Shown: positions 1 through 40,649 of the stretch, in pieces
How positions within the stretch are numbered: the first letter of the stretch is position 1
How the letters are laid out: the number at the start of each line of letters is the position of its first letter
Assembly (NCBI GenBank): GCA_024641335.1
Contig: JAHEDG010000024.1
Coordinates: 1 to 40,649 of the forward strand
Reading direction: 5' to 3'
Source: Candidatus Zixiibacteriota bacterium
GTDB taxonomy: Bacteria; Zixibacteria; MSB-5A5; UBA10806
Length of the DNA: 40,649 nt
Notes under the pieces: model-generated
What the model saw: the letters and a program-made list of their open reading frames with translations, nothing else
What the model was told of the DNA's origin: nothing
Database searches by the model: none
Translations under genes and position numbers: made by a program

Positions 1-177
1 CCCCGCCGCCACCCAGATACTCTGTTTGAAAAGAAAATACCATGTCGGCTTGGGAGGATTCTGAAACTGACAGAACGGACCCGAGGCCGAGTAAATGAAT
101 ATTATTCCCAGCATCATCAAAGCTATCGTGGATAATATTATAACCAGGTCGGGACGATACCGTAAAAATGAAATCAT
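1..177 (-). CDS. ftsW: FtsW, SEDS peptidoglycan polymerase (N-terminal fragment)
   Basis: Only the first 59 residues are in the window; the gene runs off the left edge. Read from the ATG at 177, the product begins MISFLRYRPDLVII and continues into a hydrophobic first membrane segment ending GIIFIYSAS. The SAS motif and the following FFLK/Q-like stretch (YFLFKQSIWVAAG) are typical of the start of FtsW/RodA/SEDS proteins, which polymerise lipid II glycan strands in the inner membrane and pair with a class B penicillin-binding protein, here probably the FtsI encoded upstream. The ATG overlaps the murD stop in an ATGA arrangement, so translation is likely coupled. Position after murD in a dcw cluster favours ftsW over rodA. 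Too short to check the catalytic aspartate. Confidence 0.85.
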   Translation of the reverse strand, partial: MISFLRYRPDLVIILSTIALMMLGIIFIYSASGPFCQFQNPPKPTWYFLFKQSIWVAAG

Positions 178-1550
178 TGAGTTACCCTCTTGCCGCTTTG
201 CTTTGATCTGTCTGGCAATTTGGACACCGCTTCCTTGAATACCCTGCCTCGATGCTCAAAATTATCGAACATATCGAAAGACGCGCACCCGGGTGAAAGC
301 AATACCGTATCGCCCGATATCGATCTCTCGTAAGCCATCCTGACCGCCTCCTCCATATCAACGGCCTCTTCGCATGATGTCAGTTCTTGCCACACCGACA
401 TGATTTTGGGAGCCGCCTCCCCGATTAGAATTACCGATTTCACTTTGCCCGATACCAATTCGTTCAAAAATGTGAAATCCCCGGCCTTATCTCGTCCGCC
501 GGCGATTAATATCACCGGAGCGGAAACCGCCTTCAACGCCCAGTAAACCGAATCTACATTGGTCCCTTTGGAATCGTTTATGAAGCTCACCCCTCCGATG
601 AGCCGCGCGAATTCCAGACGATGTTCCACCCCGGCGAATGACTCTAATGTCGTTGCTATTATCCTGCCGTCGATTCCGGCCCCCGATGCCGCCGATAATG
701 CCGCGCAGGCATTTGATAAATTATGAATTCCCTTGATCCGTACCTCGTCGGATTTCATTATCTCAGTATCGTTGATAAATATCCCTCCGCCGGGAACGGC
801 CCGTACCCCGCTGATATCCTCAGCCTCCACCGAAAACCATATTTTTTTGGATTTGAGACCATGGCATCTCTTTCTCAATATCGAATCATCATAATTAACC
901 ACCGCCAAATCCCCTTCACTCTGATTCTCGAATATCCGGAATTTGGCCTCGATGTATGATTCCATATCGCCGTGACGGTCGAGATGATCGGGAGTAATGT
1001 TCAGCAAAATCGAAATATCCGCCCGAAATCTATCTATCAGCTCCAGCTGAAAACTCGATAACTCCACTACAGCGTACCCGTCGGACGGCACCTGATCGGC
1101 GACAGCCACAAACGGAAATCCGATATTGCCGCAGACAAACGATTTTATTCCGGCGTTTTTCAATATCTCTCCGATTAATGCCGTCGTCGTCGTTTTCCCG
1201 TTCGATCCCGTTATCCCGATAATTTTCCCCTGGCAAAGACGATATGCCAACTCGATCTCCGGCCAGACTTCAATACCCTTCGATCTCGCCCGGGTTATCA
1301 CCGGAGAGTTCGACGGTACACCCGGACTGACTATCATCAGGTCGCAATTGAAAACAGCTTCGCTATGCCCTCCGAATTCGCTTTTCGCGCCTGTCTTCGA
1401 TAACGCCGCGATGGTATCCTTCCCTTTGGCCGGTCCCGAATCGCTGACCAGGACAATCCCGCCGCGAGACATGACCGCCTCCGCTGACGCTAATCCGCTT
1501 CGTCCGGCTCCCAGGATCGAAACCCGTTTATTTTTAAAATCGAGTTTCAT
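174..1550 (-). CDS. murD: UDP-N-acetylmuramoyl-L-alanine--D-glutamate ligase MurD
   Basis: Cytoplasmic ATP-dependent ligase adding D-Glu to UDP-MurNAc-L-Ala. 458 residues, normal for MurD. The N-terminal Rossmann-like domain has GAGRSG (about residues 14-19). The ATP-binding P-loop TGSNGKTT lies at about residues 114-121, followed by the Mur central domain with NITPDHLDRH and the C-terminal domain with NDSKGTN and the LLSPGCASFD motif characteristic of MurD. The frame stays open 84 bases further upstream, but I choose the ATG at 1550 because it overlaps the mraY stop as ATGA and puts the Rossmann glycine motif at the usual distance from the N-terminus. It sits between mraY and ftsW in the dcw operon. 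Confidence 0.96.
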   Translation of the reverse strand: MKLDFKNKRVSILGAGRSGLASAEAVMSRGGIVLVSDSGPAKGKDTIAALSKTGAKSEFGGHSEAVFNCDLMIVSPGVPSNSPVITRARSKGIEVWPEIELAYRLCQGKIIGITGSNGKTTTTALIGEILKNAGIKSFVCGNIGFPFVAVADQVPSDGYAVVELSSFQLELIDRFRADISILLNITPDHLDRHGDMESYIEAKFRIFENQSEGDLAVVNYDDSILRKRCHGLKSKKIWFSVEAEDISGVRAVPGGGIFINDTEIMKSDEVRIKGIHNLSNACAALSAASGAGIDGRIIATTLESFAGVEHRLEFARLIGGVSFINDSKGTNVDSVYWALKAVSAPVILIAGGRDKAGDFTFLNELVSGKVKSVILIGEAAPKIMSVWQELTSCEEAVDMEEAVRMAYERSISGDTVLLSPGCASFDMFDNFEHRGRVFKEAVSKLPDRSKQSGKRVTQ

Positions 1551-2632
1551 CTTATCTTTAACGTGCTGAATGCCACCAACGCGAATATTATCCCTATTAT
1601 CCAGAACCTGACCACCACTTGCTGCTCTTTCCAACCTGATAGCTCGAAATGGTGATGGAGCGGCGCCATTTTAAAAACTCTTTTACCCGTCGCCTTAAAG
1701 TACAAGACTTGAATTATAACCGATAACGCCTCCATAACAAAAACCCCGCCCATTATCACCAGAAGCATTTCTTTCTTCACTAAAAGAGCCACCGCGCCGA
1801 GGGCCCCGCCCAAGGCCAGCGCTCCGGTATCCCCCATGAATACTTTCGCCGGATTGGAATTGAACCAGAGAAACCCCAGACAGGCCCCTGCCAACGCCCC
1901 GCAGTATATGGTTAGTTCCCCGGCCCCTTTCAAATAACGGATATCTAAGTAACTCGAAAAATCCACCCTGCCCGTAATGTAGCAAAGACCCGCGAAAGTC
2001 AAAGCGCAGATACCCACTAGTCCAATGGCCAGACCATCCAGACCGTCGGTCAGATTGACCGCGTTGGATGCCCCGGTGATCACCAAAGCCACAAACGGTA
2101 TATAAAACCAGTCGAACTCAAAATAGTACGATTTGAAAAATGGTATTCCGGTGGCCGTATCGAAATTGCTGTCAGGTGGATAAAAATACAGATATGCGCC
2201 GAATAAAAGACCCAGGACTAACTGCCCGATAAATTTCTTGCGGGCCACTAAACCTTTTCTCTGCCCCATCTTGACCTTCAGAAAATCATCCATGAAACCG
2301 AGCGCCCCCATCCAGACCGTAACCCCTATGATTAGCAGAATATACCGATTGGTCAGATCGGCCCAGAGTAATGTCGGCACTATTATCGATACCAGCACCA
2401 ACAGCCCCCCCATGGTCGGAGTTCCCTCCTTGACCAAATGGGTCTGGGGCCCGTCCTTGCGGATGCTTTCCCTCATCTGGTATCTTTGCAGAAGCCTGAT
2501 AAATACCGAGCCGAAAAGAAAACTGATCAGCATGGCGGTCACGGTGGCATAAGCGGTTCTGAATGTTATATACTTGAAGAGATTGAAACCCGATATATAT
2601 TTGCTCAACGGAAACAACAGGTGATACAGCAT
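1547..2632 (-). CDS. mraY: Phospho-N-acetylmuramoyl-pentapeptide transferase MraY
   Basis: Integral inner-membrane enzyme that transfers phospho-MurNAc-pentapeptide from UDP to undecaprenyl phosphate, giving lipid I. 361 residues with about ten hydrophobic segments. Family signatures are all visible: the DGPQTHLVKEGTPTMGG segment near residues 40-56, the DDFLK aspartate pair, NAVNLTDGLDGLA, NPAKVFMGDTGALALGG and the histidine-rich MAPLHHHFE loop. The start has a GGGAGAAG ribosome site about seven bases upstream. It follows murF after a single-base gap and overlaps murD by four bases, so it is part of the dcw operon. Confidence 0.97.
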   Translation of the reverse strand: MLYHLLFPLSKYISGFNLFKYITFRTAYATVTAMLISFLFGSVFIRLLQRYQMRESIRKDGPQTHLVKEGTPTMGGLLVLVSIIVPTLLWADLTNRYILLIIGVTVWMGALGFMDDFLKVKMGQRKGLVARKKFIGQLVLGLLFGAYLYFYPPDSNFDTATGIPFFKSYYFEFDWFYIPFVALVITGASNAVNLTDGLDGLAIGLVGICALTFAGLCYITGRVDFSSYLDIRYLKGAGELTIYCGALAGACLGFLWFNSNPAKVFMGDTGALALGGALGAVALLVKKEMLLVIMGGVFVMEALSVIIQVLYFKATGKRVFKMAPLHHHFELSGWKEQQVVVRFWIIGIIFALVAFSTLKIR

Positions 2633-2633
2633 A

Positions 2634-4013
2634 TTATATCTTCTCCCTCACCTTTTTGATCACATCCTCCAGGGCAATTCCTCTCGATGCCTTGAACAAT
2701 ATGACGTCATTCTTGCCTATAAAGCCCGTCAATGCCTCTATAAGCTCATCCTTGCTCTCCAAATGACGGCCCTTCCTGCCGAATGATTTGACTATCGCCC
2801 GCGATAACGCGCCCAGGCCAAATACTTTGTCGATCCCGATTTTGGCCGCGTATCTTCCTGTCTCCTCATGATATCTCAACGCGTCTTTGCCCAACTCCAG
2901 CATATCCCCCAATACCGCTATCCGTTTACCGCCGCATTTTGTTCCGGCTAACGTATCCAGCGCGTAACGCATCGAAACCGGATTGGCGTTGTAGCAGTCT
3001 ATTATCATGGTTATACCGTTCTCGGTAACTATCTGCGAACGCATCCCCTCAGCCCGGTAACCTTTAATCGCCGACGATATATCTGACGCTCCTATTCCGA
3101 ATTTCCTGCAGACCGCGTAAGCCGCCAATATGTTGTAAACATTGTGGACGCCCGGAAGCGATGACTCGAACACGACGCCGTCGATCTCGAACCGAGGCAA
3201 ACCAACATCGTCGAATTTCATATTGGCCGCAAAAATATCGTTCTCCGACGATAGCCCGAATCTGATAAGTCTCATAGCGTGCCCCGCCAGATGCTTGTTC
3301 AAAATTTCATCGTCTCCATTGACAATCAGCGCCCCGCCCGGTTTTATTCTCTCCGCTATCTCCAGCTTGGCCATAGCGATATCATCGATACTCTCGAAAT
3401 ATTCCAAGTGCGCCGGACCGACATTGGTGATCACCGCCAGATCCGGACGGGCTATTTCCCCCAGCCTGGAGATTTCCCCTCTACCGCTCATGCCCAGTTC
3501 GAATACGGCGAATTGATGCTTTTTCTCGAGCTGAAATATAGATAAGGGCAAGCCATACAAATTATTGAAATTCCCCGACGATTTTACCGACGGTCCGGCT
3601 TTCGATAAAACCTCATAAATCAGGTTCTTGACAGTGGTTTTCCCGTTGGATCCGGTCACCGCGGCGATCCGGGTCTTCATCCTTCCCCGGTGATAAGCGG
3701 CCAGCTCCCCGAGAGCCGATACCGTATCGTCAACAGCAATAAACCTCTCCCCTTTGAAATTCCGTTTTTCGGATTCCTGTTTTGATACCACCGCCGCTTC
3801 TACCCCGCGGGAGAAAGTCTCCTCGATAAAATCATGACCGTCGTATCTCTCCCCTTTGACCGCCACGAAGAGATCCCCGGCACTGACCAGCCTGCTGTCG
3901 ATTCTTATCCCGTATATAGCCGCAAGGTGAAATCCGGGATCCCCCTCCAAAGACGATCCCAGGATTTCACCTGCCTCTTTAATAGTAAAGAACGGATCTC
4001 GTTTATCCGTCAT
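2634..4013 (-). CDS. murF: UDP-MurNAc-tripeptide--D-alanyl-D-alanine ligase MurF
   Basis: Cytoplasmic ligase that adds D-Ala-D-Ala to the UDP-MurNAc-tripeptide, the last soluble step of precursor synthesis. The P-loop TGSNGKTT is at about residues 120-127 and is followed by the family's SSGNFNNLYGLPLS and ELGMSGRGEI motifs, NVGPAHLEYF, and the C-terminal domain with DCYNANPVSM and GDMLELG. Two in-frame ATGs exist, 4022 and 4013. I prefer 4013 (MTDKRDPFF, 459 aa) because a GGGA ribosome-binding element is about nine bases upstream of it but only about three bases before 4022. Either way it overlaps the murE end. Length is usual for MurF. Confidence 0.96.
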   Translation of the reverse strand: MTDKRDPFFTIKEAGEILGSSLEGDPGFHLAAIYGIRIDSRLVSAGDLFVAVKGERYDGHDFIEETFSRGVEAAVVSKQESEKRNFKGERFIAVDDTVSALGELAAYHRGRMKTRIAAVTGSNGKTTVKNLIYEVLSKAGPSVKSSGNFNNLYGLPLSIFQLEKKHQFAVFELGMSGRGEISRLGEIARPDLAVITNVGPAHLEYFESIDDIAMAKLEIAERIKPGGALIVNGDDEILNKHLAGHAMRLIRFGLSSENDIFAANMKFDDVGLPRFEIDGVVFESSLPGVHNVYNILAAYAVCRKFGIGASDISSAIKGYRAEGMRSQIVTENGITMIIDCYNANPVSMRYALDTLAGTKCGGKRIAVLGDMLELGKDALRYHEETGRYAAKIGIDKVFGLGALSRAIVKSFGRKGRHLESKDELIEALTGFIGKNDVILFKASRGIALEDVIKKVREKI

Positions 4014-5511
4014 TGTTATCATATCCCAGCTTTCTTAACGCCGATTTCGCGACCTCAACATCAGAAAAATACTTCTTAACTGTCCCCACGACCTGGTAAT
4101 CCTCGTGCCCTTTCCCCGCGATTGCCACTATATCCCCGTCCGACGCTGAATTGATCGCCGCTCTGATAGCCAACGCCCTGTCCTCGATTACCTGGCAACG
4201 CTTCCTGTCGGTAATACCCTTTAACGCTTCGTTAATGATCGCCATCGGATCCTCGGTGCGAGGATTGTCCGATGTCAGATAAACCCGGTCGGCCAGGGTT
4301 GATGACGCCTGCCCCATTAACGGCCGCTTCTTCCGGTCGCGGTCGCCGCCGCATCCGAATACTATATGTATCATTCCCGGCTTGAATTCCCGCAGGCTGG
4401 TCAACAGCCTCTCCAACGCCCCCGGAGTGTGCGCGTAATCGATATACACTCCGAACGGCTGGCCCAGCCTGATAGGCTGAAGTCTCCCCGGCACAGGCGA
4501 CGCTTCAGACAAACCTTTTACCGCCTCCTCCAGCGACAACCCCAGACCTATAGCCGATGCCGCCGCGGCGGCGGCGTTCTGATGATTGAATAATCCCGGT
4601 AACGGAAAATCAAATCCGATTGTCCGCCCCTCATACTTGAACTCCAAAGCGGAACTGTGAATGCTGATATCTTTTGATCGATATTGCAGGTCCGCCGGAT
4701 TATCCGATCCATAGGTAATAATTCTGCCTGATGCTCTCGTTAGAAGCCGGCGGCCATATTCATCATCGACGTTAATAACCGAGATCGGCGCCTTTTCAAA
4801 CAATATCGACTTGGCCAGAAAATAACTGTCCATATCTTTATGATAATCCAGATGATCCTGGGTCAGATTGGTGAACGCGGCCAGATCGAATTGAATATGC
4901 TCGCACCTTCTCTGATCGAGAGCGTGCGATGAAACCTCCATGGCGCAGCCGTCGTAACCGTTTTCTATCATCTCAAAAAAATATCTCTGAAGATCTATCG
5001 CCCCGGGCGTGGTGTTTTGGGCGGCAATAAACCGGCCTCCGGTCTCATACCCAATGGTCCCGATCTTGCCCCATCTTTTTCCGCTCGAGTTGAATATCGA
5101 GGAAAGCAAATAAGTAACCGTCGTCTTCCCATTGGTGCCGGTAACTGCCGCTACCGTCAATCGGGAGGACGGATGATCGAAATAACGGTCTGCCGCCAGC
5201 GACATCGCCCCGCGCAAATCCTCGATTCGCACCACTGGAACGCCGGGATAGGAACCCTCCCCCGGCGTTGTTATTATCGCCGACGCTCCCAGAGATACAG
5301 CCTCGCTGATATACTTGCGGCCGTCCGCGGAATGACCCGGTACGGCGAAAAATACATCTCCGGGATTGATTCGCCGCGAATCGTCTGTAATACCCGCGAC
5401 TGGTATTCCAGCGTATTCCTTCGGCAGATCGAAATTCAGATTCTGCAATAGCTCGCCAAGACTAAGGCTTCGAGGTATTTTGCCCGTTTTATCCATGATA
5501 GAAAAAATCAT
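4003..5511 (-). CDS. murE: UDP-MurNAc-L-Ala-D-Glu--meso-diaminopimelate ligase MurE
   Basis: Cytoplasmic ligase that adds the third stem-peptide residue. 502 residues. The N-terminal Mur ligase domain has TDDSRRINPGDVFFAVPG; the P-loop TGTNGKTT is at about residues 124-131; EVSSHALDQ and NLTQDHLDYH follow; the C-terminal domain has YAHTPGAL and the DNPR motif at residues 415-418. DNPR is the known signature of MurE enzymes using meso-diaminopimelate rather than lysine, so the wall is predicted to be the DAP type usual in Gram-negatives. The start overlaps the ftsI stop by ATGA; a second ATG five codons in is possible. A run of six alanines near residues 313-318 lies in a GC-rich patch. Confidence 0.96.
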   Translation of the reverse strand: MIFSIMDKTGKIPRSLSLGELLQNLNFDLPKEYAGIPVAGITDDSRRINPGDVFFAVPGHSADGRKYISEAVSLGASAIITTPGEGSYPGVPVVRIEDLRGAMSLAADRYFDHPSSRLTVAAVTGTNGKTTVTYLLSSIFNSSGKRWGKIGTIGYETGGRFIAAQNTTPGAIDLQRYFFEMIENGYDGCAMEVSSHALDQRRCEHIQFDLAAFTNLTQDHLDYHKDMDSYFLAKSILFEKAPISVINVDDEYGRRLLTRASGRIITYGSDNPADLQYRSKDISIHSSALEFKYEGRTIGFDFPLPGLFNHQNAAAAAASAIGLGLSLEEAVKGLSEASPVPGRLQPIRLGQPFGVYIDYAHTPGALERLLTSLREFKPGMIHIVFGCGGDRDRKKRPLMGQASSTLADRVYLTSDNPRTEDPMAIINEALKGITDRKRCQVIEDRALAIRAAINSASDGDIVAIAGKGHEDYQVVGTVKKYFSDVEVAKSALRKLGYDNNDG

Positions 5512-7478
5512 CTAATTATTCCGTTAAGTTCAAGAACCCCTACTTTATGCAAACTCACTCCCGGAGACGGCTTCTGAGAATCGATAATCCCGCTTCCGGT
5601 CAACTCGTATTCCAAACCCAGAGCCCTGACCATGTACAAAGCTTCTCGTACTGTCTTGCCTCGAAAGTCAGGTAGATAATCAGCGGAGCTTACTTCCAGA
5701 CCGGCGGCTTGATCATCCCCCTGAGCGCCTAGCGTCACAAATTCCGCCCCCTGGTTTTTTTCCTGTTTTCCATCTGCCGGTTTCGATTCAATGGCCGGAT
5801 CTTCTTTATCCATCCCGGCCATCAGGTTGATCCGGGGTATCCCAATATATCTTGTGGCTATCCTGCCGAATACCGGCGCCGATATCTCTCCTCCGTAAAT
5901 ACTGGTCTGCGGCTCATCGAACATAACTACCCCAACCACCCGGGGATTGTCCGCCGGAAAATATCCGGCGAACGACGCTAACGCCCGTTTCCGATCGTAT
6001 CCCTTCCCCTCTTTTCTGGTCCGCAATGCTGTGCCGGTTTTCCCGGCGATCGGGCAAAGGTCGCTTTTGGCTTTTCTGGCTGTGCCCATTTCCACTACTC
6101 CCAACAGAATATCCCGCAGTATATCCGACGTCTTCTGATCGAGCGCTTTTCTGACCACTGTTTTAGAATTTAGTATCTCCTTTTTTCCATCCGGAGAGAC
6201 CGCCGATGCCCCGAAAAACGGCTTATGCAGTTCGCCCCCCGAGACTACCGCAGAATACGCCGATGCCAGTTGAATACCGGTAACCGCCATTCCATAGCCG
6301 TAACAGATATTGGCCAAAAGATGGTCCGACCAGCTCTCGGGCCTGCTTATTGACCCTGCTGTTTCGCCGGGGAAATCGATTCCGGTCTTGGAACCGAAAC
6401 CGAGTTGAACCAGAGTTTTGTATATCAGGTCAGATCCGGCCGCCAGCCCCATTTTGGCCACACCGATATTTGATGAATATATGCCTACTTCGTCGCAGCG
6501 GAGAAAATCGTATGGATGATCGTCCCGTATGGTACGCTTGCCGATACTGAACCTGCCTCCTTCTACGTTTATCATATCATCAGGTTCGAATATCCCCGCC
6601 TGAAAAACTGTGGCCAACGGCACTATTTTGGCGGTGGAACCCGGCTCGTTCATATCGACTACCGTCCGATTCCTGATAAAATCCCGTTTCCCTTTTTCTA
6701 TTGTGGCGCAGGCTAAAACACCCCCGTCTTCGACATCCAGAAATATCGCCGAACCCCAGATCGCTCCGCTCGAATCGAGCATCCGTCTTAATTCCGATTC
6801 CACTATCTGCTGAAGGTCGAGATCCAGAGTCAGATATATATCCGATCCATCCAGCGGAGCCGCTAATGTATGTTCCCAGGCAGTAACTTCATTCCCTCTC
6901 GCGTCACGCAGAAAAATCGACTGGCCGTCAACCCCGTAAAGGATCTTCTCATAATATTTCTCTAAACCGGATACTCCCTTATTGTCGATATCGGTTCGGC
7001 CGATAACCTCCGCCGCCAACTCGTCATAGGTATACATCCTCAAAGTTTCCAACCTGGGTTTCAATGTCTCGATACACGATTTTTCAAAACGGGATTCCAT
7101 ATTTTTCGAAACCCGCCGGGCCGCGTATAAAAATCCTGGATATTTCCTGAACTGTTCCAGCCAATAATTCTGAGTCTTGCCGGTGATCCTGGAAAGCTCC
7201 CTGGCCGCCCCCCTCTTATCCTTCATATATCTGGGATTGACACTGTACGATTTTACTTCCACGTCATAGGCTATCTTCCTGCCCTCACGGTCGTAAATCG
7301 TCCCTCGCCTGGCCTTCAAGGGCATCGATGATTGCTGCTGGGAATCGGCGTAGGCTCTGAACTGGCTGTGCCTCAATATCTGGATCTCCGCCGCCCTCAA
7401 CACAAAAATAATACCGATTACCCCCAAAAGGATAAAAAGCAGTTTACCTCTTCTGGCTATCAAAAACCGGTCGGTCAT
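5508..7478 (-). CDS. ftsI: Division transpeptidase FtsI/PBP3-like with C-terminal PASTA domain
   Basis: Class B penicillin-binding protein that cross-links septal peptidoglycan from the periplasmic side of the inner membrane. 656 residues: one N-terminal membrane anchor (about 12-30), a PBP dimerisation domain beginning near KARRGTIYDREGR (about 55-67), then the transpeptidase domain with the three catalytic motifs: STAK at 281-284 (nucleophile Ser281), SSN at 335-337 and KTGT at 480-483. The last about 60 residues (PDFRGKTVREALYMVRALGL onward) form a single PASTA domain, commonly seen in FtsI or SpoVD of many phyla but absent from E. coli FtsI. It is three bases downstream of the ftsL-like gene and overlaps murE, as expected for the dcw order. 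Confidence 0.94.
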   Translation of the reverse strand: MTDRFLIARRGKLLFILLGVIGIIFVLRAAEIQILRHSQFRAYADSQQQSSMPLKARRGTIYDREGRKIAYDVEVKSYSVNPRYMKDKRGAARELSRITGKTQNYWLEQFRKYPGFLYAARRVSKNMESRFEKSCIETLKPRLETLRMYTYDELAAEVIGRTDIDNKGVSGLEKYYEKILYGVDGQSIFLRDARGNEVTAWEHTLAAPLDGSDIYLTLDLDLQQIVESELRRMLDSSGAIWGSAIFLDVEDGGVLACATIEKGKRDFIRNRTVVDMNEPGSTAKIVPLATVFQAGIFEPDDMINVEGGRFSIGKRTIRDDHPYDFLRCDEVGIYSSNIGVAKMGLAAGSDLIYKTLVQLGFGSKTGIDFPGETAGSISRPESWSDHLLANICYGYGMAVTGIQLASAYSAVVSGGELHKPFFGASAVSPDGKKEILNSKTVVRKALDQKTSDILRDILLGVVEMGTARKAKSDLCPIAGKTGTALRTRKEGKGYDRKRALASFAGYFPADNPRVVGVVMFDEPQTSIYGGEISAPVFGRIATRYIGIPRINLMAGMDKEDPAIESKPADGKQEKNQGAEFVTLGAQGDDQAAGLEVSSADYLPDFRGKTVREALYMVRALGLEYELTGSGIIDSQKPSPGVSLHKVGVLELNGIIR

Positions 7479-7481
7479 CTC

Positions 7482-7916
7482 TTATTTTTTCTCCGCTTCG
7501 TCATCGAGACGCTCCCTGGCGTTTATCTGCCCCGATCTGAAAACAGCCCTCTCCATCCAATCGACCACCTGATCCATATCCACAAAACTCTTCCTGTCGA
7601 ATCTTCCGGGCTTTACCGGATCATCGAAAATCTGTCTGCGCGGAATATTCTGGGTCAATCCGAAACGCTTGCCGACCGCCCTGTCGATTGACGACAACGA
7701 CTTGAATTCCATCAGATCCGCGCCAATACGGGAATTCTCGGAAATAAGATCGCTCTTAATCCTCTCCAGATCCTTCATTCGGGAATATCGTGCCTTAACC
7801 ATATCAGCCTTCCAAATCCATACCAGACAGAAAAATAAAAATAGGAGTCCCGCCGCGGCAGGCTTGTGCCAGCCCTTGCCTCTTTTCCCACGGCGGCCGT
7901 TATATCCTTTCCGCAT
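7482..7916 (-). CDS. ftsL: FtsL-like division protein
   Basis: Small bitopic protein of 144 residues: a very basic N-terminus (about residues 1-18), one membrane segment (about 20-37, rich in Leu and Phe), then a periplasmic stretch with heptad-like hydrophobics (about 40-75) suitable for the FtsL-FtsB-type coiled coil. I see no diagnostic motif beyond this, and the tail after residue 90 (NIPRRQIFDDPVKPGRFDRK onward) is not one I recognise. The call rests mainly on position between rsmH and ftsI, where ftsL sits in most dcw clusters. It overlaps the rsmH end by 17 bases. The GAGG element is only one base before the ATG, so coupling from rsmH may matter more than its own ribosome site. Confidence 0.7.
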   Translation of the reverse strand: MRKGYNGRRGKRGKGWHKPAAAGLLFLFFCLVWIWKADMVKARYSRMKDLERIKSDLISENSRIGADLMEFKSLSSIDRAVGKRFGLTQNIPRRQIFDDPVKPGRFDRKSFVDMDQVVDWMERAVFRSGQINARERLDDEAEKK

Positions 7917-8802
7917 ACCTCAATCTCGCCGGCCGTGACCGGCTGTTTCTCCTGATCTCATCATCGCTCGGCCGTAACGGTTTCTTGCTTATAACCTTCA
8001 GATTATTCCCTTTCCCGCATTCGCAAATACCGACTCCCTTTCCGCAAAAACACTTTCCGGAATTCAATTGAAAAAGCCGCTTTACTATGCCGTCCTCCAG
8101 AGAATGATACGATATCACCGCCAACCTGCCGCCGCTGGCCAAAAGAGGAATTATGCCCGACAACGCTCTTTGAATCTCTGCCAGCTCGCTATTGATATAG
8201 ATCCTGAACGCCTGAAATACCCGGGCCGCCGATTTGGCGAACCGCCCGGGGCCGACAGCGGACTTTACTATCTCGGCCAACTCATCCGTTGTGGACGGCG
8301 GCGCCGATATAATTTTCCGGGCTATCGAACGGGCGTTCCGTTCCTGGCCGTATTCTTTCAATATCCACACCAAACGATCCGAATCCAGTTTTCTTATCTC
8401 GGCCCAGAGAGGACTGCCCGATTTCCGGTCGAATCTCATGTCGAGAGAAGCCGAACCCCTGAATGAAAACCCTCGAGACATCTCATCTATCTGCTCGGAA
8501 TTCAAACCCAAATCGAAAAGCGCACCAGTAACCGGACCGGGATTCCGCTCTTCCAACATAGACGGAATCTCCGCGAAACTCATATTTAAAAGCTCGATAT
8601 TACTCGGCAGATCGCCTCCTGCCCTCGACAATATTTCACTGTCGCGGTCTATCCCCATAAAACGAAATTTGCCCGGATAGCTTCTCTCTATTTCCCTGGT
8701 ATGCCCCCCCGATCCGAATGTGGCGTCCAGAAAAATACCTCCCGGCGATTCGGCGAATATCGATACCACCTCGGCTGCCATGACAGGAACATGGCCCGCC
8801 AT
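7900..8802 (-). CDS. rsmH: 16S rRNA (cytosine-1402-N4)-methyltransferase RsmH
   Basis: S-adenosylmethionine-dependent methyltransferase that modifies C1402 in the decoding centre of 16S rRNA. 300 residues, typical. N-terminal HVPVMAAEVV; SAM-binding DATFGSGGHT at about 26-35; FDLGLNSEQID with the family's GFSFR nearby; and VISYHSLEDGIVK near the C-terminus, all MraW/RsmH signatures. A cysteine cluster (CFCGKGVGICECGKG) lies close to the end. The start ATG shares one base with the mraZ stop (TGATG) and has no evident ribosome site of its own, so its translation probably depends on mraZ. Confidence 0.97.
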   Translation of the reverse strand: MAGHVPVMAAEVVSIFAESPGGIFLDATFGSGGHTREIERSYPGKFRFMGIDRDSEILSRAGGDLPSNIELLNMSFAEIPSMLEERNPGPVTGALFDLGLNSEQIDEMSRGFSFRGSASLDMRFDRKSGSPLWAEIRKLDSDRLVWILKEYGQERNARSIARKIISAPPSTTDELAEIVKSAVGPGRFAKSAARVFQAFRIYINSELAEIQRALSGIIPLLASGGRLAVISYHSLEDGIVKRLFQLNSGKCFCGKGVGICECGKGNNLKVISKKPLRPSDDEIRRNSRSRPARLRYAERI

Positions 8803-9245
8803 CAGATCAACAACTGCCCGGCCACATCCTCATAGGAATCCGGCCGGCTGTCTTCATATTTTCTCAAAGCCTCGGGATCCCAGAGCTCCATCTTGTCAAG
8901 AACCCCTCGAATTATCACATCTCTCTTTATCCCTGCCAGATCCAGAAGATTCTGCGGAACCGCTATTCTGCCATGCTTGTCGATCTTTACATCAGCGGCG
9001 TTGGAAAGAAGCGTGCGTACGAAATATCGAGCCTTGGCGTCTGAAATCGTCTTCAATTCCGAGAGCTTGGCCTCTATTATTACCCAGGACTCATGAGGAT
9101 ATAAATAAAGACAACCCTCAAAACCACGGGCAAGAACATAATGCTCACCTTCGGGCGTGTCGGGCGCTCCCCTGAACTTGGCGGGAATATTCAAACGCCC
9201 CTTGTGATCTATTGAAAAACTGTAAGTTCCTTTAAAAGCCGCCAT
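8802..9245 (-). CDS. mraZ: Transcriptional regulator MraZ
   Basis: First gene of the dcw cluster; DNA-binding repressor of the operon in bacteria where it has been studied. 147 residues with two AbrB-like halves, each carrying the conserved D-x-x-G-R signature: FSIDHKGRLNIPAKFR near the N-terminus and VKIDKHGRIAVPQNLL in the second half. The frame is open further upstream to 9284, but the ATG at 9245 (MAAFKGTYSF) is the right start: a GGGAGGA ribosome site lies ten bases before it and it gives the family's usual N-terminus. The upstream open stretch is instead the operator region with TGGGN boxes. Confidence 0.96.
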   Translation of the reverse strand: MAAFKGTYSFSIDHKGRLNIPAKFRGAPDTPEGEHYVLARGFEGCLYLYPHESWVIIEAKLSELKTISDAKARYFVRTLLSNAADVKIDKHGRIAVPQNLLDLAGIKRDVIIRGVLDKMELWDPEALRKYEDSRPDSYEDVAGQLLI

Positions 9246-9258
9246 TGCTGGGCTATCC

Positions 9259-9293
9259 TCCCACTTTTGCCCACAATGTGTCATTTTATCCCA
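9259..9293 (-). promoter_or_regulatory. MraZ box array upstream of mraZ
   Basis: On the minus strand there is a 10-bp-phased series of 5-base boxes: TGGGA (9289-9293), a degenerate TGACA (9279-9283), TGGGC (9269-9273) and TGGGA (9259-9263), each separated by exactly five bases. MraZ is known to bind direct TGGGN repeats with 5-nt spacers in front of mraZ. The most gene-proximal box touches the GGGAGGA ribosome site, so bound MraZ could block both transcription and ribosome access. A TTGACT hexamer at 9298-9303 just upstream may be the -35 element; no convincing -10 is seen. Confidence 0.75.
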
Positions 9294-9554
9294 CTGGAGT
9301 CAAGCGAAAAATTCTCCATAATCCTATTCCTCTCAAAAATATAGCGATAGGACGAGGACTATTGGATGAATCCCATAAATAACCTCTCCAAGTTCCACCA
9401 TGAACCACACGAATGAAAACCGTCCATACCGCAAACCATTGAACCATAACAAATTATCGAGCCGTTTCAAGCCGATACACCCATAATTACCGACGGCACC
9501 CCCATTGCTCTATCAATCTGTCGTAAGCAATAATAATCGATCTGGAGGGGACAA
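9294..9554. other. Divergent intergenic region, mraZ / C25 protease
   Basis: No gene seen. It must hold the dcw promoter on the minus strand and the protease promoter on the plus strand. For the plus strand a possible pair is TTGCTC (9505-9510) and AATAAT (9529-9534) with 18-base spacing, followed by a strong GGAGGGG ribosome site at 9544-9550. The promoter assignment is weak. Confidence 0.3.
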
Positions 9555-11969
9555 ATGCTAAAACTAAACCGACTGATACTATGGATGATCACACCAACTA
9601 TTCTCTTATCTATCAATACATTGGCGGCTGAAGATTATATCCATACCGTGACTACGGATATCAGCGCCATTACCTTTGACGGACATATTGCGGCCGTGGA
9701 AGACGGCGAAATGATCTCCGAACCGGGCGCTCCGGCCTTGGGATACAGAATCGTAAAACTGGTTCTGCCCCCAAACACCGCCATTACAGGGATAACCGTC
9801 GAATCGGCGAATCCGACAGAACTGGCCGTAGGCAATATCGATTTCATCAAAGGAGATATAGCCACCGGCAATTATCCTGCGGATACAGTGTCTTCCGCCA
9901 ATCCCGCGATTTTTAATTCTGATGATATTTATCCGGTCAAAAGAGCCGAGATTCTTAGCCGCGGACATTGGGGAAATATTAACCTGGTCGATCTGGCGGT
10001 TTACCCGCTGGCCTGTAAACCTCTTTCCGGCAAATTACTCTTCTACCCGGAAATCACGGTCCATATAAGCCTGAAATCATCGGTAGTTGCCAACGGGCTG
10101 GCTCCCAAAAACGACGCTTTCGCCTATGCCGCTCTCGAGCAACGGGTCGATAACGGCCTCGATCTTCCTCTGCTGGCCTCGTCATACGGCGGTGGTACAC
10201 CTACAATCGCGGGCAATATACCCACTCCCGAATATCTTATCATCACTTCCGCCGAAATCGCCCCCGGCTTTTTCCCTTTCCTCAATTGGAAAAATCAAAA
10301 AGGGATACCCGCCGATATCGTCTTTATCGAAGATATTCTGGCCATGTCCGTCGGACAGGACCCGGCCGAAAAACTGAGAAATTATCTTATCCAGGCCTAT
10401 AACGGCGGCGTGCGCTGGGTACTCCTCGGCGGCGACGAAGACGTTGTACCGATAAGATATCTCTATCCGGGCAATGTCCGCGATTATATTCCGACGCTGA
10501 ATCGTCAGCAGGTTTCCGATATGTACTACGCCGACCTGACCGGCGACTGGGATGCCGACGGCGATGGTGTCTGGGGAGAATCGTACCATGATTTGCCTGA
10601 TATTTATCCCGAGCTATATGTCGGCAGAGTTCCGGCAAGAACGGCCGAGCATGCCTCGGTTTGGGGGAATAAAGCGATTCTGTATGAGAAGAATCCGGGT
10701 AACGGCGATCCGTCATACCTGACGAAAGCCCTCTTTATCTGTGCCGATCAGATGAGAGATTACGGGCAGCATGAAGTCCTGGCCGGAATGCTCCCCGGGA
10801 ATTTTTACTACGACGCCGACCGCTTAATAGAACAGCCCAGCGGAAATACTTACGAGCCGGTCTCACCGTTAGCCTCCACGGTAATCAATGTCATGCAGGA
10901 GGGATGGGGGTTTATCTCCAATCTTAATCATGGTGATATCTCCTGGTATTCGGCGAGATCATGCGGTTATAATGCCTACGGATATTCCGGAGTATGGGGC
11001 GATATCGTCCCCTGGGGAGGATGCGGCGCCCTGAGCAATCTGACCACATATAATCAACCGTCCGTTCAATACTCCATAAGCTGCGATCTCGGAGCCTTCG
11101 ATTTCGATAAAGAGATCTTCAGACCGGCCCCATATCCGAGCCCGTACTGCTTCGCCGAATCTTTTATCCTCGAACCGGGGTCAGGTGTAGCCTTTCTGGG
11201 GAACACGCGCTGGGGATGGGTATCCCCCTCATACAACATGGAAAGAAAATTCTTTGATCATATATTCGTCGATTCAACCAGCAGGCTCTCGGTAGCCGAG
11301 GCCCTCTCGAAAATTGATTATCCCAACTATCGAGATATCGGTTATGGTCATAATCTTTTCGGCGATCCCGAGATGTCTCTATGGCTTTCAGTCGACGGCA
11401 ACCTGGTTATCGAGGGACCGACCGAATTAGACCCGAATATCTTGCAGCAGGTTCAGTATCGGGTGCTGTCCAACGGCAACCCCGTTCAAGGTGCCGCTGT
11501 CTGTATCTACAGACCGGGAGAACTGTTCGCCAGAACCGCTACCGACGCCTCCGGGTACGTTTCCTTCGAAATCGATCCCCAGGCCGATGGCTATATTATG
11601 GTGACAGCTTCCAAAATCAGATACATTCCCGATCAAAACGCTGTTGTTGTCGGAGCCCCTCTCGGTACTGACAATGAAATCCATCTGCCCTCAAAGCCGA
11701 TGGTTCATCAAAACTACCCCAATCCATTCAACTCCAATACGACCATCGAATTCAACATACCGGAAAGATCCTCGGTCGAACTCGATATTTATGATATCAG
11801 TGGACGGCTGGTCCGGAAACTCGTCTCCGGCGAATTTCCGGCAGGATCAAATCAGGTCACCTGGAACGGCGCTAATGACGCGGGCCGCGACGCGGCTTCC
11901 GGCGTCTATTTCTATAAATTTTCTACCGGGCCAACGGTACTGTTCAAACAAATGACTATGCTAAAATAG
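9555..11969 (+). CDS. Secreted gingipain-like C25 cysteine peptidase with C-terminal sorting domain
   Basis: 804 residues. An N-terminal signal peptide (hydrophobic about 7-24, cleavage likely after LAA) is followed by a gingipain-type propeptide region (about 30-215) and the C25 catalytic domain (about 225-610): EYLIITSAE, GVRWVLLGGDEDVVPIRY, YPELYVGRVPAR, the catalytic histidine in NLNHGD (His459) and the catalytic cysteine in SISCDLGAF (Cys510), ending with NLFGDPEMSLW. An Ig-like domain follows (about 615-700). The last about 85 residues (YPNPFN at 721-726 to the end KQMTMLK) match the FlgD-like / type IX secretion C-terminal signal. So this is predicted to be an exported protease. The gene stands alone with its own GGAGGGG ribosome site and is closed by a strong hairpin. 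Substrate and arginine/lysine specificity cannot be read. Confidence 0.9.
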   Translation: MLKLNRLILWMITPTILLSINTLAAEDYIHTVTTDISAITFDGHIAAVEDGEMISEPGAPALGYRIVKLVLPPNTAITGITVESANPTELAVGNIDFIKGDIATGNYPADTVSSANPAIFNSDDIYPVKRAEILSRGHWGNINLVDLAVYPLACKPLSGKLLFYPEITVHISLKSSVVANGLAPKNDAFAYAALEQRVDNGLDLPLLASSYGGGTPTIAGNIPTPEYLIITSAEIAPGFFPFLNWKNQKGIPADIVFIEDILAMSVGQDPAEKLRNYLIQAYNGGVRWVLLGGDEDVVPIRYLYPGNVRDYIPTLNRQQVSDMYYADLTGDWDADGDGVWGESYHDLPDIYPELYVGRVPARTAEHASVWGNKAILYEKNPGNGDPSYLTKALFICADQMRDYGQHEVLAGMLPGNFYYDADRLIEQPSGNTYEPVSPLASTVINVMQEGWGFISNLNHGDISWYSARSCGYNAYGYSGVWGDIVPWGGCGALSNLTTYNQPSVQYSISCDLGAFDFDKEIFRPAPYPSPYCFAESFILEPGSGVAFLGNTRWGWVSPSYNMERKFFDHIFVDSTSRLSVAEALSKIDYPNYRDIGYGHNLFGDPEMSLWLSVDGNLVIEGPTELDPNILQQVQYRVLSNGNPVQGAAVCIYRPGELFARTATDASGYVSFEIDPQADGYIMVTASKIRYIPDQNAVVVGAPLGTDNEIHLPSKPMVHQNYPNPFNSNTTIEFNIPERSSVELDIYDISGRLVRKLVSGEFPAGSNQVTWNGANDAGRDAASGVYFYKFSTGPTVLFKQMTMLK

Positions 11970-11987
11970 TCCTTTGTCCCCTTGAAA

Positions 11988-12027
11988 ATACCCCGCTCCG
12001 ATTTCAGATATTGCCGGAGCGGGGTAT
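11988..12027. terminator. Bidirectional terminator between convergent genes
   Basis: Perfect 13-base inverted repeat, ATACCCCGCTCCG (11988-12000) and its complement (12015-12027), with a 14-base loop. It lies 18 bases after the protease stop and ends just before the stop of the convergent glycosyltransferase. The plus-side tail is ATTTATAT and the minus-side tail is TTTTC, so it can serve both transcripts. Confidence 0.85.
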
Positions 12028-12029
12028 AT

Positions 12030-13205
12030 TTATATCTTCGAAGTAATGCTCTTAAACAAACTATCGAATCGGCCGCTGATGATCCCCCAGCTGAAATTCT
12101 CTTCGATACGCCGCCTGGCTGCCGCCCCAAGTTCATCGGCCAAATCCCCATTCTCGAAAAGACGCTTGAAACCGTCAGCCAAAGCCGAGGCATTCTGCTC
12201 CGTTACGATCCCAGTCCGGTCATGTATCACTAACTCCGACGTTCCACCCAGCCCGAATGTAATCGTCGGCCGCCCGCAGGCCGCCGCCTCCGCCGCGGTC
12301 ATGCCGAAACCCTCTGGTACCAGCGACGGCATAGCCAACAGACGGGAGTTCCGATATTTCTCCGCCAATTCCGCGTGATTCACAGGCGGCGTTAGTATAA
12401 CACATCCGCCGAGATTCCTTTCTCGTATAAAGGTCCTTATATACTCCTTTTCGGGACCATACCCTATTATCTCGAGTATGGCATCGGGAAACTCCTTCCG
12501 CAGCGCGGCGAAAGCATCTATCAATAAATTTATCCCTTTCTGACGAATCAAACGTCCTACGAATATCACTTTATTATATGCCGACGGTTTATCCTGTCCG
12601 GGAAAGAAAAGCGAGGTATCCACTCCCATCGGGATAATTTCCACCTTCTCCGGAAGATGATCCTTATCCAGAAGACTCTTGATGTAAACGCTGTTGACCG
12701 TAACCGCCGCCGAACGCTTTAAGGCGCGCCGGGCGAAAAAGCTGAACGGAAATTTCATGGCCAGATGAATATCCGTGCCGTGACCCGTAAAGACTACGGG
12801 CATCCCCGTCTTCTTAACAAATCTCGAAACCCAAAAACCCGCCGGAAAAAGCCAGTGGAAATTGACAATTTCGATATTCTCACGACTCGCTATCCTCAAC
12901 GCCGATGAATACGCGGAATATATATAAAAAGGCATCTTAAATATTTTCCACGGTTTCTTTTTCAGCCCCGGTATAAGGCCCCCGGAATATGCCATATCCT
13001 CAAAACGCTCCGGCAGATATTGAAACCTGGAAATATTTATCCCGTCCCATTCTTCGCTTTTCTTCAAACCACGATGATGCGGCGCCAAAACCCTGACCCG
13101 CCAGCCTTTGTCTCTTATATGACGGCAATATTCCCAGACAAACGGTGATAATCCATCGCCCGGTTTCAATGGAAAACTCGTGGTTACTATTAGGATTCCC
13201 GGCAT
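12030..13205 (-). CDS. GT4-family glycosyltransferase (GT-B fold)
   Basis: 391 residues, a retaining glycosyltransferase of family GT4. The N-terminal half has a glycosyltransferase-4-type acceptor domain (ILIVTTSFPLKPGDG, residues 4-18; VVFTGHGTDIH, 137-147). The C-terminal nucleotide-sugar domain has VIFVGRLIRQKGIN (213-226), IIGYGPEK and the EX7E motif PEGFGMTAAEAAACG with Glu298 and Glu306. Last gene of the operon, overlapping the previous glycosyltransferase stop by one base (TAATG) and ending at a terminator. The donor sugar cannot be read. With its neighbours it likely builds a surface polysaccharide. Confidence 0.9.
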   Translation of the reverse strand: MPGILIVTTSFPLKPGDGLSPFVWEYCRHIRDKGWRVRVLAPHHRGLKKSEEWDGINISRFQYLPERFEDMAYSGGLIPGLKKKPWKIFKMPFYIYSAYSSALRIASRENIEIVNFHWLFPAGFWVSRFVKKTGMPVVFTGHGTDIHLAMKFPFSFFARRALKRSAAVTVNSVYIKSLLDKDHLPEKVEIIPMGVDTSLFFPGQDKPSAYNKVIFVGRLIRQKGINLLIDAFAALRKEFPDAILEIIGYGPEKEYIRTFIRERNLGGCVILTPPVNHAELAEKYRNSRLLAMPSLVPEGFGMTAAEAAACGRPTITFGLGGTSELVIHDRTGIVTEQNASALADGFKRLFENGDLADELGAAARRRIEENFSWGIISGRFDSLFKSITSKI

Positions 13206-14131
13206 TACTTCAACGATCTCCTGTACCCTCTCGCCAGACAGCTATAGAAAAGCCAGTCGTAGCAAAAATAAGGAAAAAGCGATCCGGTCTTGTTCGCCAG
13301 GTACTCCAAAATCGAAATGGCGGTATCGCTGCGAAGAGGCGACAACAGCGATCCCATTGTTTTCCTCAAGCCCGTTCTGCCCGGCAGACCCAGCGTCCAC
13401 CCCGTCTCGAATATCGATTCGCCGGGATACTTCTCAAGCAAGACCCGGAAGCTCGAGCCGCCGTACCTGTCGTATTCAGCCGTCATTTCTTTTATCGTTT
13501 TCCTATGATAATGGTACGAAACCGCCTGCGGATTGAAAATAATTGGCACACCCTTGCTTTCCAGACGAAGACCGAAATCGGTATCCTCACCTTTCCATCC
13601 TTCGAAATTCAGATCGAATCCTCTCATCTCGGCGAATAATTCTCTTCCTATGGAAAAATTGCCGCTGGTAAAATATTTTCCCGCGACCGGTCCTTCAGCC
13701 TTCACCGCCAACCTTCCGCGGCTGAGAAGATACTTCTGAAGTTTATCGGACGGCCATTCAACGGGATATCCGACGGAGCCGACAATCACCGCCCCGGGAT
13801 ATTGCTCCCATGAACTGGTATAAGACTCTATCATATCATCCCCCGGCAGCATATCCCCGTCAAGGAATATGACCTGTCGACCGGCGGTCTTCTCGAATCC
13901 TTTGTTGCGGATTATGGATCGGCCTACATTTTTATCCTGCCGAATATATTTCAAAAATATCGGCATCCTCGATCGCTTGATAAATTCATCCGTCCCGTCC
14001 GTTGAGCAATCATCCGCAACCACTATCTCGAACGCTTTCGGGTTCTTTATCTGTTTGGCCAGGCTGTTCAACGCTCGCCCGAGTATCTCCTTCTGATTGC
14101 AGGTTATTATCAGAATTGAATAACTGATCAT
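13205..14131 (-). CDS. GT2-family glycosyltransferase (GT-A fold)
   Basis: 308 residues. N-terminal GT-A domain with SILIITCNQKE, the VVADDCSTDGT motif (about 38-47) and the metal-binding DGD at 91-93. The segment GWKGEDTDFGLRL (about 178-190) resembles the C-terminal galactosyltransferase motif in which the ED pair supplies the catalytic base. No membrane segment, so probably cytoplasmic or peripheral. The ATG has a GGAG ribosome site seven bases upstream and follows the previous gene after four bases. Part of the surface-glycan section of the operon; sugar specificity unknown. Confidence 0.9.
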   Translation of the reverse strand: MISYSILIITCNQKEILGRALNSLAKQIKNPKAFEIVVADDCSTDGTDEFIKRSRMPIFLKYIRQDKNVGRSIIRNKGFEKTAGRQVIFLDGDMLPGDDMIESYTSSWEQYPGAVIVGSVGYPVEWPSDKLQKYLLSRGRLAVKAEGPVAGKYFTSGNFSIGRELFAEMRGFDLNFEGWKGEDTDFGLRLESKGVPIIFNPQAVSYHYHRKTIKEMTAEYDRYGGSSFRVLLEKYPGESIFETGWTLGLPGRTGLRKTMGSLLSPLRSDTAISILEYLANKTGSLFPYFCYDWLFYSCLARGYRRSLK

Positions 14132-14135
14132 TAAT

Positions 14136-15248
14136 TTACTCCAGCCCCTTGTATAATTTTACCAATTTCTCTGATTCCGTTTCCCAGTTGTTGCGCGCCC
14201 CGGACTCGACACAATTTCTCCGGGCCCTGCCATAAGCGATTTGATCGTTAAAAAACTTCGAGATCGCTTCCGCGTCCCTCTCGGGATCTTCCATTTCAAC
14301 CGCTATCCCGGTATCCTCCTTCAAAACGAATCCCGATATCTCCGGCATTTTCGAGACTATCTGCGGGATACCCGCGCTCAAATATTGAAACAGCTTCTGC
14401 GGAAGCGCCAGCCTGTTGTTCAGAGCTTTCCCCTCCATCAACAATATTCCGGCGTCGGCCCCGGCGGTATAATTCAAAAGATCGTCCGGGGGGACAGAAC
14501 CAGCTAAAATCACCTTGTTTTCGATTCCAAGTTCGACTATTCTCTCCTGTATTCTCTCCTCGATCGGGCCGCTCCCGAAACATACCAATACTATATCGCT
14601 TAAATAACGCAGAATTTCAAGCTGATATAAAAGCCCCTGCCCATCCCTGAGAACCCCCTGGTATACGATTATCCTGCTTTTCGACGAAATCGGATATTTC
14701 GCGCGGAGATCTACGGGCTTCAGATTCGACGGAGTTCTGGCTACGTTCCGGATAAATTCCGGCCTGTCGATTCCATACCGCCGCGAAAGCTCTGTGCTTA
14801 TCGATTCATTGATTGTAAAAACCGTATCCGCTTTTCCGATTATTTTTCTCTCCAGAGTCTCCCATACCTTTTTTATCGTCGGACGGCCCCATAACGGCTC
14901 CAATTCGGTATATAACTCGCGGGCCTCATATATCAATTTCCCTCCGGCTTTTCTTGATGCCAGATATGCCGCCGCCAGCACGTCGAGATCGACTGCGTGA
15001 TAAATATCGGCCTTTAATTTCGCTCCGATCCGCGCCGCCGCTATGTTATACTGGATAAAACGGATCTTTCTCGACGGCCAGTTATACTGCGGTATTCGGT
15101 AAAAAGGATACCCCATGAAATTATCGGAATCTCCCCCCTCGGTGACTATCAAATCGATATCGTATCCCAGCCCGCCTATAGTTTCGACCTCCAGCCTGGC
15201 GCGGGAATCATATTCAAAATTGTTCAATATAAAATAAGCAACCTTCAA
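14136..15248 (-). CDS. Glycosyltransferase, GT4-like, with TTG start
   Basis: 370 residues. GT-B-type glycosyltransferase: N-terminal KVAYFILNNFEYDSRARLEVETI acceptor-side region (shown in part), YEARELY, DTVFTINESIS; C-terminal donor domain with RIIVYQGVLRDGQG, LVCFGSGP, ILAGSVPPDDL, GILLMEG and RLALPQKLFQYLSAGIPQI. The open frame extends to 15308, but I choose the TTG at 15248: a GAGGAG ribosome site lies six bases upstream, the protein then starts MKVAYF as family members do, and the codon overlaps the deacetylase stop as TTGA, mirroring the ATGA overlaps elsewhere in this operon. The canonical EX7E motif is not clearly present, so the exact GT family is less certain. Confidence 0.85.
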   Translation of the reverse strand: MKVAYFILNNFEYDSRARLEVETIGGLGYDIDLIVTEGGDSDNFMGYPFYRIPQYNWPSRKIRFIQYNIAAARIGAKLKADIYHAVDLDVLAAAYLASRKAGGKLIYEARELYTELEPLWGRPTIKKVWETLERKIIGKADTVFTINESISTELSRRYGIDRPEFIRNVARTPSNLKPVDLRAKYPISSKSRIIVYQGVLRDGQGLLYQLEILRYLSDIVLVCFGSGPIEERIQERIVELGIENKVILAGSVPPDDLLNYTAGADAGILLMEGKALNNRLALPQKLFQYLSAGIPQIVSKMPEISGFVLKEDTGIAVEMEDPERDAEAISKFFNDQIAYGRARRNCVESGARNNWETESEKLVKLYKGLE

Positions 15249-16567
15249 GAAAATCTCCTCATACGTTCCTCCATCAATACCGCCATATCCCGCATAGTAT
15301 AAAAACAACCCCCTTCGCCGATTGCGTAATCGATCAGCTTCTCCATTAATCCGCTCCAGCCGGGATAATCGGGCTGATACAACGTCCTCTGATGCCAGTC
15401 CAAAGTCAGGATCCCGCCATCGTTGCGGCAGCCGTCGATCAGGTCGGCTCCCCGCCTGAACGTCTCATCCGATTCGGCCCTCCCCTCGCCGATAAGCCCG
15501 CAGTCCATTATGACTATCGGTATCTCGATGATATTAATGGGACAGTCACGTTCGTTATCGAACGGCACAATCGGAAGATCTATCCCGCCGTAATATCCGA
15601 TCGAATCATCGAATCCCAGACAGGATGAATACCTAAATCCTTTTTCAGACGCTGTCCGCCAGTATTCCGGCAAAGAGACCGAAAGATAATGAGGTCGTAA
15701 ACCCTCAACCTGACCCGCCGAGACAGCCTTTAATATTTCGCCTGCCTCACCTATGCCATCCCCGGAATGACTCCGTATCCCAGTATGCAGCGCGATCTCG
15801 TGACCCGACGCCTTCAGCTCGCTCAATCGATGTCTTAATTCCTCCGGAGTATACTTGGGATCATTGGCCTCTTTTCTCGCCCCTGAAAAAACAAAATAAG
15901 TCGATTTTAAACCGAGACTCTCTTCCAGATCGATCCAGCCGTTAATACAATCATACGGGTTGCAGCTCCGCCCTGACACTGCGAGGATCGAGTCCTTCAA
16001 TCCCCGAAATCCCCCCGGAACATCCCTTTTGACCAGAAGCTTAACGCTTCCCCGGATCGATCTTCTGATTATATCGATATCATGCGTGACTACAACTCCG
16101 AACATCTTTTCTTCCGGCCATAACCCGATTGCTCTCTCGCTTGAATCTATCAGCCCGGCGGCCACGAGAACGTTGATCAATATTCTCAACTGCCCGCTTA
16201 GTTTCATATCAGACGTTTTACCTGTTTTGCCCTTCGCTTGTCCGTCGGACATTGAACCGGACTCGACCGATAGCATCGAAATAATCTCTCTGATCGGGTC
16301 GTTTTCGATATATATTATATCTTTGCCGCTATCGCCCGTTCTCCCCCGCCAACCCTCCTGCAATTCTCGCCCGCCCGCGCCGAGTATAATCCGTACCGAA
16401 TCGGCGGCAGGCCGCTCATAGTCAGACCATAACTCCGGTGACTCCGGCTCGAATACGAACCGATATCCGGTAACAGCTGATATATAATTGAATGCGTGAC
16501 TGACTTTTTTCCGACTATCCGTTTTACTGCGATATAAATATTTTATTATCGTCCCGTTACCAGACAT
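15245..16567 (-). CDS. Polysaccharide deacetylase-family protein
   Basis: 440 residues. The C-terminal part is a NodB-type carbohydrate esterase domain: metal and catalytic motif VVVTHDID (Asp163 and Asp165 region), a long insertion, then KASGHEIALHTGIRSH with His261, RPHYLSVSLPEYW, and LDWHQRTLYQ near the end. The first about 150 residues form a separate N-terminal domain (TGYRFVFEPE, IILGAG) of the kind found in front of deacetylases in FCB bacteria; I believe this is the DUF7033 type but cannot confirm it. No signal peptide, so it probably acts on a cytoplasmic or membrane-attached intermediate, removing N-acetyl groups. Overlaps its upstream neighbour by 11 bases and its downstream one by TTGA. 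Confidence 0.85.
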   Translation of the reverse strand: MSGNGTIIKYLYRSKTDSRKKVSHAFNYISAVTGYRFVFEPESPELWSDYERPAADSVRIILGAGGRELQEGWRGRTGDSGKDIIYIENDPIREIISMLSVESGSMSDGQAKGKTGKTSDMKLSGQLRILINVLVAAGLIDSSERAIGLWPEEKMFGVVVTHDIDIIRRSIRGSVKLLVKRDVPGGFRGLKDSILAVSGRSCNPYDCINGWIDLEESLGLKSTYFVFSGARKEANDPKYTPEELRHRLSELKASGHEIALHTGIRSHSGDGIGEAGEILKAVSAGQVEGLRPHYLSVSLPEYWRTASEKGFRYSSCLGFDDSIGYYGGIDLPIVPFDNERDCPINIIEIPIVIMDCGLIGEGRAESDETFRRGADLIDGCRNDGGILTLDWHQRTLYQPDYPGWSGLMEKLIDYAIGEGGCFYTMRDMAVLMEERMRRFS

Positions 16568-17510
16568 TTTTTATATTCCGCGTTATACCGAATAATCGGC
16601 CTTTTAAACTATATGATTTCGAACCAAGATAATGATATTGCTCCTCCGCCCCGAAAGACCTCTTGAAATCAGCTATGCTCTTTATTCCTCCGTCGATCAG
16701 GTCCCATACCCCGATCCCGGCCCTCTGATGCTCGTTCCCTATCTCCGCCATAAGCAGCTGATTGGCCCCGGTCGACCGGTATTGCGGATCGGAGCCAGCG
16801 ATCCAGTCGTACGCGTAATCTCCAAAAACCAGCTGGCCCCGAAAGGCCGCTAAGTTATCTCCCGCCCTGGCCGCGTATATCTTCAGAAGAGAATGATTAA
16901 TAAGCGTCGCGCACCACTTGCCCAGGGCTGACGGTTCCAGTGGAGGTTTCATCTTCCTGTGGGTGAAAGTCATCGACCATAAATCGGCGGGCAAATAATT
17001 CAAGGCCTCCACAGTTACTTTCTCTCTGCCCGCCTTCCTGATTTTATTTTTCACGTCGTCTTTAAAATCATTCCCCCAGTTCAGAAGCTTCTCCCGCGAT
17101 ACCGCCAAGGTCGCGCTCTTCCTGAATTTCCATCCATCGGGAAAACTCCCGCCCAAATCGAAATCCGGAGTAAAACTGAAATAAACAAAATCCGCCTGCT
17201 CCGATAAATGTTTATCCAGATTTCTCAAATATTCGCCCTTATCGTCGGAGCGGGATACAAGCGGACCGAAATATTGAAATAAAAGCGGAATCGTCGCCGC
17301 CCGAATCGATCTCCTGTCCTGAAATAACAGATTGATCGCCCCGGTCTCCAGGCCATCTATATATATATTACTTGAATATCCTCTCAAACCCGTGCATTCG
17401 GAGGCCGCGTCGACAAAAACAGGATGGTAAAATACTCCTCCCCACCGATCGCTGATCGGCGGGCCGGCCGATAACATTCTCGATAATGTTATTTCATTTG
17501 ATGACCGCAA
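16557..17510 (-). CDS. FemAB-like GNAT N-acyltransferase
   Basis: 317 residues as read from the TTG at 17510; the first in-frame ATG is 17477 (about 306 aa), and neither has a strong ribosome site (AGGGA before the TTG). The two-lobed GNAT pattern of FemAB-related proteins is visible: PLLFQYFGPLVS in the first lobe, then KNKIRKAGREKVTVEAL, KWCATLI, LKIYAARAGDNLAAFRGQLVFGDYAYDWIAGSDPQYRSTG (seen in parts) and NQLLMAEIGNEHQRAGIGVWDLIDGGIKSIADFKRSFG, the typical ending. FemAB relatives transfer an acyl or aminoacyl group to an amino sugar or peptide. Being beside a deacetylase and three glycosyltransferases, it probably acylates the amine the deacetylase exposes; that is inference. Confidence 0.75.
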   Translation of the reverse strand: MRSSNEITLSRMLSAGPPISDRWGGVFYHPVFVDAASECTGLRGYSSNIYIDGLETGAINLLFQDRRSIRAATIPLLFQYFGPLVSRSDDKGEYLRNLDKHLSEQADFVYFSFTPDFDLGGSFPDGWKFRKSATLAVSREKLLNWGNDFKDDVKNKIRKAGREKVTVEALNYLPADLWSMTFTHRKMKPPLEPSALGKWCATLINHSLLKIYAARAGDNLAAFRGQLVFGDYAYDWIAGSDPQYRSTGANQLLMAEIGNEHQRAGIGVWDLIDGGIKSIADFKRSFGAEEQYHYLGSKSYSLKGRLFGITRNIKNVW

Positions 17511-19722
17511 ATTTCCCTACGCCCGACTTATTACCGGATTCCACCAGAAATATATATATTCCGCCCGCGATCGATTCCCCTTTAGAGTTTTTCAGATTCC
17601 AGTAATCCTGTCGGGAGAAAGGAAATGACTCCACCAGATCCCCGCCTACTGTATAAATTGATATAATGGCATCCACGGGAATCCGCTTGAAATAAACCGC
17701 CCCATCGCCGGCAGCGATATTTACAGGGTTCGGATAAGCGGCCACGTTGGAAAGATCGTCCGATGGCGGTTCCACACCGGACTCGAAAATGGATAACCCC
17801 TTATTTGTGCCGATATATACGATCCCGGTTACGATATCGATTTCCAGATCGATTACCTCATTATTCAAAAGAGGACTGTTGTCCGTAGTATAATAAGTTC
17901 TCCATATAGTCGTATCCGGACGAAGAACTCCCAGACCGGCCACTGTCCCTACCCAGATATTCCCCACTCCATCCGAGGCTACAGCGTTCACGCTTCCGGC
18001 TATCTCCGGCAATAGCTCTACCTGACGAACCTCCCCGGTCCCCGGAGACAATCTGTATAATCCCGTGGGAGATCCGAACCACAAACTTCCGAACGGATCC
18101 AGGGCGATATCGGATACAAATTCCAGACTGATATCATTCTGCCAGCTGTCATCCGATTGAAGCATCGGAGTTCCTCCGAAATCCAGCCGGTGAAGCCCCT
18201 CGGTCATGCCTACCCATAACGTATTCCCATGCGAATAAAGCGCCGTTACCTGATTCAATGATACCGTGTTGGGGCCGGTAAAATATCGCTCCCACGTGGA
18301 ATCCCCCGGATCGAATGCACCCATGACCAAACCGGAATCCGAATCGAGTGACGTCACCCATACTGTCCCGCTGTCGTCGACAGCCACAGCGCTGGCCGCC
18401 CAGTATTCAGGATAACCAGGCACACCGAACATCGGACAGTTGGTATAATCCCAATGATACCACGATACATGATCATACTTATATAAACCTCCGCCCCAAT
18501 CCCCCACCCATATATTTCCATCAGCCGCTATATCGATATCGACCGCGCTGTTGGTTGCCAGCCCCAATAGCGGCCCCGGGCCGTCAGGATCGGAATTCGA
18601 TACGTTAAATGTCGTCCACTGATTATTCTCCAGCCGGCTTAGCCCCCTGGCGTCATGAGTCATCCAGACAGCCCCGGTCGAATCGATGGCGATCGACGGG
18701 ATAACATTCGACGCCGGACCCGGTATCGATATAATGGTCCAAACCGAGTCTATATATCCGGCCAGTCCTGACAACCTGGTGCCGGCCCATAATCCCCCTG
18801 AAGAATCTATGGCGATATCCGTGGCTAATCCGGCGGGAAATCCCGTAAGAGGCATACCCCACCAATTGGATCCATCATAACGGTAGATCCCTCCGTTCGA
18901 GGCGGCGTACAGCGTGTCATTATGAAGTAATAGTTTTCTTATCTGCTGCCCGGCCAGCCCGATCGGAGTCCAAAGCGTATCAGGCGATGTCTCGAATTTG
19001 TAGATACCGTCGGCCGTTCCGACAATTACCGTATCGTGATATGACGCGATCGATCTGATATCCGCGTTAAGCAAACCGCTGTCACCAGCCGCGAATGAAC
19101 GCCAAAACCCGAAATACTGAATGTTCTGATTGTCCTTGTCGATAAACGCTATCCCCCGGGCAGTGCCCACCCAAAGCTGATTCCCGATCAGCGATAAACA
19201 TACCGCGTCTTCCTCCAGCTCCATATTCCCGAGCTTCCTGGCAGTGTCCCTGATCTCCCCGCCGTTGGAATAAATCGAAAACTTGCTCACCCCTAAATCA
19301 TTGGCTATCCATAGACGATCGCCATCGGCCTCGATATCATACAGTGTCACCTCTCTGGCAAAAAATCCGCCCGAGCTGTCTCTGATAGGATAATTGGCAA
19401 TCATACCCGAATCTTCTATCCGGGTCAACCATCCGTCATTAGTGCCGAACCACAAATTACCGGCAGTATCCACCTCGACACACCTGAAATCTATCCCGCC
19501 GAGACCGTCCGTATTGGTTAATTTGAGTATCCCCTCAGAAGATGGAGTATACGCTACCACGCCACCCGATGTCGCCTGCCAGACTTTGTCGGATGCTATA
19601 CTGATCTGCCGAACCTCATTGGTATTTGTATAATTAGTCCAGCTGGTCGCCCGCAAAATACCCGGCATTGACCAGAGCGAAACAGCCAAAACTATTCCTG
19701 ATATGCGAATAATTCTCTTCAT
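17494..19722 (-). CDS. Secreted double beta-propeller protein with C-terminal sorting domain
   Basis: 742 residues. Signal peptide (about 1-25, ending LRATS). I count 14 consecutive two-component-regulator-propeller-type repeats, each with a core like LWVGT-x-x-G-[LIV] spaced 35-55 residues (for example LWFGTNDGW, LWVGTARGI, VIVGTADGI, LWAGTRLSG, LWVGMTEGL, IWVGTVAGL, VYIGTNKGL). Fourteen fits two seven-bladed propellers, the arrangement of hybrid two-component sensor ectodomains, but there is no Y_Y_Y domain, membrane segment or kinase. Instead the last about 84 residues (YPNPVN onward, GGIYIFLVESG) are a FlgD-like / type IX-type sorting domain. A GGGAGG ribosome site fits the second of two ATGs (19722) better than the first (19725). 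Overlaps lnt by ATGA. Probably a surface-exposed binding protein; ligand unknown. Confidence 0.85.
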   Translation of the reverse strand: MKRIIRISGIVLAVSLWSMPGILRATSWTNYTNTNEVRQISIASDKVWQATSGGVVAYTPSSEGILKLTNTDGLGGIDFRCVEVDTAGNLWFGTNDGWLTRIEDSGMIANYPIRDSSGGFFAREVTLYDIEADGDRLWIANDLGVSKFSIYSNGGEIRDTARKLGNMELEEDAVCLSLIGNQLWVGTARGIAFIDKDNQNIQYFGFWRSFAAGDSGLLNADIRSIASYHDTVIVGTADGIYKFETSPDTLWTPIGLAGQQIRKLLLHNDTLYAASNGGIYRYDGSNWWGMPLTGFPAGLATDIAIDSSGGLWAGTRLSGLAGYIDSVWTIISIPGPASNVIPSIAIDSTGAVWMTHDARGLSRLENNQWTTFNVSNSDPDGPGPLLGLATNSAVDIDIAADGNIWVGDWGGGLYKYDHVSWYHWDYTNCPMFGVPGYPEYWAASAVAVDDSGTVWVTSLDSDSGLVMGAFDPGDSTWERYFTGPNTVSLNQVTALYSHGNTLWVGMTEGLHRLDFGGTPMLQSDDSWQNDISLEFVSDIALDPFGSLWFGSPTGLYRLSPGTGEVRQVELLPEIAGSVNAVASDGVGNIWVGTVAGLGVLRPDTTIWRTYYTTDNSPLLNNEVIDLEIDIVTGIVYIGTNKGLSIFESGVEPPSDDLSNVAAYPNPVNIAAGDGAVYFKRIPVDAIISIYTVGGDLVESFPFSRQDYWNLKNSKGESIAGGIYIFLVESGNKSGVGKFAVIK

Positions 19723-21230
19723 CATACCTCCCTATTATAGCGGTAACGTCTCCAAAAGGCAACGATTAACGATAAAACCAAGATTGCCAGCGTGCTCTTC
19801 GGTATGACATCGCCGATTTCCCCGTATACGCTCCGGGAGCCTTCGGGATTTATTTTAACCGTCAAATATTCAGTCCTGAAAACATCCGATTTCTTCAATA
19901 TCCTCCCCCATTTGTCAACCGCCATGGAAACGCCCGTGTTGGCCGAACGGGCAACCGGTATTCTGCTCTCTATCGCTCTGAACACCGACATCATGGCATG
20001 TTGTTCCAGCAGGGACGTTCTGCCGAACCACATATCGTTGGTTATGACCACCAGAAACTGCGCCCCCTTCCGTGCGAAATCGCGGCAATAGCCTGGAAAC
20101 GCCGACTCGAAACAGATCACCGTCCCGAACTTATATCCGTCAAGATCGAAGATTACCTGCTCTTTGCCCGACGAAAAATCAGCCTGTCCCAAACGGATCT
20201 CCTTGAGCCGCTTGAATCTTCCGGAAAACGGAATACGCTCGCTGAATGGAACCAAATGAATCTTCGAATAAACCGAGAATTCCCTCTTTGACGGCTCGAG
20301 CATTATCGCCGAATTATAAAATACATATTCACGCGGACCGGTGATCTCATAATATGGAGTCCCGGTCAAAATCGAAACCCCTAAAGAATCGACAAATTCC
20401 CGAAACATCAATAAATTGTCCCGCTCCTGCGCCAGGTATGTCGGTGTAGCGGTTTCCGGCCAGATTATCAGCTCCGCCCCGTCGAGAGCCGCGCGCCTCG
20501 AAAGCTCGAAATAACGATCGAAATTCAAACGAAGATTTTCAGGCCTCCATTTGATATCCCTGGTCATGTTTCCCTGGAGAACCGCCACCGCGAATTCGCC
20601 GTCAGCCGACCCCTTATCCTGATCGGGTAATCGATACTCCCCGTAAAAATAAAGCGCCGCTATCAACAAAATGGAGCCGTATCTCAAATTAACCCTGAAC
20701 GACTCCCCTATATCGAATTTCGGCGATATGGATATATATATCATCACATTCACTATCAGGATCGCCGATGAGATCAGGTAAACTCCCCCGATCTCGGCCG
20801 CCTGTATCATGGGAAGAAAATAGCCTAACGCGTAACCTAAATCGGTCCATGGATAGTTTAAGTCCGACTTGGTTAAAAGCCAGTTGCAGGATATGAAATA
20901 CGATACGAAAAATACCAGGGCCATACTCCGGCTTCCCGCTTTTAAAAAAACATAGAGCCAGAGACCGACTGCCGTTATCATCGAGAGGAAAATAACCGCG
21001 CCGATCATGCCCGGTATCGTCACCCACGCTATATAGTACATCAGGCCGAGATAAAATATCAACCCCCAGAGAAAACCGTATTGTAAACCTTCCGCCGGAG
21101 TCATATCCTCAAGGCCCATCAGCAGGAACGTCAGAGTCATAAAAATCAATGGCCCGAATGTCATAGGCGGAAAACATAAAAAAGAAAGAACCGCCGATAC
21201 AACTATGAAGATGATTCTCGTATCCTTCAT
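19722..21230 (-). CDS. lnt: Apolipoprotein N-acyltransferase Lnt
   Basis: Inner-membrane enzyme that adds the third acyl chain to the N-terminal cysteine of lipoproteins. 502 residues: about six hydrophobic segments in the first 195 residues, a periplasmic nitrilase-like domain (about 212-470) and a C-terminal membrane helix (about 480-495). The catalytic triad is present: Glu259 in IIWPETATP, Lys323 in YSKIHLVPF and Cys373 in TVICFES. The ITNDMWFG and RAIESRIPVARSANTG motifs also match. Its presence supports a didermic cell envelope and fits the lipoproteins encoded elsewhere in the window. It follows gpmI after 46 bases, which include a small inverted repeat across the gpmI stop. Confidence 0.95.
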   Translation of the reverse strand: MKDTRIIFIVVSAVLSFLCFPPMTFGPLIFMTLTFLLMGLEDMTPAEGLQYGFLWGLIFYLGLMYYIAWVTIPGMIGAVIFLSMITAVGLWLYVFLKAGSRSMALVFFVSYFISCNWLLTKSDLNYPWTDLGYALGYFLPMIQAAEIGGVYLISSAILIVNVMIYISISPKFDIGESFRVNLRYGSILLIAALYFYGEYRLPDQDKGSADGEFAVAVLQGNMTRDIKWRPENLRLNFDRYFELSRRAALDGAELIIWPETATPTYLAQERDNLLMFREFVDSLGVSILTGTPYYEITGPREYVFYNSAIMLEPSKREFSVYSKIHLVPFSERIPFSGRFKRLKEIRLGQADFSSGKEQVIFDLDGYKFGTVICFESAFPGYCRDFARKGAQFLVVITNDMWFGRTSLLEQHAMMSVFRAIESRIPVARSANTGVSMAVDKWGRILKKSDVFRTEYLTVKINPEGSRSVYGEIGDVIPKSTLAILVLSLIVAFWRRYRYNREV

Positions 21231-21276
21231 TCCAGACCTTGTTTGAAAGAAACACGGTTGAACGCCGTACCGATTA

Positions 21277-22812
21277 TCAACTCTTGATAATAAGACTCTC
21301 TCCGGTCATGGCAGCCGGTTTGGGGATTTTCAGATAATCCAGCATTGTTGGGGCAATGTCCGCAAGCTTGCCGCCGGAACGAAGCTCTCCACGAAAATTA
21401 TCGTCCGCCACAATAAAAGGAACCCTGAATGTGGTATGAGCCGTAAACGGACCGCCGTCATCTGCGATCATCTTCTCGGCGTTGCCATGATCCGCGGTCA
21501 CCAACGCCGCCCCGCCAGCCGAAATCACCGCCTCCACCACCCGGCCGACACACTCATCAACCGTCTCGACCGCCTTGAGGGCTGCCTCGAATATCCCGGT
21601 ATGGCCGACCATGTCGCAATTGGCGAAATTCAGAATTATAACATCATATATACCCTGCTCGATTTTCCCGACCGTCGAGTCGGTCAACTCATAAGCAGAC
21701 ATTTCCGGCTGCAGATCGTATGTCGCCACTTTGGGAGAGTGAATCAGGGCCCGATCTTCCCCATCGAATGATCTCTCTATCCCGCCGTTAAAAAAGAAAG
21801 TGACATGAGGATACTTTTCGGTCTCCGCCGTCCGCAACTGGCGCAAACCATGAGAACTGATTACTTCCCCGAAAATATCATTCAGCCGCTGTTGAGGATA
21901 CGCCACTTCCGACTTCAAATCCTTATCGTGCAATGTCATGCTCACCAGCGGAATAACCGGGCCGCCCGCCCTATCAAATCCATCGAATTCATCCTCGGCC
22001 AACGCGTAACTCAATTGCCTGGCTCTGTCAGCCCTGAAATTGAAAAATATCACACCATCCGCCGGACCGATATTATGGTCGTGGCCCCTGACAGATATCG
22101 GCTCCATGAATTCATCGGTGATCCCCTTTTGATAATACTCCCGGACCGCGGCCGCCGGATCGGAGACCGCCAAACCCTCGCCGCCAACCAAAAGCTGATA
22201 TGCCTTCTTAGTTCTGGGCCATCTCTTATCCCTGTCCATGGCGTAATAACGGCCTATAATACTCCCTATCCTGCCGATACCGATTTCCTTGCTTCTCGAT
22301 AATATCTCTTCCAGATACCCCGCGCCGCCGGTAGGCGATGTATCGCGGCCGTCCAAAAACGCGTGAATAATAACGTCCTTAAAATTCAATCGACTGCAAA
22401 GCTCCAAAAGAGCGTACAGATGTTCCAATGACGAATGAACCAGGCCGTCGGACGCCAGCCCTAAAAGATGAAGCTTCCCGGATTGTTTTCTGATTCTCTC
22501 GATCTGCCCTGTCAAAACCCGGTTTTCGAAAAAGTCGCCCTCCGCAATCGATTTATCGATCCGGGTTACCTCCTGATAAACCACCCGCCCGGCGCCGAAA
22601 TTCAAATGTCCGACCTCGGAATTGCCCATCTGGCCTGACGGCAGCCCCACGTCGAGCCCCGATGCCCCTAAGGTAGTATGACTATATCTGCTGATTAATC
22701 TGTCGAAATTCGGTTTGATGGCGGCTGCTATGGCGTTTCCCCTCGTTTGAGGATTCAGACCGAAACCATCCATTACAACCAAGGTCAGCGGCCGGGGAAT
22801 TCTATCCATCAT
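21277..22812 (-). CDS. gpmI: 2,3-bisphosphoglycerate-independent phosphoglycerate mutase GpmI
   Basis: Interconverts 3- and 2-phosphoglycerate in glycolysis, manganese dependent, cytoplasmic. 511 residues, full length. Metal-binding VVMDGFGLN at residues 12-20, the phosphorylated serine in GQMGNSEVGHLN (Ser65), HAFLDGRDTSP, RYYAMDRDKRW, FFNFRADRARQLS, NFANCDMVGHTG and the second metal site TADHGNAEKM are all canonical. The start is ATGATGG: the first ATG (22812) overlaps the purM stop as ATGA. It is an unexpected neighbour of lnt and the glycan genes, but the tight spacing suggests one transcript. Confidence 0.97.
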   Translation of the reverse strand: MMDRIPRPLTLVVMDGFGLNPQTRGNAIAAAIKPNFDRLISRYSHTTLGASGLDVGLPSGQMGNSEVGHLNFGAGRVVYQEVTRIDKSIAEGDFFENRVLTGQIERIRKQSGKLHLLGLASDGLVHSSLEHLYALLELCSRLNFKDVIIHAFLDGRDTSPTGGAGYLEEILSRSKEIGIGRIGSIIGRYYAMDRDKRWPRTKKAYQLLVGGEGLAVSDPAAAVREYYQKGITDEFMEPISVRGHDHNIGPADGVIFFNFRADRARQLSYALAEDEFDGFDRAGGPVIPLVSMTLHDKDLKSEVAYPQQRLNDIFGEVISSHGLRQLRTAETEKYPHVTFFFNGGIERSFDGEDRALIHSPKVATYDLQPEMSAYELTDSTVGKIEQGIYDVIILNFANCDMVGHTGIFEAALKAVETVDECVGRVVEAVISAGGAALVTADHGNAEKMIADDGGPFTAHTTFRVPFIVADDNFRGELRSGGKLADIAPTMLDYLKIPKPAAMTGESLIIKS

Positions 22813-23846
22813 AACTTCAAGACTACTTTCCCGCTGCCTTCGGTTAATATTCCCGCCGGGACTACCTCGCAGTTGGGCGCTTTCAATGTCTTTTTCAAAA
22901 CCGGAATATCCTCCGGCGAAACCACTGCCACCATCCCGATACCCATATTGAACACTCGGTACATCTCTTCGGTCTCCACGTCGGCCAGCCTTTGGATCGC
23001 TTTAAAAATCCCCGGAGGAAACCACATGCCGGTATCTACCACCGCGTCGACATTCGACGGCAGAATTCTGGAAATATTCCCCTCGAATCCCCCACCTGTT
23101 ATATGCGCCAGACCCTTGATAAGTTTTTTCTCCATTACCGGATAAAGAGTATCCAGATAAGATAAATGCACTCGCAGCAGCTCATCTCCTACCCTGGTCT
23201 TTGTTTCCGGAATAATATCATCCGGAGCCATCTTGCCGATTTCGAAAAACGCTCTTCTGGCCAGGGAATACCCATTGGTATGGAGTCCGCTGGATGAAAA
23301 GCCGACCAATACATCCCCCGCCTTCAGCCTGCTCTTATCCGGCATCATCCCTTTCTGAGCCAGCCCCACGATAAACCCGGCGATATCATACTCGCCCTGC
23401 TCATAAAAACCGGGCATCTCCGCCGTCTCGCCGCCTGTTAAGGCGCATCCGTTTTCCCGGCATCCATCGGTGATACCCTTAATCAAAGAATATACCAGAT
23501 CTCCATCCATCTTCCCCAAACCGATATAATCCATGAAAAATAAGGGTTTCGCCCCGACACATAAAATATCGTTGACCAGATGATTTACCAGATCGTGCCC
23601 CACAGTATCGTGACGGCCGGTCATGAACGCTACTTTCAATTTGGTCCCTACACCGTCCACCGAGGAAACCAGGTAGTTATCCCCTTTGCCCATTCCTTTC
23701 AGGGAAAAAGCCGCTCCGAAATCCCCGAAATCCCCACCCACCTTGCTCGTGAATGTGGTCCGTACCAGCTCTCCCAGCCTGGCTTTGGCCTTATCCGATA
23801 ATTCCAGGTCTACGCCTGACTCGCTGTATCTTCTCGCCTTATCCAT
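22809..23846 (-). CDS. purM: Phosphoribosylformylglycinamidine cyclo-ligase PurM
   Basis: AIR synthetase, the fifth step of de novo purine synthesis; ATP-dependent ring closure in the cytoplasm. 345 residues, normal. The N-terminal segment YSESGVDLELSDKAKARL, DGVGTKLKVAF, HDTVGHDLVNHLVNDI, ALTGGETAEMPGFY, YDIAGFIVG, GFSSSGLHTNGYSLARR and HITGGGFEGNISRILP are all hallmark motifs. The start is eight bases after the HD-protein stop and has no clear ribosome site. Ends overlapping gpmI by ATGA. No other purine gene is in the window. Confidence 0.97.
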   Translation of the reverse strand: MDKARRYSESGVDLELSDKAKARLGELVRTTFTSKVGGDFGDFGAAFSLKGMGKGDNYLVSSVDGVGTKLKVAFMTGRHDTVGHDLVNHLVNDILCVGAKPLFFMDYIGLGKMDGDLVYSLIKGITDGCRENGCALTGGETAEMPGFYEQGEYDIAGFIVGLAQKGMMPDKSRLKAGDVLVGFSSSGLHTNGYSLARRAFFEIGKMAPDDIIPETKTRVGDELLRVHLSYLDTLYPVMEKKLIKGLAHITGGGFEGNISRILPSNVDAVVDTGMWFPPGIFKAIQRLADVETEEMYRVFNMGIGMVAVVSPEDIPVLKKTLKAPNCEVVPAGILTEGSGKVVLKL

Positions 23847-23854
23847 AGATGGGA

Positions 23855-24514
23855 TTATAGCAGTTTGTTATCGTTGATGACAAGGGCGAATTTCAAACCG
23901 AGATATTCAGCCGCCCGCTTGCAAACCAGCATACGCGATAGAAATATCTCGAAATACTCCATGACCTGCGATATCGACGTGTCGATCGTGATCTCCAACT
24001 GCGCTAACTTCGCCTCCGGGTCAATATTCAAAAATGATGATTCAGCCGCGTAGTTAACCCGATCATGGATATCCACTTTAATCATCTGAGTATTCCTGAC
24101 CCTCGAACGATGAACATCCGATTTATCGGCCAAAATAACCGCCGCCGATATATCCGAAATCGGAAAACCGTCTCTCTCGTCATGATTCCCGATGGCCGCG
24201 ATGACCTCGGCGATATCGGCCATATCCATACCCATATCCTTAAGTACAGAAAATGCCATAACCGCAGCCGTTTGGGCATGGAAATCACGGTTTATCAAAT
24301 TCCCAATATCATGCATATAACCGGCAATCGCCGCCAATTGGGCTTTCCTCTCCCCCTTGCCCAGCCTAACCATGATGTTATAAGCGATATTCGCCGCCAG
24401 CGAACAATGACGCTGCCCATGCTCCGTATAACCTATTTCTCCCAATACCTTATCGGCCTTCTCTACTAATGCCGCGATCGTCTTGTTCTTCTTAACATCC
24501 TCTATTGAAATCAT
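23855..24514 (-). CDS. HD-domain phosphohydrolase
   Basis: 219 residues from the ATG at 24514. HD-type metal ligands are visible: His36 (in HGQRHCSLAA), His68-Asp69 (GYMHDIGN), His111 (GNHDERD) and Asp130 (ILADKSDVHR), so it should bind metal and hydrolyse a phosphoester, often a nucleotide. The C-terminal third (IHDRVNYAAESSFLNID, EYFEIFLSRMLVCKRAAEYL) is a family-specific region I recognise only as a conserved uncharacterised HD protein. The frame is open to a TTG at 24556, but the promoter -10 element occupies that position and a GGAG ribosome site precedes 24514. First gene of the purM-to-glycan operon, so a nucleotide-related role is a reasonable guess. Confidence 0.8.
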   Translation of the reverse strand: MISIEDVKKNKTIAALVEKADKVLGEIGYTEHGQRHCSLAANIAYNIMVRLGKGERKAQLAAIAGYMHDIGNLINRDFHAQTAAVMAFSVLKDMGMDMADIAEVIAAIGNHDERDGFPISDISAAVILADKSDVHRSRVRNTQMIKVDIHDRVNYAAESSFLNIDPEAKLAQLEITIDTSISQVMEYFEIFLSRMLVCKRAAEYLGLKFALVINDNKLL

Positions 24515-24555
24515 ATCCCTCTCCCCAATTCTCAAGTCTTCTGCCTGTTGTCTCA

Positions 24556-24584
24556 ATTTTATGGTAAATTCCCACGACCGTCAA
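24556..24584 (-). promoter_or_regulatory. Sigma70-type promoter of the HD-purM-gpmI-lnt-glycan operon
   Basis: On the minus strand TTGACG (24579-24584) is followed after exactly 17 bases by TAAAAT (24556-24561); each hexamer matches consensus at five of six positions. The predicted transcription start is near 24549, about 35 bases before the ATG of the HD gene. It lies just past the priA stop on the opposite side of transcription, so the operon can be expressed independently of priA. Confidence 0.65.
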
Positions 24585-24588
24585 GCCG

Positions 24589-27033
24589 CTATAAGAACGT
24601 GACCGGATCAACATCGACCCGTATCGACATTCCTTTAGCCCCCTTCGAAAAACTATTGATACTGTCTAAAAGACTCTCTGGTTCCGCTGACGGCGAAATC
24701 TTCATCAGCATCTGATAACGGTATTGCTTGCCGCGCTTTAGCATCGGCGACGGAGCCGGGCCGAGAATTTCAGCCCCCGCCTTAGCGGCTAACGGAGAAA
24801 TCCTGCTTTTCAAGTCCTTGATCCCGCCTAACGCTTTCCCTCTGTCTATCGACGATACCAGGATCATTATCAGCCTCCTAAACGGCGGATAACCTAAATT
24901 CTCGCGAATAGAAAGCTCATTTTCCAAAAAACCGACATAATCATCTCTTTTCAAATATTCAAAAACAGGGTCTCCCGGCGAAAACGTTTGAACCATGACC
25001 AACCCGGAATCCTTCCTCTTCGACGATCTCCCCGCCCGCCCGGCAGCCTGTATCAATAGCTGAAGAGCCCTTTCTGACGCTCTGAAATCAGGCAGAGAAA
25101 TCCCTATATCCGCGCCGATTACCGCCACAAAACCCACCTCCGGAAAATGATGACCTTTGGCCACCATCTGAGTGCCTAACAATATCTTGAACTCTCCCCT
25201 GCTGAAACGGTCCAGAGTTTCACGCGATTCCCATTTCTTGGACACCGAGTCAGAATCGAGCCTCTTCACCTCCGCACCCGGAAATAACGAGTTCAGGGTT
25301 TCCTCCACTCGCTGCGTGCCGGCCCCCCGAAAACTCAACCGCGCCGATCCGCATTCCGGACAAATCAAAAGCCCCTTTTGCTCCTGCCCGCAATAATGAC
25401 AAATCAGGGTATTGGTTGTCTTGTGGTACGTCCAGCCGATTTCGCAATCCGGACACTTGCCCAGCCAGCCGCATTCGAAACAAACTACCGACGATGAATA
25501 TCCCCGCCGATTCAATAAAATTATAACCTGCTCTTTATTCTTTATCCTGACCGAAAGCTCAGCGTGCAGCGGCCTGGAGATCGGCCAGAATCCCTTTGGA
25601 AATATCGGAGGTTCATCCGACGACGAATCAGGATCTATTACCGTCGAGATTATCTCTATCCCGGGATTCCCCCTTCCGGCGACTCTTTGAGGCAGACTCA
25701 AAAGCTCCAACTCCCCGGTTTTAGCCGCGTGATACGATTCCGCCGATGGTGTCGCCGACCCCAACACCACAACCGCTCCGATCAAATTTCCTCTAATTAT
25801 GGCCAGATCCCTGGCGTTATATCTGGGCGCCGGATCATCCTGCTTATATGAATGATCCTGCTCCTCATCTACTATTATAAGCCCTAACTCTCGCATCGGC
25901 GAAAATACCGCCGACCTGGCTCCAACCAAAAGCCTGGCCTTTCCCGACGCCGCCGCTTTATATACTATCGCCCGTTCGGTCGGATTCAAATTGGAATGCC
26001 ATATCAAGGGAGGAACCTTGAAAAAACTCTCGAACCTCGAGATAATCTGCGGCGTCAATGCTATTTCGGGAACAAGCATCAAAACCGATTTCCCTAACTC
26101 CATAGCCTCCCTGGCCGCTTCCATATAAACTTGAGTCTTGCCCGATGACGTCACCCCATACAAAAGAAAACCCCTATAAGAATCGCTTCTTAACCCGCCC
26201 TCTATTTTCTCCAGCGCCGACTTCTGCCACAACGTAAGATCTACGATCGCCTCTTCGCGCATCGATTTCATGCCGCCTCGGTCACTTAACTCCCTATCCC
26301 CGAATGTCTCCTTAACCAGCCCTTTCTTCAAAAGACCGGAAATAACTGTTGGAGAAAAACCCTGCTTCTTCAATTCCGAAACAGAAATACCGTCTTTAGC
26401 CCCGCGAACCGCCGCCAAAAGAAGCTCGGACTTGGATCCCCTTTTCAATAAATCAAAAGCATGATCATCAGCGGCCATTAACCGCCGTTCCTTACCGCGA
26501 GGGACAGCCCGCGACCCTTTGAATGATGATGTCGATATGACACCAGCGGCTATGAGCTCGTCGAGCTTGCCCCGCCCGATATGATCAAAACCCTTGAGAT
26601 TGGAATAGGATAATTCTCCAGGACGCTCTTTTATTAAACCCAAAAAACCCCCGATCAACTCATCGCTTTTCGGATCGGAAAAGACTGGACCGGGATAAAA
26701 ATACGCTTTTTTCCGCTGCAGAGTGCCGGGAGGCAGCGCCGCTTTCAAAACCATTCCGGCCGATGTCCCGTAACGCTTCGATGCTCTCAACGACAGATCT
26801 AAAAGATCCGGAGGAACCGCCAACTCCGGATCGCCGATTCCCGATATCTCCCTGATTTCCGCTGACTCCATATCGGCAGAATCGACAATCTCCAGAACCA
26901 CCCCTATAGCCGCCTGACTTCCGAAAGGAGCCGTTACCAGCATACCTGATCTTAGACCATCCCGCATCGCTTCGGGGATGCGGTAGGTAAAAAAATCATT
27001 GCGGGGTATGGGGAATGCTATTCTGGCATACAT
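24589..27033 (-). CDS. priA: Primosomal replication-restart helicase PriA
   Basis: 3'-5' helicase that reloads the replisome at stalled forks. 814 residues. N-terminal DNA-binding domain (MYARIAFPIPRNDFFTYRIP, PFGSQAAIGVVLEI); a winged-helix-like middle; Walker A GVTSSGKT at 293-300; DEEQD Walker B at 389-393; VLGSATPS motif III. The zinc-binding insertion has cysteine pairs at about 518/521, 527/530, 545/548 and 558/561. Helicase C-terminal motifs include LLGTQMVAKGHHFP, QLLIQAAGRAGR and the final RVDVDPVTFL. All family features are intact. It has only a weak GGGAT ribosome element. The 94 bases upstream contain a hairpin that may end the TPR-lipoprotein transcript. Confidence 0.96.
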   Translation of the reverse strand: MYARIAFPIPRNDFFTYRIPEAMRDGLRSGMLVTAPFGSQAAIGVVLEIVDSADMESAEIREISGIGDPELAVPPDLLDLSLRASKRYGTSAGMVLKAALPPGTLQRKKAYFYPGPVFSDPKSDELIGGFLGLIKERPGELSYSNLKGFDHIGRGKLDELIAAGVISTSSFKGSRAVPRGKERRLMAADDHAFDLLKRGSKSELLLAAVRGAKDGISVSELKKQGFSPTVISGLLKKGLVKETFGDRELSDRGGMKSMREEAIVDLTLWQKSALEKIEGGLRSDSYRGFLLYGVTSSGKTQVYMEAAREAMELGKSVLMLVPEIALTPQIISRFESFFKVPPLIWHSNLNPTERAIVYKAAASGKARLLVGARSAVFSPMRELGLIIVDEEQDHSYKQDDPAPRYNARDLAIIRGNLIGAVVVLGSATPSAESYHAAKTGELELLSLPQRVAGRGNPGIEIISTVIDPDSSSDEPPIFPKGFWPISRPLHAELSVRIKNKEQVIILLNRRGYSSSVVCFECGWLGKCPDCEIGWTYHKTTNTLICHYCGQEQKGLLICPECGSARLSFRGAGTQRVEETLNSLFPGAEVKRLDSDSVSKKWESRETLDRFSRGEFKILLGTQMVAKGHHFPEVGFVAVIGADIGISLPDFRASERALQLLIQAAGRAGRSSKRKDSGLVMVQTFSPGDPVFEYLKRDDYVGFLENELSIRENLGYPPFRRLIMILVSSIDRGKALGGIKDLKSRISPLAAKAGAEILGPAPSPMLKRGKQYRYQMLMKISPSAEPESLLDSINSFSKGAKGMSIRVDVDPVTFL

Positions 27034-27060
27034 AGGAAAGATCCCGATGATAGAGACATT

Positions 27061-27103
27061 AAGGGCAGCCGATCCGCGCTTGCGCCCAAATCCGACTGCC
27101 CTA
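27061..27103 (-). terminator. Possible terminator or leader hairpin between TPR lipoprotein and priA
   Basis: GGGCAG (27063-27068) pairs with CTGCCC (27096-27101), and the enclosed 27 bases contain a second GC-rich mini-hairpin (GCGCAAGCGC on the minus strand). The minus-strand tail is TTAATGT, a poor U-tract, so termination efficiency is doubtful. Confidence 0.35.
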
Positions 27104-27127
27104 TTCGATTCGATTTTCTAAATCAGC

Positions 27128-28150
27128 TTACTTTTTCTTGTCGCAATCCTCAAACTTCTTATAAGCTTCCAGAGCTTCTTTCTTGCGCCCCTGACGAAGA
27201 AGAGTCTGGCTGTAAAGATCCCAGCCGATACATTCGTCGGGATAATCGGTGATCAACGATTCCAAACGGGCGATAGCGTCTTCGAATCTCTCGGCCAGAA
27301 TCAGAGCCACGTTGAGATTGATCTGCGCGTTCACGTCATCAGGACATAAATCGATCGACCGTCCGAACGCGTTGATCGCTTCATCGGTGCTCTTTAACTC
27401 CTGAAAATAAATAACCCCCAAATTAAACCACATTATGCAGTCATCCGGGCTGATTTCCAGCGCGCTCTTATAAAAACTTACCGCCTTCTCGAAATTCTTC
27501 TGCTCCCTGGCTATATCCCCCCGGCGCATAATCGCGTTGGCGTTGCCCGGTTCCACAACCAGAATCTTCTCATACAAGCTGTCGGCCAAATCGTATTTGC
27601 CCAGGTTAAGACAAAGATTGGCGAAATTCTCCAGCACGCTCATCTCTCCGGGCGCCAGCTCATAAGCACGATTGTAATAATAAAATGCCGAATCGCTGTT
27701 CTCCAGCCTCTGCCAGACATATCCGGTATTGGTGAACGCCTCATATCGTTCCGGCCAGATCAGTAAAGCCGTCGTAAAATCATTCCTGGCGCCCTCAAAA
27801 TCATCTTTCTTGGCGTTCTGGCTTCCCGATTCGAATAGCTCCTGCCAGGTTTCTTTGCGCAGATTGCTTATCTTATCCGCGCCCTTGGGAAAATACTTAT
27901 CCGCCAAATCCAGATGAGTTACCATTTTCCCGTATTCCTGGGTTTCTTTATAGCATTTTGCCAGATACATATGGGCTTCGCCGTTTTCCGGATTCTCATC
28001 TATAGCGTTCTTGAAATCCGTAATCGCCTTCTCCCAGTTCTTGCCGTTCATGGCTATTTTGCCCGCCGTTACCCATTTGCTGGCGCAACCCGAAACCGCC
28101 AACGACAGTGCCACTATCAACACCGCCAATCCGAATCGACCTTTGTTCAT
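27128..28150 (-). CDS. TPR-repeat lipoprotein
   Basis: 340 residues. Lipoprotein signal peptide with lipobox VSGC (Cys22), so predicted to be acylated and held at a membrane facing the periplasm. The rest is made of tetratricopeptide repeats of about 34 residues: AITDFKNAIDENPENGEAHMYLAK (in part), FTTALLIWPERYEAFTNTGYV, YYNRAYELAPGEMSVLENFA, YEKILVVEPGNANAIMRRGD, YKSALEISPDDCIMWFNLGV, FGRSIDLCPDDVNAQINLNV and a last YSQTLLRQGRKKEALEAYKK. I count about eight. TPRs mediate protein-protein contacts; the partner is unknown. It follows the DUF4139 gene after 12 bases with a GGAGGAAGG ribosome site, so the two are one transcription unit. Confidence 0.9.
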   Translation of the reverse strand: MNKGRFGLAVLIVALSLAVSGCASKWVTAGKIAMNGKNWEKAITDFKNAIDENPENGEAHMYLAKCYKETQEYGKMVTHLDLADKYFPKGADKISNLRKETWQELFESGSQNAKKDDFEGARNDFTTALLIWPERYEAFTNTGYVWQRLENSDSAFYYYNRAYELAPGEMSVLENFANLCLNLGKYDLADSLYEKILVVEPGNANAIMRRGDIAREQKNFEKAVSFYKSALEISPDDCIMWFNLGVIYFQELKSTDEAINAFGRSIDLCPDDVNAQINLNVALILAERFEDAIARLESLITDYPDECIGWDLYSQTLLRQGRKKEALEAYKKFEDCDKKK

Positions 28151-28162
28151 CCTTCCTCCATC

Positions 28163-29527
28163 CTAATATTCTATTGTATATGTCAATGTGTTCTCGTCAT
28201 TGGACTGCGCCCCTACTACAAATTCGACCTTGTAAGCGCTTACCTTATTAAATTCGATATTCGATCTCCTGATTCGCCATTCCCGCCAGCCCGGAACAGA
28301 CTCCACGACCACTACCTCGATCCCCTCGTCCTTATGATTCTTGATCTTTATCTCGTATGTCTCCCTGCGGTGTCCGCCGCCGAGATCCTCTACATCGATC
28401 TTTTTCCGTTCGCTGGTAATATCAAAAGCGTCTCCCAAAAAAACCCTGACCTTCTCATCTTTGGGAGTATGATCGATCAAATCCTCGCCGATAAACTGCA
28501 AATCCCCGCGGCTGTCCGCCTTGTAAACACGCAGCTTCCCTTTGGGCAGCGGAATACCCAGGTTGTTCTTCTCAGTATTATCGAACTCCAGGCTGACCTT
28601 CGCCTTCCTCTCTCCCTCGATCCCACGCCGACCGGAATACTGCTCCTCGATAGTGTATATCTTTCTGGCCGCGGTTTTTGTTTCCGGGAATAATGAAAGC
28701 TGCTTGATCTCGTTATCGGCCACTGTTGCCGGACGGTTAAGAGTATAAAGATGATACTCAAAGAAAGATTCCTCCTCGAATTGAGGCGCCCCCTTGGCCG
28801 AATACATGTCCATCGCCGCCGGAACCGGAGCCCTCAAATCGCCCCGAACCCGGTGTACGTCCCCGGCTACTAACTTAAGCGAAGCCTCTTTGTAGGTCGC
28901 CCCGCTTCTATTATCGATCGATACCCAGCCGGAAAGATCCAGATTCTTATCATCCTTATCCACTACTGCCACATACTCCGCGTGCCAGCCCAATCCGTCG
29001 GTCAAATAACTGACCTCGCAATCGCTCTTCTGCTTTTTATCCGCTTCCGCCAGCCAGACCAGCGTCGGCCTTAAAATCAATCCGTCGGGCAGCGCCCCGA
29101 AACTATAGTCCACCACCTGTTCAGCGTTGGTAATGGTTATCTCGCCCGACCCGCTTTTCAGAATGATATACTTTCCGTCGAATGACATCAGCTCCCCGCG
29201 ATGGGCAGTCTGATTCTCGGTCAGAATACCGATTTCCTCCCCTAAATACCTCTGCATCACTTTTTGAGTGTTGACCAGATCATACTGATAATTCTGCTCC
29301 AAAATCGATACCCCGCCCGATTTCGGACTGATATGCACTGATGTGGGATCTATAGAGGACGCTACCTCGTCGAACCTTATCAACCCCAAACCCTTTTGAA
29401 ATTCCAGAGATCTGGTTTGCTTCACCAACCCGAAATTCCCGCTATAAATAGTCAGGGATACATCATCGGCGAAAGAACTCGACGCTGTCAAAATTCCGAC
29501 TGATACTAAAGTTAGTAACTTTTTCAT
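28163..29527 (-). CDS. Secreted DUF4139-domain protein
   Basis: 454 residues from the ATG at 29527, chosen for the GGGAGG ribosome site five to six bases upstream and the clean signal peptide that follows (MKKLLTLVSVGILTASSSFA). After cleavage the protein begins DDVSLTIYSGNFGLVKQTR, continues with PTSVHISPKSGGVSILEQNYQYDL (in part), and has the DUF4139 core: VSYLTDGLGWHAEYVAVVD, LDLSGWVSIDNRSGATYKEA, LKLVAGDVHRV and the C-terminal EIKIKNHKDEGIEVVVVESVPG. It is a beta-rich family without an established biochemical function. Predicted periplasmic or surface protein, cotranscribed with a TPR lipoprotein from the promoter at 29621-29649. Confidence 0.85.
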   Translation of the reverse strand: MKKLLTLVSVGILTASSSFADDVSLTIYSGNFGLVKQTRSLEFQKGLGLIRFDEVASSIDPTSVHISPKSGGVSILEQNYQYDLVNTQKVMQRYLGEEIGILTENQTAHRGELMSFDGKYIILKSGSGEITITNAEQVVDYSFGALPDGLILRPTLVWLAEADKKQKSDCEVSYLTDGLGWHAEYVAVVDKDDKNLDLSGWVSIDNRSGATYKEASLKLVAGDVHRVRGDLRAPVPAAMDMYSAKGAPQFEEESFFEYHLYTLNRPATVADNEIKQLSLFPETKTAARKIYTIEEQYSGRRGIEGERKAKVSLEFDNTEKNNLGIPLPKGKLRVYKADSRGDLQFIGEDLIDHTPKDEKVRVFLGDAFDITSERKKIDVEDLGGGHRRETYEIKIKNHKDEGIEVVVVESVPGWREWRIRRSNIEFNKVSAYKVEFVVGAQSNDENTLTYTIEY

Positions 29528-29620
29528 TCTTTCCTCCCGATTAAAGCGTTTATAATTCAATACGCTCCGATAACCGGGTAAATTCCAACATATCTCAAAT
29601 TTTCCTTACGGGCAAGCTTT

Positions 29621-29649
29621 TTTATAACCGTAATATTATGTAATCTCAA
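29621..29649 (-). promoter_or_regulatory. Sigma70-type promoter of the DUF4139-TPR operon
   Basis: TTGAGA (29644-29649) and TATAAA (29621-29626) on the minus strand, with a 17-base spacer; each matches the consensus at five of six positions. Predicted start near 29614, giving a leader of about 87 bases before the ATG at 29527. It is placed right after the valS stop, so the operon need not depend on valS transcription. Confidence 0.65.
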
Positions 29650-29681
29650 GGTGATTTATCCGTTTACGGCAAGTCGGCCGT

Positions 29682-32339
29682 CTACCATCCCGAAAGCGAC
29701 TCCAGATTTTTGTTGAGCTTTTCTATACTCTCCTCGGTGGCCGCCTGCTTTTCCTTTTCCGAATCGATTACCTCCGACGGCGCCCGGTTCAAAAAGTCCG
29801 AATTGGCCAGCTTCTTCTTTATCCTCTCGAGATATTGCTTCTGCTTCTCCAGTTCCTTATCCAGCCGCTTGCGTTCGCTTTCCATATCGATCAAACCCTC
29901 AAGAGGAATATAAATCTCCCCTATCGATACCACGCTCGACGCCGCCAGCGGAGGCTTCTTGATATCGCTGCCGATCACCAGATTGTTGATCCTGCCCAAT
30001 ATTATCAACTGCGCCCGCTGCTCTTCCAAAATTGCCGCCGCTTTCTCATCTGATGTTTTTATCAGTACGTCCGCGGTCTTGCCCGGAGGAACATCCATCT
30101 CCGCCCTGACATTCCTTATCGCCCCGATAACCGTCTGAACCAGCTCGAAATCCTTTTCCAATTTATCATTGATAAACTTCAACGCGGGCTCCGGCCAGCC
30201 GGCATTAGAGAGAAACTCGTCCTCGGCCACGCCCGGAAGAAGATGATATATCTCCTCTGTTACAAAAGGCATAAATGGATGCAGCATCCTCAAAATCTGC
30301 ATCAGTACAAAACCGGCCACCTGACGAGCCCGATTCTTGACCTCCTCCACGGCCACACTCGCCAAACGAGGCTTGATCATCTCTAAGTACCAATCGCAAA
30401 AATCCTTCCAGATAAAATCATAAGCCGTCCTGGCCGCCGTATTGAAACGGTATCCCGATAAATAGTTATTGACCTGTCCGATTGTCTTGGCCAGCCTGGA
30501 AAGAATCCAAACGTCCGGCAGCTCGAGATCCTTAACCTCCGGAGAAATCTCTAACTTCGGTTCATAACCGTCGAAATTGGAGATTACGAAGCGAGACGCA
30601 TTCCAGATCTTATTCGCGAAATTCCGGCCAGATTCGAAACTCTTCTCCGAAATATACGGATCCTGACCTTCCGGAGTCGCTAGAATCAACGATATCCTCA
30701 ACGCGTCCGCGCCGTATTTATCTATTATCTCGATCGGATTGATGCCGTTCCCCTTCGATTTGGACATCTTCTCGCCGTCCGCGTCGCGCACCGTCCCGTG
30801 TATATAAACATCGTTGAACGGCAGCCTGCCCATAAATTCGTAAGAGGCCATGACCATCCGGGCGACCCAAAGATAAATTATCTCCGATGCCGTAAACAAA
30901 GATTTCGTCGGAAAAAATTTCTTTATTTCGGGCGTCTCATCCGGCCAGCCAAACGTCGAAAACGGCCAGAGCCATGACGAAAACCAGGTATCCAGAACAT
31001 CGGGATCCTGCTCGATATTGGCCGATCCGCATTTCCCGCAAACCTGAGGCTTTTCCCTGGCCACAGCCACCTCGGCACAATCCCTGCAATGATACGCCGG
31101 TATCCGATGACCCCACCAAAGCTGACGGGAAATGCACCAGTCACGGATATTCTCCAGCCAGTAAAGGTAAGTCTTGGACCAATGATCCGGATAAAACTTC
31201 AGCTCTCCGCTCTTAACCGCCTCTATCGCCGGCCCCGCCAACGAAGCCATCTTGACAAACCACTGCAGCGAAAGATAAGGCTCCACCACAGTATCGCACC
31301 GATAGCATACCGATACCGAAAGCTTGTAATCCTCTATCTTCTCCAAATGACCCCGGTCTTTGAGATCCTCCACTAACTTCCGACGACCCTCGTAACGGTC
31401 CAGTCCGGCGTACTTTCCGGCGTTCTCGTTCAATGACCCGTTGTCATTCAGTATGTTAATTCTCTCGAGATTATGCCTGTTGCCGATCTCAAAATCGTTG
31501 GGATCATGCGCCGGCGTTACCTTAACCGCCCCGGTTCCGAACTCCATATCAACGAAATCATCGGCGATTATCGGCAGCTCCCGATCGAGAATCGGAAGAA
31601 TAGCCGATTGGCCTACCACCTTCGCGAATCTCTTGTCCTTGGGATTCACCGCTATAGCCGTGTCGCCGAGCATCGTCTCCGGTCTGGTCGTGGCTACCGT
31701 CAGATATTCGTCCGAACCCTTGATCTTGTACTTTATAAACCACAAACGAGAATCGATATCCTCGCGCTCCAGCTCATCGTCGGAAAGCGATGTCAGACAA
31801 CGGGGACACCAGTTGATCAGACGGTTCCCCTGATATATTAAACCCTTTTCATAGAGCCTGACAAATACCTCAATTACCGCCCGGGATAAACCCTCGTCCA
31901 TCGTAAAACGGGTCCTGTCCCAGTCGCAGCTGCAGCCTATTCTCTTAAGCTGATTCAAAATCCGGTCGAATTTGTCATCTTTCCACGACCAGACCTTCTT
32001 TAAAAACTTCTCTCTGCCCAGCTTCTGACGAGAAATTCCTTCCTTGGCCAGATTCTTCTCAACCACCACTTGAGTGGCGATTCCGGCATGATCCACTCCC
32101 GGCATCCATTCCGACTCATACCCCATGGCCCGACGCCAGCGAATCATGATATCCTGCAAAGTGTTATTCAATGCATGCCCGATATGAAGAACATCGGTCA
32201 CGTTCGGAGGAGGTATGACTATGGAATACGACTTCTTATCGCTATCGATCTTCCCGTGAAATAAGCCTGCCTGCTCCCAGCGGGGATACCATAATTGCTC
32301 GACTTTCGCCGGCTCATATGCTTTTGGAATCTCTTTCAT
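29682..32339 (-). CDS. valS: Valyl-tRNA synthetase ValS
   Basis: Class I aminoacyl-tRNA synthetase charging tRNA-Val with an editing domain against threonine. 885 residues. N-terminal PPPNVTDVLHIGHA with HIGH at residues 52-55 (the usual glycine-serine before the leucine is Asp-Val here); editing domain with TTRPETMLGDTAIAV and VTPAHDPNDFEIG; KMSKS at 524-528; anticodon-binding region; and a C-terminal coiled coil of about 65 residues (SERKRLDKELEKQKQYLERI onward) characteristic of ValS. Cysteine pairs CPRC, CYRC, CRDC and CGKC suggest zinc sites. The ribosome site is weak (GAGAAG just before ATG). The leader holds a terminator-like hairpin. Confidence 0.97.
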   Translation of the reverse strand: MKEIPKAYEPAKVEQLWYPRWEQAGLFHGKIDSDKKSYSIVIPPPNVTDVLHIGHALNNTLQDIMIRWRRAMGYESEWMPGVDHAGIATQVVVEKNLAKEGISRQKLGREKFLKKVWSWKDDKFDRILNQLKRIGCSCDWDRTRFTMDEGLSRAVIEVFVRLYEKGLIYQGNRLINWCPRCLTSLSDDELEREDIDSRLWFIKYKIKGSDEYLTVATTRPETMLGDTAIAVNPKDKRFAKVVGQSAILPILDRELPIIADDFVDMEFGTGAVKVTPAHDPNDFEIGNRHNLERINILNDNGSLNENAGKYAGLDRYEGRRKLVEDLKDRGHLEKIEDYKLSVSVCYRCDTVVEPYLSLQWFVKMASLAGPAIEAVKSGELKFYPDHWSKTYLYWLENIRDWCISRQLWWGHRIPAYHCRDCAEVAVAREKPQVCGKCGSANIEQDPDVLDTWFSSWLWPFSTFGWPDETPEIKKFFPTKSLFTASEIIYLWVARMVMASYEFMGRLPFNDVYIHGTVRDADGEKMSKSKGNGINPIEIIDKYGADALRISLILATPEGQDPYISEKSFESGRNFANKIWNASRFVISNFDGYEPKLEISPEVKDLELPDVWILSRLAKTIGQVNNYLSGYRFNTAARTAYDFIWKDFCDWYLEMIKPRLASVAVEEVKNRARQVAGFVLMQILRMLHPFMPFVTEEIYHLLPGVAEDEFLSNAGWPEPALKFINDKLEKDFELVQTVIGAIRNVRAEMDVPPGKTADVLIKTSDEKAAAILEEQRAQLIILGRINNLVIGSDIKKPPLAASSVVSIGEIYIPLEGLIDMESERKRLDKELEKQKQYLERIKKKLANSDFLNRAPSEVIDSEKEKQAATEESIEKLNKNLESLSGW

Positions 32340-32379
32340 CTTCTCTTATCGCTGCCGTTCAACGCCCTTTTGTCCCTTC

Positions 32380-32403
32380 AAAACAAAAACGGGATCGATC
32401 CCG
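32380..32403 (-). terminator. Terminator-like hairpin in the valS leader (possible attenuator)
   Basis: The palindrome CGGGATCGATCCCG (32390-32403) is followed, on the minus strand, by TTTTTGTTTT (32380-32389). It lies about 40-65 bases upstream of the valS ATG and points toward valS, so it would reduce read-through into the gene unless an alternative fold forms. The stem is short (5-6 bp with a TCGA loop). I see no T-box consensus. Confidence 0.45.
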
Positions 32404-32545
32404 CTCGCATAATCTAAGTTATCGGACGGTTATTGTCCATACTAAATTCAATCAAACTACTATCTGCTATCCGCGATAATGCCCCGCCCATACCCGATGC
32501 CGTCCGGAAACCTGCCGCAAAAACCGAAATTTAATCTCAATACCG

Positions 32546-32569
32546 AAAAAAACAAGCGAAATCTCGCTT
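32546..32569 (-). terminator. Second terminator-like hairpin in the valS / DUF362 divergent gap
   Basis: AAGCGA (32554-32559) pairs with TCGCTT (32564-32569) across an AATC loop; on the minus strand the hairpin is followed by a seven-U tract (32546-32552). It could stop leftward antisense transcription from the DUF362 gene or belong to the valS leader. The 6-bp stem is modest. Confidence 0.4.
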
Positions 32570-32704
32570 TCTCCCCAAACAGCCAAAATCACAAACCACT
32601 GCGAATTCAACACTCCCGGGCATTTCCAAAGTTCGATTCGCTCACCATTCCCTTGCGAAATACCAGATCATATGCCATATTATTTATCCGGAGGAGGACA
32701 TCCT

Positions 32705-33670
32705 ATGAACGACAATCGAATGGAACGACGACAGTTTATCAAACTCACCGGCAAAGCGGCCGCCCTGGCCTCTGTCTTCGGCGGGGGCAGCTATATCCTT
32801 TCACAAAACATCTATTCGCCCAAACATCAGGCAGCCGCTATTTATAAGGGAGACAGAAGCCCCGATATCGACACCGATTTCCCCGATTTAATCTCTTTAA
32901 GATCCAAAGACCATGCCGCGGCGGCGTTGGAAGCTATCGGCCTGCTAGGCGGAATCAGCCGCTTCATCGCCCGGGGAGATATTGTTACCATCAAACCGAA
33001 TATCGGATGGGATCGAAGCCCGGCCCAGGGCGCCAATACCAATCCCGATCTGGTCAGAGCTGTGGCCCTGGCATGCCTCGACGCCGGAGCGGCCAAAGTC
33101 ATGGTCACCGACGTCCCCTGCAACGACTCTCGACGGACCTTCCGACGTTCGGGAATTGACGATGCCCTGAAAGGAACAGGAGTTGAAGTCCTCCTGCCGG
33201 AAGAACATCTCTTCGTTAACGCCGATCTCGGAGGAGAAATACTGGGCGAATGGCCCGTACTAAAACCATTCCTCGAAAACGATAAATTGATAAATATGCC
33301 GATTATCAAACAACACGGCCTCTCCAAAATCACTGCCGGTATGAAAAACTGGTACGGCGTTCTCGGCGGACCGAGAAACCGACTCCACCAGGAAATAAAT
33401 CGCTCCATCGCCGATCTGGCCGATTATTTCCGACCGACGCTGATCATCGCCGACGCCACCAGAGTGCTGACCCGAAACGGACCCGCCGGAGGATCTCAAA
33501 CTGACGTCGAAACGCATGATATCGTCATTGCCTCCGCCAACCAGGTGGCCGTCGATTCATACGCCTGCCGATTCCTGAATCTCGATCCCCAAACAATAGA
33601 ATATATCAAACAAGGCGAAGCCCGCGGCCTCGGTCGAATAGACGGCTACTCTGTTCAGGAACGGATCTGA
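32705..33670 (+). CDS. Tat-exported DUF362 protein
   Basis: 321 residues from the ATG at 32705, placed six bases after a GGAGGAGGA ribosome site; an upstream in-frame start at 32672 would disrupt the leader. The N-terminus carries a twin-arginine signal, ERRQFIKLTGK with the arginines at 8-9 and a hydrophobic stretch after it, so a folded, probably cofactor-containing protein is exported. The body is DUF362: DIVTIKPNIGWD, NTNPDLVRAVALACLDAGAAKVMVTDVP (in part), IIKQHGLSKITAGMKNWYGVLG, PTLIIADATRVLTRNGPAGG and NQVAVDSYACRFL. DUF362 is of unknown function and often sits with iron-sulfur proteins. First gene of a three-gene operon; the next starts seven bases later. Confidence 0.85.
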   Translation: MNDNRMERRQFIKLTGKAAALASVFGGGSYILSQNIYSPKHQAAAIYKGDRSPDIDTDFPDLISLRSKDHAAAALEAIGLLGGISRFIARGDIVTIKPNIGWDRSPAQGANTNPDLVRAVALACLDAGAAKVMVTDVPCNDSRRTFRRSGIDDALKGTGVEVLLPEEHLFVNADLGGEILGEWPVLKPFLENDKLINMPIIKQHGLSKITAGMKNWYGVLGGPRNRLHQEINRSIADLADYFRPTLIIADATRVLTRNGPAGGSQTDVETHDIVIASANQVAVDSYACRFLNLDPQTIEYIKQGEARGLGRIDGYSVQERI

Positions 33671-33677
33671 TTCGGCC

Positions 33678-35339
33678 ATGACCTCATCCGGAAAAATATC
33701 TCCCGGCATATTAAAAGCCCGATGGCTCCGCAGAATTTCACAAACCCTCTTCCTATCGATGTTCCTCGTCCTGATCTATCTGACCGAATTTTCGTTTACC
33801 ACCTTTAAAAGCCCTGACGAAACCATCAAACCGTCGTCCTGGCTCAATCTTTTTTATAATATCGATCCGCTCTCCGGATTCGCCGCCGGCATTTCATCCG
33901 GCCTGCTTTATGGATCGCTGGCCCTGGGGTTGATAATTATCGTCGCTACTATATTCTTCGGACGGTTCTTCTGCGGCTGGATATGCCCCATGGGAACTCT
34001 CAACCAGCTTTTATCGAGCTTCTCTTCCGAAAGAGAAAGCCGCCAAGGCGCCCGGCTGATAAGAGCTAATAAATACCATCGGTACCAGGCATGGAAATAT
34101 TATATCCTCTTCGGATTGCTGGCTCTTGCGGTTTTCGGTTCCGTACAAACCGGATTGTTCGACCCCATCACCCTGGCCGCGCGATCTATCGGTATGGTCG
34201 TCATCCCGGCCCTGAACTCCGCCTTGACCGCCGTCGCTATGACCCTGTCGAATTCGTCTATAAAGATCCTGACCTGGCTGGGAACCGGAATCTTCGCAGC
34301 CGCATCCGGAACTCTGATCTACTTCAAACAGCCCCATTTCCATGGTATCTTCTGGCTCGCCCTGATATTCGGCGCCGTGATGCTCTCCAACAGAGTCTTC
34401 ACACGCTTCTGGTGCCGAGGATTATGCCCTCTCGGAGCGTTCCTCGGTCTGATCAGCAGATACTCGATTTTTGGACTATATAAAATACACAATAAATGCA
34501 CCGATTGCGGACTCTGCCTTCTGAACTGCCAGGGCGGGGACGACCCTCACGGCAATGTTGCTCACCGACGATCCGAATGTCATCTCTGTCTCAATTGCGT
34601 GGCGGTCTGTCCGGAGGATGTTCTCTCGTTCGGATTCCAGTTCGATCCCGCTGATTACAACCCGAAACCCGATCTGACTACAAGGAGAACCGTTCTGGCC
34701 TCTCTGGCCGGATTGACTGTTATGCCCATACTCCGAAGCGGTGTTATTGCCGCAAACAACCGATCATTTATCAGGCCCCCCGGATCTCTGATCGAAGACG
34801 ATTTCCTCGAACGCTGTATCCGTTGCGGGCAATGTATGAAGATCTGCCCTACCAACGCCCTCCAGCCGGCTCTGCTGGAAACCGGTTTCGAGGGTATCTT
34901 CTCCCCTTTGCTCATGCCCCGGATCGGCTATTGCGAACATTATTGCACCCTGTGCGGAGAAATATGCCCCACTGGATCTATCTTGAAACTGGAAACCGAT
35001 ACCAAGTTCGGTTCATCGGGAACCACACCAACCAAAATAGGTACCGCCTTTTTCGATAAAGGCAGATGCCTGCCCTGGGGATCCGGAGTAACCTGCATCG
35101 TTTGCGAGGAATGGTGCCCGACATCGCCCAAAGCCATATGGCTAGAAGAAGCCGAGATAATCGACCGGGACGGTAACCGCTCCAAAATAAAGCTGCCCCA
35201 TCTCGATCCGGACAAATGCACCGGTTGCGGAGCCTGTGAATACGCCTGCCCCGTTTCCGGGCAGCCCGGCATCTATATCACTTCCGCCGGAGAAACCCGG
35301 GATCCGAATAGATCACTGCTTCTAAGGAAAAGAAAATGA
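33678..35339 (+). CDS. NapH-NapG-like fused membrane polyferredoxin
   Basis: 553 residues. The first half is NapH/MauN-like: about four to five membrane segments (20-40, 68-95, 143-160, 168-190, 200-240) with two CxxxCP motifs (Cys99/103 and Cys246/250), then two ferredoxin-type clusters (Cys274/277/280/284 and 301/304/307/311). A twin-arginine-like segment RRTVLASLAGLTVMP (336-350) follows, then a NapG-like half with clusters at 380/383/386/390, 419/423/426/430, about 464/473/476/480 and 514/517/520/524. That is up to six 4Fe-4S sites. If the internal RR segment crosses the membrane, electrons could pass between cytoplasm and periplasm. Overlaps the next gene by ATGA. The redox partner is unknown. 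Confidence 0.85.
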   Translation: MTSSGKISPGILKARWLRRISQTLFLSMFLVLIYLTEFSFTTFKSPDETIKPSSWLNLFYNIDPLSGFAAGISSGLLYGSLALGLIIIVATIFFGRFFCGWICPMGTLNQLLSSFSSERESRQGARLIRANKYHRYQAWKYYILFGLLALAVFGSVQTGLFDPITLAARSIGMVVIPALNSALTAVAMTLSNSSIKILTWLGTGIFAAASGTLIYFKQPHFHGIFWLALIFGAVMLSNRVFTRFWCRGLCPLGAFLGLISRYSIFGLYKIHNKCTDCGLCLLNCQGGDDPHGNVAHRRSECHLCLNCVAVCPEDVLSFGFQFDPADYNPKPDLTTRRTVLASLAGLTVMPILRSGVIAANNRSFIRPPGSLIEDDFLERCIRCGQCMKICPTNALQPALLETGFEGIFSPLLMPRIGYCEHYCTLCGEICPTGSILKLETDTKFGSSGTTPTKIGTAFFDKGRCLPWGSGVTCIVCEEWCPTSPKAIWLEEAEIIDRDGNRSKIKLPHLDPDKCTGCGACEYACPVSGQPGIYITSAGETRDPNRSLLLRKRK

Positions 35340-35851
35340 AAAAACTGTTATTGATCCTCTGCCTGACTATTATCTCGCTGGCCGCCTGCCCCCAAAATAA
35401 AAAACAACCGCCGGAATCCGCCGTCCCCGAAACCGCCCTCCTGGCCACTCTCGGCGATTTCAAGGTCAATTCTGATATCAGAACCTATGATTCCGAATCC
35501 CTCTGGGAGTATATCGACGGTGCCGCCGATCAAATAATCCTGCTGGGATTCGACAAAATGGCCACCGCCGATTATATCAGGGACGATACCTCTTTGACTG
35601 TGGAGATATATCTCTTCCTCGCTCCCCAGGGAGCCTTTTCCATCTTCTCCGAATATTCCGATATCTCGGCCAAAGATCCCGGACTGGGCGGCGAAAGCAA
35701 AGTCGCCGACGGAGAGCTGATGTTCTATGAAGACAAATATTTCGTCTATCTAAATTGCTTCGGCGTCGCCGTCCCCGAAACATCCCTGGTGAAAATAGCC
35801 GCCTCTATAGATTCCGTCCTGATCGAAACCGGAAAACTCCTCGAAAAATAA
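35336..35851 (+). CDS. DUF6599-like lipoprotein
   Basis: 171 residues. Lipoprotein signal with LAAC lipobox (Cys18). The mature part has LWEYIDGAADQIILLGFDKM, EIYLFLAPQGAFSIFSEYS and a C-terminal YVYLNCFGV-like strand region, which I recognise as a DUF6599-type domain; function unknown. It starts in an ATGA overlap with the NapH-NapG-like gene, so its role is probably tied to that redox module at the periplasmic face. No cofactor-binding cysteines other than the lipid anchor and one internal Cys (in LNCFG). Confidence 0.75.
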   Translation: MKKLLLILCLTIISLAACPQNKKQPPESAVPETALLATLGDFKVNSDIRTYDSESLWEYIDGAADQIILLGFDKMATADYIRDDTSLTVEIYLFLAPQGAFSIFSEYSDISAKDPGLGGESKVADGELMFYEDKYFVYLNCFGVAVPETSLVKIAASIDSVLIETGKLLEK

Positions 35852-35867
35852 CCGAAAAAAATCTGAC

Positions 35868-35898
35868 AAAAAAATCCCCCCTGCCGAAACAGGGGGGA
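35868..35898 (-). terminator. Strong leftward terminator
   Basis: Nine-base stem TCCCCCCTG (35875-35883) with CAGGGGGGA (35890-35898), loop CCGAAA. On the minus strand it is followed by seven U (35868-35874) and then a second U-rich stretch. On the plus strand, the side of the DUF6599 transcript, there is no U-tract, so it is oriented for a leftward RNA such as the predicted small RNA. Confidence 0.75.
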
Positions 35899-36000
35899 CC
35901 AAACAAGAAAATCAAAACCCAATCACCACCAAACCACCTGGCCGGTTTCTCACTATAGCTTGTGATGATTTTCACAAAGCTATCGGGAAAACCTTCCAAT
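35868..36000 (-). ncRNA. Candidate small RNA with own promoter and terminator
   Basis: Between the convergent DUF6599 and PorV-like genes, the minus strand has a promoter (36004-36032) followed by about 130 bases ending in the strong terminator at 35868-35898. Near the 5' end is a stable stem: ATAGCTTGTGA (35955-35965) pairs with TCACAAAGCTAT (35972-35983) with one bulged base. A shorter AAACC/GGTTT stem follows, then a G/U-rich single-stranded stretch before the terminator hairpin. No credible small reading frame with a ribosome site is seen. It is not 4.5S, tmRNA, RNase P or 6S by any motif I know. Transcription itself is unproven. Confidence 0.4.
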
Positions 36001-36003
36001 GCC

Positions 36004-36032
36004 AAAATAATAAATACCCCCATCCATGTCAA
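36004..36032 (-). promoter_or_regulatory. Sigma70-type promoter in convergent gap
   Basis: Minus strand: a perfect TTGACA (36027-36032), a 17-base spacer, then TATTTT (36004-36009, four of six). The predicted start is near 35997-36000, inside a stretch without genes, so it would drive the candidate small RNA. Confidence 0.5.
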
Positions 36033-36155
36033 GAAATATTTTCATCTATAATGTGTTAAATGGATTAGACAATACCACGATTTGGGGATCTGGCCCCAAA
36101 ACGCCCGATACCCGGATCAAAACTACTATTGGTCCATGTGAATTATTTTACTATC

Positions 36156-36186
36156 AAAAAAAGGGGAGACTAAAAATCGTCTCCCC
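36156..36186 (-). terminator. Terminator of the PorV-SPOR gene
   Basis: Eight-base stem GGGGAGAC (36163-36170) with GTCTCCCC (36179-36186), loop TAAAAATC; on the minus strand it is followed by seven U (36156-36162). It lies 35 bases after the stop of the PorV-like gene and closes that transcript, separating it from the small-RNA candidate further left. Confidence 0.88.
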
Positions 36187-36220
36187 ATACAGCTTCCGAC
36201 CGCCTATTCCCTAACCTTGC

Positions 36221-37453
36221 TTAAATCTCCTGCATGAAACAGGAAATCCCTTTCTTCTCGACATCGGCCTTGGCTTTCTCAGCCTTCTTTAAACCTTTCA
36301 CTTCCTTGAAAACCACAAAATACTCCTGGCCATCATACGATACTATCTTGGCCGATAATCCGAATTTCCTTAATGTGGCGGCATGCTTCTGAGCCGAGGC
36401 TTTATCCTTATAACGGGCCGCGTAAATCAGGTATTTGCGATTCGATTTATCCTCGGCCTTTTCCGTTGTCTTCTCTATCTCCGGAACAGATAATATCGGC
36501 GGCTCGGCTATCCTCTTTTCCGACGAATACTCCCTGGCATCTTTCTCGGACTGGCCGAACCTGAAAACAAACGATATCTGATGGGTGCCGCCCATCAGGC
36601 TGTTGATATTATAAGCGTAATCGAGACTATGCTCCGAAACCTGAATCCCTCCTCCGAACGAAAACCCCCCGTTGGCGTCGAATTGCTCTCCATAGTCGTA
36701 TCCCCCCCTCAAAATCAAGAGATTCTGGTAGGAATACTCCAAACCGGCCATATATGAGACATCGCCATCCAGAGGAACCGCTGTCCCAACCAAAAGGCCC
36801 AGTTCACGCCCGCCCGGATAATAGGCCGCCCCGACGTTGACCGTGGTCGGCAAAGAGGCCGTGGATGTCTCATATTTCAAACTCGGTCCGATATTCATGA
36901 CAGATATTCCCCCCAGATACCTGCCGGAACGGTACTGCAGACCGATATCTCCGGCCATGCCGTTGGCGCTGATATTATCGAGTTTCTCCGATATCCCCTT
37001 GATTCCCAGTCCTAATGATAATTCCGGGGTTATCTGACGGCCATACGAGAGGGATAAGGCCATATCGTAAGCGTCTATATTCCCCGTGGATGCATTTGAC
37101 TCCGAATACCCGGTGATATCGCCGTAGGTCAGGTATGAAAAAGATAGACCCAGCCCCCCACGGCTTCCCATAGGTATCGCCGCCCCGAAATACTCATAAC
37201 GTAAATCCTGAAACCATTCCGAATGCATACCCGATATCTGATAATCTTCGGCATAACCCAACCCCGCCGGATTATAATATGATGAGGCCGGACCGTCAGC
37301 CACCGCCGAAAATGCCCCTCCGGTAGCCGCCGATCTGGCGCTTATACCGATATTCAAAAAATCAACCGCAGTATCTCCCGCCGCCATCAAATTGGCCGAT
37401 GAGAACACTATCACTGTTCCGAAAATCACCGTAGTCTTTGTTATCGCGTTCAC
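36221..37453 (-). CDS. PorV/PorQ-like outer-membrane barrel with C-terminal SPOR domain
   Basis: 410 residues. The start is GTG at 37453, fixed by an AGGAGG ribosome site (37458-37463) four bases upstream. Signal peptide about 1-24. Residues about 28-300 look like a PorV/PorQ/UPF0164 outer-membrane barrel: DFLNIGISARSAATGGAFSA, ADGPASSYYNPAGL, alternating amphipathic strands, and a last strand ending in QISFVFRFG. A charged linker (about 301-339) leads to a SPOR-like domain (about 340-410: KYLIYAARYKDKASAQKHAA, AKIVSYDGQEYFVVF, EKKGISCFMQEI). SPOR domains bind peptidoglycan lacking stem peptides. The fusion suggests an outer-membrane protein also docked on the wall. PorV members serve type IX secretion, matching the sorting-domain cargo in this window. 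Confidence 0.8.
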   Translation of the reverse strand: MNAITKTTVIFGTVIVFSSANLMAAGDTAVDFLNIGISARSAATGGAFSAVADGPASSYYNPAGLGYAEDYQISGMHSEWFQDLRYEYFGAAIPMGSRGGLGLSFSYLTYGDITGYSESNASTGNIDAYDMALSLSYGRQITPELSLGLGIKGISEKLDNISANGMAGDIGLQYRSGRYLGGISVMNIGPSLKYETSTASLPTTVNVGAAYYPGGRELGLLVGTAVPLDGDVSYMAGLEYSYQNLLILRGGYDYGEQFDANGGFSFGGGIQVSEHSLDYAYNINSLMGGTHQISFVFRFGQSEKDAREYSSEKRIAEPPILSVPEIEKTTEKAEDKSNRKYLIYAARYKDKASAQKHAATLRKFGLSAKIVSYDGQEYFVVFKEVKGLKKAEKAKADVEKKGISCFMQEI

Positions 37454-37810
37454 ATCTCCTCCTTGTTCTTATTTCGGTATATATCATCGCAAAATGCATA
37501 CCTGATCGACATCTATTCTCATGTTTCTGCAACCCATTAGAATACATAGCATTACAAATATAAGCCGACGATCCTCTCATGCCGGCCCTTCTTATCTTTT
37601 TGATTAATAAAAAGACAATAAATCTAAAATAAGAGGTCCGATTTCTAATCCGACTCTTTTCCATCCGATCCCGGCTCTATAGATAGTTAGCGGGCAAGCT
37701 ATTAGATCCCGGCTATTGCCAATATATACGGCTGTTCAAATGAGAGACACCGAACTGATTATTGACCATTTCATTTTGAAACAAATATACCGGATTGAAC
37801 TGTCTTGTTC
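37454..37810. other. Intergenic region upstream of the PorV-SPOR gene
   Basis: 357 bases without a supported gene. Seen: an AT-rich inverted repeat TCTTTTT/AAAAAGA at 37595-37615; a weak promoter-like pair on the minus strand overlapping it (TTGTCT, 16 bases, GATAAG); two copies of GATCCCGGCT within about 40 bases around 37667-37715; and an imperfect AAGAG...CTCTT stem near 37632-37660. No clear terminator for the upstream gene was found. Confidence 0.3.
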
Positions 37811-39016
37811 TTAAGAGAGTTTCCCGGCCAAAAGATGTAGAAAAAGACCTACATCGGTTACGATACCCACGGCTTGCGCCGAACCGCGATCGGCCAGCTT
37901 GGTCACTACTGACGGATTTATATCCACGCAGATCGTGCGTACCCGCGACGGCAGCATATTGCCGGTGGCGATGGAATGAAGCATACTCGATAGCATCAAA
38001 ACGATATCGGCGTCTCTAACCTGTTTCGAATAGGCGGCCTGGGCGGCAATCATATCGTTGATCGTCTCCGGCAGGGGGCCGTCATCACGCAACGACCCGG
38101 CCAGCGCATAAGGCACATTCGATTTATGAAGCTGGTACATTATTCCGCTTTTGAGCGCCCGTTCGGCGATCATATTTTTAATACCGCCATATTTGTAAAC
38201 CGCGTTAATCGCCCGCATGTGGTTTTTATGCCCCTCCTCCACCGGCTTGCCGGTTTTGGTATCGACCCCTAACGAGGTGCCGAACAGGGCCTGCTCGATA
38301 TCGTGGACGGCCAGCGCGTTGCCGGAAAGAAGCCCCTGCACATATCCCCCCTTGATAATCGAGCAGAGCGATTCCGAACCGCCCGTATGCACGACTACCG
38401 GCCCGGCGACAACGATTGTCCGGTATTTTTTCGATTTGAGCATGGCGGCCACCTCGCTGACCGCTAACTCGACCTTCTTCTCGGAGGAAACCTCGCCGGA
38501 CATGAATTCGAAAACCGATCTTCCCCGTTCTCTGAATTGCGGGGTGACCCGTATGCCCTTTAGGCCGACAACGATATTCATCCCCTTCTTCAGATCGCGG
38601 ATTTTCACACAGCGGGCGGAGCGGTCGTTGACAACGATCGCGGCGTCCATGCGCTGGTCTTTGACTTTGGTCCACGAGCCGTTCAGGCGGACCTCGGTGG
38701 CGTGATTAGTGGTCGAGTAGAAATCGTCGGGAGCGCAGGAGTTTTTCGGAGCCGGTTTTGTCGCGATAGGGGAATCCTCTTTTATCACGCATCCGTGCAG
38801 GTGAAGCTGCGAGATGATATGCTCCAAAAGCATCGGGGTGGAGGCGCTGACCTCGATTGTGGTTGTGGTCGGATCGGTGTTGGTCTGCCCCATCTCGAAC
38901 GACTTGATATGGAACTGCCCGCCGGAGCGGATAATCAGATCGAGGATGGACGACATGACGCCGGAATCTACCAGATGCCCCTCGGCGTAGACTTCCCGGG
39001 TGTATTTCTTGGCCAT
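37811..39016 (-). CDS. TIGR00300 / LOR-SDH family protein (possible ornithine cyclodeaminase)
   Basis: 401 residues. The N-terminal about 95 residues (YAEGHLVDSGVMSSILDLI, FEMGQTNTDPTTTTIEV) match the LOR/SDH bifunctional-enzyme conserved region; the rest (SCAPDDFYSTTNH, VVAGPVVVHTGGSESL, YVQGLLSGNALAVHDIE, GHKNHMRAINAVYKYGG, LSSMLHSIATGNMLP, VCVDINPSVVTKLADRG-like) is the TIGR00300 core with a nucleotide-binding fold. Archaeal and cyanobacterial relatives have been linked to ornithine-to-proline conversion; that role here is inference. Cytoplasmic, no signal peptide. The ATG at 39016 has no evident ribosome site. Stands alone, with about 360 bases downstream to the PorV gene. Confidence 0.75.
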   Translation of the reverse strand: MAKKYTREVYAEGHLVDSGVMSSILDLIIRSGGQFHIKSFEMGQTNTDPTTTTIEVSASTPMLLEHIISQLHLHGCVIKEDSPIATKPAPKNSCAPDDFYSTTNHATEVRLNGSWTKVKDQRMDAAIVVNDRSARCVKIRDLKKGMNIVVGLKGIRVTPQFRERGRSVFEFMSGEVSSEKKVELAVSEVAAMLKSKKYRTIVVAGPVVVHTGGSESLCSIIKGGYVQGLLSGNALAVHDIEQALFGTSLGVDTKTGKPVEEGHKNHMRAINAVYKYGGIKNMIAERALKSGIMYQLHKSNVPYALAGSLRDDGPLPETINDMIAAQAAYSKQVRDADIVLMLSSMLHSIATGNMLPSRVRTICVDINPSVVTKLADRGSAQAVGIVTDVGLFLHLLAGKLS

Positions 39017-39247
39017 GTTTTCTATATCGTCAAAAAAAGAGGCGGTTGAAGCGCAAAAATCAGGCAGTTATCCGGAATCCGATATTTTCCGAATTGTCAT
39101 CCTGAGCCCCGATCACGATTCTGTTTGCGGGAAAGGGGCGTAAGGATCTATCTCAAAACTACTCTGGTTTTCGTGTCATTATTTATTATGACCGCGATTC
39201 GGCTCCGGCCGCGAACAAATTCCCTGTTCCAATCGGCATTCTATTAG

Positions 39248-39253
39248 TATAAT
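39248..39253 (+). promoter_or_regulatory. Perfect -10 hexamer for the small lipoprotein gene
   Basis: TATAAT twenty bases before the ATG at 39273. The best -35 partner (GTTCCA, 16-base spacer) matches only three of six positions. The predicted leader would be about 13 bases, containing the GAGGG ribosome site. The rest of the 39017-39272 divergent gap shows nothing else I can name. Confidence 0.45.
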
Positions 39254-39272
39254 CGATTGAGGGCCATGCTGA

Positions 39273-39866
39273 ATGAAAAAACGGACTAAATTAAACATCG
39301 CCGGTATCGTATTGTTGCTTATTCTATTCTCCTGCGCCCGGCAAACACCCCCGGCTCGATTTACAGCGATAATCGCGATTTCAGAGAACGATTCGACTGT
39401 TTTAGAAGGGGTTATCTTTGTCGACGGCTGGCGCTACCGAATGAATCTGACCTTAGAGGGGGAGGCAATCGGGATCATTGTCGATAATAAATCGGACTGG
39501 ACCCGGCTGCTGATGGCGAATAATAAAACCTGCTCATATATACATAAAGACGATCCTGAGAATATCGCCAGCGATCCGTTTTTAGGATTGGAATTTCTCA
39601 AAGCGAAATATGGCGGTAGGCGGATCGGTAACGCGACGATCGGCGGATATGATTGTATCGAATATGAGATCAAGGATGACGGCAGGAAGCTGATGGCTTA
39701 TTGGGAGGCGGCAGCTTTGCGTTTCCCATTGAGGATAATCGAGCACGGGTCAACCGATATCGTGACGGAGTTGTCCGATATTATCGTAGGCAATATAGAC
39801 GATTCAATCTTCGGGGTCCCCGGCAATTACACTATCCTCGCCCGGAGGTGGACGGCAGGAAGGTAG
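39273..39866 (+). CDS. Small predicted lipoprotein of unknown family
   Basis: 197 residues. N-terminal basic-hydrophobic signal with an LFSC lipobox (Cys21). The mature part is beta-rich: EGVIFVDGWRYRMNLTLEG, GIIVDNKSDWTRLLMANNKTC (in part), NATIGGYDCIEYEIKD, KLMAYWEAAALRFPLRII, FGVPGNYTILARR. The layout of a metabolite/lipid-binding half-barrel resembles LolA-like or DUF4412-type outer-membrane lipoproteins (measure-then-convert loops such as YDCIEYEIKDDGRKLMAYWE), but I cannot assign it. The ATG follows GAGGG at nine bases. The stop codon is embedded in a perfect palindrome. Confidence 0.75.
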   Translation: MKKRTKLNIAGIVLLLILFSCARQTPPARFTAIIAISENDSTVLEGVIFVDGWRYRMNLTLEGEAIGIIVDNKSDWTRLLMANNKTCSYIHKDDPENIASDPFLGLEFLKAKYGGRRIGNATIGGYDCIEYEIKDDGRKLMAYWEAAALRFPLRIIEHGSTDIVTELSDIIVGNIDDSIFGVPGNYTILARRWTAGR

Positions 39867-39890
39867 GGGTTTGATTAATCAAACCCCTAC
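39863..39890. terminator. Perfect 28-base palindrome between convergent genes
   Basis: A perfect inverted repeat centred between 39876 and 39877: the 14-base arm GTAGGGGTTTGATT is followed directly by its complement. It starts at the lipoprotein stop codon and ends ten bases before the stop of the convergent dehydrogenase gene. No U-tract on either side, so a bidirectional terminator or 3'-end stabiliser is the likely role. Confidence 0.5.
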
Positions 39891-39899
39891 GACAATATC

Positions 39900-40649
39900 C
39901 TACCTGTACAACGTCCCCTTGGCCTTGCGCTCTTTGAGGTTTTTGAGCATATCCTCTGTCATCGCTTTGAGATCCCATTGCGGTTTCCAGCCCCACTCCT
40001 CGCGGGCCGCGGAATCGTCGATGGAATTGGGCCAGGAATCGGCTATCTTCTGACGGAAATCCGGCTCGTATTTCACGGTGAAACCCGGGATATGCTTCTT
40101 GATCTCGGCGGCCAGTTCGGTTACCGAAAAGCTCATGGCGGCGTGGTTGAAATCGGAGTGATGTTTCAGTTTCGAGAAATCGGCCTCGGCTAACTGGATC
40201 GTGCCGTTGATGCAATCAGGCATATACATCATGGGCAGACGGGTATCCTCGCGCACGAAACAGGTGTAGCTTCCCTTGTCAACCGCCTCGTAGTAGATGG
40301 CCACGGCGTAATCGGTGGTGCCGCCGCCGGGCAGGGTCTCGTGCGAGATGATGCCGGGGTAACGCAGGCCTCGGATATCCAGCCCGAAACGTTTGACATA
40401 GTAATCGCACAGAAGCTCGCCGCAGACCTTGGTGACCCCGTACATGGTGGACGGTTTCAAGACAGTCTCCTGCGGGGTGTTGTCCAGCGGCACGCCGGCG
40501 CCCCAGACGGCGATCGAGCTGGGGATGATGATACGGGCCATCTCGTATTTGATCCCTAATTCGAGGATATTGATAGTGCCGTTCATGTTGACGTCCCAGC
40601 ACATCTGCGGGTTCTTCTCCCCGACAGCGGAGAGGATGGCGGCCATGTG
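39900..40649 (-). CDS. L-threonine 3-dehydrogenase, SDR type (C-terminal part)
   Basis: The gene continues past the right edge: the apparent first Met is internal, since the preceding codon gives His and the family reads HLAALLSA (here HMAAILSA). About 250 residues are present and about the first 60-70, with the NAD-binding glycine motif, are missing. Signatures of the short-chain-dehydrogenase-type threonine dehydrogenase are clear: NMNGTINILEL, IIPSSIAVWG, the catalytic YGVTK, RGLRYPGIIS, PGGGTTDYAV, LPMMYMPD, HAAMSFSVTELAAEI, PDFRQKIADSWPNSIDDSAA and EWGWKPQWDL. It oxidises L-threonine to 2-amino-3-ketobutyrate with NAD+. G+C is high here (42 of 60 bases at 40321-40380). Confidence 0.93.
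   Translation of the reverse strand, partial: HMAAILSAVGEKNPQMCWDVNMNGTINILELGIKYEMARIIIPSSIAVWGAGVPLDNTPQETVLKPSTMYGVTKVCGELLCDYYVKRFGLDIRGLRYPGIISHETLPGGGTTDYAVAIYYEAVDKGSYTCFVREDTRLPMMYMPDCINGTIQLAEADFSKLKHHSDFNHAAMSFSVTELAAEIKKHIPGFTVKYEPDFRQKIADSWPNSIDDSAAREEWGWKPQWDLKAMTEDMLKNLKERKAKGTLYR

Follow-up and report, generated by a model that had tools for sequence, protein, structure and literature searches.

The window analyzed here, a stretch of 40,649 nt from a Candidatus Zixiibacteriota bacterium (GCA_024641335.1, contig JAHEDG010000024.1, positions 1–40,649), contained three intact plus-strand ORFs at 32705–33670, 33678–35339, and 35336–35851. These encoded a DUF362 protein (321 aa), a NapH-NapG fusion (553 aa), and a DUF6599 lipoprotein (171 aa), respectively. 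A preliminary description of the locus had called the three genes tightly packed, and the spacing agreed: +7 nt between the DUF362 and fusion genes, and -4 nt (an overlap) between the fusion and DUF6599 genes. A strong Shine-Dalgarno sequence, GGAGGAGG, preceded the DUF362 gene (32690–32697, plus strand); a promoter scan returned matches at chance level, and no promoter is claimed. The trio was considered an isolated unit because minus-strand genes lay on both flanks: valS (29682–32339), named from its sequence alone without a model search, and the gene for a PorV/PorQ-family outer-membrane protein (36221–37453). Elsewhere in the window, the product of 9555–11969 (plus strand) was a Gingipain-type C25 peptidase bearing a Por secretion tail; this peptidase and the PorV/PorQ-type protein hint at a type IX-like secretion system. 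A lone DUF4412 lipoprotein gene (39273–39866, plus strand) was situated between minus-strand genes.

The N-terminal NapH half of the fusion (33678–35339, plus strand) matched TIGR02163 (E 8e-22), and the C-terminal NapG half matched PRK09476 (E 8e-29). Two CX3CP motifs (C99–P104, 33972–33989; C246–P251, 34413–34430) and two [4Fe-4S] motifs (C274–C284 and C301–C311; 34497–34610) were found in the NapH half. The NapG half contained four [4Fe-4S] motifs (C380–390, C419–430, C464–480, and C514–524; 34815–35249), bringing the cysteine count to the six cluster sites that the preliminary description had given as an upper figure. Across 22 divergent fusion members having 46–69% identity to the window protein, neither the six cluster motifs nor the two CX3CP motifs varied. 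The internal twin-arginine-like segment that had been pointed out, TTRRTVLASLAGLTVMPILRSG from residue 334, coincided with a TM segment of low hydrophobicity, standing directly before the weakly hydrophobic last TM helix in a Kyte-Doolittle scan. The RR and this segment (residues 336–358; 34683–34751, plus strand) are predicted to form a Tat-inserted last TM helix, and aligned relatives of the fusion also had an RR-type internal segment.

Tat dependence of the fifth helix has been experimentally shown for a NapH-NapG fusion from the delta-proteobacterium MLMS-1 (PMC5449189). Judging by its motifs, the window fusion is a member of this known protein type, the Sec/Tat dual-inserted polyferredoxins, within which Tat-dependent translocation was shown for the MLMS-1 homologue only. 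The arrangement of CX3CP and [4Fe-4S] motifs in both halves and the RR ahead of the last TM helix are shared with NapGH and the MLMS-1 polyferredoxin; the partnership with DUF362 and DUF6599, at times as a fusion to DUF6599, sets the window-type fusion apart from them. Unlike NapGH, it had no adjoining nap genes and scored far under both curated NCBIfam cut-offs (NapG, 100.6 of 269 bits; NapH/MauN, 78 of 213 bits). A known Nap system was rejected on these low scores. The earlier remark that the operon lacks a quinone partner was an understatement, since the NapH half is itself a homologue of a quinol-dehydrogenase membrane subunit.

The DUF362 protein (32705–33670, plus strand) matched Pfam PF04015 (E 7e-49; 167 bits against a gathering score of 24) and is a predicted Tat substrate. 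Its twin-arginine signal segment, ERRQFIKLTGKAAALASVFGGG... (residues 7–45; 32723–32839, plus strand), included ERRQFIK near the N-terminus, and RRx[FL] was conserved in orthologues; Tat assignments throughout this work are motif-based. A direct sequence search of DUF362 against the PDB gave no significant match. An AlphaFold2 model built from 40 relatives had a mean pLDDT of 90.2, and its 19 best PDB matches, all taken as LarA-family, ranged from E 1.3e-7 to 1.0e-5, with the next match at 1.2e-3. Eighteen of these were named LarA, malate racemases, or single-His LarA homologues; the nineteenth, the uncharacterized Thermotoga structure 4nar, scored among the LarA entries and presumably belongs to the same family. 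The match was a partial alignment of a predicted model (TM about 0.45 by query length). As modelled, DUF362 has the fold of LarA, the nickel-pincer racemase. The kinship itself was already known, as Pfam clan CL0471 holds both DUF362 and LarA (PMC11770544); the passages of that paper on the kinship do not mention the conserved His and Lys or the exported form of DUF362.

In a hhalign profile alignment, weak when taken alone (E 0.0014), H204 and K214 of DUF362 fell on the His and Lys of the LarA H-x9-K motif. Family conservation extended to a third residue (H204...K214...H228; 33314–33388, plus strand): a His 10 residues from KN was present in 106 of 109 DUF362 relatives, and a further His 12–14 residues beyond was likewise present in 106 of 109. 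The alignment identifies H204 and K214 as the probable equivalents of L. plantarum LarA H174 and K184, with an identical spacing of 10; H228 is a candidate equivalent of LarA H200. We take K184 to be the lysine that tethers the nickel-pincer nucleotide (NPN). A catalytic role is stated for LarA H174 in the relevant passage of PMC11770544. No evident counterpart of H108, LarA's second catalytic His, was seen in this weak alignment; single-His LarA homologues exist (PMC12611868). DUF362 thus resembles the LarA superfamily (DUF2088, clan CL0471) in fold and in the spacing of its H...K motif, whereas it is shorter (about 320 aa, against about 425 aa), has a Tat signal, and occurs also in genomes without LarB/LarC.

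The DUF6599 lipoprotein (35336–35851, plus strand), present as a single copy in the window's genome, matched PF20244 (E 4.6e-15; 56.1 bits against a gathering score of 27) and contained the lipobox LAAC (C18; 35378–35389, plus strand). By sequence, all three products are envelope proteins, in keeping with the exported DUF362 and envelope lipoprotein of the preliminary description. A direct sequence search of DUF6599 against the PDB gave no significant match. A structure model (pLDDT 87.5) had weak PDB matches (TM1622, PknH extracellular domain, and TiME; best E 5e-3), and no function is claimed for DUF6599 from its fold because these matches were weak. Neither DUF362 nor DUF6599 contained Cys clusters or a haem motif, so that no redox cofactor was readable from either sequence. 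In two genomes (L053, 775 aa; L057, 717 aa), DUF6599 was fused to the polyferredoxin C-terminus through an Ala/Pro-rich linker; DUF6599 directly follows the NapG domain in these proteins, and therefore both probably lie on the same side of the membrane.

Among 84,980 species genomes scanned, 361 relatives of the fusion were found, 80 of which were taken with their flanks as loci. By record title, the 80 loci came from Zixibacteria, Acidobacteria, Gemmatimonadota, Calditrichota, Nitrospinota, and a few others; the trio was co-conserved in many uncultured bacteria, under records labelled Zixibacteria, Acidobacteria, Gemmatimonadota, and Calditrichota. Of the 80 loci, 74 encoded DUF362 within 6 kb of the fusion, 52 of them on the same strand with a gap of less than 400 nt. 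DUF6599 was within 6 kb of the fusion, or fused to it, in 53 of 80 loci, many contigs being cut short; non-adjacency was often unobservable because MAG contigs are short. Adjacency of DUF6599 is not obligatory, since in the closest relatives (L002 and L003) it was found elsewhere in the genome, apart from the DUF362-fusion pair. The window's phylum was represented by 128 genomes, 78 with the fusion (E 1e-60) and 95 with DUF6599. Among 78 near-complete Zixibacteria, DUF6599 was present in 37/37 genomes with a full-length fusion and in 21/41 without (p = 1.4e-7; this and the other Fisher tests treat genomes as independent and ignore shared ancestry, most events falling within a few families). 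The three families co-occurred across genomes; a lack of co-occurrence, which would have contradicted the preliminary description, was sought and not seen. The literature searched contained no paper treating the DUF362-fusion-DUF6599 trio and no pathway assigned to it. The fusion type has been published (PMC5449189), and DUF362 has, as modelled, the LarA fold.

The view of the trio as self-contained was not supported. Its wider neighborhood included radical-SAM enzymes and aldo-keto reductases with Tat signals, a SpeE-like membrane protein, an additional DUF362, and a secreted Memo-AMMECR1 fusion, as well as larE-larC-larB in one acidobacterial group. Recurrent neighbors among the 80 loci were SpeE-like proteins (27), AmmeMemoRadiSam radical-SAM enzymes (20), aldo-keto reductases (20), and Memo-AMMECR1 fusions (16). 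Many of the neighboring aldo-keto reductases had a twin-arginine N-terminus. It is improbable that the polyferredoxin serves an unlinked terminal reductase of the periplasm as a quinol dehydrogenase of the ordinary NapGH type, with DUF362 and DUF6599 as assembly factors. The homology of its two halves to NapH and NapG would suit that role, but its scores were well under both curated cut-offs, and the 80 loci had no conserved adjoining terminal reductase, the recurrent neighbors being DUF362, DUF6599, radical SAM, and aldo-keto reductase.

Radical-SAM copies adjoining the trio had a twin-arginine start (e.g., MDRRMFIRCMGCGAVAAA...NACA), with one copy cut by a contig end, and the Memo-AMMECR1 fusions near the trio started with a hydrophobic signal peptide. 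Like AmmeMemoRadiSam (TIGR04335/04336/04337), the set comprised a radical-SAM enzyme with an intact CX3CX2C and the Memo and AMMECR1 domains. It differed from classic AmmeMemoRadiSam, which has a signal-less start, in that the module-linked copies had signal peptides of Tat or Sec type and in that Memo and AMMECR1 formed one fused protein. Thirty-four radical-SAM copies were sampled from fusion-positive Zixibacteria, the window's genome included; 33 had RR and one had KR. Thirty classic high-scoring copies had no Tat signal and started just ahead of the first conserved cysteines; four flagged RR matches in classic copies were low-complexity, far upstream, had no following hydrophobic segment, and were probably ahead of the true start. 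No description of an exported radical-SAM enzyme was found in the literature searched, though absence there is not proof.

The Tat-type radical SAM was found in 44 of 48 near-complete Zixibacteria with any fusion and in 3 of 30 without (p = 1.5e-13), the Tat-type class being assigned by score and RR verified in the sampled copies. Within the acidobacterial set, any TIGR04337 was present in 70 of 71 fusion-positive genomes and in 83 of 176 others (p = 4e-17). Tat-type copies also occurred outside the fusion-positive genomes (G009, G025, G084, G155, and G377). Occallatibacter savannae (L079) had the trio without any TIGR04337, and G316 had the fusion without TIGR04337. In the window's genome, a Tat-type copy on another contig (G000:C3:11924–13096; L087:7925–9097) matched TIGR04337 at 380 bits (cut-off 220), with CX3CX2C and the N-terminal RR signal FIDRRRFLRV; a second, signal-less copy was found at L088:7661–8653. 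The Tat-type copy was followed by a SpeE-like multi-spanning membrane protein (L087:9064–11148) with no Pfam match, which could be a partner that handles S-adenosylmethionine (SAM).

In Zixibacteria as well as in acidobacterial loci, a second DUF362 adjoined the Tat-type radical SAM. This neighbor, with the signal-peptide Memo-AMMECR1 fusion alongside, would fit a maturation device, in which a protein or lipid of the periplasm is modified by the polyferredoxin, DUF6599, and the exported AmmeMemoRadiSam, with DUF362 as the modified client or as a scaffold; so would the low-potential electron donor that radical-SAM enzymes require. We regard such a device as unlikely: the trio in O. savannae and the fusion in G316 occur without TIGR04337, and we know of no documented case of SAM outside the cytoplasm.

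The LarA fold, the aligned H204 and K214 conserved in 106/109 relatives, and the shared Pfam clan would also be expected if DUF362 were an exported NPN enzyme. LarB, LarE, and LarC would then make NPN in the cytoplasm, the cofactor would be tethered to K214, Tat would export the folded holoenzyme, and the polyferredoxin would maintain the redox state of the NPN cofactor or of the enzyme's product. In support, larE-larC-larB lay directly upstream of the fusion in the acidobacterial loci L061, L072, L073, and L079, as did larB in L066. LarB and LarC were both present in the window's own genome, and of 18 fusion-positive, largely acidobacterial genomes that were sampled by locus, 17 had LarC. Two fusion-positive genomes had LarC without any LarA match, which does not point to DUF362 because NPN serves other clients. 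One such client, an NPN-dependent ornithine cyclodeaminase, was encoded in the window 2 kb from the trio (37811–39016, minus strand; TIGR00300, 514 bits against a cut-off of 411). The lack of an evident H108 counterpart also speaks against NPN chemistry. Among the 78 near-complete Zixibacteria, however, the fusion was independent of LarC (22/37 with the fusion and 26/41 without; p = 0.82) and likewise of LarB, and 15 of the 37 fusion-positive genomes had neither LarB nor LarC. NPN dependence of DUF362 was rejected as the best explanation by this co-occurrence result and the existence of other NPN clients; NPN use by DUF362 is not claimed for the same reasons, and we give it only a small chance.

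Further LarA-related genes were observed. In the window's genome, larB-larC were followed by an EtfA-like gene, named from its sequence alone (L089:4972–7898; G000:C52). Near-complete Zixibacteria such as G004, G007, G008, G010, and G015, in which neither LarC nor LarB scored above its cut-off, encoded PF09861 LarA-domain proteins (100–120 bits); these LarA homologues may not use NPN. Common in the sampled acidobacteria was a divergent family of LarA-like proteins (about 450 aa; only 29–35 bits to PF09861; L163 [G129:C6], L164, and L165).

The explanation we prefer, to which we assign an even chance, is that the trio makes up the core of a conserved module for electron delivery in the envelope, serving Tat-exported redox enzymes. 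The electron-transfer role proposed in the preliminary description is the natural reading of a membrane polyferredoxin; we infer the path, direction, donor, and substrate of the relay as follows. Sec would insert the four NapH-type helices and Tat the last helix, which would place the four NapG-type clusters outside. At the inner side of the membrane, menaquinol or a donor in the cytoplasm would reduce the polyferredoxin, and the electrons would travel via the six [4Fe-4S] clusters to the periplasm, where DUF6599 would be kept beside the external cluster domain by its lipid anchor. The direction of flow is not readable from sequence, and outward delivery is probable. The electron users would be folded Tat-exported enzymes, including the LarA-fold DUF362 of the operon and, in most polyferredoxin genomes, the exported AmmeMemoRadiSam radical SAM or a Tat-signal aldo-keto reductase. 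The case for DUF362 as a recipient is evenly balanced, and its role as an acceptor is a guess because no redox cofactor is readable from its sequence; a radical-SAM recipient is possible but rather doubtful. A hub is favored over a single dedicated partner because several Tat-exported types (DUF362, radical SAM, and aldo-keto reductase) adjoin one relay. In favor of the electron-delivery module are the linkage of the trio in the 80 loci, the DUF6599 fusions of L053 and L057, the invariant cluster and CX3CP motifs, the Tat dependence shown for the MLMS-1 fusion, the co-occurrence counts, and the RR of the sampled radical-SAM copies. Set against it are the separate position of DUF6599 in L002 and L003, the trio of O. 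savannae, which has no TIGR04337, and the location of the radical SAM of the window's genome on another contig.

Overall, the analysis links DUF362 and DUF6599, in several phyla, to a single membrane electron relay, assigns a modelled fold and candidate active site to DUF362, and brings to light a radical-SAM subclass that carries export signals. A tentative extension, which we consider somewhat unlikely, is radical-SAM chemistry beyond the cytoplasmic membrane, in which Tat-exported AmmeMemoRadiSam and secreted Memo-AMMECR1 would act with Tat-exported LarA-fold DUF362 on low-potential electrons delivered outward by the Sec/Tat-inserted polyferredoxin. If radical-SAM enzymes do act outside the membrane, the supply of both SAM and a strong reductant to the periplasm would need explaining; for the reductant, though not for SAM, the polyferredoxin would offer a testable answer.
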